NCBI GenBank assembly: GCA_902826095.1
Contig: CADEDN010000020.1
Location: 1-52,444, forward strand
DNA from: an uncultured Alphaproteobacteria bacterium
GTDB lineage: Bacteria; Pseudomonadota; Alphaproteobacteria; Caulobacterales; Parvularculaceae
Direction of reading: 5' to 3'
DNA: 52,444 nucleotides
Positions 1 to 52,444 of the stretch are shown here, piece by piece. Numbering within the stretch: position 1 is the stretch's first letter; the number at the start of each line of letters is the position of its first letter. The translations under genes and the position numbers were made by a program. The notes under the pieces are model-generated. The model worked only from the letters and a program-made list of their open reading frames with translations. It ran no database searches and was not told the origin of the DNA.

Positions 1-41
1 CCGGGATCTCGTGCGGCCAGAGCGCCGCTAAACTCCCGGGA

Positions 42-129
42 TCCCGGATCAGCGCAGCAGCCCTCATCCTGAGGAGCCGCCGTCAGGCGGCGTCTCGAAG
101 GACGCGCTGCAGCGCATCCGGGATGACAG
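42..129. repeat. Palindromic repeat with a second repeat nested in its loop
   Basis: The outer arms are TCCCGGATCAGCGCAGCAG (42-60) and CGCTGCAGCGCATCCGGGA (105-123), followed by TGACAG. The same palindrome closes both composite repeats at 28640-28859 and 28899-29121, where the loop is only a few bases long. Here the loop holds about 44 extra bases (61-104) that start CCCTCATCCTGAGGAG and end GGCGTCTCGAAGGACG, which resembles a REP-like repeat common in Rhizobiales. That second identity is from memory. No ORF here looks real. Confidence 0.8.
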
Positions 130-171
130 GATGGGATGAATGGTCGGCGCCGCAAAGGGTTGGCGAGGCTG

Positions 172-236
172 GAGAGACCAGGCGGAAACCGCCCCAATCC
201 CCTGCCCCCCTTCCAAGGGGTGGTGAAGGAAGGGGG
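172..236. repeat. Partial copy of the composite intergenic repeat
   Basis: GAGAGACCAGGC(G/T)GAAAC and then CCAATCCC plus a C-rich/G-rich stem follow here, in the same order as at 28877-28945. This marks a diverged and truncated copy of the long repeat found twice upstream of queA. It lies directly after the gcvPB stop codon, so the hairpin may act as a transcript end, but there is no U-tract. Confidence 0.6.
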
Positions 237-245
237 ATCAAAGCC

Positions 246-1817
246 CTACTCCGCCGCCCTGGCGCCGGGGTCGGGCGTCCATCGAAGGATCGGCTTTCGC
301 GCCGCCGCTGTTTCATCAAGGCGCCGGCGCGGCGAGAGCATCGGCGACGCCTTGAAGCGCGCCGCCTCGCCTGCTTTCGCGCGTTTTGCAAGATCGAGCA
401 GCGCGTCGCAGAAGAGATCAAGCTCCTGCTTTGACTCCGACTCCGTCGGTTCGATCAGCATCGCGCCGTGAACGACGAGCGGGAAATACATCGTCATCGG
501 ATGATAGCCCTCGTCGATCATCGCCTTGGCGAAATCGAGCGTTTCAACGCCGGTTCCCTTAAGGAAGTCGTCGTTGAACAGCGCCTCATGCATGCAATAG
601 CCGGGGAACGCCGGCGACATTTCCGCTTTCAGCCGCGCGAGGATGTAGTTGGCGTTGAGGACCGCATCTTCCGACGCCTGACGAATGCCGTCGCCGCCAT
701 GGCTCAGCATATAGGCGAGCGCGCGCACGAACATGCCCATCTGGCCGTGGAAGGCGGTGATGCGCCCGCCGGCGGTCCCCTCGCCTTCCGCTTTCGCGGC
801 GCGGCGCGTCTCGACGAGGTGATAGGTCCCGTCCTCCCGCACCACATAGGGAATGGGCGCGAAGGGCGCGAGCGCGGCTGAAAGGACCGTCGGCCCTGAC
901 CCCGGCCCGCCGCCGCCATGCGGCGTCGAGAATGTCTTGTGGAGATTGATGTGCATGGCGTCGACGCCGAGATCGCCGGGGCGCACCTTGCCGGCGATCG
1001 CGTTGAAGTTCGCGCCGTCGCAATAAAAATAGCCGCCCGCTTCATGCACGGCGTCGGCGATCGCCTTGATGTCGCGCTCAAAGAGCCCGCAGGTGTTCGG
1101 GTTCGTCACCATGATAGCCGCGACATCGGGACCGAGTTTCGCCCGGAATGCCGCGAGATCGACGCGGCCGGTTTCATCGGCCGGAATGTCGTCGACAGTG
1201 AAGCCGCATTGCGCTGCGGTCGCCGGATTGGTGCCATGCGCGGATTCAGGCGCGAGGACGCGCTTCCGCGCGTTTTGCCCGCGCGCGTCGAGCGCCGCCT
1301 TGATCGTCATCATGCCGCAGAGTTCGCCATGCGCGCCGGCCTTCGGCGACATCGCGACGGCGGGCATGCCGGTCATTTCCATCAGCCAGTGCGCGAGCGT
1401 GTCGATCAGCTCGAGCGCACCCTGCACCGTCGATTGCGGTTGCAAGGGATGCACGTCGCCGAAGCCCGGCAGGCGCGCCATTTTCTCATTAAGCCGCGCA
1501 TTGTGCTTCATCGTGCACGAGCCCAATGGAAACGGCCCCATGTCGATCGCGAAATTCTTTTGGCTCAAACGCACGAAGTGTCGCATTGCTTCAGGTTCGG
1601 ACAGGCCGGGCAAGCCGATCGCGCCGGCGCGCTTCATCGCGCCAAGGCGGTCATGCTTTCCCGATGGCGCCGGGAAATCGACGCCGGTCGAGGCGAAGGC
1701 GTCCTTTTCGAAGGAGAGCTTCTCCTCGATCTGCAGCGCGCGGTTGCCGGTGAAAGTGACGACGTCCGCCGCGGCCGCGTCGCCGCGCGTTTGGCGGCCT
1801 TCTTTGTTCATGGTCAT
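246..1817 (-). CDS. gcvPB: Glycine dehydrogenase (decarboxylating) subunit 2
   Basis: This is the C-terminal half of the two-part P-protein. With GcvPA it decarboxylates glycine on PLP and passes the aminomethyl group to the lipoyl arm of GcvH. The protein is 523 residues with the ATG at 1817, the usual size for GcvPB. The PLP lysine is K294 in INLHKTFSTPHGGGGPG, and the SAHGTNPA and NPNTCGLFE motifs are present. The reading frame stays open to 1934, but that extra segment is repeat-like and unlike the family. GGAAAGA lies about 10 nt before the ATG at 1817; a second ATG follows at 1811. It is the last gene of gcvT-H-PA-PB and is separated from gcvPA by 385 bp of palindromes, so its expression may differ from that of the upstream genes. 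Confidence 0.95.
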   Translation of the reverse strand: MTMNKEGRQTRGDAAAADVVTFTGNRALQIEEKLSFEKDAFASTGVDFPAPSGKHDRLGAMKRAGAIGLPGLSEPEAMRHFVRLSQKNFAIDMGPFPLGSCTMKHNARLNEKMARLPGFGDVHPLQPQSTVQGALELIDTLAHWLMEMTGMPAVAMSPKAGAHGELCGMMTIKAALDARGQNARKRVLAPESAHGTNPATAAQCGFTVDDIPADETGRVDLAAFRAKLGPDVAAIMVTNPNTCGLFERDIKAIADAVHEAGGYFYCDGANFNAIAGKVRPGDLGVDAMHINLHKTFSTPHGGGGPGSGPTVLSAALAPFAPIPYVVREDGTYHLVETRRAAKAEGEGTAGGRITAFHGQMGMFVRALAYMLSHGGDGIRQASEDAVLNANYILARLKAEMSPAFPGYCMHEALFNDDFLKGTGVETLDFAKAMIDEGYHPMTMYFPLVVHGAMLIEPTESESKQELDLFCDALLDLAKRAKAGEAARFKASPMLSPRRRLDETAAARKPILRWTPDPGARAAE

Positions 1818-1913
1818 TGCGGAAGTCTTTCCGTAAAATAAGGACCAGTGCCATCCCGGAAATCTGCGAAGCGGTTTATCCGGAATCTTGCGCGAAAGGC
1901 TGCGCTGACGCCG

Positions 1914-1966
1914 CGCGGGATCCCGGCTCTCCACTTCGCTTCGCTGCGTTCCGGCCGGGATGACAG
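1914..1966. repeat. Palindromic repeat 1 in the gcvPA-gcvPB gap
   Basis: The gap 1818-2202 holds no gene, only three palindromes of one family, each bounded by GGGATCCC and CGGGATGACA-type ends. This first unit reads GCGGGATCCCGGC at the left and GGCCGGGATGACAG at the right. It lies between two genes of one operon and would be transcribed with them. Confidence 0.7.
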
Positions 1967-2016
1967 ACGCATCAGAGCGCCTTTTGCAGCGCGCCTCTTG
2001 CAGTGTCGCAACAATT

Positions 2017-2070
2017 TGTCATCCCGCGCGCGCCGCAGCACGCAGTGCTGCGGCGCAGATGCGGGATCCC
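2017..2070. repeat. Palindromic repeat 2 in the gcvPA-gcvPB gap
   Basis: The unit starts TGTCATCCCG and ends GCGGGATCCC, so it lies in the opposite orientation to its neighbours. Its centre is a perfect 11-bp hairpin, CGCCGCAGCAC (2031-2041) with GTGCTGCGGCG (2045-2055), and a 3-nt loop. In mRNA this would be a very stable structure between gcvPA and gcvPB. Confidence 0.7.
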
Positions 2071-2118
2071 CCGCAACCGGGCACCAAAGGTCGCGCGGGA
2101 CCAAGGGCGCTGTAGCGG

Positions 2119-2175
2119 CCCGGGATCCCGTGTCTGCGGCGCAACGCTCCGCGCCGCGCCGCGCACGGGATGACA
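2119..2175. repeat. Palindromic repeat 3 in the gcvPA-gcvPB gap
   Basis: The unit starts CCCGGGATCCCG and ends CACGGGATGACA, with a GC-rich imperfect stem between. It faces repeat 2 head to head, with about 50 bp of unique sequence between them. It ends 27 bp before the gcvPA stop codon. Confidence 0.65.
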
Positions 2176-2202
2176 TGAGCGGGAAAGGCCTCAAACCACC
2201 CA

Positions 2203-3543
2203 TCACAGAAGTTTCTCCAGGGCCGTCCGAAACGCGCCAATATCCCCATCCGTCACGCATTCCGTCGCCGCGACAATCAATAGATCATGCGCCGCCTTGT
2301 CATGCGGCCAGAGCCGTTCGCCCGGAACGCCGGCGAGAACGCCCTCGGCGGCGAGTTTTTCGACGACGCCTGCCGCGTTTGTCGGCAGGCGCAGCGTGAA
2401 CTCGTTGAAGTAGGATTTCGTCAGCATGCTGACGCCTTTGACGCCGGCGAGCGCCTCCGCTGTCTTGCACGCGGCTTCATGATTGAGCATCGCGACGCGG
2501 CGAAGGCCAGCTTCGCCGAGCAGGGTCATGTGGACGGTGAAGGCGAGCGCGCAGAGGCCGGAATTCGTGCAGATATTCGACGTCGCCTTGTCGCGGCGGA
2601 TATGCTGCTCGCGCGTCGACAAGGTGAGAACAAAGCCGCGCCTGCCGTCGGCGTCGACCGTCATGCCGCAATAGCGGCCGGGCGTCTGGCGAATGAGTTT
2701 TTCGCGCGTCGCGAAGAAGCCGACATAGGGTCCGCCGAAATTCAATCCATTGCCGATCGACTGGCCTTCGCCGACGACGATGTCGGCGCCCATTTCGCCG
2801 GGGCTTTTGACGGCGCCCAGCGACATGATCTCCGTCACCACGGCGACAAGGAGAACGCCTTTCGCCTGACAGGCTTTCGAAAGCGCGGAGAGATCGCAAA
2901 GATTGCCGAATACGTCCGGCGTCTGCACGATGACGCAGGAAGTCTCTGCGTCGATCGCCGCCGCCAGATCTTCTTGTCCCTCAATGTCGATCGGCAGCTG
3001 GGCGACCTTGTCGCCGAGGAGTTCGACGTTGGTTCGCGTCGTCGCCGCATAATGCGGGTGGAGCGCGCCGGAAAGGACGACGCGCCCGCGTTTCGTGACG
3101 CGCCGCGCCATCAGCGCCGCCTCGGCGCAGGCAGTCGAGCCGTCATACATCGAGGCGTTGGCGACCTCCATGCCGGTCAAGGCCGCGATCTGAGTCTGGA
3201 ATTCGAAAAGATATTGCAAGGTCCCCTGCGCGATTTCCGGCTGGTAGGGCGTGTAGGAGGTCAAAAACTCCGAACGCTGAATGACGTGATCGACGCTCGC
3301 CGGCACATGATGCTTGTAGGCGCCGCAGCCGACGAAAAACGGCCCCGCGCCCGCCGCACGGTTCTTCGCCGCCATCGCGCCCATGATGCGCTCGACCTCA
3401 AGCTCGCCCCGATGCGGCGGCAGATCGATCTTCGCGTTGAGGACAGCCTTCGGCACGTCGACGTAAAGATCATCGATCGACTTCGCGCCGATGACGTTGA
3501 GCATCTGGCGCCGGTCGGCGTCGGATAAAGGAAGGTAGCGCAT
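2203..3543 (-). CDS. gcvPA: Glycine dehydrogenase (decarboxylating) subunit 1
   Basis: This is the N-terminal half of the P-protein, 446 residues, the family's normal length. It starts [15 protein letters not shown] and carries the expected [20 protein letters not shown] and [16 protein letters not shown] segments. It has no PLP lysine of its own; the cofactor is held by GcvPB, and the two form a heterodimeric unit. The ATG at 3543 follows the gcvH stop by 3 nt (TGA CCG ATG), so translation is probably coupled to gcvH. The following gap to gcvPB is unusually long and full of repeats. Confidence 0.96.
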
Positions 3544-3546
3544 CGG

Positions 3547-3918
3547 TCAGTGCGACTCCGCAAACGCTCTGTACGCGGCCGCGTCCATCAACTCGTTCGC
3601 TTCCGCTGCATTGGAAACTTTCAGCTTGACGAACCACGCGCCGCCCTCGGGGTCGCCGTTCACCTTGGCTGGATCGTCAACGATCGCCTGGTTCGCCTCG
3701 ACGACTTCGCCCGAGATCGGCGCATAGACGTCGGACGCGGCTTTCACCGATTCAACGACCGCCATGTCGTCGCCCTTCTTGAACGTCTTGCCGATGGCGG
3801 GGAGTTCGACGAACACAACGTCGCCCAATTGCTCGGCGGCGTGCGCGCTGATGCCGATCGTCGCGACGGCGCCGTCGAGGCGCACCCATTCATGGTCTTT
3901 GGTGTATTTCACAGTCAT
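3547..3918 (-). CDS. gcvH: Glycine cleavage system H protein
   Basis: GcvH is a small acidic carrier whose lipoyl-lysine shuttles the aminomethyl group from P-protein to T-protein and is then reoxidised by lipoamide dehydrogenase. The protein has 123 residues. The start [16 protein letters not shown] is typical, and the lipoylation site is the lysine in [25 protein letters not shown] lies 6 nt before the ATG at 3918. It is the second gene of the operon, with repeat DNA between it and gcvT and 3 nt between it and gcvPA. No lipoamide dehydrogenase (L-protein) gene is in the window. Confidence 0.97.
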
Positions 3919-3964
3919 TGCTGGCTCCTCGATTGCGGAAAGTCGGATGACGATCGCTCCAAAG

Positions 3965-4060
3965 CCCCTCTCCCGCCTGCGGGAGTGGGGTTGGGGTGAG
4001 GGGAAGAAAAAACGAGATCGCTAACAGTCGACGTCCCCTCACCCTGCCCTCTCCCGCAAG
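3965..4060. repeat. Palindromic repeat between gcvT and gcvH
   Basis: The unit contains a perfect hairpin, CTCCCGC-CT-GCGGGAG at 3970-3985, and a longer-range pair, GGGGTGAGGGG (3993-4003) with CCCCTCACCC (4035-4044). CTCTCCCGCAAG continues after it. It fills most of the 186-bp gap and contains no gene. It is a different family from the CGGGATGAC palindromes elsewhere in the operon. Confidence 0.7.
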
Positions 4061-4104
4061 CAAGAGTGGGTTCGTTTCCCCATCTACAGGCGTTCGCAAG
4101 GCTT

Positions 4105-5256
4105 CTACCCTCTATAATACGTATGCGGAACAAACGGCATGTCGACGACGCGGGCGGCGAGCGGTTTTCCGCGCACCATCAGCTGCACGGCCGTTCCCGT
4201 CTTCGAATGCGCATGATCGACGTAACCCATGGCGACAGGGCCGTCGACGGTCGGTCCAAAGCCGCCTGACGTCACGATGCCGATCCGTTCGCCGTTCATG
4301 CCGACGATTTCGGCGCCCTCGCGCGCCGGCGCGCGGCCATCGGGCTTTAAGCCGACGCGAAGCCGCTTTGGCCCATTCGCCAGCTCGGAGAGAATGCGCT
4401 TTGCGCCCGGAAAATTCGCTTCTTCCTTGCGGCGCTTGCCGAGCGCGAAGGCGATATTGCCTTCAACCGGCGAGGTCGTCGCATCGATGTCATGGCCGTA
4501 AAGGCAAAGCCCCGCTTCAAGCCGCAGCGAGTCGCGCGCGCCAAGGCCGATCGGCGCGACATCGGGATGGGCGAGCATCGCCTTCGCGAGCTTTTCCGCA
4601 TGCGAACTGGGGACCGAAACTTCAAATCCGTCCTCGCCCGTATAGCCGCAGCGCGAGACGATGAGATAAGCGCCGGCCCAGTCATAAGGCGCCATGGTCA
4701 TGAAGGTCTGCTTCGCCGTGCCCGGAACGATCGCGTCGAGAACGCGCGCCGACGCCGGTCCCTGCAAGGCGAGGAGGCTGCGATCGTCGGCGATCTTGAG
4801 GTTCGCGCGATCCGCCAGCGAATTCCGGATATGCGCGAAGTCCTGATCCTTGCACGCGGCGTTGACGACGAGGAACAGCATGCCCTGCAAATCGTCGTGC
4901 AAGGGGCGCGTCACCATGAGATCGTCCATGATGCCGCCCTCGGCGTTCAAGAGCGCCGAGTAGCGCATCCCGCCTTTCTTCAGCTTGCGGATTTCTCCAG
5001 GCAGCAGCGTCTCGATCGCGTCCGAAATATCAGCGTGCGCGGCGTCGCTCCCTTGCGCCAGGCGCGTCGTCGTCAAGAACGCCTGTCCCATATGCGAGAC
5101 GTCGAAGAGCCCCGCTTTGGCGCGCGTCCAGAGGTGCTCTTTCAGGACGCCATCCGGATATTGCACCGGCATCTCATAGCCGGCGAATTCGACCATCTTG
5201 CCGCCGAGCGAGAGATGCAGGCCGTGAAGCGATGTGCGTTTCATTGTCGGTTCCAT
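4105..5256 (-). CDS. gcvT: Aminomethyltransferase (glycine cleavage T protein)
   Basis: GcvT releases ammonia from the aminomethyl-lipoyl group of GcvH and transfers the one-carbon unit to tetrahydrofolate. The frame gives 383 residues from the ATG at 5256; a second ATG at 5244 (MKRTSLHGLHL) is equally plausible. The folate-binding core shows GMRYSALLNAEGGIMDDLM, ALQGPASARVLD, RCGYTGEDGFEVSVP and LRLEAGLCLYGHD, in the family's order, and the C-terminal barrel ends IGIVTSGGFGPT...MGYVD. It is the first gene of the operon, directly behind a tandem glycine riboswitch and a hairpin that reaches to within 10 nt of the start. Confidence 0.96.
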   Translation of the reverse strand: MEPTMKRTSLHGLHLSLGGKMVEFAGYEMPVQYPDGVLKEHLWTRAKAGLFDVSHMGQAFLTTTRLAQGSDAAHADISDAIETLLPGEIRKLKKGGMRYSALLNAEGGIMDDLMVTRPLHDDLQGMLFLVVNAACKDQDFAHIRNSLADRANLKIADDRSLLALQGPASARVLDAIVPGTAKQTFMTMAPYDWAGAYLIVSRCGYTGEDGFEVSVPSSHAEKLAKAMLAHPDVAPIGLGARDSLRLEAGLCLYGHDIDATTSPVEGNIAFALGKRRKEEANFPGAKRILSELANGPKRLRVGLKPDGRAPAREGAEIVGMNGERIGIVTSGGFGPTVDGPVAMGYVDHAHSKTGTAVQLMVRGKPLAARVVDMPFVPHTYYRG

Positions 5257-5265
5257 GAACAGGGC

Positions 5266-5281
5266 CCGCTCAAGGGAGCGG
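5266..5281 (-). promoter_or_regulatory. Hairpin at the gcvT ribosome site, likely riboswitch output
   Basis: On the minus strand CCGCTC-CCTT-GAGCGG forms a perfect 6-bp stem with a 4-nt loop. Its 3' arm (GAGCGG, continuing GCCC) occupies the place of the Shine-Dalgarno sequence, 10 nt before the ATG at 5256. No T-run follows, so control of translation is more likely than termination. That reading is inference. Confidence 0.5.
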
Positions 5282-5284
5282 CGA

Positions 5285-5478
5285 CCCCGGCTGTCACGGA
5301 ACCTGAGAGATTTCGCGGGCGCGCACGAACGGCCGGCTTACTCCTTCGGTGGAATGGGCTCTCGCCCCTTCGCTTTCCAGCCCTTCTTACGCGCGCGGTC
5401 CTTTTGCCTGAGAGTTTCCGGGGCGGTTGCTCCTTCGGCGCCGCCGGCTCACCGCCGACGGTCTCTCCCGCATCACGC
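5285..5478 (-). promoter_or_regulatory. Tandem glycine riboswitch
   Basis: Read on the minus strand, aptamer 1 (about 5474-5391) contains GCGGGAGAGACC, GCGCCGAAGGAGCAA and GGAAACTCTCAGGCAAAAGG. Aptamer 2 (about 5378-5291) contains GGGGCGAGAGCCC, CACCGAAGGAGTAAG and GAAATCTCTCAGGTTCCGTG. These are the conserved P1/P3 elements of the glycine aptamer, present twice with a short linker. In this family glycine binding normally turns on gcv expression. Only about 35 nt separate aptamer 2 from the gcvT start. Confidence 0.95.
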
Positions 5479-5552
5479 GTAACGACGTTTCCGCCGTCGC
5501 GCGCGACAATAGGCGGCGCGCGGCCCTAGTCAATGATTCGACCCGAGGATTC

Positions 5553-6041
5553 TTACGCCGCCGCCGGCTGGCAATTCGAACAGACGCCGCGCGCTTCAAG
5601 CCGCGCCGTCTTCATCTGGAAAGACGATTGCCGCATCAGCGGCCGAAGCTCGGCGATGATGCTTTCAAGCTCGACTTCCTTGGCGGTCGCGCAGGTCTCG
5701 CAGACCAGAAATACCTGCACGTCATGCGGGCCGTCATGTTCGCAAGGATAGAACGCGTTGATCCCCGCTAGCTTGTGGATCAGTCCCTTTTCCTCAAGCC
5801 CTTCAAGCGCCCGGTAGACCGTCATCGGCGCGCGGACGCCCTTTTCCTTCAGACGGTCGAGAATTTCATAGGCCTTGAGGCCGGCCCCTGCCTCCATCAG
5901 CGCATCCCAAACGAGGGTCTCATTGCGTGTCAGGCCTTTTGGCTCGGCCTGCGCGTCATCCTTTGCTATTTCGTGATTATGGCCGTGGTCGCAGCCATTA
6001 TGGCCGTCGCCGCCTTTGCCGCCGTTTTTCTTTGAGCCCAT
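5553..6041 (-). CDS. zur: Fur-family zinc-type regulator (Zur-like)
   Basis: The product is a metal-dependent repressor with a winged-helix DNA-binding domain (TRNETLVWDALMEAG, APMTVYRALEGLEEKGL) and a C-terminal dimer domain. The pairs CETC and CSNC form the structural zinc site. Sequence and spacing look more like Zur than Fur, but I cannot exclude another metal. The N-terminus is unusual: about 25 residues rich in Gly, His and Asp (GHNGCDHGHNHE) come before the first helix and may bind extra metal. The ATG at 6041 has GGGGTGG 6-12 nt upstream; a GTG at 6050 is the alternative. No zinc transporter genes lie next to it, and a palindrome upstream suggests self-regulation. Confidence 0.85.
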   Translation of the reverse strand: MGSKKNGGKGGDGHNGCDHGHNHEIAKDDAQAEPKGLTRNETLVWDALMEAGAGLKAYEILDRLKEKGVRAPMTVYRALEGLEEKGLIHKLAGINAFYPCEHDGPHDVQVFLVCETCATAKEVELESIIAELRPLMRQSSFQMKTARLEARGVCSNCQPAAA

Positions 6042-6070
6042 GCCGGCCACCCCGCGTTGAGGTTAGTCAG

Positions 6071-6088
6071 GTTATATCATGTTATAGC
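6071..6088. promoter_or_regulatory. Probable Zur operator
   Basis: GTTATATCATGTTATAGC matches its own reverse complement at 14 of 18 positions and lies about 30 nt before the zur start. AT-rich palindromes built on GTTATA/TATAAC are the known type of Zur site in alphaproteobacteria. Both genes next to it point left, so it can only serve zur (or read-through into it). Confidence 0.6.
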
Positions 6089-6099
6089 ATCTGGGAAGC

Positions 6100-7350
6100 T
6101 CAATACAGGAATTTTTTATTACGGAACCACTTTGAGGCGAGCCATTTTTCGCCGCGCGTGACCGCGATTCCGGCATGCCTTGACGCGGGGTCCGGCTCGC
6201 CAGCCGCATCAACATTGGAAAAGACAAGTAAATCACCGACTTCGCCGCGGAATTTGAGGTCTGATGAGAGGAAGTGGGTCTCGCCGCCTTCATAGTCCTT
6301 GGACAGGTACAAGAGCGCGGTCCTGATCCGCTGGCCGCTTTTGTCGAAATCAGCGCCGGCAGGAATGCAGTCGAGATGCGGCCGGTAGAGCTGGCCCGGC
6401 GTGTAGCGCAGCACGCTCAGAAATTCCGCGTTTTCCTCCGGCAGTCCGACGGCGTCAACGACAAGCCGGTTGAGCGCGATCAGCGCGAGATCAAGATCAA
6501 TTGGCGACAGGCTGGCCGTCGCCGAGGTTCGAAGCGGGTCGCGAAGGAACCGGTCCGCCTTGGGATCGTAAACCAGCGAAGGGCCGAGATACGGCATCGA
6601 CGCGGCGATCGCATATTCGCAAAGTTCGGGCGCGACCGCGCCGCGAAAAAGGATGGCGTCGGGGCTCTCGCTCAACCGCTCCGCCTCCTGACGAAATGCG
6701 GGCGACAGTGAGATCCTGCCGGCGATTGAGGCCCAATCGACCGCACGGGGTCTCTCGCCGCAGGGAGCGGCGTCCGCCCTGAGCGCGGCGAGCCGCGGGT
6801 AGCGAGCGCGCTCAAGCATGGAAGCGCTGGCGGCGACGCTCTCATCATCAGAAAGCCCGCGCTTTGCGCGCGCAAGGCAGAACGCGGCCGCAACCGGATC
6901 GCTCCCGGAGCCGATCGATACGAGCCCCGCAATGTCCGGATCGTTCGCATCGCCAAGCGCGAGGAGTCCGGCCAATTCGCGGCAGGCCGCGGCGTCGCCG
7001 GCTCGCGCAAGGTCGATCGCCCCATCGATCGCCTGTCGATCGTCGCGCGGACCGCCCATCCCCATCGCGCGCAAGACGCCGAACTTGCGGCGCGCCGCCG
7101 CCGAACCCGCCGCCATCGCGCGCTGCAAAAGAATTATCGCCTCATCAATTGACGTCAGCGAATTGAGCCGGCGCGTCGCCAGAGTGTAAATCGCGTCGGC
7201 GCACCCCGACGCCGCCGCCGATTGCAGCCAATGCTCGGCTTCAGCCTTCCGGCCGCTTCGGCTCAAGGCCGCCGCGAGCGCATATTGGGCGTTCGGATCG
7301 CCGTTCTTCGCCTTGTCGGCGAGCAGGGCGAAATCCTGCGGAGTTTCCAT
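6100..7350 (-). CDS. Sel1-repeat protein with a prolyl-4-hydroxylase-type 2OG-Fe(II) domain
   Basis: Residues about 1-190 are helical Sel1/TPR-like repeats (QYALAAALSRSGRKAEAEHWLQ, CADAIYTLATRRL). Residues about 230-416 are a P4H-like dioxygenase. The iron ligands are visible as H325 and D327 (YRPHLDC) and H392 (SRHAGIAV), with K402 (GEKWLASKWFR) as the expected 2-oxoglutarate-binding residue. It should therefore be an active hydroxylase; the substrate is unknown, and the repeats probably bind a partner protein. It follows the iron-binding protein gene fbpA by 27 nt on the same strand, so the two are probably cotranscribed and iron-regulated together. There is no signal peptide; it should be cytoplasmic. 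Confidence 0.82.
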   Translation of the reverse strand: METPQDFALLADKAKNGDPNAQYALAAALSRSGRKAEAEHWLQSAAASGCADAIYTLATRRLNSLTSIDEAIILLQRAMAAGSAAARRKFGVLRAMGMGGPRDDRQAIDGAIDLARAGDAAACRELAGLLALGDANDPDIAGLVSIGSGSDPVAAAFCLARAKRGLSDDESVAASASMLERARYPRLAALRADAAPCGERPRAVDWASIAGRISLSPAFRQEAERLSESPDAILFRGAVAPELCEYAIAASMPYLGPSLVYDPKADRFLRDPLRTSATASLSPIDLDLALIALNRLVVDAVGLPEENAEFLSVLRYTPGQLYRPHLDCIPAGADFDKSGQRIRTALLYLSKDYEGGETHFLSSDLKFRGEVGDLLVFSNVDAAGEPDPASRHAGIAVTRGEKWLASKWFRNKKFLY

Positions 7351-7377
7351 TCCGCGAGACTATCATCGGCGCTGTTT

Positions 7378-8415
7378 TTATTGCCAGCCGGCGAGGTCGA
7401 AAATCTTCACCGCCTCCGACTGGTGCGCGCCGAGCGACGCCATGTCGATCGTATCGGCGCGAAAGCCGCCGAATTGCGCCACAGGCCCGACCGGCTCGAC
7501 GCCGTCGACAACGGGGAACTCATTATTGCCCGCGGCGAAGGCCGCCTGCGCTTCATCGCTGAGGAGATAGGCGATCAGGGCCTCGGCATGTTCGGGATGC
7601 GGCGCATAGCGCGCAACACCGGCGCCGGAAATATTGATATGCGCGCCGGTCGAGTCCTGATTGGGGAAGATCGTTCCGACCTTCTCGCCGATCGACCGCA
7701 TTTTCGGATCGTCGGAGCCGAAATAGCGCGCGACATAATAGCTGTTGACGATCGCGACCCGGCATTGGCCGGCGGCGACCGCCTCGATCTGCGTCGTATC
7801 ATTGCCTTCAGGTTTGCGCGCGAAATTTGCGACGACGCCGGACGCCCATGCCGCCGCCGCGTCGACGCCGACATGCGCGATCATGCCGGAGAGCAGCGAC
7901 TGGTTGTAAATGTTTGTCGAGGATCGAACGCAAATCTGGCCGCGCAATGAGGGCTTCGTCAGATCTTCATAGTTGCGGACATCCTCCGGAACGCCCCGCG
8001 CCTTGTCATAGATGATGATGCGCGCGCGCTTTGAAAGGCCGACCCATTCATTTTGCGGATCCCGAAACTGCGCCGGCGCGCGCGCGATGATGTCGGCGTT
8101 CTCGATCGGGCGAAACAGGCCGCGCTGTTCGGCGCGCCACAGCATCCCGGCGTCGGCGGTGATGAAGACATCGGCGGGGCTCGCATCGGCTTCGCGCGCA
8201 AGCCTCTCGATCAGCGCATCGCCGCCCGCTTCGATGATGTTGACCTTGACGCCGGTCTGGCGCGTGAACGCGTCATAAATTGCAAGATCGGAATCATAAT
8301 GGCGCCCGGTGTAGACATTGACTTCGCCAATGATCGGCCGTTGAGCCTCCGGCGGCGGGCTTTTCCCGCATGATGCGGCGAATGCGATGAGGAGGGCGAC
8401 GTAGAAATGGCGCAT
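7378..8415 (-). CDS. fbpA: Iron(III) ABC transporter substrate-binding protein
   Basis: This is a periplasmic iron(III)-binding protein of the FbpA/FutA type, 345 residues. The N-terminus is a short hydrophobic signal ending AASC (C16), a weak lipobox, so it may be a lipoprotein. EVNVYTGRHYDSD begins the mature domain, and INSYYVARY near residue 228 carries the adjacent tyrosines typical of the iron site. YNQSLLSGMIAHVG and STGAHINISGAGVA are also characteristic. The gene follows fbpC by 99 bp on the same strand, and a Fur-like palindrome lies in that gap, so it probably has its own iron-responsive promoter. The permease is on the opposite strand beyond fbpC. Confidence 0.9.
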   Translation of the reverse strand: MRHFYVALLIAFAASCGKSPPPEAQRPIIGEVNVYTGRHYDSDLAIYDAFTRQTGVKVNIIEAGGDALIERLAREADASPADVFITADAGMLWRAEQRGLFRPIENADIIARAPAQFRDPQNEWVGLSKRARIIIYDKARGVPEDVRNYEDLTKPSLRGQICVRSSTNIYNQSLLSGMIAHVGVDAAAAWASGVVANFARKPEGNDTTQIEAVAAGQCRVAIVNSYYVARYFGSDDPKMRSIGEKVGTIFPNQDSTGAHINISGAGVARYAPHPEHAEALIAYLLSDEAQAAFAAGNNEFPVVDGVEPVGPVAQFGGFRADTIDMASLGAHQSEAVKIFDLAGWQ

Positions 8416-8452
8416 CTTGGGCCTCCCGGGCCGGGCGATTGACCACTTTTAA

Positions 8453-8473
8453 TGCGAATGATTATTAAGTGCA
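8453..8473. promoter_or_regulatory. Fur-like iron box before fbpA
   Basis: This AT-rich imperfect palindrome has outer arms TGC and GCA around ATGATTATTAAG, in a region otherwise very GC-rich, and lies about 40 nt before the fbpA start. It resembles Fur-type sites. Alphaproteobacteria also use Irr and RirA for iron control, and this sequence does not match those motifs well as I remember them. Confidence 0.45.
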
Positions 8474-8514
8474 ATAGATAGGCCTGCCGCCCCTAACCAG
8501 CCCTGCCGATGATG

Positions 8515-9519
8515 TCACGACGCAAAAGCGCGCACGAATTTTGGGTCGAACGACAGCGCGCCGCGCGCGCCGATCGGCATCGGTTCATCGCAGAGGGCGC
8601 GGACGACGCCGCGCTCGTCGCCGAGAGCGGCGATCCAGGTCGGCCCCACGAACCGGCAATCGATCACAGGAAAATCGCCGCCGCGCGCGACGCGAATGCC
8701 GCCTTCCTGGATGACGACAAGAGCGGCGTCCGCCGGCCGTTTGATCGTGATCGTGCCGAACGCCGTTTCAACGCCGCCGTCGACGGGCCGGCAGGAAAGC
8801 GACTGGCTGCCCGGAAAGATAAGGGCGCCGGCCGCTGTTTGCGGCGCATGAAAAAGCGCTTCTGGCGCTGCGGTCTCAAGAATTCGCCCCTGCCCCATGA
8901 TCGCGATGCGGTCGCCAAGCTCGATCGCTTCGGTCGGATCATGCGTCACGAGAATGGTCGGCGTGCCGCGCGATTTCAGCATCCGCCGCATGTCGCCTCT
9001 AAGGCGCTGGCGCAAGGCGACATCGATCGAGGCGAAAGGCTCGTCGAGCAGCATGGCGCGCGGCCGTCGCGCAAAGGCGCGCGCAAGCGCCGCGCGCTGT
9101 TGCTGGCCGCCGGATAATTCATGAGGGTATCGGTCGCGATAGGCGCCAAGATCGACAGCCGACAGCTCCGCGGCGATTCTCGCCGTTCTTTCTTCGCGGC
9201 CGAGCCCGGCAAGCCCGAATTCGACATTTCCAGCAACCGTCAGATGCGGAAAGAGGACGAAATCCTGAAACACGAATCCGATCGGGCGCTGCTCGGGGGG
9301 AACCGCATGATCGGGCGACGCCAGAAGCTCGCCGCCGAGTTCGACAGCGCCGCTTTGCAAGCGCTCAAGGCCCGCGGCGATGCGCAGCAGGGTTGTCTTT
9401 CCGCAGCCGGACGGCCCGAAGAGGCAGACAATTTCGCCCGGCGCCGCATCAATGCTCGCATCCTCGATGATGCGATCGGCGCCGAAGCGGTGCCCGATGT
9501 TTCTGAGCGCAAGAGTCAT
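8515..9519 (-). CDS. fbpC: Iron(III) ABC transporter ATP-binding protein
   Basis: The product is the ATPase of the iron importer, 334 residues. Walker A is GPSGCGKTT, the signature is LSGGQQQR, Walker B is AMLLDEP, and the switch histidine is in VTHD. The C-terminal 100 residues form the extra regulatory/OB-like domain usual in FbpC/PotA-type ATPases. Its start at 9519 is 47 bp from the divergently transcribed permease fbpB, so the two promoters must overlap or face each other within that gap. Confidence 0.93.
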   Translation of the reverse strand: MTLALRNIGHRFGADRIIEDASIDAAPGEIVCLFGPSGCGKTTLLRIAAGLERLQSGAVELGGELLASPDHAVPPEQRPIGFVFQDFVLFPHLTVAGNVEFGLAGLGREERTARIAAELSAVDLGAYRDRYPHELSGGQQQRAALARAFARRPRAMLLDEPFASIDVALRQRLRGDMRRMLKSRGTPTILVTHDPTEAIELGDRIAIMGQGRILETAAPEALFHAPQTAAGALIFPGSQSLSCRPVDGGVETAFGTITIKRPADAALVVIQEGGIRVARGGDFPVIDCRFVGPTWIAALGDERGVVRALCDEPMPIGARGALSFDPKFVRAFAS

Positions 9520-9566
9520 GATCCGTCACCTCGCATCATCCGGCGGCGAATGCTAGACCATCTTGA

Positions 9567-11144
9567 ATGACCGCAGTAGTCCGTCATCGGAAGAACCTCT
9601 TTCGCGCCGAATTGGCGCCCTCTATCGTCTTCGCGGCCGCGCTTCTCGTCGCCGCGCCGGTTCTCGCCGTTCTCGCCAGTCTCTTTACGCATTATGGCGA
9701 GACCATCCGCCATGTGATGGCGACACTCGGCGGGGACTATGTCGCCGGAACGCTTCTCCTTTGTCTGCTCGCCGGCGGGATTGGCGGCGCTGTCGGCGTC
9801 GCCGCGGCGATCCCGGCGGCGCTCTGCGATTTTCCCTTAAGACGCGTGCTGTCGTTTGCCTTGATCCTGCCGCTCGCCGTTCCATCCTACATCGTCGCTT
9901 ATGTCTATTCGGATCTCGTGAGCCCGTTCGGTTTGCTTGCGGGTTTTCATCCGCCGTCGATCCGCAATCTGCCGGGCGCCGCCTTCGTTCTGGCGATCAG
10001 TCTTTTCCCTTACGCATATCTGACGGCCCGGGCGGCGTTCGAAGCGCGGTCCGCCGCAATGATCGAAGCCGCGCGAACCCTTGGCGCGACGCCCCTTCAG
10101 TCAGCGATCCGAATTCTCGCGCCGGCGTCAAGGCCGGCGATCGCCGCCGGCATTGCGCTCATCATGATGGAGACCGCCGCTGAATTCGGCGTCGCCGATT
10201 ATTTCGGCGTGCAGACGCTCAGCGTCGGCATTTTCCGGACATGGCACAGCTTTGGCGATCTTGGCGCCGCCTCGCAGCTCGCTTCGGGCCTGTTCGCGAT
10301 ATCAGCGGCGTTGGTCGCGATTGAATTGATCAGCCGGCGCGGCCGCAGCAGCGAGGCGCCAAGGCTCGCCGGCGGCGGCGTACGCTTTCGCCTCAACGGC
10401 GCTGCCGGCGCGGCGGTGACGCTCTTCTGCCTGACGCCGGTCATGCTGGGGTTCGTCATCCCCGTTGCAGCGCTCGCGTCGAAGATCGGCGGCGATCACG
10501 GGGCCGCCGCCTTGCGCGGATTGTCCGGGGCGTTCTCCAACAGCGCGCTGATCGCGGCCGGCGGCGCGGCGACGACGCTCATACTCGCAATCGCCCTCGC
10601 CTATGCGGAGCGTCGCTCAAATCGGCCGCTGATCAGCGCCGTCGTGCGGCTCGCAACGCTCGGCTACGCGATTCCGGGCGCCGTGATCGCGATCGGCGTG
10701 CTTTCGATCCTGAGCCTTCTTGGTTCGCACGCGGCGTCGGCCGTCGGTCCGGTCGCGCTCATTTACGCCTACACGGTGCGATTCCTCACCGCCGGACACG
10801 GCGCCGTCGCCGGGGGACTTTCGCAGATCGACCGCGCCGTCGATCAGGCGGCGCGAACGCTCGGCGCGACGTCGATGCGCATTCTGACGTCGATCCATAC
10901 GCCGATGATGCGCCGGTCCATCATCGCCGGCATTACAATTGTCTTTGTCGATATCGTGAAGGAATTGCCGGCGACCTTGATCCTCCGGGATTTCAATTTC
11001 GAGACCCTGGCGACCCGCGTCTATCGGCTGGCTGGCGACGAGCGTCTGGCGGAAGCGGCGCCGAACGCGCTGCTGCTGATCGCTTTGAGCGCCGTCCCGA
11101 TCGCGTTTCTCAGCAATTTCTGGGAGAAGCCGAAATCAGGCTGA
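9567..11144 (+). CDS. fbpB: Iron(III) ABC transporter permease (fused two-domain)
   Basis: The protein is 525 residues with about 12 membrane segments in two homologous halves, as in FbpB/AfuB-type iron permeases. Both halves show the cytoplasmic loop that docks the ATPase: EAARTLGATPLQSAIRILAP (about 167-186) and DQAARTLGATSMRIL (about 424). It is transcribed away from fbpC and fbpA, an unusual split for a transporter normally encoded fbpA-B-C in one operon. I see no clear Shine-Dalgarno sequence before the ATG at 9567. The 3' end overlaps the convergent aminotransferase gene by 9 bp. Confidence 0.92.
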   Translation: MTAVVRHRKNLFRAELAPSIVFAAALLVAAPVLAVLASLFTHYGETIRHVMATLGGDYVAGTLLLCLLAGGIGGAVGVAAAIPAALCDFPLRRVLSFALILPLAVPSYIVAYVYSDLVSPFGLLAGFHPPSIRNLPGAAFVLAISLFPYAYLTARAAFEARSAAMIEAARTLGATPLQSAIRILAPASRPAIAAGIALIMMETAAEFGVADYFGVQTLSVGIFRTWHSFGDLGAASQLASGLFAISAALVAIELISRRGRSSEAPRLAGGGVRFRLNGAAGAAVTLFCLTPVMLGFVIPVAALASKIGGDHGAAALRGLSGAFSNSALIAAGGAATTLILAIALAYAERRSNRPLISAVVRLATLGYAIPGAVIAIGVLSILSLLGSHAASAVGPVALIYAYTVRFLTAGHGAVAGGLSQIDRAVDQAARTLGATSMRILTSIHTPMMRRSIIAGITIVFVDIVKELPATLILRDFNFETLATRVYRLAGDERLAEAAPNALLLIALSAVPIAFLSNFWEKPKSG

Positions 11145-12305
11145 AATGAGCGCTTCGCCGAGCTTGTCGCAAATGAAATCAACCTGATCCGGCGTCAGAT
11201 AAGGATGCATCGGCAAGGAGAGGATCTCGTCGCAAAGCGCGTCGGTCGCGGCAAGCTGCGTCGCCGGCGCATGGGCGGCGAACGCCGGCATCTTGTGCAG
11301 CGGCGTCGAATAGTAGATCGCCGTCGGAACGCCGTGCGATTTCAGGAACGCCGCAACGGCGTCGCGGCGCGGTATGCGGATCGAGTAATAGCCATAGCCG
11401 GATTTTGCGCCATGGAGATGCGCTTGCGGGCGCGCCGCCGCGGGAAGGCGGCGATCATAAAGGCCGGCGAGCATCCGGCGCGCCGCCAGTTCGTCGTCGA
11501 AGATCGCAAGTTTTTCGAGCAGCACCGCCGCCTGGAAACTGTCCATGCGGCCGTTAAAGCCGACCCGCACCGAATTCTTGCGGGCCGCATCGGTGCCGTG
11601 CCAGCGCAGCGAAAGCCAGGCTTCGATTTCCGCAAGATCCTGCGAAAGAATGCCGCCGGCGTCGCCATAGGCGCCCAGAGCCTTGCCGGGGAAAAAACTC
11701 GTCGCGGTCGCCGGCGCAAGATTGCCGACGGATTTTCCGTCGAGTTCTCCGCCAAATCCCTGCGCGCCGTCGGCGAGGATGAACAGGCCTTCGGGTCCCG
11801 CGATCCGCGCGATCGCCGGATAGTCCGCGGGCGAACCGAATAAATCGACCGGGATCACCGCGCGCGGCCGCAAATCGCCGCGCCGCTTCACATCATCGAG
11901 GCGCCGGCGAAGATCCGTCGGGTCCATGTTGAACGTCAAAGGATCGACATCGACGAAAATCGGCGCAGCGCCCGTCAGCAAGACCGCGTTCGCCGTCGCA
12001 TTGTAGGAAAACGCCGGGATGAACACCGCGTCGCCGGCGCCGATCCCCTTCGAAAGGAGCGGTATGATCAGCGCCGCAGTCCCGCTCGCGCACGCGACCG
12101 CCGCGGCGGCGCCGGTCTTTTCAGCGAGCAGCGCCTCAAGCTCTTCAATCTCGGGTCCGGCGATGTAGCGTCCATGATCGAGCACGGCCTTGAGGCGCGC
12201 CTCGATCCGCGGCCGGATCCGGCGCTGCTGCGCCTTCAAATCAATGAAGGCGATCTCGCCGACCCGCGAGGCGCCGGCGAGCGACAAATTCGCGACGCCG
12301 TTCAT
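11136..12305 (-). CDS. DegT/DnrJ/EryC1/StrS-family sugar aminotransferase
   Basis: This is a PLP-dependent aminotransferase of the nucleotide-sugar type, 389 residues. The PLP lysine is K208 in TSFFPGKALGAYGDAGG, the PLP-binding aspartate is in FILADGAQGFGG, and SGTAALIIPL is the phosphate-binding segment. It overlaps the upstream oxidoreductase by 4 bp (ATGA) and must be co-expressed with it. Such pairs (WbpB/WbpE type) convert the C3 hydroxyl of a UDP-sugar to a ketone and then to an amine for cell-surface polysaccharide. That pathway is inference; no glycosyltransferases are nearby. Confidence 0.88.
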   Translation of the reverse strand: MNGVANLSLAGASRVGEIAFIDLKAQQRRIRPRIEARLKAVLDHGRYIAGPEIEELEALLAEKTGAAAAVACASGTAALIIPLLSKGIGAGDAVFIPAFSYNATANAVLLTGAAPIFVDVDPLTFNMDPTDLRRRLDDVKRRGDLRPRAVIPVDLFGSPADYPAIARIAGPEGLFILADGAQGFGGELDGKSVGNLAPATATSFFPGKALGAYGDAGGILSQDLAEIEAWLSLRWHGTDAARKNSVRVGFNGRMDSFQAAVLLEKLAIFDDELAARRMLAGLYDRRLPAAARPQAHLHGAKSGYGYYSIRIPRRDAVAAFLKSHGVPTAIYYSTPLHKMPAFAAHAPATQLAATDALCDEILSLPMHPYLTPDQVDFICDKLGEALISA

Positions 12306-13243
12306 GCAATCAGTCTTTCCTGGCTCATTCGCCCGGCGGCGTTGAACGCCTCGCGCGCGCCTTCGATCATCAGCGCCAGCTCAAGCGCGCCGCGGCCGGC
12401 CTTGCCGTCGACCATGGTCTCGGCGCCGTCGAGGACGGACGCAAAGAACGCCTCGACGCTGACGCCGAGCGGATCGCGGAAAGCGCCTTCGAGCATCGCC
12501 GCGGAAGCTGCCAATCCGGCCGGCGTTGAATCTTCGATCACGCGGTTGGTGAAATCGATGTCGACGACGCCGTCTTCATAGGTCGCTTTCAGCGCGCGCC
12601 GGCGAGAATCATGACGACGGCTCGCAATGAAGGAGCACTGCCGCAAGCCGTCGAATGTGAGGGTCGCGATCGTCTCATCGCGATCGCCGCAAGCGACGAC
12701 CGTCCGCGGCCGGCCAAAGCCGTAAAGGCGCGCGATGTCGAGGTCGTGAATCATCAGGTCGAACACCACCGACACGTCCTCGCCGCGTCCGCAAGGCGGG
12801 CCGCAACGCGAGAATTCAAGCCGCATCGCAACCGCATCGCTTCGCGGCGCGTTGACGGCGGCGAGAACGAACCGCTCCTGATGACCGACCTGGAGAACGA
12901 GGGCGCGATCGTCGGCGAGCGAAATCAGGGCGTCGGCGTCGCGCAGCGACAAGGCGAGCGGCTTTTCGACATAGACATGTCGCCCCGCTTCGAGCGCCTG
13001 CCGCGCGAAACCGAAATGCGTGTGCGCGGGCGTCGCGATGACGACGGCGTCGACCTCGCGCAGTAAATCCGCAAAACCGTCAAAGGCGCGCGTTTCGCAG
13101 CGGCTGGCGAGCGCTTGCGCGCGGGAGGGATCGAGATCATAGACGCCGGCAAGGTCCGCGCGCGCGGCCGCCGCGTGTTTCAAGGCGTGAAAGGCGCCGA
13201 AAACCCCGGCGCCGATGATCCCCGTTCTCAGCCTCTGGTGCAC
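12302..13243 (-). CDS. Gfo/Idh/MocA-family sugar oxidoreductase
   Basis: The protein is an NAD(P)-dependent dehydrogenase, 313 residues. The Rossmann motif is TGIIGAGVFGAFHA, followed by the family motif EKPLAL and the catalytic region FDLMIHDLDIARL. I chose the GTG at 13243 because GGAG lies 7 nt upstream and the Rossmann strand follows within 7 codons; the frame stays open to 13339, but those codons look random. With the overlapping aminotransferase it probably makes a 3-amino UDP-sugar. It lies 122 bp after the DAHP synthase gene on the same strand. Confidence 0.85.
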   Translation of the reverse strand: MHQRLRTGIIGAGVFGAFHALKHAAAARADLAGVYDLDPSRAQALASRCETRAFDGFADLLREVDAVVIATPAHTHFGFARQALEAGRHVYVEKPLALSLRDADALISLADDRALVLQVGHQERFVLAAVNAPRSDAVAMRLEFSRCGPPCGRGEDVSVVFDLMIHDLDIARLYGFGRPRTVVACGDRDETIATLTFDGLRQCSFIASRRHDSRRRALKATYEDGVVDIDFTNRVIEDSTPAGLAASAAMLEGAFRDPLGVSVEAFFASVLDGAETMVDGKAGRGALELALMIEGAREAFNAAGRMSQERLIA

Positions 13244-13365
13244 GCCAACGCTCCGCCCCTCATTGTCGCGACGACCATAGCCGCGCCCCGGTTGCGGGGA
13301 TATGGACGCCCTCGCGGAACCAGCCTCGCGGCGCTTCAAACTATGTTTCGGGCTATTTCCGGATA

Positions 13366-14724
13366 TTATGCGCAGCTTTCGCGGGTCCGCTTGAGTTCAT
13401 CCGCCAGCAGGAAGGCGAGTTCGAGCGCTTGCGTCGCGTTGAGCCTTGGGTCGCAATGCGTCTGGTAGCGCGCTGAAAGGTCGCCCTCCGAGATGTCCTG
13501 TAGGCCGCCGAGGCACTCTGTGACGTTTTGACCCGTCATTTCCAGATGAACGCCGCCGGGGTAGGCGCCTTCGGCGCGGCAAATGCGGAAAAACGAATCG
13601 ATTTCCGACCGGACGGCGTCGAGACGGCGGGTCTTGAAGCCGTTCTCCGACTTGATCGTATTGCCGTGCATCGGATCGCTCGACCAGACGACGCTGCGCC
13701 CTTCCCTGATCACGGTCCGGATGAGCGGCGGCAATCCTTCTGCGATCGCCGTCGCGCCAAAGCGCGCGATGAGGACGATCCGTCCCGCGGCGTTGGTCGG
13801 ATTGAGGACATCCAGCAACCGGATCAGTTCGTCCGGCGCCAGGGTCGGCCCGCATTTGACGCCGATCGGATTGCCGACGCCGCGGCAGAACTCGACATGC
13901 GCGCCGTCGAGCTGGCGCGTCCTGTCGCCGATCCAGATCATGTGCGCCGAGGTGTCGTACCAGCGGTCGGTCGTTGAATCGACGCGCGTCATCGCCTGCT
14001 CGAAGCCAAGGAGGAGCGCTTCATGACTCGTATAGAAATCGACCTCGCGCAGGGAGCGCACTTCCTTGGCGGTGATGCCGCACGCCTCCATGAACGTCAG
14101 CGCTTCGGAAATCTTGTCGGAGAGCGCGCGATACCGGTCAGCTTGCGGATTATCGGATACGAATTCGAGGTTCCAGCGGTGAACATTGTGAAGATCCGCG
14201 TAGCCGCCGCCGGCGAACGCCCGAATGAGATTGAGCGTCGCGGCCGACTGCCCATAGGCTTTAAGAAGGCGCTGCGGGTCAGGGGTTCGCGCCGCCGCGT
14301 CGAATTCCATCCCGTTGATGTTGTCGCCGCGGTAACTCGGCAAGGTGACGCCGCCGAGCGTTTCCGTCGGCGCGGATCTTGGCTTGGCGAACTGGCCGGC
14401 GATCCTGCCGATCTTCACGACCGGCATCGCCGCCCCGAAGGTCAGCGCGACCGACATCTGAAGCATCAGGCGAAAAGTGTCGCGAATGTTGTTCGGGTGA
14501 AATTCCTTGAAGCTCTCGGCGCAATCGCCGCCCTGCAACAGGAAGGCGCGCCCCTCCGCGACGCGGGCGAGTTCCGACTGAAGCGTCCTCGCCTCGCCGG
14601 CGAAGACGAGCGGCGGATAGCTCGTCAGCTCCTGTTCGACGCCGGCCAGCGCCCGCGGATCAGGATAGTCCGCCGGCATGTGGCGGGCGGGCTTTTCCCG
14701 CCAGCTTGAAGGCGTCCAGTCCAC
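13366..14724 (-). CDS. Class II DAHP synthase (3-deoxy-7-phosphoheptulonate synthase)
   Basis: This enzyme condenses phosphoenolpyruvate with erythrose 4-phosphate, the first step to chorismate and aromatic amino acids. It is the plant/actinobacterial (class II) type, 452 residues. [67 protein letters not shown] and [18 protein letters not shown] are all diagnostic. The GTG at 14724 is the best start: GGGAG lies 5 nt upstream, and the protein then begins [13 protein letters not shown], as in relatives. A longer frame to 14775 is unlikely. It is divergent from the metallo-hydrolase gene, with 140 bp between. Confidence 0.95.
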
Positions 14725-14864
14725 AGGAACTCCCAGATTCAGGCAGCCGAAGTCCGCCACACCTAGCCTCCCCATTTCGGCGGCGCAACATAACGCGCCG
14801 CCGCATGGCCAAGCTCGGCGACAAAGGGTTAAAAAGCTCCGAATAAAGCGAGGAAATCAAAATC

Positions 14865-15755
14865 ATGCGGACTATTGTTTTGGCGGCGCTGATGGCCGCA
14901 TCGACTGCGACGAACGCTCTCGCCCAGCGCGATTTCAGCAAGGTCGAAATCAAATCGACGCTGGTCGCGCCGGGAATTTACATGCTGGAAGGCGCCGGCG
15001 GAAATATCGGCCTGTCGGTCGGCGACGACGGCGCGTTCTTGATCGACGACCAGTTCGCCCCTTTGGCGGACAAGATCAAGGCGGCGGTGGCGCTGGCGAG
15101 CGACAGACAGGTCAAATTCCTCGTCAATACGCACTGGCATGGCGATCACGCCGGCGGCAATGAACCCTTCAAGGCGGACGGCGCGATCATTGTCGCGCAT
15201 GACAACGCCCGAAAGCGCCTGAAAGAGGGCATCGCGGAAGGCGACTTCAAAGTTGATCCGGCGTCGCCGGGCGCGCTCCCGGTCGTCACATTCAGCGACT
15301 CGGTTTCATTTTTCTGGAACGGCCAGGACATTCGCGTCCGTCACCCGGCGCCCGCCCACACCGACGGCGACGCGCTTGTATTTTTCGAAACGGCGAATGT
15401 CGTTCATATGGGCGACGTCTTCTTCAGCGGACGCTACCCGTTCATCGACGTCGCCTCCGGCGGCGGCATCGACGGCTACATCGCCGCCCAAGAGTCAGCG
15501 CTGGCGCTAATGAACGCCGACACGAAAATCATTCCCGGCCATGGCCCGCTGTCAGGCAAAGCCGAACTCGCCGAACAGACCGAGATGCTGAAGGATGTCA
15601 GGGCGCGGATCAAAGCGTTGATCGATCGCGGTCTTGACGAAAAGGCGGTCCTGAAGGCCAAGCCGCTGAAGGATCTCGACAAGAAATGGGCATGGCAGTT
15701 CATCAGCGGCGATGACATGACGAAGGCCGCGTATCAGTCGCTGAAAAGCGAGTGA
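14865..15755 (+). CDS. Secreted metallo-beta-lactamase-fold hydrolase
   Basis: The protein is 296 residues with a signal peptide (cleavage after ALA at about residue 20). The two-metal site is complete: H90, H92, D94 and H95 (NTHWHGDHAGG), H165 (PAPAHTDGD), D184 (HMGDVFF) and H226 (IPGHGPLS). The sequence around the site, with GRYPFIDVASGGGIDGYI, matches a large group of periplasmic MBL-fold proteins without firm function, some linked to quinoprotein pathways. It is not a close match to class B3 beta-lactamases, so I would not call resistance. A hairpin terminator follows the gene. Confidence 0.87.
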   Translation: MRTIVLAALMAASTATNALAQRDFSKVEIKSTLVAPGIYMLEGAGGNIGLSVGDDGAFLIDDQFAPLADKIKAAVALASDRQVKFLVNTHWHGDHAGGNEPFKADGAIIVAHDNARKRLKEGIAEGDFKVDPASPGALPVVTFSDSVSFFWNGQDIRVRHPAPAHTDGDALVFFETANVVHMGDVFFSGRYPFIDVASGGGIDGYIAAQESALALMNADTKIIPGHGPLSGKAELAEQTEMLKDVRARIKALIDRGLDEKAVLKAKPLKDLDKKWAWQFISGDDMTKAAYQSLKSE

Positions 15756-15777
15756 CGCGGCGGCGCAGAATGCGAAA

Positions 15778-15842
15778 ACGCCCGCGAAGGGGTGCGCGGG
15801 CGTCCTCGAATGCGCTCGTTCAGGGGCGAGCGTCTTTTATTT
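15778..15842 (+). terminator. Double hairpin terminator
   Basis: ACGCCCGCG pairs with CGCGGGCGT (15778-15803), and CGCTCG pairs with CGAGCG (15813-15832), which is followed by TCTTTTATTT. The second hairpin with its T-tract fits an intrinsic terminator for the metallo-hydrolase gene. The convergent small gene ends 4 bp away, so it may stop transcription from both sides. Confidence 0.75.
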
Positions 15843-15845
15843 CAA

Positions 15846-16127
15846 TCAGGACTGGATGGTCGCCGAGGTCACTTCGCCGCGCTTGATCAGGCACTCGGCC
15901 GTCAATGACGGGCCGTCCGCCAGCGGGATCAGTTTCATAACGATTTTTTGCACCGCCCCGCCCTTCGCTTTCACGAATTTGGTGCGGTAGGCGTCAAGCG
16001 CCGCAAGCCCCTGGCTGTCGAGCGCATTGGCGCAAAGTTCGAGCTGGTTTTCGCGTTCGCCGGCGAAAGCGGGCGTAACGGCGAGAGCGAGGCTCGAAGC
16101 GGCGATCGCGATGACAAGATTTTTCAT
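15846..16127 (-). CDS. Small secreted protein of unknown function
   Basis: The product is 93 residues with a clear signal peptide (MKNLVIAIAASSLALAV, cleavage after AFA). The mature part is about 70 residues, mostly helical by eye, with two cysteines (ELCANAL and AECLIK) that could form a disulfide in the periplasm. I do not recognise the family. A Shine-Dalgarno AAAGGACC lies before the ATG at 16127. It is a single gene, flanked by a terminator and by the upstream region of the HxlR regulator gene. Confidence 0.7.
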   Translation of the reverse strand: MKNLVIAIAASSLALAVTPAFAGERENQLELCANALDSQGLAALDAYRTKFVKAKGGAVQKIVMKLIPLADGPSLTAECLIKRGEVTSATIQS

Positions 16128-16324
16128 TTTGAGGTCCTTTCCGGTTGGGTTGCGAACGTGTCTGGCTTGGGTCGTTTATCGTTATGATCCTATTTACTAT
16201 TGTTTTTTAAAGTGTCAATATCATTTTTGTCATGGGGACAGAAATTTGCTAAGCTGGCTCCCAAAACCGACGCCACCCAAAAAAACGGCGCGACCAGAGG
16301 AAACGGCTTGCAAAAAGGTTCGCA

Positions 16325-17071
16325 ATGTCAAGGACTTACAATCAGGATTGCGTTCTCGCCTACGCTTTTGATCTGCTCGGCGAACGCTGGACCTTTCTGA
16401 TCATCCGCGAATTGTTTCTCGGGCCGCGGCGGTTCGGCGACCTTCACGCCGCCCTTCCCGGAATCGGGACCAATCTCCTCAGCAAACGACTGAAGGAACT
16501 TGAAGAAGCGGGCCTCATCGCCTCTACAGGCGACGGCCGCAGCCAGTACCGGCTGACCGACGAAGGCGAGGCGCTGCGGCCGACCGCCCGCGAATTGATG
16601 CTGTGGTCGATCACTTATTTCATGAACCGTCCGGAGCCGTCGGCGCCGCGGGAATGCATCTTCTCGAACGATCTCGTTCCGGATTCGGTCGCGCTGGCGA
16701 TCGAGGTGTTTTCGAGCAAATGCGCAATTCCGTTCACGAATTATGTGCTGCACCTCAAAATCGACGACAGCGCCTACACTTTCTTTCACATGGGCGCTGA
16801 GACGACCGCGCGGCGCGGCGCGGACGCCCCCGCCGTCGCCAGAATTGAGACCGACGTCGCGACCCTGATGCAGGCGATGCGCGGCGAGATTTACATCAGC
16901 GACACGAAAAAGCGCTGCAAGCTGTCCGGCGCTGACGCGGTCATCGATCATTTCCTGTCGAGCTTCACGCCGGGCGCTGACATCGCCTTCGAAGTCGCCG
17001 AATTGATCAAGCGGCGAAGATCGCAAGCGCGCGAGGAGCGCTCGGTCAGGCTGGCGGCGGCAAAGGCGTAG
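16325..17071 (+). CDS. HxlR-family transcriptional regulator with SCP2-like C-terminal domain
   Basis: Residues about 1-100 are a winged-helix domain of HxlR type ([42 protein letters not shown]). Residues about 130-225 fit the SCP2-like sterol/lipid-carrier fold seen in a subgroup of these regulators, which may sense a hydrophobic ligand. AAAAAGG lies a few bases before the ATG at 16325. The AT-rich 200-bp region upstream should hold the promoter. The 3' end overlaps the convergent gpmA gene by 26 bp, so the two transcripts are antisense at their ends. Its target genes are unknown. Confidence 0.85.
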
Positions 17072-17768
17072 CGCGCGCCGCATCGAGATAGCGGACAGAG
17101 CTTGGCTTCACCGAACCCGCCGCAAACTCGAACAGCAGCGGATTTCCCGTCGGAATTTCAACATCGACGATCTTGTCGTCCGAAACGCCGAGCAAAAGCT
17201 TCACAAGCGCGCGCAGCGAATTTCCATGCGCGGCGATCACGAGGGACTCGCCCTTCCTGAGGCGCGGCGCGATATCGCTCTCCCAGAGCGGCGTCACCCG
17301 CGCGAGCGTCGTCTTCAGCGACTCGGTCAGCGGCAATTGATCGCCAAGCCCCGCATAACGCGGGTCGCGCGCGGGATTATAGGGGCTCGACGGGTCAAGC
17401 GGCGGCGGCGGCGTGTCATAGCTGCGCCGCCAGAGCTTCACCTGCGCCTCGCCGTGCTTCTCCGCGGTCTCTTTCTTGTTAAGGCCGGTGAGGCCGCCAT
17501 AATGACGCTCGTTCAATCGCCAGTCCTTGGCGACCGGCAGCCACATCAGATCCATTTCGTCGAGCGCGATGTTGAGCGTCCTGATTGCGCGCTTTTGCAC
17601 AGACGTATAGGCGGCCGACCAGGGAACGCCGGTCGCTTTCAACAACGCGCCCGCCTTTTTCGCTTCCGCGCGCCCCTCCGCGGTGAGATCGACATCGACC
17701 CAGCCGGTGAAGCGGTTTTCGAGGTTCCATTCGCTTTGCCCATGGCGAAGCAGCGCGAGATAATTCAT
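17046..17768 (-). CDS. gpmA: 2,3-bisphosphoglycerate-dependent phosphoglycerate mutase
   Basis: GpmA interconverts 3- and 2-phosphoglycerate in glycolysis and gluconeogenesis. The protein is 240 residues. The phospho-histidine is H9 in [10 protein letters not shown], the acid is in [11 protein letters not shown], and the second active-site histidine is in [24 protein letters not shown] is characteristic of the dPGM class. The gene is divergent from the peptidase gene with an 88-bp gap and overlaps the HxlR gene by 26 bp at its 3' end. Confidence 0.96.
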
Positions 17769-17856
17769 TGGTCGGCGATCCCCTTCGACGGACCGCGTTC
17801 ATAAGGCGGTGAGCAGCGATTGGCTACGGGGCGAAATGCGGTAAAAGGGACAGGTC

Positions 17857-18765
17857 ATGTCAAAGCCGTCAAAAATCGCGCTCGCCCTTCATGGCGGCGC
17901 CGGCGCCCGCGCCGACCGCGATTATTCCCGGGCGGACGCGCATCTTTCGCAATTGTGCGCGCGCGGCGAGGCCATGCTGAAAGAAGGGCGCCGCGCCGTC
18001 GACGTCGTCGAAGCGATGGTCGCTGACATGGAACAGTCAGGCTTTTACGTCGCGGGCAAGGGGTCAGCCGTCAACAAGGCGGGCTATGTCGAGCTTGACG
18101 CTTCGATCATGGAGGGCGGGTTTCCGGGCGAGGATGCGGTGACGCGCCGACGCGCGGGCGCGATCGCGGCCGTCGCGCATGTCAAATCGCCGATCCGCGC
18201 GGCGCGCCTAGTCATGGATGAAACGCGCCATGTGATGCTTGTCGGGCGCGGCGCGGAAAATTTCTGCCGCGCGCGCGGCCTCGAATTTGTCGAGAGCCCC
18301 GGCGCCTATTACACGACGCCGATCGGCGTCACCGCCGATGAAATGCTTGAAGACGAACTTGCGCATGGCACGGTCGGCGCCGTCGCGCTGGACGCGAGCG
18401 GGCGCCTCGCCGCCGCGACATCGACCGGCGGCGTCTTTGGAAAACTTGAAGGCCGCGTCGGCGATTCGCCGCTGATCGGCGCCGGGACCTGGGCGGATGA
18501 ATTCGTCGCCGTCTCGTGCACGGGCCTTGGCGAATATTTCATCCTCGCCGGCGGCGCCCAGGATGTCGCGAGCCGTGTGCGCTATCAAGGCGCGGATCTT
18601 GGCCAGGCGACGCAAGGATTGATAAGAGACGTCGGTCGACAGGGCGGCGACGGCGGCGTCATCGCCGTGTCGCGCGAAGGGCAAATCGCTTTCGCGTGGA
18701 ACTCAGACGGCATGAAGCGGGCCGGCGTCGGCCCCGACCAGCCGCTCTTCTCCGCGACTTTCTGA
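17857..18765 (+). CDS. Isoaspartyl peptidase / L-asparaginase, N-terminal nucleophile type
   Basis: The protein is 302 residues of the plant-type asparaginase family. The precursor should cleave itself between G171 and T172 ([13 protein letters not shown]) to free the catalytic threonine. ALHGGAG at the N-terminus, GKGSAVN, DASIMEG, and [26 protein letters not shown] all fit. It removes beta-aspartyl (isoaspartyl) dipeptides and may also hydrolyse asparagine. GGGACAGGTC lies just before the ATG at 17857. It is a single gene, followed 108 bp later by an unknown protein on the same strand. Confidence 0.92.
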
Positions 18766-18873
18766 CGACTTTTCGAGAGGGCCGGCCGCGCCGCGGCCTC
18801 TGCCCGAACCCCCGCCGATTGTTCAACCGTATGCCGCGCCCCTTCGCGCCGGCGATGAATTCAGAGACAAACC

Positions 18874-19320
18874 ATGACCGAGCCTGCAAGAAAGCCGATC
18901 CGCGCCGGCGACATCGTCGATGATGAAACAGCGCGCCATATTTTCAACGGCGTCGCGCGCCGCACCCTGCCCCGTCCGGAATGGACGCATCACGCGCATC
19001 TCGTTTTCGCCGCGACCCTCCTCGCCGACCGCGGCCTTGCGCGCGCCGAGGCGGACGCGCCGGGGCTGATCCGCGCCTATAACGAATCCGTCGGCGGCGT
19101 GAACGACGACAATCAGGGCTATCACCATACGATCACCCTGTTTTTTCTGCGCCATATCGACTCGTTTATTGCTCCGTACAGGGATGAACTCATTGGCGCG
19201 CGCGCGACGCGGCTTCTCGCCTCGCCGCTCGCGTCGACGGATTATCCGCTGGCGTTCTATTCGCGAGAGCGCCTGTTCAGCGTCGAGGCGCGGCGCTTCT
19301 GGGTTCCGCCGGACCTTTGA
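18874..19320 (+). CDS. Conserved hypothetical protein
   Basis: This is a 148-residue cytoplasmic protein without signal or membrane segments. The conserved-looking parts are EWTHHAHLVFAATLL, IRAYNESVGG and GYHHTITLFFLRH, which are rich in histidine and might bind metal. I recall similar unnamed bacterial proteins with the EWTH.AHL and GYHxTIT motifs but know no function. The product could be cotranscribed with the upstream peptidase. It converges on soxG with 26 bp between. Confidence 0.75.
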   Translation: MTEPARKPIRAGDIVDDETARHIFNGVARRTLPRPEWTHHAHLVFAATLLADRGLARAEADAPGLIRAYNESVGGVNDDNQGYHHTITLFFLRHIDSFIAPYRDELIGARATRLLASPLASTDYPLAFYSRERLFSVEARRFWVPPDL

Positions 19321-19346
19321 CGGCAGGCCGCATGAGGGGACATCTC

Positions 19347-19874
19347 TCATGCGCCGGCGTGACGCGCCGCGGTCTGAAGCCAGAGGCGCAAATAGGCGGC
19401 GGCGGCGGCGTCCGCGAAGAGATCGAACGCAGCCTCGCTCGCCGGCCTCACAATAAGAGCGCCGATCTCGGCGAACCGCGTTTGCGCGCACGCGCCGGGC
19501 GGAAAGGCCCGCGGATGAACATCAATCGACGTGCCGCGCGCCAGCACATCCGCCGCGCGCGCGCCGGTAAGCCGCCAGCGCCGCTTTGCCTCGCCAAGAT
19601 GCGCCACATGATACAGCGCGCCCGCACAGGCGACGATCGCTTGCTTATCGATCTTGTGCGGATCGCGATCGAGGATCGCCCACTCGCCGGGCCCAAGCCA
19701 GCAGACGCCGCCAGAACATGTGTTCGGCGCGCGAGGCCAGTCGCAATCAAACGCCGAGGAGAGCCTTTCGAAGACGATCGGCGTCGCGCCGCGCAGCCTC
19801 AGAACCGAAAAAAGCGGCGCCGTCTCATCGATGGTGAGCCCATCGCCGATGTAATGGAGCGGCGCATCATCCAT
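19347..19874 (-). CDS. soxG: Sarcosine oxidase gamma subunit
   Basis: The gamma subunit of heterotetrameric sarcosine oxidase, 175 residues, is slightly short for the family. It resembles a folate-binding T-protein domain without the catalytic part: VCWLGPGEWAIL and RRWRLTGARAADVLARG are typical. It is structural rather than catalytic. It is the last gene of the operon and overlaps soxA by 8 bp. Confidence 0.88.
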   Translation of the reverse strand: MDDAPLHYIGDGLTIDETAPLFSVLRLRGATPIVFERLSSAFDCDWPRAPNTCSGGVCWLGPGEWAILDRDPHKIDKQAIVACAGALYHVAHLGEAKRRWRLTGARAADVLARGTSIDVHPRAFPPGACAQTRFAEIGALIVRPASEAAFDLFADAAAAAYLRLWLQTAARHAGA

Positions 19875-22782
19875 GGAGCCGCGCCCCTTCGGGATCGTAC
19901 TGACAAGGGTCCGTAATCCTGACCCGCCGTTTCGATCCGTCCTGCAAGTCGAGGATCTCGCCTTTTCGCAATCGGCCCGCCTTGACCATGCCGAGCGCGA
20001 CGCCGCGCTTGAGGATCGGGCTGAAACCCGACGACGTCACATAGCCTTCGGTCTCGCCGGTCGCGCCGATTTTTCGCACATGCGCCCCGATAGAGAGGGC
20101 GCCGCCGCCGTCGACGCCTTCGAGACCCACGAATTGAAATCGGTCGCGCGCCTGATCAGCCGGTCGCAGCAGCGATCTGCGGCCGACAAAATCCGATTTG
20201 CGCTTGAGGACATGGTCCCAGCCGATGTCGAGCGCGTTCGTCGTTCCGTCCGTGTCGCCGCCGATGTGGAGATAGCCCTTTTCGGCGCGAAGAAGCATCA
20301 AGGCGTCAATGCCGACAGGCGTCACGCCAAACGCTTTTCCCGCCGCCATCAGTTTCGCCCATACGCCTTCGACAGCGGCGGGCGGAACATTCACCTCAAA
20401 GCTCGTCTCGCCGGTGAAACTCACCCTGAAAATGCGCGCCTCGGCGCCCGCCGCCTTTCCGGCGCGAAAGCTCATATGGGGAAACGCTTCGGCGCTGATG
20501 TCGATATCGACGCCGGCGCCAAGCAAAATGTCTCGCGCATGGGGGCCTGTCAGCGTGACGACGCCCCAGGCGGTCGTCACCGGCGCGACAATGACCGCGA
20601 GATCGGGCCATTCGCATTGCAGCCATTCTTCGAGCGTGAACGCGATTTTCTCCGCCGCCGAACTCGACGTCCCGACAAGAAAGCAATCATCAGCGAGGCG
20701 CGCGCAAACGCCGTCATCAACAATGACGCCGTATTCGTTGAGCATGACGCCATAGCGGACTTTGCCGACCGAGAGCGTCGACATCGTGTTGGCGTAGATG
20801 CGGTCAAGAAATTCGGCGGCGTCAGGCCCCTTGACTTCGATCTTTCCGAGCGTCGAGCTTTCGAAAATCCCTGCGCTCGTGCGGACGGCGAGCGCCTCGC
20901 GCTGTTCGGCGTCGTGCGGCGTCTCGCCGGCGCGACGATAACAAGCGGGCCGGAGCCAGCCGCCATATTCCTCAAACACGGCGCCGAGCGCTTCATGAGC
21001 GGCGTGGCCCGGCATGCGCCGCGTCGGATGGAACAGTCGTCCCCGCTGAAATCCGGCGAAGGCGGCGATTGGAACCGGCGTGAACGGGAAGCGATAACCG
21101 GTCGTGCCGACCTCCGCCGGCGTCCGCCCTGTCGCCTCGCCCATGATTGCGAGGGCGTTGACGTTCGCCGTCTTCCCCTGATCGGGCGCCATGCCGAGCG
21201 TCGTGTAGCGCTTTAGATGCTCAATCGAGACATAGCCCTCGCGCGCCGAAAGATCGATGTCGTCGGCGGTGACGTCATTCTGGAAATCAACGAAGGCCTT
21301 GCCTTTCGCCCTGACGCGCCACAAGGGCGATATCTTGAGGCGATCCCCCTTATCCGCAGCGCGCGGCAGCGCGATCGGCGCCGTTTTGATCGCAAGCTCG
21401 CCAAGCGCCGCGACCGCCGCTTCGTGTCCGCCCGAAAGCGCCGCCCTGAGGCCGAAATCGCCATTCGCCGCGCCGACGGATCGTTCGGCCTGAACCGATC
21501 TATCGGGGCGCAAGCACGCCTGCGCGTCGTCCCAGCGCAAGGCGCCGCCAGACTGTTTGAAGAGATGCGCGCTCGGCGACCAGCCGCCAGACATCGCCAG
21601 CGCGTCGCAAGCGATGCGCCGCTCCCGGCCTTGCTTGTCGCGCACCGTGACGCCCGACAGGGACGACGCGCCGCCGGTCGCGATCGCGTCGCCAGTGACG
21701 ACGTTCAGCCCCGCTTCGAGCGCATGGTCTATCGCGGGAGAATCCCGCCGGTGATCAATAATCGCCGCGATATCGCCGCCGGCGGCCGCATAGTCGCGCG
21801 CGAGGGCGTAGGCGCTGTCATTGTTGGTGAAGATCGCCAGACGTTCGCCCGCGCGCACCGCGAATTGGCCAAGATAGCGATGAACGGCCGACGCGAGCAT
21901 GATTCCCGGCCGGTCGTTTCCCGCAAACACCAGCGGGCGCTCGATCGCGCCGCAGGCCAGGATGACTTTTTTCGCGCGCACGCGCCAGAAGCGCAGCCGC
22001 GTGTCGCGGTCGACCAGCCTTTCTATCAAAGCGAGTTCATTGTGATCGAAATAGCCGACCGCCGTCGTTCGCGTCAGGACGCGCGCTTCTTCGTCCATGC
22101 GCAGACCGCGCGACAATTCGTCCGCCCACTCCTTCGCGGGCGCCCCGTCGATCTCGCCGCCCCGCCAGCGCAGGCTTCCCCCAAGCAACGGGTCCTGTTC
22201 GACAAGCATGACCCGGGCGCCGCCGCCAGCGGCGGCGCGCGCCGCGGCGAGCCCCGCCGGCCCCGCGCCGACGATCAGAATGTCCGTATGCGCATAAAGA
22301 GCGTCGTACTGATCAGGGTCCGCTTCCGCGGACGGCTTGCCGAGGCCGGCGGCGCGGCGGATGAACGGCTCGAAGAACCCCCAGTCCGGCCGCATGAAGG
22401 TCTTGTAGTAGAACCCGGCGGGGATGAATCGCGCGATCAGGTTGTTGACGGCGCCGACGTCAAACCGCGCATTCGGCCAGCAATTGACGGCCCGCGCGGC
22501 GAGCCCCTGCGTCAGCTCAATCTCGGTCGCGCGGAGATTGACCTCGGTCCCCGGCCCCTCGCCGACAGCCATCAGCGCATTCGGCTCTTCAACGCCTGCC
22601 GCCATCAGCCCGCGCGGCCGGTGATATTTGAACGAGCGCCCGACGATTGCGACATCATTCGCCAGCAGCGCCGACGCCAGCGTGTCGCCGGCGAAGCCGT
22701 CGAAAGTCGCGCCGTCAAACGTGAACGACAATCTTCTGGCGCGATCGATGTCGCCGCCTTCGGCGAGCCTTGCGCTCTTCAT
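19867..22782 (-). CDS. soxA: Sarcosine oxidase alpha subunit
   Basis: The alpha subunit is 971 residues, the normal length. Residues about 15-110 form the 2Fe-2S-ferredoxin-like fold. Residues about 165-420 bind NAD+ (DILIVGAGPAGLAAARAA). Residues about 590-965 are a T-protein-like domain that captures the one-carbon unit on tetrahydrofolate to give 5,10-methylene-THF. The complex oxidises sarcosine to glycine, with hydrogen peroxide as by-product. It overlaps soxD by 4 bp at its start and soxG by 8 bp at its end. Confidence 0.95.
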   Translation of the reverse strand: MKSARLAEGGDIDRARRLSFTFDGATFDGFAGDTLASALLANDVAIVGRSFKYHRPRGLMAAGVEEPNALMAVGEGPGTEVNLRATEIELTQGLAARAVNCWPNARFDVGAVNNLIARFIPAGFYYKTFMRPDWGFFEPFIRRAAGLGKPSAEADPDQYDALYAHTDILIVGAGPAGLAAARAAAGGGARVMLVEQDPLLGGSLRWRGGEIDGAPAKEWADELSRGLRMDEEARVLTRTTAVGYFDHNELALIERLVDRDTRLRFWRVRAKKVILACGAIERPLVFAGNDRPGIMLASAVHRYLGQFAVRAGERLAIFTNNDSAYALARDYAAAGGDIAAIIDHRRDSPAIDHALEAGLNVVTGDAIATGGASSLSGVTVRDKQGRERRIACDALAMSGGWSPSAHLFKQSGGALRWDDAQACLRPDRSVQAERSVGAANGDFGLRAALSGGHEAAVAALGELAIKTAPIALPRAADKGDRLKISPLWRVRAKGKAFVDFQNDVTADDIDLSAREGYVSIEHLKRYTTLGMAPDQGKTANVNALAIMGEATGRTPAEVGTTGYRFPFTPVPIAAFAGFQRGRLFHPTRRMPGHAAHEALGAVFEEYGGWLRPACYRRAGETPHDAEQREALAVRTSAGIFESSTLGKIEVKGPDAAEFLDRIYANTMSTLSVGKVRYGVMLNEYGVIVDDGVCARLADDCFLVGTSSSAAEKIAFTLEEWLQCEWPDLAVIVAPVTTAWGVVTLTGPHARDILLGAGVDIDISAEAFPHMSFRAGKAAGAEARIFRVSFTGETSFEVNVPPAAVEGVWAKLMAAGKAFGVTPVGIDALMLLRAEKGYLHIGGDTDGTTNALDIGWDHVLKRKSDFVGRRSLLRPADQARDRFQFVGLEGVDGGGALSIGAHVRKIGATGETEGYVTSSGFSPILKRGVALGMVKAGRLRKGEILDLQDGSKRRVRITDPCQYDPEGARLHG

Positions 22783-23054
22783 CGCTCCGGCTCCGGCTTT
22801 TGTTCATCCATCCGGTAGACGGCGCGAATCGCATGCGTGCGCGTATCGCGGGCGACGTTGAACCATTGGCGGCAGCCGAAATCATGGCGCCAGCGTTCGA
22901 GATGCTCTCCCTTTGGATTTTTCCTGAAATAGAGATAGTCGCTCCATTCGGCGTCCGTAGAGGCGAGAGCCGGCCGCGCAATATGGCTCTCGCCGCCGCA
23001 GGAGAATTCGTGTTCGCCGCGCGGGCCGCACCAGGGACAATTGATCAGCAGCAT
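22779..23054 (-). CDS. soxD: Sarcosine oxidase delta subunit
   Basis: This is the small zinc-binding delta subunit, 91 residues. The ligands expected from the family are visible: C6 and C9 (INCPWCGPR), then H57 and C61 (RWRHDFGCRQWF). It follows soxB by 13 nt and overlaps soxA by 4 bp. The order B-D-A-G is the standard one. Confidence 0.93.
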   Translation of the reverse strand: MLLINCPWCGPRGEHEFSCGGESHIARPALASTDAEWSDYLYFRKNPKGEHLERWRHDFGCRQWFNVARDTRTHAIRAVYRMDEQKPEPER

Positions 23055-23067
23055 CGCTGCGCGCTCC

Positions 23068-24321
23068 TCAATGGGCGATCCCGGCGCCGGCGGCTTCGTC
23101 GATCAGCGCGCCGGTGCGGAAACGGTTCAGCGAGAACGGCGCGCCGATGTCGTGCGGCTTGCCGGTCGCGATTTGGTGCGCAAGGAGCCAGCCCCCCGCC
23201 GGGATCGCCTTGAAGCCGCCGGTTCCCCAACCGCAATTCATGTAGAGGCCGGGAACGGGCGTCTCATCGATGATCGGGCTTGAATCGTGCACGACGTCGA
23301 CGATCCCCGCCCATTGCCGCAGCAGGCGGATGCGCCCGAAACCCGGGAATTGCTCGGCAAGCGTGCCGACGACGCTGGCGCCGATCGGAAGATTGCCGCG
23401 CTGCGCATAAGACGGATAAAGATCGAGCCCGCCGCCGAAAACGAGGCCGCCCTTGTCCGATTGGCTGACATAAACGCCGGTCGCGAGCGTCCAGCAGACG
23501 ACGTCAAGCACCGGCTTGACGGGCTCGGTCACGAACGCCTGCAGCGCGTAGCTCGTCACCGGCAGGCGGAACCCGGCGGCTTCCGCCAGAACGCTCGAAT
23601 GGCCGGCGACGACGATCGCCGCCTTGTCGCAGGCGATGCGGCCGCGCGAGGTCTCAACCGCCTGCACGCGTCCGCTCGCGGATTTTTCAAAGCCGGTCAC
23701 CGCACAATTCTCGATGATGTCGACGCCGAGCGCATCCGCGGCGCGCGCATAGCCCCAGACGACGGCGTCATGGCGCGCCGTTCCCGCGCGCTTTTGCCGG
23801 TATCCGCCAAAGACCGGAAACCGCGCCCGCGGCGAACAGTCGAGCGCCGGGACGGCCCGCTTGATTTCGTCGACGGTGATTTCCTCGACATCGACGCCGA
23901 GCAGTCGCATCGCCCCGATGAGCCGCGCGATCGTTTCCATGTCATGACGGCTGTTGCCGGCGATGATGAGGCCGCGCTGGCTGAACATCACGTTGAAATT
24001 GAGATCGATCGAGAGTTTTTCGTAAAGCGTCAGCGCCAGTTCGAACAGCGCGATGCTCTGCGGATAATAATAGTTCGAGCGGATGATCGTCGTATTGCGT
24101 CCGGAATTGCCGCCGCCGATCCAGCCGCGCTCTAGTACGGCGACATTGGTGAGACCATGGTTCCTCGCGAGATAGTAAGCCGTCGCGAGGCCGTGCCCGC
24201 CGCCGCCGATAATGATCGCATCATAGCGCGCCTTGGGCGCCGCCGCGCGCCAGGCGGGGCGCCAGCCCTTCTGGCCGCCAAGCCCTTCCTGAAAGAGCGA
24301 CCATGCGGAATAGCGCTTCAT
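23068..24321 (-). CDS. soxB: Sarcosine oxidase beta subunit
   Basis: The beta subunit, 417 residues, carries noncovalent FAD, where sarcosine is oxidised, and covalent FMN, which reduces oxygen. The dinucleotide motif is YDAIIIGGGGHGLATAYYLA. The FMN-attaching histidine is probably H184 in TARHDAVVWGYARAA. WGTGGFKAIPAGGW near the C-terminus is also typical. Its start overlaps the stop of the upstream flavoprotein gene by 4 bp (ATGA), tying the two together in one transcript. Confidence 0.95.
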   Translation of the reverse strand: MKRYSAWSLFQEGLGGQKGWRPAWRAAAPKARYDAIIIGGGGHGLATAYYLARNHGLTNVAVLERGWIGGGNSGRNTTIIRSNYYYPQSIALFELALTLYEKLSIDLNFNVMFSQRGLIIAGNSRHDMETIARLIGAMRLLGVDVEEITVDEIKRAVPALDCSPRARFPVFGGYRQKRAGTARHDAVVWGYARAADALGVDIIENCAVTGFEKSASGRVQAVETSRGRIACDKAAIVVAGHSSVLAEAAGFRLPVTSYALQAFVTEPVKPVLDVVCWTLATGVYVSQSDKGGLVFGGGLDLYPSYAQRGNLPIGASVVGTLAEQFPGFGRIRLLRQWAGIVDVVHDSSPIIDETPVPGLYMNCGWGTGGFKAIPAGGWLLAHQIATGKPHDIGAPFSLNRFRTGALIDEAAGAGIAH

Positions 24322-25442
24322 TTGAGATTCAATCCCGCGCGATCGGCGGCGAGATCCTTGCCCGTCACGCCCTCGCGCGCAACCTCATCCGGCAGCGGCC
24401 GGCCGAGGATCATCGCGGCGGCCGTCATCGCCGCGGCGGGCGCCGTCTGGATGCCGTAGCCGCCCTGGCCGACGAGCCAGAAGAAGCCGTCCGTATTCGG
24501 ATCAAAACCGATGACCGGCGAGCGATCCGCGGCGAAAGTCCGCAAGCCCGCCCAGCGATGGCGGATCGTCTTCACCCTCGCGCTCGTCGCATTCTCGAAG
24601 CGGTCGACCGCGATCGCGATGTCGAGATCATCAGGCGCCGCGTCGCACGGGACTTCAAGGTCTTCGTTGGCGGGCGAAATCAGCAGCTGCCCGGCGTCCG
24701 GCTTGAAATAGAATTCCTCGCCGATATCGATGACCAGCGGCCAGCGGCGCACGTCTTCGCCGTCCGGCGCCGGCGTCAGAAAGGCGCTGCGCCGCTTCGG
24801 CTGAAGCCCGACGGGCGCGGCGCCGGCGCTGCGGGCGACGAGGTCGCCCCAGGCGCCGGCCGCATTGACGAGCGTCGGCGCCGAAAACGCGCCGGCGGCG
24901 GTCGTGACGCGCCATTCGCCCGCAAGGCGATGAATGTCGGTCTCGCGCGCGCCGAGGATCAGCGTCGCGCCCTGCTTCTTCGCGGCGCGGAGGAAACCCT
25001 GCAAAAGCGCGGCGACGTCGATGTCATAGCCGCTCTCATCGAAGAGCGCGGCGGCGCACCAGCCCTCCTTGAGAATGGGAACGATCGATCGCGCGCCGGC
25101 GCCGCTCAATCGCCGGTAGACATTGCTGGCGCTCGCTTCCTCCCGATCAAGGAGCGCGAGCCGGCCCTCGTCTGAAACAAACAGCGCCGATCGAGGCGAC
25201 AGCAAAGGCGTTTCGCAAAACCCCGGCGGCGGCGACAGCAGGAATTGGCGGCTCGCGCGCGTCAGCGCACGGATCGTCGCATTCCCGTAGGTCTCGGCGA
25301 ACATCGCGGCCGACCGCCCCGTCGCATGCCGCCCCGGCTGGTCTTCGACCTCGATGATCAGGACCCGGCGCTCATCCGCGACCATCGCGGCGAGCGACGC
25401 CCCCGCCATGCCGGCGCCAAGAATGATGATGTCGGCGTTCAT
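24318..25442 (-). CDS. DauA-like FAD-dependent D-amino-acid dehydrogenase
   Basis: This is an FAD oxidoreductase of the DAO family, 374 residues. It resembles D-arginine dehydrogenase DauA of Pseudomonas aeruginosa along its whole length: QPGRHATGRSAA, PPGFCETPLLSPR, LVNAAGAWGD, GLQPKRRSAFL, FYFKPDAG, WAGLRTFAADRSPVIG and GQGGYGIQT. The substrate-binding Tyr and Arg residues of DauA appear kept, but DauA His48 is replaced here by Met (M47), so the substrate or mechanism may differ. It heads the operon, overlaps soxB by 4 bp, and starts only 31 nt after tRNA-Lys. I see no clear Shine-Dalgarno sequence. A link to sarcosine or another N-methyl or D-amino acid is inferred from context. Confidence 0.85.
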   Translation of the reverse strand: MNADIIILGAGMAGASLAAMVADERRVLIIEVEDQPGRHATGRSAAMFAETYGNATIRALTRASRQFLLSPPPGFCETPLLSPRSALFVSDEGRLALLDREEASASNVYRRLSGAGARSIVPILKEGWCAAALFDESGYDIDVAALLQGFLRAAKKQGATLILGARETDIHRLAGEWRVTTAAGAFSAPTLVNAAGAWGDLVARSAGAAPVGLQPKRRSAFLTPAPDGEDVRRWPLVIDIGEEFYFKPDAGQLLISPANEDLEVPCDAAPDDLDIAIAVDRFENATSARVKTIRHRWAGLRTFAADRSPVIGFDPNTDGFFWLVGQGGYGIQTAPAAAMTAAAMILGRPLPDEVAREGVTGKDLAADRAGLNLK

Positions 25443-25473
25443 GACAGCGGCGTCGAAACGGCGGTCATGAAAG

Positions 25474-25548
25474 TGGTGAGCCCGGATGGGATCGAACCAT
25501 CGACCCTCTGATTAAAAGTCAGATGCTCTACCGCTGAGCTACGGGCCC
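25474..25548 (-). tRNA. tRNA-Lys (anticodon TTT)
   Basis: The sequence folds as a standard cloverleaf of 75 nt including an encoded CCA. The acceptor GGGCCCG pairs with CGGGCTC with one G-U pair, the D arm is GCTCAGCGGTAGAGC, the anticodon loop is ACTTTTAAT within CTGA/TCAG, and the T arm carries GGTTCGATCC. It is on the same strand as, and 31 nt before, the flavoprotein-sox operon. Confidence 0.97.
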
Positions 25549-25719
25549 ACTTCCGAGGTGACGTGCCGCCGGCCTGCGGAAAGGCCATTGGATTACTGTA
25601 TGCGACAAGGCGTCCTTGCCGCCCCTTTCGGGGGCGGAGGGCGCTTTGAAGAGCGCGGACCATAGTGGCGCCGCTTTGGAGGGTCAACGGGGAAAAACCG
25701 GCGGCTTTGCGGGCGTTAT

Positions 25720-26916
25720 TCACAAGACCGCCTCCCCTGTCCGCGCCCGGAATTCGGCGATGAAATCGCCAAGCCGACCCGCTGCGATCGCCGCGCGCAG
25801 GTCCGCCATCAGTTGCTGATAATAATGCAGATTGTGCCAGGTCAGGAGCATCGCCCCGAGATACTCCCCTGCCTTGAAAAGGTGGTGGAGATAGGCTTTC
25901 GAATAGTCGCGGCTCGCCGGGCACGCGCTCGCGGGGTCGAGCGGGGTTTCGTCGTCAGCAAATCGCGCATTGGTGATGGTGACCGGGCCGTCCGGCGTCC
26001 ACGCCTGACCATGACGGCCGGCCCGTGTCGGCAGCACGCAGTCGAACATGTCCAGCCCACGCGCGACGGCGCCGACAATGTCCGCCGGCTTGCCGACGCC
26101 CATCAAATAGCGCGGCTTGCCTTCATCCATGTGCGGCGCTGTAAATTCGAGCACGCGAAACATTTCCTCGCGCCCTTCCCCGACCGCAAGTCCGCCGATC
26201 GAGTAGCCCGGAAAGCCGATCTCCCTGAGCCGTTCGAGGCTTTCGCGGCGAAGGTCTTCGTAATTCGCGCCCTGCACGATGCCGAACAGCGCTTGCCCCG
26301 GCTTCGATTTCTCGGCGAAGGCGCGCTTCGAGCGCTCCGCCCAGCGCAAGGAGAGCCGCATCGACTCCACGGCCTTCTCATGCGCGATCGGCATCGCCGG
26401 GCATTCGTCAAGCTGCATCTGGATGTCGGCGCCCAAAAGGCATTGGATCTCGATCGAACGCTCGGGCGTCAGCATGTGCCTTGAGCCGTCGATATGCGAG
26501 GCGAACGACACGCCCTCCTCCGTCAGCTTGCGGAGCGATGAGAGCGACATCACTTGATAGCCGCCCGAGTCGGTGAGGATCGGGCGCGGCCAGTTCATGA
26601 ATTGATGAAGCCCGCCAAGCGCCGCGACGCGTTCCGCGCCGGGGCGCAGCATCAGATGATAGGTGTTGCCGAGAATGATGTCGGCCCCGGTCGCGGCGAC
26701 GTCCTCGGGGAACATCGCCTTCACCGTTCCCGCCGTGCCGACCGGCATGAAGGCGGGCGTGCGGACCTCGCCGCGCGAGGTTGAGATCACGCCGGTTCTC
26801 GCGGCGCCGTCTGTCGCGTGGAGGGTGAAGGAGAAGGCAATGGGCAATGGGCAATGGGTAGTGGGCGTGGCGCCCGCCTCCTTATCGCTGTCAGCTATTT
26901 CATTTCGACGCGTCAC
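25720..26916 (-). CDS. tgt: tRNA-guanine(34) transglycosylase (start uncertain)
   Basis: Tgt exchanges guanine at the wobble position of certain tRNAs for the queuosine precursor preQ1. The core is intact: [34 protein letters not shown]-type [26 protein letters not shown] and [12 protein letters not shown]. One zinc-site Cys is in [15 protein letters not shown]. The family-like protein begins at [10 protein letters not shown] (residue 28 here). The codons before it (26836-26916) are read from a foldback repeat, and the normal start is gone. Candidate starts are the GTG at 26916 (398 residues) and a TTG at 26847 (375 residues, near the usual length), neither with a good Shine-Dalgarno sequence. 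It follows queA, the next queuosine gene. Confidence 0.93.
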
Positions 26917-26957
26917 CGGTCACCGCTCACTGCTTCTCTTTGCCCATTGCCCATTGC

Positions 26958-26965
<8 letters not shown>
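26836..26965. mobile_element. Foldback (MITE-like) element between queA and tgt
   Basis: Arms of 23 bp at 26836-26858 and 26943-26965 are inverted copies with one mismatch. Each is made of the unit GGGCAAT repeated three times. The 84-bp centre contains GGTCACCGG/CGGTGACC-type shorter repeats and no gene. The left arm ends exactly where conserved Tgt sequence begins, and the right arm contains the TAG stop of queA. Size and structure suggest a small non-autonomous mobile element; no target-site duplication is evident. Confidence 0.7.
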
Positions 26966-28028
<1,063 letters not shown>

Positions 28029-28416
28029 CGACGGCGTCTGTAGCCGCTTGGCCTGAAAGTCGCCAGCAAGCGCCTCAATCGGCGTCCGGCGCGCACCGCG
28101 CGGGCGCCGCCGTCGCGGTCCTTCAATCGATTCGCCGGGCCTTTTGGCCGGCCGGCCTCGCGGATTTTCAGCCTCCCATGCGGGATCCAGCGGCGAAAGG
28201 CCGCCTCTTCGGGGAGGGATCAGCCCACCCTTTTCCGCCGAGCGCGCCTGATCTGGACGGCGCCCATGCGCCGCCGCGGCCCTCCCGCCTTGCGCCAACT
28301 CCTCGCTCGCCCGCATCGCCATTCCAACTCCTCCATCCGCATACGGATTTCATCTCCGCCCCCCCCGGCGGCGGATCGCCTGCAGGGAACTTGAGGACTA
28401 ATTTAGGTGCGCACGC
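28029..28416. other. Non-coding stretch upstream of queA
   Basis: The 1,122-bp gap between parC and queA begins here. This first part is GC-rich (about 70 percent by eye), has no ORF with recognisable protein and no clear repeat. A frame continuous with queA runs to 28322 but reads as Arg/Gly/Pro-rich filler. The queA promoter should lie in this part or in the AT-rich segment beyond 28480, but I could not fix it. Confidence 0.5.
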
Positions 28417-28420
28417 GGGG

Positions 28421-28480
28421 TGTGGGATAAGGTGGGGGATAACATGGGGGATAAGTAGGAGGATAAACTGGGGGATAACT
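28421..28480. repeat. Five tandem 12-bp repeats, TGGGGGATAANN
   Basis: Exact 12-bp units start at 28421, 28433, 28445, 28457 and 28469: TGTGGGATAAGG, TGGGGGATAACA, TGGGGGATAAGT, AGGAGGATAAAC, TGGGGGATAACT. GATAA is invariant. With GGGG at 28417-28420 the G-runs and loops of 3, 7 and 7 nt (28417-28450) fit the standard G-quadruplex pattern. On the other strand the unit reads TTATCCCCCA, which resembles a degenerate DnaA box (TTATCCACA). A T-run and an AT-rich stretch follow at 28480-28520, unlike the surrounding DNA. Confidence 0.85.
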
Positions 28481-28639
28481 TTTTTTTATGGCGTTGAAAC
28501 AACCCCTTATATAATTAAAGAAATTCCGCTTCGTCCGGAATTCGCGCTAGCGGAATCGGCCAAGAATTCCACCGCGATCAGGTGCTCCGTCTACGGACCG
28601 TCAACCGGTTGGGGTCCGGACCATCGGCGCGTCACGGCG

Positions 28640-28859
28640 CCAATCCCCCCTGCCTCCCTTTCCAAGGCAGGGGAAAGAGAGAGGCCCGCTCGGATTCCCT
28701 CCCCTTTGGAAAGGGGAGGGTCAGAGTGGGGATTGGTTTTGATGCGGATGAATGGCGCCACGCCAATGCAGGATTTCTTGAGACAAGAGCGCGGCCAGCC
28801 TCACGGGGTCCCGGATCAGCGCAGCAGCGCTTCGCGCCGCAGCGCATCCGGGATGACAG
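28640..28859. repeat. Composite intergenic repeat, copy 1
   Basis: About 220 bp in three parts. The first is a long hairpin bounded by CCAATCCCCC (28640) and GGGGATTGG (ends 28737). The second is a middle segment, TTTTGATGCGGATGAATG through CAAGAGCGC. The third is the palindrome TCCCGGATCAGCGC...GCGCATCCGGGATGACAG. Copy 2 follows after 39 bp in the same order and orientation, nearly identical. No plausible gene lies within. Confidence 0.85.
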
Positions 28860-28898
28860 GGTGAGGTGACGGGGAGGAGAGACCAGGCTGAAACAGCT

Positions 28899-29121
28899 CC
28901 AATCCCTCCCCTACCCCTCCCTTTTCAAGGGAGGGGAAAGAGAGAGGTCCGCTCGGATTCCCTCCCCTTGAAAAGGGGAGGGTCAGGGAGGGGATTGGTT
29001 TTGATGCGGATGAATGACGCGACGCCAATGCAGGATTTCGTGAGACAAGAGCGCCGCTAGCCTCACGGGGTCCCGGATCAGCGCCGCAGCGTTACACGCT
29101 GCAGCGCATCCGGGATGACAG
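28899..29121. repeat. Composite intergenic repeat, copy 2
   Basis: The same three parts as copy 1 in the same orientation, about 90 percent identical by eye; the differences cluster in the hairpin arms and the loop of the last palindrome (GTTACACG here). Compensating changes in the first hairpin (AAGGGAGGGG with CCCTCCCCTT) suggest that the fold is what is kept. It ends 30 bp after the parC stop codon. Confidence 0.85.
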
Positions 29122-29150
29122 CGAGGGGAAAGAATGTGGGCCGACCGGCG

Positions 29151-31415
29151 TTAGCTCCACGGCCCGAATTTCTTGTTCGACGGGAAGCCCTTCGGCGCGA
29201 GGCGGCCCGATTGCGCGCGTTTGCCGAGATAGGATTTCCAGTCGTCGATCGTCTGCACACGGCCGGACCGATCGACCCAGGTCAGGCCCTCCTTTTTCGA
29301 AAACGCCTTGACGTCGGAAAGGCCGCCCTCATGGAATTTCTGGATGACGACGCCCTTCCCGCGCGCCATTTCGGGAAGTTCTTCCAGCGCGAAGACAAGA
29401 AATTTCTTGTTGTCGCCGACCGTCGCGACCATCTCGCCGAGAACCGGCCGGCAGACGCAGGCCTCAGCGCCGTCGCCGACATTGAGCACCTGCTTGCCCT
29501 TGCGCGTCGACGACAGGCAGTCTTCCTCCTTCACAACGAAGCCGTGACCGCTTGATGAAGCGACGATGAAGCGCCGGTCGCCGCTGTAGATGAACGCCGA
29601 CGTCACGGTCTGATCATTGCCGAGATCGACCATCAGCCGGATCGGCTCGCCATGGCCGCGTCCGCCCGGAAGATTATTGACGTCGAGCGTATAGAATTTC
29701 CCGTCCGTGCCGAAGAGCATCAGACGGTCCGTCGTCATCGCATGAATGACAAAAGCTTCCTCGTCGCCGTCCTTGTATTTGATGTCGTCCCTGTTTTCGA
29801 CATGGCCCTTCATCGTCCGCACCCAGCCCTTGTCGGAGAGGATGATCGTCACCGGCTCCTTCTCGATCAGCTGGTCGAGGCTGATCTCCTCGGCCGCTGG
29901 CGCGTCCTCGACGCTGGTGCGCCGCCTGCCGACATCGGATTTCGGGTCGAAGACCTTCCTGACCTCGCGCAGCTCATCGGCGATCTTCTTCCACTGCGCC
30001 TCGTCGGATTTGAGGAGCGCCTGCAGCTCTTTTTGCTCTTTCCTGAGATCGGCGTGCTCGCCCTTGATTTCCATCTCCTCAAGCTTCCTCAAATTCCTGA
30101 GGCGCATGTTGAGGATCGCTTCGGCCTGCGCGTCCGTCAGCTTGAATTTCTTCATCAGGACGGCTTTGGGGTCGTCCTCGTAGCGGATGATGCGGATGAC
30201 TTCGTCGAGATTGAGATAGGCGACGAGCAGGCCGTCGAGAATTTCCAGTCGTTCGGCGATCTTTCCGAGCCGGAATTTCGTGCGCCGGACGAGGACGTCC
30301 TTTCGGTGATCATTGTAGGCGACAAGCACGTCGCGAAGCCCCATGACGCGGGGAGCGCCGGTCGCGTCGAGCACGTTCATGTTGAGCGGAAAGCGGCTTT
30401 CAAGCTCAGTCTGCCGGAAAACCGATTCCATCAGCGCCGCGGCGTCGATCGCGCCCGAGCGGGGCTCCAGGATGAGGCGAATGTCTTCGGCGCTTTCATC
30501 GCGCACGTCGGCGATCGCCGGCAGCTTCTTCGTCTGGATGAGGTCGGCGATGCGCTCGATCAGTTTTGATTTCTGGACCTGAAACGGAATTTCGGTGATG
30601 ACGATCTGGTACTTCCCGCGGCCGAGATCTTCCGCCTGCCAGCGCGCGCGGACGCGAAAGCCGCCGCGCCCCGTCGCATAGGCTTCGATCATCGACTCAT
30701 GCGGCTCGATCAGCACGCCGCCGGTCGGAAAGTCCGGCCCCTTCACATAGGAAAGCAGCGTCTCGGTGCGCGCGTTCGGCGTCTTGATGAGGTGAAGACA
30801 GGCGTCGATGAGTTCGGCCGGGTTGTGCGGCGGGATCGACGTCGCCATGCCGACCGCGATGCCGTTGGCGCCGTTCGCGAGCATGTTCGGGAACGCGGCC
30901 GGCAGCACCGTCGGCTCTTTGCCCTCGCCGTCATAAGTGTCGCGGAAATCGACCGCGTCTTCGTCGATCCCGTCGAGCAGCAGAGAGGCGGCCTCGGTGA
31001 GGCGGCTTTCCGTGTAGCGCATCGCGGCGGCGTTATCGCCGTCGATATTGCCGAAATTCCCCTGCCCGTCGATCAGCGGCGCGCGGACGGAAAAATCCTG
31101 CACGAGGCGGACCATCGCGTCGTAAATCGCCTGATCGCCATGCGGGTGATAATTGCCCATCACTTCGCCGACGACTTTCGCCGATTTCTTGAAGCCGCCC
31201 TTGGGGTTCAATCGCATCTGGCGCATCGCATAGAGGATGCGCCGGTGCACGGGCTTTAGCCCGTCGCGAACGTCCGGCAGCGCGCGCGCGGTGATCGTCG
31301 ACAGCGCATAGGCGAGATAGCGCCGCGACAGCGCCTCGTCGAAGGGCTCGAGGAAAATCTCTTCGGGCTTTGGCGGTTCATCGCCGCCGCCCTTGCGGTT
31401 CTTTGTCTTGGCCAT
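29151..31415 (-). CDS. parC: DNA topoisomerase IV subunit A
   Basis: ParC cleaves and rejoins DNA to separate linked daughter chromosomes, working with ParE, which is not in this window. The protein is 754 residues. The catalytic tyrosine is Y134 ([12 protein letters not shown]), and the quinolone-determining region reads [14 protein letters not shown]. GyrA-specific C-terminal GyrA-box repeats are absent, and the shorter C-terminal blades ([26 protein letters not shown]) fit ParC. Its start is 20 bp after the recO stop, so it is probably cotranscribed with recO. Confidence 0.94.
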
Positions 31416-31435
31416 GCGGGGGAGATAGCAGAGTC

Positions 31436-32182
31436 TCAGGCGGAAGGAAGCGCGCCGGCCGCCCGCTCCCGCAGCAGCTCAACGACCCGGCGGCGCGCCT
31501 CCGGCATATCCGAATGGGTCGAATGCAGGATCCGCGTCTCAATGAAGTGACCGGTCGTCCTGAGGCCGTCCAGCGCGTCGGCGAGAGTTGCCTCGGCGCC
31601 CGCCTCGCGCAGGAACGCGGGGAGCGGCAGCATTTTTTCCCGATAGGGCCCGCCCGCCTCTGCCGAGACCGCGCAGGCCGATTTCGGCGACACGTAGATG
31701 AGGTTTTCCGTCGCGCCCGTCGCCGCGCAGCGATCGAGCGTTAACCCGAATCCAAGTTCCGCCAGCAGCCCGAGCTCCCAGCGCGCCATCAAAGCCGGCC
31801 AGATGTCGATATCGCCGAGATGGTCGAGCAGGATGCGCATTGTGTGATAGGCGCGCGCATGCGCCTCGCGCTCCGGCAAGGTCGCGACGGCGAGCGCGCA
31901 AGCCGCGGTCAACCCCGCGAGCGACAGGCGATCTTGCATCAGCTCGCCGGCGCGCGCCTGCGTCAGCTCCAGGGTGAAGAACCCGAGGCTTTCGTCGAGC
32001 CGCCCCTTCCAGTGCGCCTTGACGCCGTTGCCTTGCTGCAGGATCGGGCGCTGCGTGCGTCCCTGCCCGCCGTAAACAAGCCCCGCCCATTTCCCGTGAT
32101 GCGGCGTCAAAATCTCGGCGACCGCCGCCGTCTCGCCATGCGCGCGCGCGGAAAGAATGATGCCGTCATCAACGAAGTCCAT
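31436..32182 (-). CDS. recO: DNA repair protein RecO
   Basis: RecO helps load RecA on gapped single-stranded DNA with RecF/RecR. The protein is 248 residues with an N-terminal OB fold ([35 protein letters not shown]), a helical domain ([31 protein letters not shown]) and the [11 protein letters not shown] region. It starts 9 nt after the P450 gene, which separates it from its usual neighbour era. Confidence 0.93.
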
Positions 32183-32191
32183 GGCCGCAAT

Positions 32192-33409
32192 CTACATGAA
32201 CTCGACGCTCATGGCGTCGATATGCCGGATCGCGGCTGACCCCTTGATTGTCGGCGGATCGCCGATGAGGCGCGTCTTCGGCGCGAGGCGTGCGATTGTC
32301 GCGATCGATTCCTCCATCTCCGCGCGCGCCAGCGCCTCGCCGAGGCAGCGATGCGCGCCGCCGCCGAAGGCGATATTCCACTTTGGAATGCCCTCGCGCC
32401 TGATGTCGAAACGGTCGGGATCCGGATAGACGTCGGGGTCGCGAAGGCCGGCGATCAGCGACATCGCCGCGACGCGTCCTGCCGGAATGACGACGCCGTC
32501 GATCTCCAGCTCGCGCAGCGTGAAGCGCGGGACCGAGCCGACGGGCGGATCGTATCGCAGGCCCTCCTCGACGGCCGCCTTCTTCCAGCGATCGGGATCC
32601 GCGCACACCATCGCCCATTGCTCCTGGTTCAGAAGAAGCTGCGAGAGGACGACCGCGGCGCCGGTGCGCGTCGTATCCGACCCCGCAAGGATGACTCCCG
32701 CCATCTGGACGCGGATTTCGCTTTCGTCGAGATCGCCGGCCGCCGCCGTCGCCTGCGCGTAGGAGGTCAGAAAGTCCTCGCGCGGCGCGCGGCGGCGGTC
32801 TTTCAGCAGATCATCGACATAAGCCGTCAGCGACGCGACGCCGGCGTCGATCGCCGGAAGCTCCGTGTTCTGGAAGAAGCCGATGCCGCGCGCCGAATCC
32901 GCGACCCATTTTGAAAATTTCGGCCAGTCTTCGGGCGGCGCCCCGATGATCTCCGCGATGATCCGCGCCGGAACGGCCCGGCTGAACGCGTCGAGAAAAT
33001 TGACAGGTCCCTTCCCGCGATGCGCCTCGATCACCTCGCCGGCGATTTCGCGCACGCGCGGGCGCATGCCGTCCATCAATTTATAGGCGAAGGTCCGCGC
33101 CATCGGCGCGCGCCGGCGCTTGTGGACGTCGCCATTCGCGAACAGCATCGAGTCGCGATAAAATTCGTAGAGCGGGCCCGAGCTGATGCCGCGCAGCATC
33201 ATGCCTTCAAGTTCGAACTGGCGCGTGTTTTCATTGTCGAGAAGCATGTCCATGTAGCGGTGCTTCATGACGACAAAAACGCCGAGATCGTTGAGCCCGA
33301 CCGAGCCTTTCGCCTGCGCCGCCCTCATATAGGCGTGCGGATTTTCGTAGGACGCGGCGGAATCGATCGGAACGGGTTCCCTGGAGAGGCGTTGGCTCGC
33401 AGCTGACAT
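32192..33409 (-). CDS. Cytochrome P450
   Basis: This is a soluble bacterial P450, 405 residues. The heme cysteine is C355 in FGGGAHRCLGEALAR, the oxygen-activating I-helix motif is AGSDTT (242-247), and the ExxR pair is E282/R285. I use the ATG at 33409 because GGGAG lies 8 nt before it; the frame opens at 33439. No ferredoxin or ferredoxin reductase gene is near, so its electron donors are encoded elsewhere. The substrate cannot be told from sequence. It lies between era and recO, with gaps of 45 and 9 bp, so it must share their transcript. This is an odd place for an oxidative enzyme. Confidence 0.93.
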   Translation of the reverse strand: MSAASQRLSREPVPIDSAASYENPHAYMRAAQAKGSVGLNDLGVFVVMKHRYMDMLLDNENTRQFELEGMMLRGISSGPLYEFYRDSMLFANGDVHKRRRAPMARTFAYKLMDGMRPRVREIAGEVIEAHRGKGPVNFLDAFSRAVPARIIAEIIGAPPEDWPKFSKWVADSARGIGFFQNTELPAIDAGVASLTAYVDDLLKDRRRAPREDFLTSYAQATAAAGDLDESEIRVQMAGVILAGSDTTRTGAAVVLSQLLLNQEQWAMVCADPDRWKKAAVEEGLRYDPPVGSVPRFTLRELEIDGVVIPAGRVAAMSLIAGLRDPDVYPDPDRFDIRREGIPKWNIAFGGGAHRCLGEALARAEMEESIATIARLAPKTRLIGDPPTIKGSAAIRHIDAMSVEFM

Positions 33410-33454
33410 GCTCGTTCTCCCTGTTTGAAGCCTTCGCACGCTAAGGCCGCGACC

Positions 33455-34369
33455 TCAATCGACAATACCGAGCCCCATCTCGCGATAGCGCGCGGCTTCC
33501 TCCGTCCAGCCTTCGCGGACGTTGACGGTCAAAAATAGATGCACCGGCTCGCCAAAGATTTCGGAGAGCTCCTTGCGCGACGCCTCGCCGATCGCTTTCA
33601 GCGTCTGGCCGCCCTTGCCGAGCACGATCGGCCGGTGTCCCTCGCGCGAGACGTAAATCGTCTGCTCGACCTTCAGCTCGCCCTTCTTGGTGCGGGTCCA
33701 TGACGTCGTTTCGACGGTCGATTCATAAGGCAACTCCTGGTGCAGGCGCTTGAACACTTTCTCGCGCGTCACCTCGGCCGCCATGACCCGCTCGGAGACG
33801 TCGGAGAGCTGGTCTTCCGGATACATCCAGGCGCCTTCAGGCGCGCGCTCGACGAGAAGTTTCTTCAGATCCTTGACGCCGTCGCCGTTCTCGGCGGAGA
33901 TCAGGAAGGTTTCGTCGTAAACGCCGCGCGCGCTCATTGCGCCGATCAGCTTCAAAAGATCGGAGCGCGCGGTCTTGTCGATCTTGTTGAGGACAATCGT
34001 CGCCTTGCGGCCGCGCTTTTTCAATTCTTCAATGATCATCTCCGTGTCGGCGGTCGATTTCGACGGTCCGGCGAGCTCCGCCGCCGCATCGACGACGTGC
34101 AATATGGCGTCCGCGCCTTCGATCCCTTCCCATGCCGCGGCGACCATCGCGCGGTCGAGCCTTCGGCGCGGCGAGAAAATTCCCGGCGTATCGATGAAGA
34201 CAAGCTGCGCATCGCCCTCGACAGCGATGCCGCGAATGCGCGCGCGCGTCGTCTGCACTTTTTGGGTGACGATCGAGACTTTCGCGCCGACGAGCTTGTT
34301 GACAAGCGTCGACTTGCCGGCGTTAGGGGCGCCGATGACGGCGATGAAGGCGGAACGTTTATTCCCCAT
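33455..34369 (-). CDS. era: GTPase Era
   Basis: Era binds the 3' end of 16S rRNA and helps assemble the small ribosomal subunit. The protein is 304 residues with the G motifs GAPNAGKST, DTPG and NKID, followed by a KH RNA-binding domain (KVEQTIYVSREGHRPIVLGKGGQTLKAIG in part). The ATG at 34369 overlaps the end of rnc by 11 bp; the longer open frame upstream is the shadow of rnc. The pairing of rnc and era is highly conserved. Confidence 0.96.
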   Translation of the reverse strand: MGNKRSAFIAVIGAPNAGKSTLVNKLVGAKVSIVTQKVQTTRARIRGIAVEGDAQLVFIDTPGIFSPRRRLDRAMVAAAWEGIEGADAILHVVDAAAELAGPSKSTADTEMIIEELKKRGRKATIVLNKIDKTARSDLLKLIGAMSARGVYDETFLISAENGDGVKDLKKLLVERAPEGAWMYPEDQLSDVSERVMAAEVTREKVFKRLHQELPYESTVETTSWTRTKKGELKVEQTIYVSREGHRPIVLGKGGQTLKAIGEASRKELSEIFGEPVHLFLTVNVREGWTEEAARYREMGLGIVD

Positions 34370-35054
34370 CGATCCAGACTTTCTCGCGCACCAGGAACGC
34401 CGCGGCGGCCCCCATTTGCGCTTCGCGCTTCGACTGGCCCTCCGCGCGCACGGGCTTGAACCCCGAAACATGCACGTCGATCGTGAAGGCGGGCGCGTGC
34501 GCCGGCCCTTCGGCGCTGACGACCTCATATTTCGGCGGCCCGAGCCCGCGCTCCTGGCTCCATTCCTGAAGCGTCGTCTTCGCGTCGCGATGGCGCTTTG
34601 AAAGCTGCTCCAGATTCGGCGCCCAATAGAGGTCGAACGCCCTTTGCGCGGCGGCGAGGCCGCCGTCGATGTAAAGCGCGCCGAGCAGCGCTTCGCAGGC
34701 GTCGCCAAGGATCGCCTTCTTGCGGCGCCCGCCGGATTCTTCCTCCTGCGCCGACATCTTGATGAGGCTCTCAAGACCGAAAGCAAGCGCCGCCTTGGCG
34801 CAGGTCTCTTTCCTGACAAGCGCATTGAACCGCGGCGCGAGTTCGCCTTCGGTCATTTTCGGATATTTGCGCCAGAGAGTTTCGGCCGTCATCAGGCCGA
34901 GCACGCGATCGCCGAGAAATTCAAGACGCTCAAGATCGCCGACCTTCGATGTCGCCGCGAGGCTTGAATGCGTGAGCGCCTTTTTGAGAAGGCTCTGATC
35001 GGCGAATTTCCAGCCGATGCGTTCCTGTAACGCTGCAAGGCCCTTCGCGCTCAT
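34359..35054 (-). CDS. rnc: Ribonuclease III
   Basis: RNase III cuts double-stranded RNA, including rRNA precursors. The protein is 231 residues. The catalytic motif is ERLEFLGDRVLGL with E45 and D49; the second acidic pair is D118 and E121 (ILGDACEALLGALYIDGG). A dsRNA-binding domain follows (TTLQEWSQERGLGPPKYEV). It overlaps lepB by 4 bp and era by 11 bp. Confidence 0.97.
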   Translation of the reverse strand: MSAKGLAALQERIGWKFADQSLLKKALTHSSLAATSKVGDLERLEFLGDRVLGLMTAETLWRKYPKMTEGELAPRFNALVRKETCAKAALAFGLESLIKMSAQEEESGGRRKKAILGDACEALLGALYIDGGLAAAQRAFDLYWAPNLEQLSKRHRDAKTTLQEWSQERGLGPPKYEVVSAEGPAHAPAFTIDVHVSGFKPVRAEGQSKREAQMGAAAAFLVREKVWIDGE

Positions 35055-35881
35055 TTCACCGGATCAAAGATGCGCCCGTAGCGGATTGCGAACGGCCAGT
35101 TCCAGAATTGCCAGAGCGCCGAGCGCTCGCCGTCGACCGAGAAGAAAATCCGCTCCGCGCGCCCGACAAGATCTTCGGCCGGCACATAGGAAACCGCCTG
35201 CGTCCGGCTGTCCTGGCTCTGGTCGCGATTGTCGCCCATCATGAAATAATAGCCGGTCGGCACCTGATAGGGCCCGGCATGATCGAGATTGCCGCCGTTT
35301 TCGTCGCATTCCTGCACGGTGTAGGAAACGCCGTTCGGCAGGGTTTCGCGATAGAGCGGCGCCTGGTCGGCGCCGTATCGGTCGCAACTGTGATCGGACA
35401 ATCGGATGAATTCCTTCTTCACCGGCTCGCCGTTGATGTGAAGTACGCCGCCGATCATCCGGATTTCGTCGCCCGGAAGACCAATGACGCGCTTGATGTA
35501 ATCCTTGTTGCCGTCGCGCCGCGCCTTGAAGACGACGATGTCGCCGCGCTCGGGGCCCTTGTTCGACAGGATGCGGCCATGCGCGTTGATCCGCGTCAGC
35601 GGAAAGATGAGCGACGCCCGCGAATAGCCGTAGGTCGGTTTCGAAACGTAGAGGAAATCGCCGACCTGCAGGGTCGGCTTCATCGAACCTGACGGAATAT
35701 TGAAGGGCTGGAAGATGACGATCCTGAGGACGAGCGCAATCGCGACGGCGTAGAAGACGGTCTTGGCGAGATCCCAGGCCTCCTCCGCCGGCGTCATTTC
35801 TTTCTTGTCCGCCGCCGGCGCCTTCGCCGCGCTTCCGGTTCCGCCAAACTTCAAACTGCCGATCTTGAAATCGAACGCCAT
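35051..35881 (-). CDS. lepB: Signal peptidase I
   Basis: LepB removes signal peptides from exported proteins at the periplasmic face of the membrane. The protein is 276 residues. One membrane anchor lies at about residues 39-58 (TVFYAVAIALVLRIVIF). The catalytic pair is S66 (IPSGSMKPTL) and K130 (DYIKRVIGLPGDE), and GYYFMMGDNRDQSQDSR is the third conserved box. The N-terminal 30 residues are soluble, rich in Ala and Lys. It overlaps rnc by 4 bp and follows acpS by 50 bp. Confidence 0.97.
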   Translation of the reverse strand: MAFDFKIGSLKFGGTGSAAKAPAADKKEMTPAEEAWDLAKTVFYAVAIALVLRIVIFQPFNIPSGSMKPTLQVGDFLYVSKPTYGYSRASLIFPLTRINAHGRILSNKGPERGDIVVFKARRDGNKDYIKRVIGLPGDEIRMIGGVLHINGEPVKKEFIRLSDHSCDRYGADQAPLYRETLPNGVSYTVQECDENGGNLDHAGPYQVPTGYYFMMGDNRDQSQDSRTQAVSYVPAEDLVGRAERIFFSVDGERSALWQFWNWPFAIRYGRIFDPVK

Positions 35882-35931
35882 TGGACTTTGTACCCCTGCT
35901 CTGCTTTGCGGCCGGCGCGTCTCTTGGCCCC

Positions 35932-36333
35932 TTAAGCCGCGGGCCGAGCGTAGATGATCACGATCGCCTGGGCCAAGGGGAACTCATCCGTGATGGTCAG
36001 GTGAATGTCAGCGAGATGGCCCGGCGGCGTGATTTCTTCAAGCCTTTTCAAGGCGCCCCCGTCGAGTTTCAGCGTCGGTTTGCCGCCCGGCAGGTTAACA
36101 ACCCCCATATCCCGCCAGAATACGCCCCGCGCGATGCCGGTCCCGAGCGCCTTGGCGCAAGCCTCCTTGGCCGCGAATCGCTTGGCGTAGGAGGCCGCCC
36201 GCATCGCCCGCCGGTCGGATTTCGCCCGTTCGACCTCGGTGAAGATGCGGTTGGTGAAGCGCTCGCCATGCCGCGCAAGCGTCTTCTCGATGCGCCTGAT
36301 GTCGATCAGATCATTGCCAATGCCGATGATCAT
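35932..36333 (-). CDS. acpS: Holo-[acyl-carrier-protein] synthase
   Basis: AcpS attaches the 4'-phosphopantetheine arm of coenzyme A to acyl carrier protein. The protein is 133 residues. The magnesium ligands are D8 ([11 protein letters not shown]) and E57 ([15 protein letters not shown]). It lies between the GST-GNAT gene (7 bp gap) and lepB. In relatives acpS usually follows pdxJ directly, so two genes have come between them here. Confidence 0.95.
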
Positions 36334-36340
36334 GGGGCGG

Positions 36341-37543
36341 TCAGATTTCCCGCGTCATGAACATCGAATTCGGATCGAGCTTGTAGTCGGCGAACGGGCC
36401 GCATTCGACAAAACCGTGCCGCGCATAAAGCGCGCGCGCCGGCGCGAAATAGTCCTGCGAGCCGGTTTCAAGGCTGAGGCGCCTCATGCCGCGCGCGCGC
36501 GCCGTCGCAACGATCTTTTCGAGCAATGCCCCGCCGACTCCGCGCCGACGCGCCGTCTTCGCCGTATGCATCGATTTTATCTCGCCGTGGTCGGAGCTGA
36601 TCGATTTCAAGGCGCCGACGCCCATCAAGACCTCGCCGTCCCAGGCTGACCAGAACGACATGTCCGGCGCCTTCAGCCGGTTGTTATCAAACACATGACA
36701 GCTCCCGGGCGGCGATATTTTGTTGTTCATCTCGACATGGTGATTGAGCATCGCGGCGACCTGCGGGTCGTCAAGACCGCCGTCGGCGATCGCGACATTG
36801 GCGATCGCCGTCATTGGTCCAACCTTCGGCCGGGCGGCGAAATGAGTCTTCTCCGTGACGCGAAGGCCGATTTCCCTTGCTTTCGCGCGCTGGTCCGCTG
36901 GCGCCGTCTTCGCAAGCGCATCGGACCATGAGCCGGTGAGCCGCATCGCCGGATGCGCTTCGACGCGGGCCAGCCATGCGCAGGTTTTCGGCCAGCGCGC
37001 CGCGTCCGGCGTCCAGCGCGCATAGGCAAGACCCTTGAACATGACCGCGACCGAAATATCCGCAAGCCCGAACGGGCCGGCCAAATACCCTTCCGCCGGC
37101 GCGGCGCTCTCCAGATAAACCATGATCTCGACGACCTCGGTCTCGAGGAGCCGGCTGAACGCGTCGAGATCGCGCGGGCGCCCGAAGATCGCCGGCGCGA
37201 CGACGACGGCGCCGAAGCCTCTCCACACGAACACGTCGCCCATGCGGGTGTCGGCGTATTCCTCAAGCCAGCGCGCCCGTCCGCGCGCGCCGGCCGTCGC
37301 CGGCAGGATCGAAGGCTGCGGATAGATCTCTTCGAGATATTGCGCGATGATGGATGAATCCGACAACACGATGTCGCCGTCGATCATGATTGGAATGCGC
37401 CGCAGCGGCGAGAGCTTTGAGAATTCGTCATTCCCATGGAACGGCACGATCGGATCGATCTCAAAGGGAATTCCCTTGATTGTCAGGATGACGAGGATCT
37501 TGCGAACATAGGGAGAGACGGTGTTACCGATGATGGTGATCAT
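36341..37543 (-). CDS. GST-like / GNAT acetyltransferase fusion protein
   Basis: One open frame of 400 residues joins two enzymes. Residues about 1-240 are a glutathione S-transferase (thioredoxin fold with [10 protein letters not shown] and S10 as possible catalytic serine, [22 protein letters not shown], then the helical domain with [14 protein letters not shown]). Residues about 244-400 are a GNAT acetyltransferase (acetyl-CoA loop [13 protein letters not shown], then [24 protein letters not shown]). M244 could once have been the start of a separate GNAT gene. Substrates are unknown. It is flanked tightly by an NTF2-like gene and acpS. Confidence 0.83.
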
Positions 37544-37555
37544 GACCCGCCCCCC

Positions 37556-37903
37556 TCAGCGGACAAAGTCGCAGCGAACGATCAGCCCGTCGCTCATTGT
37601 ATAGATCGCGATCACGTCGAACGGCTCCGATGTCGGGCTGCGACTTACGCGCTCATGGTCAACGACATATCGGCCGAAAGCGCTGCGATGCATGACTTCC
37701 GTGCGGTTCGCGGGATATTGCGCGAACACCTCTTGATATCGGCGGCGAATTGCATCCCTGCCGCGCTGCAGATTCTCCGAATGGAGATCGCCATGCACGG
37801 CGTCCGGCGCGAAAAAGGAAGCAAATCCGGCGGCGTCGCGTGCATTGTAAGCCAGCACCAGCCGATCGATGATTGCTTCGTTGGAAGATTTCGACTGCGC
37901 CAT
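37556..37903 (-). CDS. NTF2/SnoaL-like protein
   Basis: This is a 115-residue protein of the NTF2-like fold (AIIDRLVLAYNARDAAGFASFFAPDAV, then GRDAIRRRYQEVFAQYP and a beta-rich end). Members include small isomerases, hydrolases and ligand-binding proteins; the function here cannot be assigned. The ATG directly follows the pdxJ stop (TGA ATG), so translation is probably coupled, and the GST-GNAT gene begins 12 bp later. Confidence 0.82.
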   Translation of the reverse strand: MAQSKSSNEAIIDRLVLAYNARDAAGFASFFAPDAVHGDLHSENLQRGRDAIRRRYQEVFAQYPANRTEVMHRSAFGRYVVDHERVSRSPTSEPFDVIAIYTMSDGLIVRCDFVR

Positions 37904-38656
37904 TCAATACAGCCCTCCCGTCCGCGCGTCCGCCATCAGCCTCTTCATCTCCTTGACGCTTTCGGCAAGCCCCATGAACAGAGCCTCGCCAACGAGGAAA
38001 TGGCCGATATTCAATTCCGCCAGTTCCGGGATCGCCGCGACGGGCTGCACGTTGTGAAACGTCAGCCCATGACCGGCGTGAACTTCAAGGCCGATCCTGT
38101 CTGCAAGCATGGCGGCCTTGCGGATCAAATCGAGTTCATGGCTGATGCGGTCCGGGCGCGTCGACGCGCATGCTTCATGATAGGCGCCCGTGTGGATCTC
38201 GACGACCGGCGCCTGAACGCGCTTCGCCCATTCGATCTGGCGTTCGTCGGGATCGATGAAAAGCGAAACGCGGACGCCGAGATCGTTGAGGCGCGCGACA
38301 AAGGGCGCGATGAAATTGTGCTGGCCCGCGACGTCGAGCCCGCCTTCGGTCGTCCGCTCATGCCGGTTTTCCGGGACGATGCAGCAGGCGTGCGGACGGA
38401 TTTCTTCGACGAGTTTCGCCATTTCCGCCGTCGCCGCCATTTCAAAATTCAGCGGCAGCGGAATCTCCTCCTTCAGACGCCGCATGTCGCCGTCTCGGAT
38501 ATGGCGCCGGTCCTCACGCAAATGCGCGGTGATCCCGTCGGCGCCGGCGCTCATCGCAAGCTCCGCGGCGCGCAATGGGTCAGGATGCGCGCCGCCGCGC
38601 GCGTTCCTGATGGTCGCGACATGGTCGATGTTGACGCCGAGGCGAAGGGGTTTCAT
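37904..38656 (-). CDS. pdxJ: Pyridoxine 5'-phosphate synthase
   Basis: PdxJ makes pyridoxine 5'-phosphate from deoxyxylulose 5-phosphate and 3-amino-2-oxopropyl phosphate, on the way to PLP. The protein is 250 residues from the ATG at 38656, which overlaps the pyrE stop by 4 bp (ATGA). [51 protein letters not shown] and [11 protein letters not shown] are diagnostic. An upstream extension to 38737 would overlap pyrE and is not needed. Confidence 0.96.
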
Positions 38657-39246
38657 GCGGATTGACTGATCCCCCGGCTGCCCGGTTTCACCGCCGGAAT
38701 TTTCGCCAGATGCGCCGGCAATTGGTCCGCCGGCCACGCGTCAACCTGCAATTCCGCGAGCGCAATGAGCGGCACGTCGAAATCCGTCTTGCCGCCCGAA
38801 CGATCGATGAAGCAGGCGAGCGCGACAACATCGCCGCCCGTCTTTCTCACGGCGTCGACGCACTCGCGCGCCGAAAGCCCGGTCGACACGATGTCCTCGA
38901 CGACGAGCACTCTTGCGCCTTTGGGCACGGCGAAACCGCGCCGCAGCTGAAATTCGCCGTCGACGCGCTCGACGAACATGAACGGGACTTTCAGCCAGCG
39001 CGCCGTTTCATATCCGTAGATGATCGCGCCCATCGCCGGCGAGATCACATAGTCGATCTTCCCGCCGATCGCCGCCGTCGCTTTCGCGGCGAGCGCCCGG
39101 CAGAGCCGTTCCGTGCGGTCAGGATGCATCGAGACGATCGATTTGTTGAGATAAGTGTCGCTGTGCAGTCCTGAGGACAGGATGAAATGCCCGCGCATCA
39201 ACGCGCCCGCTTCCTCGAATTCCCTCAAGACGTCAGCGGTCTTCAT
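38653..39246 (-). CDS. pyrE: Orotate phosphoribosyltransferase
   Basis: PyrE joins orotate to PRPP to give orotidine 5'-phosphate in pyrimidine synthesis. The protein is 197 residues from the ATG at 39246. The PRPP-binding loop is [14 protein letters not shown], and [17 protein letters not shown] is the N-terminal motif. It overlaps the 3' end of rsh by 14 bp and the start of pdxJ by 4 bp. Confidence 0.95.
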
Positions 39247-41662
39247 TCTTCGGCCTTTCATTGCGCTCCGCCGACAGCACATGCGCCGACGCGCGAAGCC
39301 CGGCGAGCATCTGCTCGAGCTGCTTCAAATCCTTTACGACGATGTCGATGAAGAGTTCGACGAAATCCGGCGACTTGTTGTCAAGCTTGATGTTGGCGAT
39401 CGAAACGCCGTAGCGCGCGATGATGCCGGCGACATCGGAAAGCACGCCGATCTCGTTCCTGACGGTCACGGTGATTTTCGCGTAGGCGATGTGGTTTTCC
39501 TTGTCGCGCCATTTGAGGTCGTACCATTCGCCTTGTTCAGGATCGTCCGCGTCGAGCGAGGAACAGTCGATCGCATGAACGGTGATCTGATCCTCGCTCG
39601 GGACGCCGACAATGCGTTCGCCAGGGATCGGCGCGCATGAGCGGCACATCACCACGACGGCGCGCGGGGGAAGCCCTTCGATCGCCAGCCTCGGCTTGAA
39701 CGCCGCCATGCCGGCGGCGCGAATTTCGCCTTCCTTTTCATGGCTGGCGCCGGGATAGACCGCCTCGACGAGATCGTTGACCGAAAGATCGCCGCGCCCG
39801 ACCTTGGCGAAGACGTCTTCGACGGTCTTTTCGCCGAGCTTGGCGAGCGCGGCGCGGATCGCTTTCGGGGAGAGTTCCAGCTGGGCGCCCGTAAAGACGT
39901 TTTCCGCCATCGTCCGCCCGAGCTCGACATGCTCCGCATGCTGCATTTTCTTGACGCGGCGGCGGATGGCCGAGCGCGCGCGGCCGGTGATCGCCATCGA
40001 TTCCCATTCCGGCGGCACCGTCGCCTTGTCCGAGCGCAAGACCAGGACGACGTCGCCGTTCTTCAGGGGGGTCCGGAGCGGTTTTGAAACGCCGTTCACC
40101 TTGACGCCGATGCAGGTGTCGCCGACGTCGGTGTGGACCGTGTAGGCGAAGTCGAGCGCCGTCGCGCCTTTGGGGAGCGCGATGACGCGTCCTTTCGGCG
40201 TGAAGCAGAAAACCTGGTCCTGGAACAGTTCGAGCTTGGCGTAGCGAAGCGCTTCTTCCGGGTCCTCGCCCTGCTGGAACATCTCGACCAGCCGGCGCGG
40301 CGTCTCATAGGGATCATATTGCCCGGGCGCGATGATCTCGACCGATGATCGCGCGCCGGACTTTTCCTTGTATTGCCAATGCGCGGCGACGCCGCGCTCG
40401 GCGGTCTCGTGCATTTCGCGCGTCCTGATCTGGATCTCGATGCGCTGCCGGCCGCCGTCGGCGCGCGGCGGACCGATCACGGCGGTGTGGATCGAACGGT
40501 AATTGTTCGGCTTTTGCGCGGAGATGTAGTCGTCGAACTCGGTCGGGATCATCCGCCAGCTCGTGTGAATGACGCCAAGCGCGCGATAGCAGTCTTCAAC
40601 CGTGTCGACGACGACACGAAACGCGTAAATGTCAGCGATTTCGTCGAAAGAGACGCTCTTCGTCGCCATCTTGCGCCAGATCGAATAGGGGCGCTTCTCG
40701 CGGCTGTGCACTTCCGCCTTGATCCCGGCGGCGGCGAGTTTATCGCGCAGCTCGGTCGCAAGGTGCACGACGCCGCGCCCGATATGCCGTTCAAGTTCCT
40801 CAAGCCTCGCGGTGATCGTCTCGAACGCCTGCGGCGAGAGCTCCTTGAAAGCGATGTCTTCCAGTTCGTCGCGAAAACGCTGCACGCCGATGCGCCCGGC
40901 GAGCGGCGCGTAGATTTCCATCGTCTCAAGCGCGACCTTGCGGCGTTTCTCCGCGTCGGCGACGTAGTGCAGCGTGCGCATGTTGTGCAGCCGGTCCGCG
41001 AGCTTGACGAGCAGCACGCGCACATCCTCAGCCATCGCGACGACGAGTTTTCTGAAATTTTCGGCCTGCTTGGAGGCCTCGGATTTCAACTCGATTTTTG
41101 AAAGCTTGGTGACGCCGTCGACAAGGCTCGCGACCTCAGCGCCAAAACGCCGGCGAATTTCGTCGACGGTCACGTCCGTATCCTCGACGACATCGTGCAG
41201 CAGCGCGGTCGCAACCGTCGCCGGGTCCGCCTTGAGGTCGGTGAGGATCGCCGCGACGCCGAGCGGATGCACGAAATAGGGGTCGCCCGATTTCCGCGTC
41301 TGTCCGCCATGCGCTTTCATCGAGAAGACGTAAGCGCGATTGAGGATGCGTTCGTCGACCTGCGGGTCATAGGCGCGGACGCGGTCGACAAGTTCGTGCT
41401 GGCGGATCAGGTGACCGGTCGCCGCCTTCGCCGTCTCCTTTGCGTGCGGAGAAGCCTCTGTTTTCGGCGTTTCGTCTTGCGATCGGTGAGCGCCAGCTTG
41501 CGCCGCGAGGCCGCCCGCTGGGAGACTTTTTTCCGGAGCTGCCGCATCCGTGTCTTGCGCATGGTCCGCGTCGCGCGCCTTTACGCTCTTCCTGACGGAA
41601 CGCCCTTTGTCGCCGACCCGATCAGCGCGGGAATGTTTTGCGTCGCCACCCTCATCGGCCAT
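39233..41662 (-). CDS. rsh: Bifunctional (p)ppGpp synthetase/hydrolase
   Basis: This is the single long RelA/SpoT homolog usual in alphaproteobacteria, controlling the stringent response. The order is: HD hydrolase (GGQTRKSGDPYFVHPLGVA, ALLHDVVEDT with H156/D157), synthetase (IYAFRVVVDTVEDCYRALG, DDYISAQKPNNYRSIHT), TGS (RVIALPKGATALDFAYTVHT) and a C-terminal ACT domain (VRNEIGVLSDVAGIIARYGV). At 809 residues it is longer than usual: the first ~84 residues form a charged Ala/Asp/Lys-rich tail before HLIRQHELVDRVRAYD, where related proteins begin. No closer start codon is evident. It follows rpoZ by 59 bp. Confidence 0.95.
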   Translation of the reverse strand: MADEGGDAKHSRADRVGDKGRSVRKSVKARDADHAQDTDAAAPEKSLPAGGLAAQAGAHRSQDETPKTEASPHAKETAKAATGHLIRQHELVDRVRAYDPQVDERILNRAYVFSMKAHGGQTRKSGDPYFVHPLGVAAILTDLKADPATVATALLHDVVEDTDVTVDEIRRRFGAEVASLVDGVTKLSKIELKSEASKQAENFRKLVVAMAEDVRVLLVKLADRLHNMRTLHYVADAEKRRKVALETMEIYAPLAGRIGVQRFRDELEDIAFKELSPQAFETITARLEELERHIGRGVVHLATELRDKLAAAGIKAEVHSREKRPYSIWRKMATKSVSFDEIADIYAFRVVVDTVEDCYRALGVIHTSWRMIPTEFDDYISAQKPNNYRSIHTAVIGPPRADGGRQRIEIQIRTREMHETAERGVAAHWQYKEKSGARSSVEIIAPGQYDPYETPRRLVEMFQQGEDPEEALRYAKLELFQDQVFCFTPKGRVIALPKGATALDFAYTVHTDVGDTCIGVKVNGVSKPLRTPLKNGDVVLVLRSDKATVPPEWESMAITGRARSAIRRRVKKMQHAEHVELGRTMAENVFTGAQLELSPKAIRAALAKLGEKTVEDVFAKVGRGDLSVNDLVEAVYPGASHEKEGEIRAAGMAAFKPRLAIEGLPPRAVVVMCRSCAPIPGERIVGVPSEDQITVHAIDCSSLDADDPEQGEWYDLKWRDKENHIAYAKITVTVRNEIGVLSDVAGIIARYGVSIANIKLDNKSPDFVELFIDIVVKDLKQLEQMLAGLRASAHVLSAERNERPKNEDR

Positions 41663-41721
41663 TGCGGCTGAACGCGCCTCCTTAGCGCGGCGCCCGTCCT
41701 CATTTCGCGCGCCGCCGGGCG

Positions 41722-42087
41722 TCAGCCCTTCGGCAAAGATTGCGGCGTCGTCATTCCGGCCGCCTTGATCTGCTGCAGGAATTCTTCCTGGCTGGTGCGG
41801 TCAAATTCCGGCGAATCGGCTTTCTCAAGCACGGCTTCGCCGCCCGCTTCCTCTTCGACGTTGAACTGTTTTTGCAGCGAGGTCACGAGGTCTTCGCGAA
41901 GGTCGTCTGGCGTCAAGCCGCCGTCGGCGATCTCGCGTAACGCGACGACCGGATTCTTGTCATTGTCGCGATCAACCGTGAGGGGCGCCCCGGAGGTCAG
42001 CACCCGCGCCCGGTGGGCGGCGAGGAGGACGAGGTCAAACCGGTTCGGCACCTGCTCAACGCAGTCTTCGACGGTGACACGGGCCAT
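41722..42087 (-). CDS. rpoZ: RNA polymerase omega subunit
   Basis: Omega helps assemble RNA polymerase and forms part of a ppGpp binding site, which fits its place before rsh. The protein is 121 residues from the ATG at 42087 (GAGGAG 7 nt upstream). The N-terminal fold is typical ([23 protein letters not shown] in part, [14 protein letters not shown]). The C-terminal ~50 residues are an acidic alphaproteobacterial tail. Confidence 0.95.
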
Positions 42088-42189
42088 TAAAGTCTCCTCA
42101 AAGGTCGATTTGCGGGCCGGCGCGGCGCCCGGCGACGTGAGGGCAGATAGCGGCCCGCCGGGCAAAAAACAACTGTTGCACCGCAATAA

Positions 42190-42684
42190 TCAGGCGGCAA
42201 GGGGGCTCGCCGTGACCTTTTCGAGAGCCAGCAACATCTGCCGCGCTGTCCGGCCGGTAGCGGGACAAACCCAGTCAGGTGCGATGTCGCAAAGCGGCGC
42301 GAGCACGAAATCCCGGTGCGCGATCGACGGGTGCGGCAGGACGACAAAGTTTCCGCGGTCCTGTTTGCGGACCTCCCGGCGGTAGGCGAGGAGATCGAGA
42401 TCAAGCGTTCGCGGCGCATTCTTGTTGCCGCGCCGCCTCCCGAAGGCGGCCTCAATCGCATGGAGGTCGGCCAGTAGCTCCTCGGGCGGCGGCGCATCAG
42501 CCAGCAAGACCGCTGCGTTCACGAAGGGGGGATCGGATGGATCAGGCCATGCCGCCGAGCGGTAAAATCGCGAAACCTGCGTGACCGCGCCAATTTGGCC
42601 TAGTGCGCGGATGGCGAGGCTCAGCACCTCCTGCGGCGACGCGCCGCAAAATGCCAGACTTGATCCTAATCCCAAGAGAATCAT
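42190..42684 (-). CDS. folK: 2-amino-4-hydroxy-6-hydroxymethyldihydropteridine pyrophosphokinase
   Basis: FolK adds pyrophosphate to the pterin in folate synthesis. The protein is 164 residues. LGLGSSL, FVNAAV, APRTLDLDLLAY and LPHPSIAHRDFVLAPL are the family signature. It is divergent from the NYN-domain gene with 70 bp between, and 102 bp before rpoZ. The folate made here is the cofactor for both the sarcosine oxidase and glycine cleavage systems. Confidence 0.94.
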   Translation of the reverse strand: MILLGLGSSLAFCGASPQEVLSLAIRALGQIGAVTQVSRFYRSAAWPDPSDPPFVNAAVLLADAPPPEELLADLHAIEAAFGRRRGNKNAPRTLDLDLLAYRREVRKQDRGNFVVLPHPSIAHRDFVLAPLCDIAPDWVCPATGRTARQMLLALEKVTASPLAA

Positions 42685-42754
42685 GTATTTAGATTACGTC
42701 CACTAGCGATACGGCGAATTTTGGTCGGGCGTCGCATATTCACCAGAGGCTACT

Positions 42755-43399
42755 ATGACAACCTTCCTCGGCCTTCGCGATACCGAAAAAACGGCCCTCT
42801 TCATCGACGGCGCCAATTTATATAAAGCCGCAAGAGCGCTCGGATTTGACATGGATTACAAAAGCTTGCTCGCCAAATCTAGAGCATCGTGCAAGCTGAT
42901 CAGAGCCTATTACTACACCGCCATGCAGGAGGACAAGGAACAGGATTACTCCCCGCTCCGACCGCTCGTCGACTGGCTCGACTATAATGGCTACACCATG
43001 GTGACGAAGACCGCGCGCGAATTTACCGACGCGATGGGGAAAAAACGCTTCAAGGGATCGATCGACATCGAACTTGCGGTCGACCTCATGAGCCTTGCGC
43101 CCAAGCTCGACCATATCGTGCTGTTCACCGGCAATGGCGATTTCAAGCGGGTGATCGAAGCTGTGCAGGCGCAGGCCGTCCGCGTCACCGTCGTCTCGAC
43201 GATCAAGTCGCAGCCGCCGATGGTGTCCGACGACCTTCGCCGTCAGGCTGACCGGTTCTTCGACCTCGCCGACCTTGAAAAGGAAATCGGCCGGACCGGC
43301 GGTCCGCCGAGAAAGCCGCGACCGACGCCCGCAACCACCGACGATGTCGAAGATGAATTTGACGGCGAATTTGAAGACGAATTTGAAGATGTGGATTGA
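42755..43399 (+). CDS. NYN-domain (LabA/DUF88-type) putative ribonuclease
   Basis: The product is 214 residues. Residues about 12-175 form a PIN-like NYN nuclease domain with the acidic residues in ALFIDGANLYKA, KGSIDIELAVDLM and LFTGNGDFKRVIE. Most relatives are thought to cut RNA, but function is not shown for this one. The last ~35 residues are a tail of Asp/Glu with the short repeat DEFDGEFEDEFEDVD, encoded by a tandem repeat of GAATTTGA. The uracil-DNA glycosylase gene follows within 20 bp. Confidence 0.88.
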   Translation: MTTFLGLRDTEKTALFIDGANLYKAARALGFDMDYKSLLAKSRASCKLIRAYYYTAMQEDKEQDYSPLRPLVDWLDYNGYTMVTKTAREFTDAMGKKRFKGSIDIELAVDLMSLAPKLDHIVLFTGNGDFKRVIEAVQAQAVRVTVVSTIKSQPPMVSDDLRRQADRFFDLADLEKEIGRTGGPPRKPRPTPATTDDVEDEFDGEFEDEFEDVD

Positions 43400-43417
43400 T
43401 CCGCGACTTTGGCGGTG

Positions 43418-44098
43418 ATGCGCGTCAATCCCATCGCGTCGGCGGAGATTTTGCAGGCCGAGCCGCCGCGCGACTGTCCGCTGTGCCCAAGGCTGTCGAA
43501 TTTCCGGACGGAAAACGCCGCAGCTCACGCGGATTATTTCAATGGTCCTGCGCCCTCCTTCGGGCTGCCGACAGCGCGCGTCCTCATTGTCGGCCTCGCG
43601 CCGGGGCTTCATGGCGCCAATCGCACCGGGCGCCCGTTCACCGGCGATTATGCGGGCGATCTCCTCTATGCGACGCTCGCGAAGTTCGGTTTCGCGGAAG
43701 GCGTCTACCTGGCAAGACCTGATGACGGCCTCACCCTCGTCGATGCGATGATCACCAATGCGGTCCGCTGCGCCCCGCCGGAAAACAAGCCGACGCCTGC
43801 CGAAATAAGGACTTGCAGGCTGTTTCTGCGAGGCCGGATCAACAGCCTTCCCGCGCTGCGGGTCATCGTCTGCCTCGGCCGCATAGCGCATGAGTCGACG
43901 CTCGCCGCGCTCGGCGTGAAGGCCAAGGATGCGCCCTTCGGTCATGGCGCGGAACACCATGTCGCGGACCGCCTCTCGCTATTCGACAGCTATCATTGCT
44001 CGCGTTACAACACGAACACCGGCCGATTGACCGAAGCCATGTTTGAGCAGGTATTTTCCGCGGTGAGGCGGCGATTGTCGGAACTCGGCTGCGCCTGA
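43418..44098 (+). CDS. Uracil-DNA glycosylase, family 5 (UDGb)
   Basis: This repair enzyme removes uracil and other deaminated bases from DNA and carries an iron-sulfur cluster. CPLC near the N-terminus and two later cysteines are the cluster ligands. The active-site segments GLAPGLHGANRTGRPFTGD and DSYHCSRYNTNTGRLT mark family 5 rather than 4. I prefer the ATG at 43418 (226 residues); a TTG at 43409 and a GTG at 43415 are in frame. It lies just after the NYN gene. Confidence 0.92.
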   Translation: MRVNPIASAEILQAEPPRDCPLCPRLSNFRTENAAAHADYFNGPAPSFGLPTARVLIVGLAPGLHGANRTGRPFTGDYAGDLLYATLAKFGFAEGVYLARPDDGLTLVDAMITNAVRCAPPENKPTPAEIRTCRLFLRGRINSLPALRVIVCLGRIAHESTLAALGVKAKDAPFGHGAEHHVADRLSLFDSYHCSRYNTNTGRLTEAMFEQVFSAVRRRLSELGCA

Positions 44099-44119
44099 AG
44101 AACTGGGTGACGGGAACAG

Positions 44120-44602
44120 GTGACCAGAAACTGGGGCATACAGCCTAAGGATGTCGCGTTCGCGCGCACGCGGCGCGCGCGCCCGATTCTGACGCTCAGC
44201 GTCACCGCGGTTTACGGGATCATCGGCGCCGCTCTCGCCGCCATCAGTTTTTCGGACGCGCGCACTATCCTGACCGGTTTGTTCCGCGGCCTCTCGCTCG
44301 CGCCGGCGATCATCGCGGCGGGCTTTGGATGCTGGGCGTATATCTACGTCGCCTGGCCGCGCTTCGCCGCGCAGTTTCATGGCGGCGACGAGTTCAGCGA
44401 TCTGCTGCGCTTTTATGCGCGCGCCGCCGTCGCCCTCATCTTGTTCCTGTTCGCGGCGAAATTCACGCAGATCATCTTCGGCGACACGATCGCCGGCGTG
44501 CTCCTATGCGTTTCGGGCGGCGCCGCCGCAGCCGCCGCCTTCCAGACCGTGATGACCTTTGTGCCCCCGGGGGCGTCGAACGAAGACGCCCCGAAAGCGT
44601 AG
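44120..44602 (+). CDS. Small integral membrane protein of unknown function
   Basis: The product is 160 residues with about four predicted membrane segments (LTLSVTAVYGIIGAALAAIS, LSLAPAIIAAGFGCWAYIYV, AAVALILFLFAAKFTQIIF, IAGVLLCVSGGAAAAAAFQT). I do not recognise the family. It starts with the GTG at 44120. It is 3 nt before the ABC exporter gene, so the two are probably cotranslated, and it may be a partner of that exporter; this is inference from position. Confidence 0.75.
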   Translation: MTRNWGIQPKDVAFARTRRARPILTLSVTAVYGIIGAALAAISFSDARTILTGLFRGLSLAPAIIAAGFGCWAYIYVAWPRFAAQFHGGDEFSDLLRFYARAAVALILFLFAAKFTQIIFGDTIAGVLLCVSGGAAAAAAFQTVMTFVPPGASNEDAPKA

Positions 44603-44605
44603 GTC

Positions 44606-46492
44606 ATGAATAGTGAAATCAAATCCGGCGCGGCGCGAACCGACGCAGATCGCGGCTCTTCGTTCGCCGCCGAGCTTGAGCGCGACGCCGAGCATCGCGC
44701 CAAGGCGCGCACGATCAAGCCGCTCGCCCGGCTGTTTCCTTTTGTGCTGCGATACAAGGGGCTGCTCGCAGCGTTCACGCTTTTTCTGGTGCTGGCTTCG
44801 GCGCTGACCTTGCTGCTGCCCGCAGCGTTCCGGCTCGTCGTCGATTGCGGATTCGGCGGCGCCGCCGACGCGGCGATCTGTAAACGGATGGAATTCGGCG
44901 ATGATCTTACCGGCTATTTTCTCGCCGGCTTCGCCGTCGCCGTCGGCCTCGGTCTTGCGAGCGCGATGCGCTATTATTTCATCAGCCGGCTCGGCGAGCG
45001 CGTCGTCGCCGACATTCGTCAGACCGTGTACGGCCACCTTCTCGGCCTTAGCCCTTCGTTCTACGTCAATGTCCGCACCGGCGAGGTTCTGTCGCGCCTG
45101 ACGACGGACACGACGCTCATCGAGACCCTCGTCGGCTCCTCGATATCGGTCGCGCTTCGAACGACCGCGACGACGATCGGCGCGCTCGTCCTCATGTTCT
45201 TCGTCAGCTGGAAATTGTCGCTGATGATGCTGGCGGTCGGGCCGTTGATGCTCGGGCCGATCTTCTTTTTCGGGCGACGCGTGCAAAGGCTGTCGCGCGC
45301 CGGCCAGGACAGCCTTGCAATGGCGTCAGGCCGCGCCTCCGAAAGCCTCGGCGCCATCGAAACCGTTCAGGCGTTCACGCGCGAGGCGCAGGAAAACCGC
45401 AATTTCAGCAACGCCGTCGAAGCGACGTTCGATGTGGCGCTAAAGCGCATCACGGTGCGCGCCTATATGACGGGCGTCATCTTCTCGTTCGTGCTCGGCG
45501 GCCTCATCGCCGTCCTCTGGTTCGGGGCGACGCAGGTTCAGTCCGGCGCCGTGACGCCCGGCGCGATGACGCAATTCGTCATGTACGCTTTCGTCGCCGT
45601 GTCCGGCGTCGGCATGCTCACCGAGACTTACGCGGAAGTGATGCGCGCCGCCGGCGCGACGGAGCGGCTGATGGAGCTGTTGTCGGCGCAATCCGACATC
45701 AAGGCGATCGCGCCGGTCATGCAATTGCCGCAGCCCATGCGCGGCGCGCTTTCGTTCCGGAACGTCGCCTTCGCCTACCCGGCCCGCCCGACGATGCCGG
45801 CGCTAAAGGGCGTCAGCATCGACTTCGAGAGCGGCAGAACGACGGCGCTCGTCGGCCCGTCCGGCGCCGGCAAATCGACGATCTTCCAGCTGCTGCTCAG
45901 ATTCTACGACCCGCAATCGGGCGCGATCACAATCGACGGCGTCGACATCCGCAATATCGACCCCGCCGCGCTCAGAAACGCGATTTCGGTCGTGCAGCAG
46001 AACGCCCCGCTATTCGCCGGGACCGCCGCCGACAATATCCGCTTCGGCCGCCCAGACGCCTCCGACGACGATGTCCGCGCCGCGGCGATCGCCGCCAACG
46101 CCGACGATTTCATTTCAGCGCTGCCGCATGGCTACGACACGCCGCTCGGGCAAGGCGCGACCACGCTGTCAGGCGGCCAGCGCCAGCGCCTCGCGATCGC
46201 GCGGGCGATCTTGCGCAACGCGCCGATCGTTCTTCTCGACGAGGCGACGAGCGCGCTCGATTCGGAGAGCGAGCGCCTCATCCAGATCGCGTTTGAGCGC
46301 ATCTCGAAGGGCCGCACCTCGATCATCATCGCGCACCGGCTGGCGACAATCCTCAAGGCCGACCGCATCGTCGTCCTCGATCAGGGAGAAATCGTCGATC
46401 AGGGAACGCATACGGAGCTTCTCGCTCGCGGCGGCCTTTATGCGCGCCTCGCCGAGCTGCAGTTCTCAGCGCCGCGGGAGGCGGCGGAGTAG
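44606..46492 (+). CDS. ABC exporter, fused permease-ATPase (MsbA/multidrug type)
   Basis: The protein is a half-transporter of 628 residues that should work as a dimer. Six membrane segments lie at about 48-330, preceded by ~45 cytoplasmic residues. The ATPase has Walker A GPSGAGKST, the Q-loop VVQQNAPLF, signature LSGGQRQRLA, Walker B IVLLDEATSALD and the switch histidine in IIAHRLAT. The substrate (lipid, drug or peptide) cannot be told. It ends 25 bp before the convergent DUF2948 gene. Confidence 0.92.
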   Translation: MNSEIKSGAARTDADRGSSFAAELERDAEHRAKARTIKPLARLFPFVLRYKGLLAAFTLFLVLASALTLLLPAAFRLVVDCGFGGAADAAICKRMEFGDDLTGYFLAGFAVAVGLGLASAMRYYFISRLGERVVADIRQTVYGHLLGLSPSFYVNVRTGEVLSRLTTDTTLIETLVGSSISVALRTTATTIGALVLMFFVSWKLSLMMLAVGPLMLGPIFFFGRRVQRLSRAGQDSLAMASGRASESLGAIETVQAFTREAQENRNFSNAVEATFDVALKRITVRAYMTGVIFSFVLGGLIAVLWFGATQVQSGAVTPGAMTQFVMYAFVAVSGVGMLTETYAEVMRAAGATERLMELLSAQSDIKAIAPVMQLPQPMRGALSFRNVAFAYPARPTMPALKGVSIDFESGRTTALVGPSGAGKSTIFQLLLRFYDPQSGAITIDGVDIRNIDPAALRNAISVVQQNAPLFAGTAADNIRFGRPDASDDDVRAAAIAANADDFISALPHGYDTPLGQGATTLSGGQRQRLAIARAILRNAPIVLLDEATSALDSESERLIQIAFERISKGRTSIIIAHRLATILKADRIVVLDQGEIVDQGTHTELLARGGLYARLAELQFSAPREAAE

Positions 46493-46517
46493 GCGCGGCG
46501 CGCGTTCTCCAGACACT

Positions 46518-46970
46518 TCATTCCGCGTGTTCCGGCTTCATCCGCGCCGACCAGGGCGCAGAAACATCAGCAAGATGCGCGTTGACGCTTTCAACGTCGA
46601 GGCGGATCGCGCCGCCGCCCGCGAAGTCGAGCGTCACGATTCCAGCGCCTTCAACGCCCGGGTCAAAGCGGACGGCAAGGAGTTCGACGACGCCGTCTTT
46701 AGCGTCAAGGCGCAAATTCTGCTGGCGGACGGCCTTAACGTCGTCGAAATGGCAGCCGGCGCGAACTCGCGCGAAGGGGCCGCGCTTCTTGTCGCTCGCG
46801 CACTCCCAGACAAACCGGTTGGCGACGAACGCGAAGCGGCGCTGCGCCGGCAGATGCGCGAAATCGCCGATCCTGGCGACGGCGTCCTGCAGCATCGCGG
46901 ACATGACTTTGAGATCGTCGGCGTCTTCCACCAGCAGGCGGAGCGGCCGGTAATCGGCGAGGCCCGTCAT
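46518..46970 (-). CDS. DUF2948 family protein
   Basis: This is a conserved alphaproteobacterial protein of unknown function, 150 residues from the ATG at 46970, which overlaps the murA stop by one base (TGATG). Conserved-looking parts are RPLRLLVEDADDLKVMSAMLQDA, FVANRFVWEC and FDPG. The pairing with murA is known from many relatives and suggests a role linked to the cell envelope, but none is shown. Confidence 0.85.
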   Translation of the reverse strand: MTGLADYRPLRLLVEDADDLKVMSAMLQDAVARIGDFAHLPAQRRFAFVANRFVWECASDKKRGPFARVRAGCHFDDVKAVRQQNLRLDAKDGVVELLAVRFDPGVEGAGIVTLDFAGGGAIRLDVESVNAHLADVSAPWSARMKPEHAE

Positions 46971-48232
46971 CAATCCCCTTTCACCCGCTCGATCAGCGCG
47001 CCGCAATGGCTGAGCTTTTCTTCGAGCCGTTCAAAGCCGCGGTCAAGGTGATAGACCCGATTGACGATCGTCTGGCCTTCGGCGCCGAGACCGGCGAGCA
47101 CCAGGCTCATCGAGGCGCGCAGATCCGTCGCCATGACGGGGGCGCCCTTGAGACGCTTCACCCCCCGCACCGTCGCGATCTGTCCGTCGACGGAGATTTG
47201 CGCGCCCATGCGCGCCAGTTCCGGCGCATGCATGAAGCGGTTTTCGAAAATCGTCTCCTTGATGACGGAAACCCCGTCGGCGCCGGCCATCATCGCCATG
47301 AACTGCGCCTGCAGGTCGGTGAAGAAGCCGGGATAGGGCTGGGTCACGATATTGACCGCGCGGCACCGGTCGCCGGCCCGCTTGACGCGAACGCCGCCCT
47401 CTTCGGCCGTCAGCTTCAGTCCCGCTTCCTCAAGCGCGCCGACCGCCGCGCCCAGAAGCTCGAGCCGGCCGTTTTTCAAGAACAGCTCGCCGCCGGCGAC
47501 CCCCGCCGCCATTGCATAAGAGCCCATTTCGATGCGGTCGGCGACGACCTCATGGCGCGCGCCGCCGAGGCGATCGACCCCGGTGATGCGCACGGTCGAG
47601 CGCCCGGCGTCTTCGATCCTTGCGCCCATGGCGTTGAGGCAATGCGCAAGATCGGCGATCTCCGGTTCGCGCGCGGCGTTCGAAAGAATTGTCTCGCCCT
47701 TCGCCAGCGACGCCGCGAGCATCGCATGCTCGGTCGCGCCGACCGACACGAACGGAAAATCGATTTTCGCGCCTTTAAGGCCGTCCGGCGCGGACGCGAC
47801 GACATAGCCCTCGTCAAGGTCGATCCTGGCGCCCATGGCGGCGAGCGCCTTCAAATGCAGATCGACCGGGCGCGCGCCGATCGCGCAGCCGCCCGGCAAT
47901 GAGACGCGGGCCTTGCCCTCGCGGGCGAGCAGCGGCCCCAGCACGTTGAACGACGCGCGCATTTTCCGCACGAGGTCGTAGGGCGCTTCCGTCGATTTGA
48001 TCGAGGATGCGGTCAAGGTCAGCGTCGACCCCTCGAAAGTCTGCTCGACGCCGTGTTGGGCGAGCAGCTTCAAGAGCATGTCGACATCGGCGAGCCGGGG
48101 CGTGTTTTCGATGATCAGCGGCTGATCCGTCAGCAGCGACGCCGCCATCAGCTTCAATGCGGAGTTCTTGGCGCCGCTGATCGCGATCTCGCCGAAAAGC
48201 GGTCTTCCGCCGATGATCGCCAGTCTCTCCAT
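46970..48232 (-). CDS. murA: UDP-N-acetylglucosamine 1-carboxyvinyltransferase
   Basis: MurA adds enolpyruvate to UDP-GlcNAc, the first committed step of peptidoglycan synthesis. The protein is 420 residues. The start [28 protein letters not shown] (in part) is typical. The active-site cysteine is in [13 protein letters not shown], so it should be sensitive to fosfomycin. AGGGAA at the stop of the small upstream gene acts as ribosome site. It is joined by one base to DUF2948. Confidence 0.97.
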
Positions 48233-48240
48233 GCCGTTCC

Positions 48241-48432
48241 CTAGTCATTCTCGCGCGTCGAAGCCTTGCGGCGACGCAGATTCTCGCGAAGGGCCGCGCC
48301 AAGGCGCGCTTCGCGCGCATCCTTGCCGCCTTTCACGGCGGTCTTCGCCGTCGCGGAAGGTTTTTTCAAGGCTTTATCAAGGTCTTCCTCGAACGGCCCA
48401 GGTCGGTGTTCCGGCGTATCGCGTGTCGTCAT
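48241..48432 (-). CDS. Small basic protein upstream of murA
   Basis: A 63-residue protein, [19 protein letters not shown] to [12 protein letters not shown]. The C-terminal stretch [17 protein letters not shown] resembles short basic proteins that I recall just upstream of murA in other alphaproteobacteria, with no known function. It ends 8 bp before murA. The longer frame running to 49119 crosses a tRNA and the next gene and is not real. Confidence 0.65.
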
Positions 48433-48563
48433 GGCGCGCGACCATAGGCGGGCGCCCCGCGCCGTCAAGGCGAGCGACGTTAACGAAAATCCAAGCGGAA
48501 AACCCGGCTTTTCATTCGAGGAATCGCGGGCTATATCGCCGCCTCGCCTTTCGAGGCCCTTTG

Positions 48564-48638
48564 GCTGCGGTAGCTCAGTGGTAGAGCACCCCCTTGGTAA
48601 GGGGGAGGCCGAGAGTTCAATCCTCTCTCGCAGCACCA
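48564..48638 (+). tRNA. tRNA-Thr (anticodon GGT)
   Basis: A 75-nt cloverleaf with encoded CCA. The acceptor GCTGCGG pairs with TCGCAGC with one G-U pair; the D arm is GCTCAGTGGTAGAGC; the anticodon stem is CCCCC/GGGGG around TTGGTAA; the T arm is GAGAGTTCAATCCTCTC. It is divergent from the murA group. Confidence 0.97.
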
Positions 48639-48729
48639 GTCCTTTTCGCTGCATCGCCCGGTCCAAACGCGCGGTCGTTTCTGCTAGGAAGGGCGCCGAC
48701 GCGGCGCGGCAGGGCAGGAGGATTTCTTG

Positions 48730-49053
48730 GTGCGCGAACTGGCCGCTATTGGCGCTTGCCTCGCCGTCTGCCTGCTTGCCGCCCCGGCGCCGGCGGGCGC
48801 GGTCGGGGAAGATTGCTCGCTCAAGGGCTTCGTCCTTCGCGGCAAGGTCGAGGTCGTCGAAAGTTTCCCCGACATCAAGGTTCAAGTCGTCACCAGCTTT
48901 CCGGATCTCAAGGTGAAGTCTGTCGACAGCTTTCCCGACGATTGCGGCGAATGGCAGTTCGTCGAGAGCTTCCCCGATTTCAAAATCCAGTTCGTGGACA
49001 GCTTCCCTGACCTCAAAGTTCAGTTGGTCGAGAGTTTTCCGGGCGTTCCCTGA
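48730..49053 (+). CDS. Secreted 7(1) septoil-knot domain protein
   Basis: The product is 107 residues with a signal peptide (cleavage near APAGA, about residue 24). The mature part is six repeats with an 11-residue period around SFPD: VVESFPDIKVQ, VVTSFPDLKVK, SVDSFPDDCGEWQ, FVESFPDFKIQ, FVDSFPDLKVQ, LVESFPGVP. Two cysteines (EDCSLKG and DDCGEW) could form a disulfide. This pattern is that of the 7(1) septoil-knot family, small beta proteins whose backbone forms a seven-crossing knot; I name it from memory of the SFPD pattern. Function is unknown. AGGAGG lies 8 nt before the GTG at 48730; a TTG at 48727 is the alternative. Confidence 0.82.
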   Translation: MRELAAIGACLAVCLLAAPAPAGAVGEDCSLKGFVLRGKVEVVESFPDIKVQVVTSFPDLKVKSVDSFPDDCGEWQFVESFPDFKIQFVDSFPDLKVQLVESFPGVP

Positions 49054-49090
49054 ACCCCGCGCGCGGCGGTTCGCCCCTGAAAGAGGACGC

Positions 49091-49795
49091 ATGAAGTCTC
49101 TCGCCGATTTTCCGGTCACCAGGCGCTGGCCGCCGAAATTCCCGGATCGACTGCAGCTCTACACGCTCGGGACGCCGAACGGCGTCAAAGTGTCGATTGC
49201 GCTTGAGGAGCTTGGTATTCCCTATGAAGCGCACCGCGTGTCGTTCGTCGAGAATGATCAGTTCTCGGCGGAATTCCTGTCGCTCAATCCGAACAACAAG
49301 ATCCCGGCGATCCTTGACCCGGACGGGCCCGGCGGCGCGCCGCTGCCGCTTTGGGAGTCCGGCGCGATCCTCCTTTATCTTGCGGAGAAAACCGGAAAGC
49401 TCATGCCGGCGGACGCGGCGGCGCGCTGGCGCACGGTGCAATGGCTGATGTTTCAGATGGCGGGGCTTGGGCCGATGTTCGGACAGGTCGGCTATTTCCA
49501 TCATTTCGCCGGCAAGGAGATCGAGGACAAGCGCGCCCTCGCCCGCTACGTCAACGAGTCGAAGCGCATCCTCGGCGTGCTCGACCGGGCGCTCGCCGAT
49601 CGCGACTGGATCGTCGGCGACTATTCGATTGCTGACATCGCGGTCTTCCCGTGGATCTGGAACGTCCTTGAAAATTACAGGGCCGGCGACATTCTCGAGA
49701 TTTCCAAATTCGCCAATGTGCTGCGCGCGCACGCCGCCTTCATGGCGCGACCCGCCGTCGAGCGCGGCCTCAAAGTCCCGGCAAGGCCCGCGTGA
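49091..49795 (+). CDS. Nu-class glutathione S-transferase (YfcG/YghU type)
   Basis: The protein is 234 residues. The N-terminal thioredoxin-like domain has LYTLGTPNGVKVSIALEEL (the TPNG motif of the nu class, active as a glutathione-disulfide reductase in E. coli YfcG) and LNPNNKIPAILDPDG; the helical domain ends YSIADIAVFPWIW. GST of this class uses Thr/Asn rather than a catalytic Cys. It is 37 bp after the knot-protein gene on the same strand and converges on the SDR gene with no gap. Confidence 0.92.
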   Translation: MKSLADFPVTRRWPPKFPDRLQLYTLGTPNGVKVSIALEELGIPYEAHRVSFVENDQFSAEFLSLNPNNKIPAILDPDGPGGAPLPLWESGAILLYLAEKTGKLMPADAAARWRTVQWLMFQMAGLGPMFGQVGYFHHFAGKEIEDKRALARYVNESKRILGVLDRALADRDWIVGDYSIADIAVFPWIWNVLENYRAGDILEISKFANVLRAHAAFMARPAVERGLKVPARPA

Positions 49796-50569
49796 CTATT
49801 GCGCCGTAATCCCGCCGTCGATCTTGAATTCCGACGCAGTCACGAAGCGCGATTCGTCGGAGGCGAGATAAAGGACGGCGTAGCCGACGTCTTCGGGCTC
49901 GCCGAGGCGCTGGAGCGGGATCTGTTTGGTCAGCCTGTCTTCGCCGAGCTTGCCGCCGCCGCCGAGGGCGACAAGCGGGTCGATGATCGGCGTTCTCGTG
50001 AATACGGGGTGTACGGAGTTGCAGCGGATGTCGTAGCCGGTTTTCGCGCAGTGCAGCGCGATCGACTTCGTCATCATCCAGACCGCCGCCTTCGCTGCGT
50101 TGTAGGCGAGCATGTCGCCATGCGCGATGATGCCGGCGACGGAAGAAATGTTGATGATCGAGGCCGGCTGCGACTCCTTCAGATACGGCATCGCAAGCTG
50201 CGTGCCGATGAAGATCGAATCAACGTCGATCGCCTGCGTGCGCCGCCAGCCTTCGAGCGTTTCCGTTTCGATATTGCCCCAGCCGCCAACGCCGGCGTTG
50301 TTCACAAGGACGCTGATCCCGCCCATGAATTCCGACGCCATGCCGAGCGCGTTTTCCCAATCCTCGCGGCTCGTCACGTCATGATGGCAGAACGCGGCGG
50401 CGCCGGGATGTTTCGCGTCGATCTCGGCGGCCGTGCGTTCAGCGCCTTTCGAATTGACGTCGGTCACGACGACCTTCGCCCCCTCCGCCGCCAGCATATG
50501 CGCGAAACACGCGCCGAGCCCCTGCGCGCCGCCGGTGATGAACGCCTTCTTTCCTGCGACGCGGCCCAT
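49796..50569 (-). CDS. Short-chain dehydrogenase/reductase
   Basis: This is a classical SDR, 257 residues. The NAD(P) motif is TGGAQGLG, followed by NNAGVGG, the catalytic serine in INISSVAGI and YNAAK (Tyr-x-x-x-Lys). D37 after the second strand (VVVTDVN) suggests NAD rather than NADP. The substrate is unknown; the closest annotated groups act on cyclic alcohols or hydroxysteroids. It stands alone, with 206 bp of non-coding DNA upstream shared with the LytTR gene. Confidence 0.9.
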   Translation of the reverse strand: MGRVAGKKAFITGGAQGLGACFAHMLAAEGAKVVVTDVNSKGAERTAAEIDAKHPGAAAFCHHDVTSREDWENALGMASEFMGGISVLVNNAGVGGWGNIETETLEGWRRTQAIDVDSIFIGTQLAMPYLKESQPASIINISSVAGIIAHGDMLAYNAAKAAVWMMTKSIALHCAKTGYDIRCNSVHPVFTRTPIIDPLVALGGGGKLGEDRLTKQIPLQRLGEPEDVGYAVLYLASDESRFVTASEFKIDGGITAQ

Positions 50570-50775
50570 GAACGGCTCCTGTTTCAGCGAACCGGCGAAG
50601 GCTAGACCTCGCCCGGCGCGGGCGCCAGCGCGGATCGCAGCGGCAGCAATTCAGAAATCTTCGCTGTCGCCGCGCATCGGCGCCCCCCGGTTGCGACGAA
50701 CCGTGCCAGCCCTCTGATCAGCGCTCTTGACGCTCTGCTTCGTCCGCGAGATTGTTTGACGGGGAGTGGATACGG

Positions 50776-51615
50776 ATGGCTACGGTCGATTTTGGCAAGA
50801 ACGCGCGGCTTTTCGGTCCCAATGAAGCGCTGCTCTTCTTCCCTGGGTGTTGCTTCGCCTTTTCAAATTTCATTCTGCACTCGGAAGCGATGGGCGGCGT
50901 CGGCGACTTATGGCGCGCGACAAACGGCTTCTTGCTTCTGATGGGCGCCTTCGGGCTTGCGGCGGCGGCGCCCATTTCAGCCCGCAGGCTGCGCAGGCCG
51001 CCTTTCGCGAACAGGCCGATCGGCAGGGCATGCGGCCACCTCGCTATAGCGATCGTCGGCGCTCCGCTTCAGTTCCTCGCGATCGCCGCCGCGATCACAA
51101 TTTATCGCGACCAATCTTTCTCGCTTGGGGCCATTTTGGACAGGCAGGCGGCCTCATTATCCGAGTGCTGGCCGGCGTGGGTCGCCGTTTACGCATTTCT
51201 GGTGGCGCTCGATTCCCGGCTCGAAGCAGCGGAACGTGACCGGATCGCAAGGAGCTTGCCGGCGCGCGAGAAGCCGGCGGCGACCTGCCGCCTGCAATTC
51301 CATGTCGACGGCGTCGACCACTTCGTGTCGCCGACGGACATCAAGCGCGTCCGTTCGATGGGCGACTATGTTGAAGTGCACTTCTCAAACCGGCGCCTGA
51401 TCGTCAAGTCGACGCTCGCGGAAATCGAGCGATCCTTGTCTGATTACGGCTTCATCCGTGTTCACCGGACCGCGCTCGTAACATCTGATTCGATTGCGAC
51501 GATCGAGCGCAGGGGAACTGGAGCATTCGAGATTACGCTCTACGACGGCGAAAAGGTTCCGTTAAGCCGGCGTCGAATCTCCGAAGTGCGCGCGACCCTT
51601 GAGGCACGACGGTGA
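50776..51615 (+). CDS. Membrane-bound LytTR-domain transcription regulator
   Basis: The product is 279 residues. The first ~165 residues hold about four membrane segments (LLFFPGCCFAFSNFIL, GFLLLMGAFGLAAAAP, LAIAIVGAPLQFLAIAAAI, WPAWVAVYAFLVAL), and residues about 180-279 are a LytTR DNA-binding domain (DIKRVRSMGDYVEVHF, LSDYGFIRVHRTALV, LSRRRISEVRA). It may sense a membrane signal and act on DNA directly. The ATG at 50776 has GGGGAG 9 nt upstream; the frame opens at a TTG at 50752. The next gene, 97 bp on, is a possible target. Confidence 0.87.
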   Translation: MATVDFGKNARLFGPNEALLFFPGCCFAFSNFILHSEAMGGVGDLWRATNGFLLLMGAFGLAAAAPISARRLRRPPFANRPIGRACGHLAIAIVGAPLQFLAIAAAITIYRDQSFSLGAILDRQAASLSECWPAWVAVYAFLVALDSRLEAAERDRIARSLPAREKPAATCRLQFHVDGVDHFVSPTDIKRVRSMGDYVEVHFSNRRLIVKSTLAEIERSLSDYGFIRVHRTALVTSDSIATIERRGTGAFEITLYDGEKVPLSRRRISEVRATLEARR

Positions 51616-51712
51616 GACGTTCGCCGACGTTTGCGCGCCGTTGGTCTAAATTGCTTTGACTTCATAGGGTTGGGCGCGTTCCGGTGCGACGGCGTTTACA
51701 TCGGAACAGGTT

Positions 51713-52408
51713 ATGTGGCGAATGCTCGCCGCGGCATTCGCCGCATTGGTCGTCCTGATACTTGGCCTCGGCGCCTATCTATCCGACAAGATCTATCTTA
51801 GGTTTAATCACCGCGCCCCTGACGACCTCACGCGCTCTTACGAGCCCGGCGAGTTAAAAGGCGACCTCGAGGAAGCGCTGGCGACGATTGAGCGCATTCA
51901 TCCAAACTTTCGCTCGATCGTCGATGAAGAATTCTACCAGCAAAGGAAGGAAGAGACCCTAGCCGCGCTCGACCGGCCGATGACGCGGGCGGCGTTCTAT
52001 GCAGTCGCCTCCGCCGTCAACGGCGCCTTTGCGGACGGCCACACCTATTTGATGCGACCGAAAGAGGAATGGGTCGACGCGCGCCGCAGCGTGCTTGCGC
52101 CGCCGGTGATCGTGCGCTTCGACGACGACGGGGTCGTCGTCGAGCGGTCCTTCGGGACCAACAACATCCCGAATGGGTCTCGGCTCGTCTCAATCAACGG
52201 CGTCTCGGCGGCCGCGATCGCCGACTGGCTCGTCAAGCGCGAAAGCGGGGAATCGATCGACGTGCGACGCGCCTATGCGGTCAGGGAGCTTCCGACGGCC
52301 TTCTGGCTGAACGATCTGAAGCCGCCGTTCCGGCTGATATGCGTCCCGCCCGGGTCGGCCGACCCGGTTCAATTCATGGAAAATGGCGTTAGTCTTACTG
52401 CGTCATAA
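51713..52408 (+). CDS. S41-peptidase-like protein, apparently truncated
   Basis: The product is 231 residues with a membrane anchor at about 4-23 (MLAAAFAALVVLILGLGAYL). The mature part resembles the N-terminal helical and PDZ-like regions of C-terminal processing/tricorn-core peptidases (LEEALATIERIHPNF, AVASAVNGAFADGHTYL, GSRLVSINGVSAAAIADWL). The serine-lysine catalytic domain that should follow is missing: a stop codon comes at 52406, 36 bp before the window end. It may be a pseudogene by frameshift or nonsense change, or the rest may lie in another frame beyond the window. Confidence 0.6.
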   Translation: MWRMLAAAFAALVVLILGLGAYLSDKIYLRFNHRAPDDLTRSYEPGELKGDLEEALATIERIHPNFRSIVDEEFYQQRKEETLAALDRPMTRAAFYAVASAVNGAFADGHTYLMRPKEEWVDARRSVLAPPVIVRFDDDGVVVERSFGTNNIPNGSRLVSINGVSAAAIADWLVKRESGESIDVRRAYAVRELPTAFWLNDLKPPFRLICVPPGSADPVQFMENGVSLTAS

Positions 52409-52444
52409 ATGCAAGGTGTTGCTGACCTTATGGGTCGTCCGTGT

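Follow-up and report, generated by a model that had tools for sequence, protein, structure and literature searches.

The question raised by this locus is what kind of element is formed by five 12-bp units that stand in a row upstream of queA in the window, by which we mean the whole stretch of 52,444 nucleotides of Parvularculaceae DNA that was analysed. The first-pass annotation described five units with an invariant GATAA beside a T-run and AT-rich DNA, and this description holds: the units occupy 28421-28480, a T8 run at 28480-28487 adjoins them and AT-rich DNA lies beyond. GATAA occurs 39 times across the window (23 times on the plus strand and 16 times on the minus strand); the 12-bp series is unique to 28421-28480. 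That annotation missed that the functional strand is the other one, on which the array reads as five TTATCC boxes at 12-bp spacing, that the unit at 28421 is set apart as a promoter-type proximal box, and that the array belongs to a family with dispersed copies. The case for a promoter here is strong, and from sequence comparison the array is probably a multi-box promoter of GafY type that belongs to a GTA regulon and drives queA-tgt, with GafY as its deduced binder. The parts of the locus are as follows.

28419..28430, minus strand: proximal box TTATCCCACACC, i.e. the unit described earlier at 28421 plus GG
28431-28442, 28443-28454, 28455-28466 and 28467-28478, minus strand: four distal boxes at 12-bp spacing (TTATCCCCCA three times, TTATCCTCCT once)
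28400..28405, minus strand: -10-like TAAATT, beginning 25 nt from the start of the proximal box
28480..28487, minus strand: A8 tract (T8 on the plus strand), adjoining the distal box
28497..28509, plus strand: IHF-like site AAACAACCCCTTA, with one mismatch to the IHF consensus WATCAANNNNTTR
28523..28556, minus strand: hairpin ATTCCGC..GCGGAAT, then a T-rich stretch (fold -13.7 kcal/mol, z -0.62)
28479..28614, minus strand: flank resembling six other array copies of the same assembly (81-83% identity over 79-137 bp)
26958..28322, minus strand: frame from a leader ATG at 28322 into queA, 454 aa with no stop, with a ribosome-binding-like GGAGGAG ahead
26958..28028, minus strand: queA from its likely authentic start at 28028, which codon usage favours

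The stretch 28400-28430 is an exact match to the pattern of box plus -10, in which the proximal box appears to take the place of the -35 element, and the promoter is directed leftward at queA. The 454-aa frame matches Queuosine_synth (PF02547, E 4.9e-121), and the gene after queA, at 25720-26916, is one that we take to be tgt. The earlier suggestion of a regulator of queA stands insofar as the array lies at a promoter aimed at that gene; an effect on queA-tgt is putative. The hairpin is possibly a terminator that shields the promoter from the upstream gene; it is weak alone and not better than shuffled sequences, and the flank in which it lies recurs at other array copies. Rfam gave no match at the window array (nine sources searched). 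Elsewhere in the window, Rfam places paired, adjacent glycine-riboswitch aptamers at 5289-5480 on the minus strand. GC-rich intergenic repeats fill 28630-29130, between the array and a gene read as parC, and recur beside another array copy (L026). Further tandem repeats lie at 48955-49034 (33 bp, 2.4 copies) and 43349-43389 (12 bp, 3.4 copies).

A dispersed family of box promoters

A search of this genome and its relatives for 12-bp arrays, as had been suggested in the first-pass annotation, found arrays of this kind at 16 places in the assembly that contains the window (G000, 3.79 Mb in 58 contigs); three of these (on C37, C50 and C54) are cut by contig ends, and two may be halves of one. The double-box pattern (at most two mismatches) was present in five of eight relatives of the same genus and in none of 32 relatives outside it. 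A scan of a public genome collection returned 30 stretches, 26 of them from records titled Parvularculaceae and one each from an Alphaproteobacteria, a Rhodobacteraceae, a Caulobacter and a Niyogibacteria MAG. The match in the MAG titled Rhodobacteraceae shows the same architecture as the Parvularculaceae arrays; that in the Caulobacter MAG (L142) has TACACT at +25 in an unclear gene context, and the Niyogibacteria match (L136) looks like chance.

The architecture was read from 47 arrays in six genomes of the genus (16 in G000, 15 in G008, 11 in G004, three in G003 and one each in G001 and G005), a set that is a lower bound, as G001 has at least four more (on contig C170, by gmk and rpsA, and at a holin-like gene). 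Boxes are spaced by 12 bp in 108 of 114 intervals, by 11 bp in three and by 24 bp in three. There are one to five distal boxes per array, mostly TTATCCCCC[ATG], and in part of the genus two to six boxes stand in tandem. Among the 45 arrays with a complete proximal box, 41 have TTATCCNACACC or TTATCCCACCCC there. Of the 45 arrays with sufficient sequence, 40 have a TANNNT beginning at +25 from the start of that box and four have it at +26, the last one having TATAAC. At the level of sequence, this fixed distance is the mark of a -10 of sigma70 type, the proximal box standing in for the -35. An A-tract of five or more is found in 17 of 45 arrays.

An IHF-like site is found at one upstream place, in either orientation, with at most two mismatches in 36 of 45 arrays where about 1.3 are expected, on offsets that were picked after inspection of the data and with scoring on the consensus alone. 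Mismatches number zero in 10 arrays, one in 12 and two in 14 (against about 0, 0.13 and 1.1 in shuffled sequences), three to five in a further eight arrays and six in one. In single-box promoters the site is absent from its usual place (present in 0 of 14 in G002 and in 1 of 15 in G013). Because of this, and because the offsets are post hoc, our confidence in the combined reading was lowered by a very small step, leaving it probable.

An exact search of 61 genomes for the promoter form TTATCCNACNCC-N13-TANNNT found 20 matches in G008, 15 each in G000, G002 and G013, 10 in G004 and zero to three in each of the others, and a reversed control pattern had no match in any of the 61. G013 belongs to another genus, and the promoters of G002 and G013 are single-box. 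Given 16 places in one assembly, presence in related genomes and an empty reversed control, the array is not a chance occurrence. The sequence beside the array agrees at 96-99.6% identity among six G000 copies; some of the family has thus spread recently in this genome, and those copies are not independent evidence. A duplicated promoter cassette was also seen in G002: among L280, L284, L285, L288, L290 and L291, several are near-identical over the 45 nt that precede the single box (TGGGAGCCCA..GGCAACCT..GGGGAAAGAGGTCGAAG), again lacking an IHF-like site where it usually lies.

GafY and the genes downstream

Most genomes of the family encode a second, short Bac_DnaA_C protein, to which we give the name GafY on the basis of its domain and promoter. 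A profile built from 12 of these proteins matches domain IV of E. coli DnaA (1j1v, E 3.3e-15). Matches of DnaA itself to Bac_DnaA_C are weaker in this family than in sister families. Box plus TANNNT lies upstream of gafY in 11 of 12 readable cases (among 13 loci, a part of all gafY matches), at +25 in ten (G001, G002, G004, G005, G006, G007, G010, G011, G012 and G013) and at +26 in G032, while the upstream region in G028 has TAATCC only; in G000 and G008 the region is cut by a contig end. In G000, GafY is encoded only in part, where contig C31 ends. DUF6456 (GafZ) was found in none of the 19 family genomes searched, with a positive Caulobacter control and with GTA genes in most of them.

The box varies between genomes in a manner that partly follows the protein. 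In G011, of another genus, the boxes at gafY, the holin-like gene and queA are TTTTCGAACACC, TTATCGAACGCC and TTATCGAACACC, all TTATCGAACRCC-like and each with TANNNT at +25, and this dialect was not found elsewhere in about 1.3 million letters searched, mostly of other genomes. The GafY recognition helix reads GREPSTVSHA in G011, against GRDRTTVSHA in G001, G004 and G005. G006 has a further helix, RNKSTVTHA, and carries TTATCC at gafY but ATATCGAACGCT at the holin-like gene, which keeps the dialect rule from being clean.

The promoter class precedes genes for GTA structure, lysis and tail fibres, and in several genomes it stands at gafY as well. Terminase and portal operons follow box promoters at L013 (Terminase_6N with GTA_TIM in Pfam), L104 (Phage_portal) and L110 (assigned by resemblance only), and in G013 the capsid and connector genes lie 451 nt downstream of L267 (Phage_capsid, E 1.9e-92). 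DUF2793 proteins, named as GTA tail fibre in the part of PMC10883770 available to us, are encoded downstream of boxes at L264 in G013 and L290 in G002. A membrane gene that matches phrog_1544 (unknown function), and for which “holin-like” is an interpretive name, was found in 16 genomes, 11 of which show a box and TANNNT at +25 or +26 ahead of it (G000-G007, G009, G011 and G013, with box variants in G006, G007, G009 and G011); its upstream region has no box pattern in G010, G012, G015 and G016, and in G018 the pattern is degenerate. For most of the remaining targets no connection with GTA is known, and many of these promoters are placed between convergent genes. Their positions recur between species, at gmk in G001, G004 and G008, at rpsA in G001 and G008, at serS in G000 and G004, and at metK in G000 and G008 (gene names read from translations). 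GTA presence alone fails as an explanation for the distribution of arrays, as GTA_TIM is widespread (36 of 41 genomes, including all nine of the genus). The GTA cluster of G000 is internally deleted: at L013 (contig C4), 362 nt past the array, the N-terminal part of terminase runs into a GTA_TIM/Phage-tail_3 protein. The regulon may for this reason be partly relict.

The window copy itself precedes queA, which is not a GTA gene. Among 13 relatives with readable queA upstreams, box and -10 were found only in G011, directly upstream and in the dialect of that genome, and no box was found in the other 12, including G001, G002, G004, G005, G006 and G007 of the same genus; the reading covered 1,000 nt upstream, plus the G004 and G011 loci, and nine further relatives lie outside it, namely eight that the search motif missed and G013, where queA is fragmentary. 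No queA was found in G003 and G008. Membership of queA is patchy, with two occurrences in two genera, and queA-tgt (tRNA queuosine) may be a GTA-linked function. Variable copy number without conservation had been put forward earlier as the mark of a chance microsatellite. Box number does vary, and the queA box recurs in one of 13 relatives, but the promoter class itself is strongly conserved.

Most likely, as judged from these sequences, the multi-box promoters make up a Parvularculaceae GTA regulon, and their box is a candidate GafY motif. Recurrence of the motif at gafY, capsid, tail-fibre, holin-like and terminase promoters, together with a co-varying dialect, makes both the motif and membership in the regulon testable. 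On the minus strand, the proposed order is IHF-like site, A-tract, five boxes for a DnaA-domain-IV-like activator of the GafY family, and -10. At a promoter without a usable -35, for which the proximal box would substitute, the activator bound to that box would bring in sigma70 RNA polymerase, in this genus perhaps with the aid of bending by IHF. Additional boxes would increase occupancy or cooperativity, and more of them would then mean stronger activation; transcription would run leftward into queA-tgt, which would be induced together with the GTA. This suggests a DnaA-type DNA-binding domain that has turned into a promoter activator and reads tandem DnaA-like boxes.

Known systems and rival explanations

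DnaA boxes of oriC and of datA-type sinks have a TTATCC core and a domain-IV-type reader. Unlike those, the boxes described here all point one way, keep a constant distance to a -10 and are spread over 10-20 promoters. Pho-box-like tandem operators are direct repeats about one helical turn apart that replace the -35; the boxes here differ from them in sequence, in their 12-bp spacing and in the DnaA-IV-type reader that is proposed.

The closest described likeness is with Caulobacter crescentus, where, in the available sections of PMC11150451, GafY binds 20 regions, 18 of them in common with IHF. That paper and PMC9632790 present GafY as a homologue of DnaA domain IV that has 18 sites besides its own promoter and the cluster promoter and works at degenerate -35 elements. 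As in that system, promoters here are dispersed (about 20 there) and include those of the GTA cluster and of the activator's own gene (gafYZ), and the induced loci there include a tail-fibre homologue (both papers). The mapped Caulobacter element, an ACTATG region at -123 to -113, lies upstream of IHF, and GafZ targets only the main cluster promoter (PMC11150451, as far as its text was accessible); in contrast, the proposed box here lies between the IHF-like site and the -10, replacing the -35, boxes are in tandem (2-6) in part of the genus, and the GafZ domain was not found in the 19 family genomes. The accessible text of PMC11150451 calls MEME analysis of the ChIP data difficult, that of PMC9632790 states that no motif could be predicted, and no GafY recognition motif was found in the open-access literature searched, including the accessible parts of PMC10688885 and PMC13236601. 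GafA of Rhodobacter capsulatus is alike in its DnaA-like N-terminal HTH, its direct activation of the GTA promoter and its binding to its own promoter, and unlike in being one fused protein with an omega-binding centre; the sections available of PMC6363796 and PMC9638019 report no repeat motif for it.

DnaA itself might bind the boxes, as a transcription factor or a titration sink, with the GTA genes as one group under its control, which we regard as unlikely. TTATCC is common to both kinds of box, and the gafY promoter of G010 contains a perfect TTATCCACA. However, the window units are TTATCCCCCA, TTATCCTCCT and TTATCCCACACC, not the DnaA box TTATCCACA, the proximal core TTATCCNACACC differs and the spacing to the -10 is fixed. 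The host DnaA (L191) has a divergent, less canonical domain IV recognition helix (RDHTTAISSLRRAE), GafY keeps the more DnaA-like one, and in G011 the dialect accompanies a change in the GafY helix, in a comparison made on GafY alone. Of the DnaA-box likeness noted in the first-pass annotation, what survives is that the likely binder, GafY, is a relative of DnaA domain IV. Its titration array does not, as the box is not the DnaA box and sits at GTA genes; titration as a side effect is conceivable. Nor does an origin-like or loading array, since the arrays occur at many places and almost every one keeps a constant distance to a -10. On this dispersion and spacing, oriC or a DnaA sink was rejected as the main reading, and 16 arrays in the assembly do not fit a single origin locus.

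A different, unrecognised activator, with the gafY promoter and GTA genes among its targets, is likewise improbable as the binder. It gains from the indirect nature of the link between GafY and box, and from the Caulobacter GafY element, which in the available sections of PMC11150451 is unlike TTATCC and far upstream of the -35. Against it, GafY is reported to bind its own promoter, which agrees with a box at gafY, the DnaA-IV fold suits a TTATCC-like site and the G011 dialect co-varies. We give very little credence to the array being the terminus of a repeat of transposable or MITE-like kind whose promoter features are incidental: G000 copies do share flanks at 81-99.6% identity and several contigs end at arrays, but other copies share boxes and -10 alone, positions recur between species (the holin-like gene, the GTA cluster, gmk, rpsA, serS and metK) and single-box versions exist in G002 and G013. 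The G-quadruplex of the first-pass annotation was well seen as a pattern, 28417-28450 fitting G3N1-7 by eye (GGGG, GGG, GGGGG and GGGGG, with loops of 3, 7 and 7), but it is not conserved, being present in 18 of 47 arrays and one of 20 two-box arrays. A G-quadruplex element or a chance microsatellite is hardly credible, the latter also in view of dispersed, conserved promoters and zero control matches.

Convergent loci and leader frames

Twenty-five arrays face the 3' end of a convergent neighbour, presumably gmk, metK, rpsA, dnaE and others. At 20 of these 25 loci (18 outright and two ties) the longest open leader is the one that keeps the register of the neighbour's antisense frame, against 23 of 54 array-free 3' flanks (Fisher p 0.0017), and leader stops by frame number 26, 59 and 53 at array loci against 111, 100 and 97 in the controls. 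Where the ribosome-binding match is strongest (six or more bases), all 12 starts are in register, a count that includes two orthologous pairs (10 of 10 when merged) and one start, at L107, beside a weak, truncated gene call; with five or more bases the figure is 16 of 19. For G002, G013 and G005 the in-register frame is longest in only five of 11, with three ties, and stops number 19, 18 and 19.

Stop-free antisense runs through whole genes were considered as a sign of selection and rejected. The rpsA control is also open in G000 and G004, neither of which has GGATAA within 700 nt past rpsA, and yicC is similar; antisense openness inside genes is a by-product of codon usage. It is a speculative and rather unlikely extension of the promoter reading that the GTA switch also fires translated antisense transcription from convergent loci, silencing host genes in a programmed shut-off. 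The leader ORFs would in that case be maintained in phase with the neighbour's antisense frame, and their translation would shield the long antisense transcript from Rho.

A motif like RIRLPREFxxYGLSxQNxCxPH is common to leader ORFs in G004 and G008 (L081, L093, L094, L095, L098 and others), behind AAAGGAGGATGCGCATG and 60-200 nt past the promoter. PHROGs gave no match for the one leader ORF of this group that was tested, and the shared motif possibly marks a small-protein family or a structured leader.
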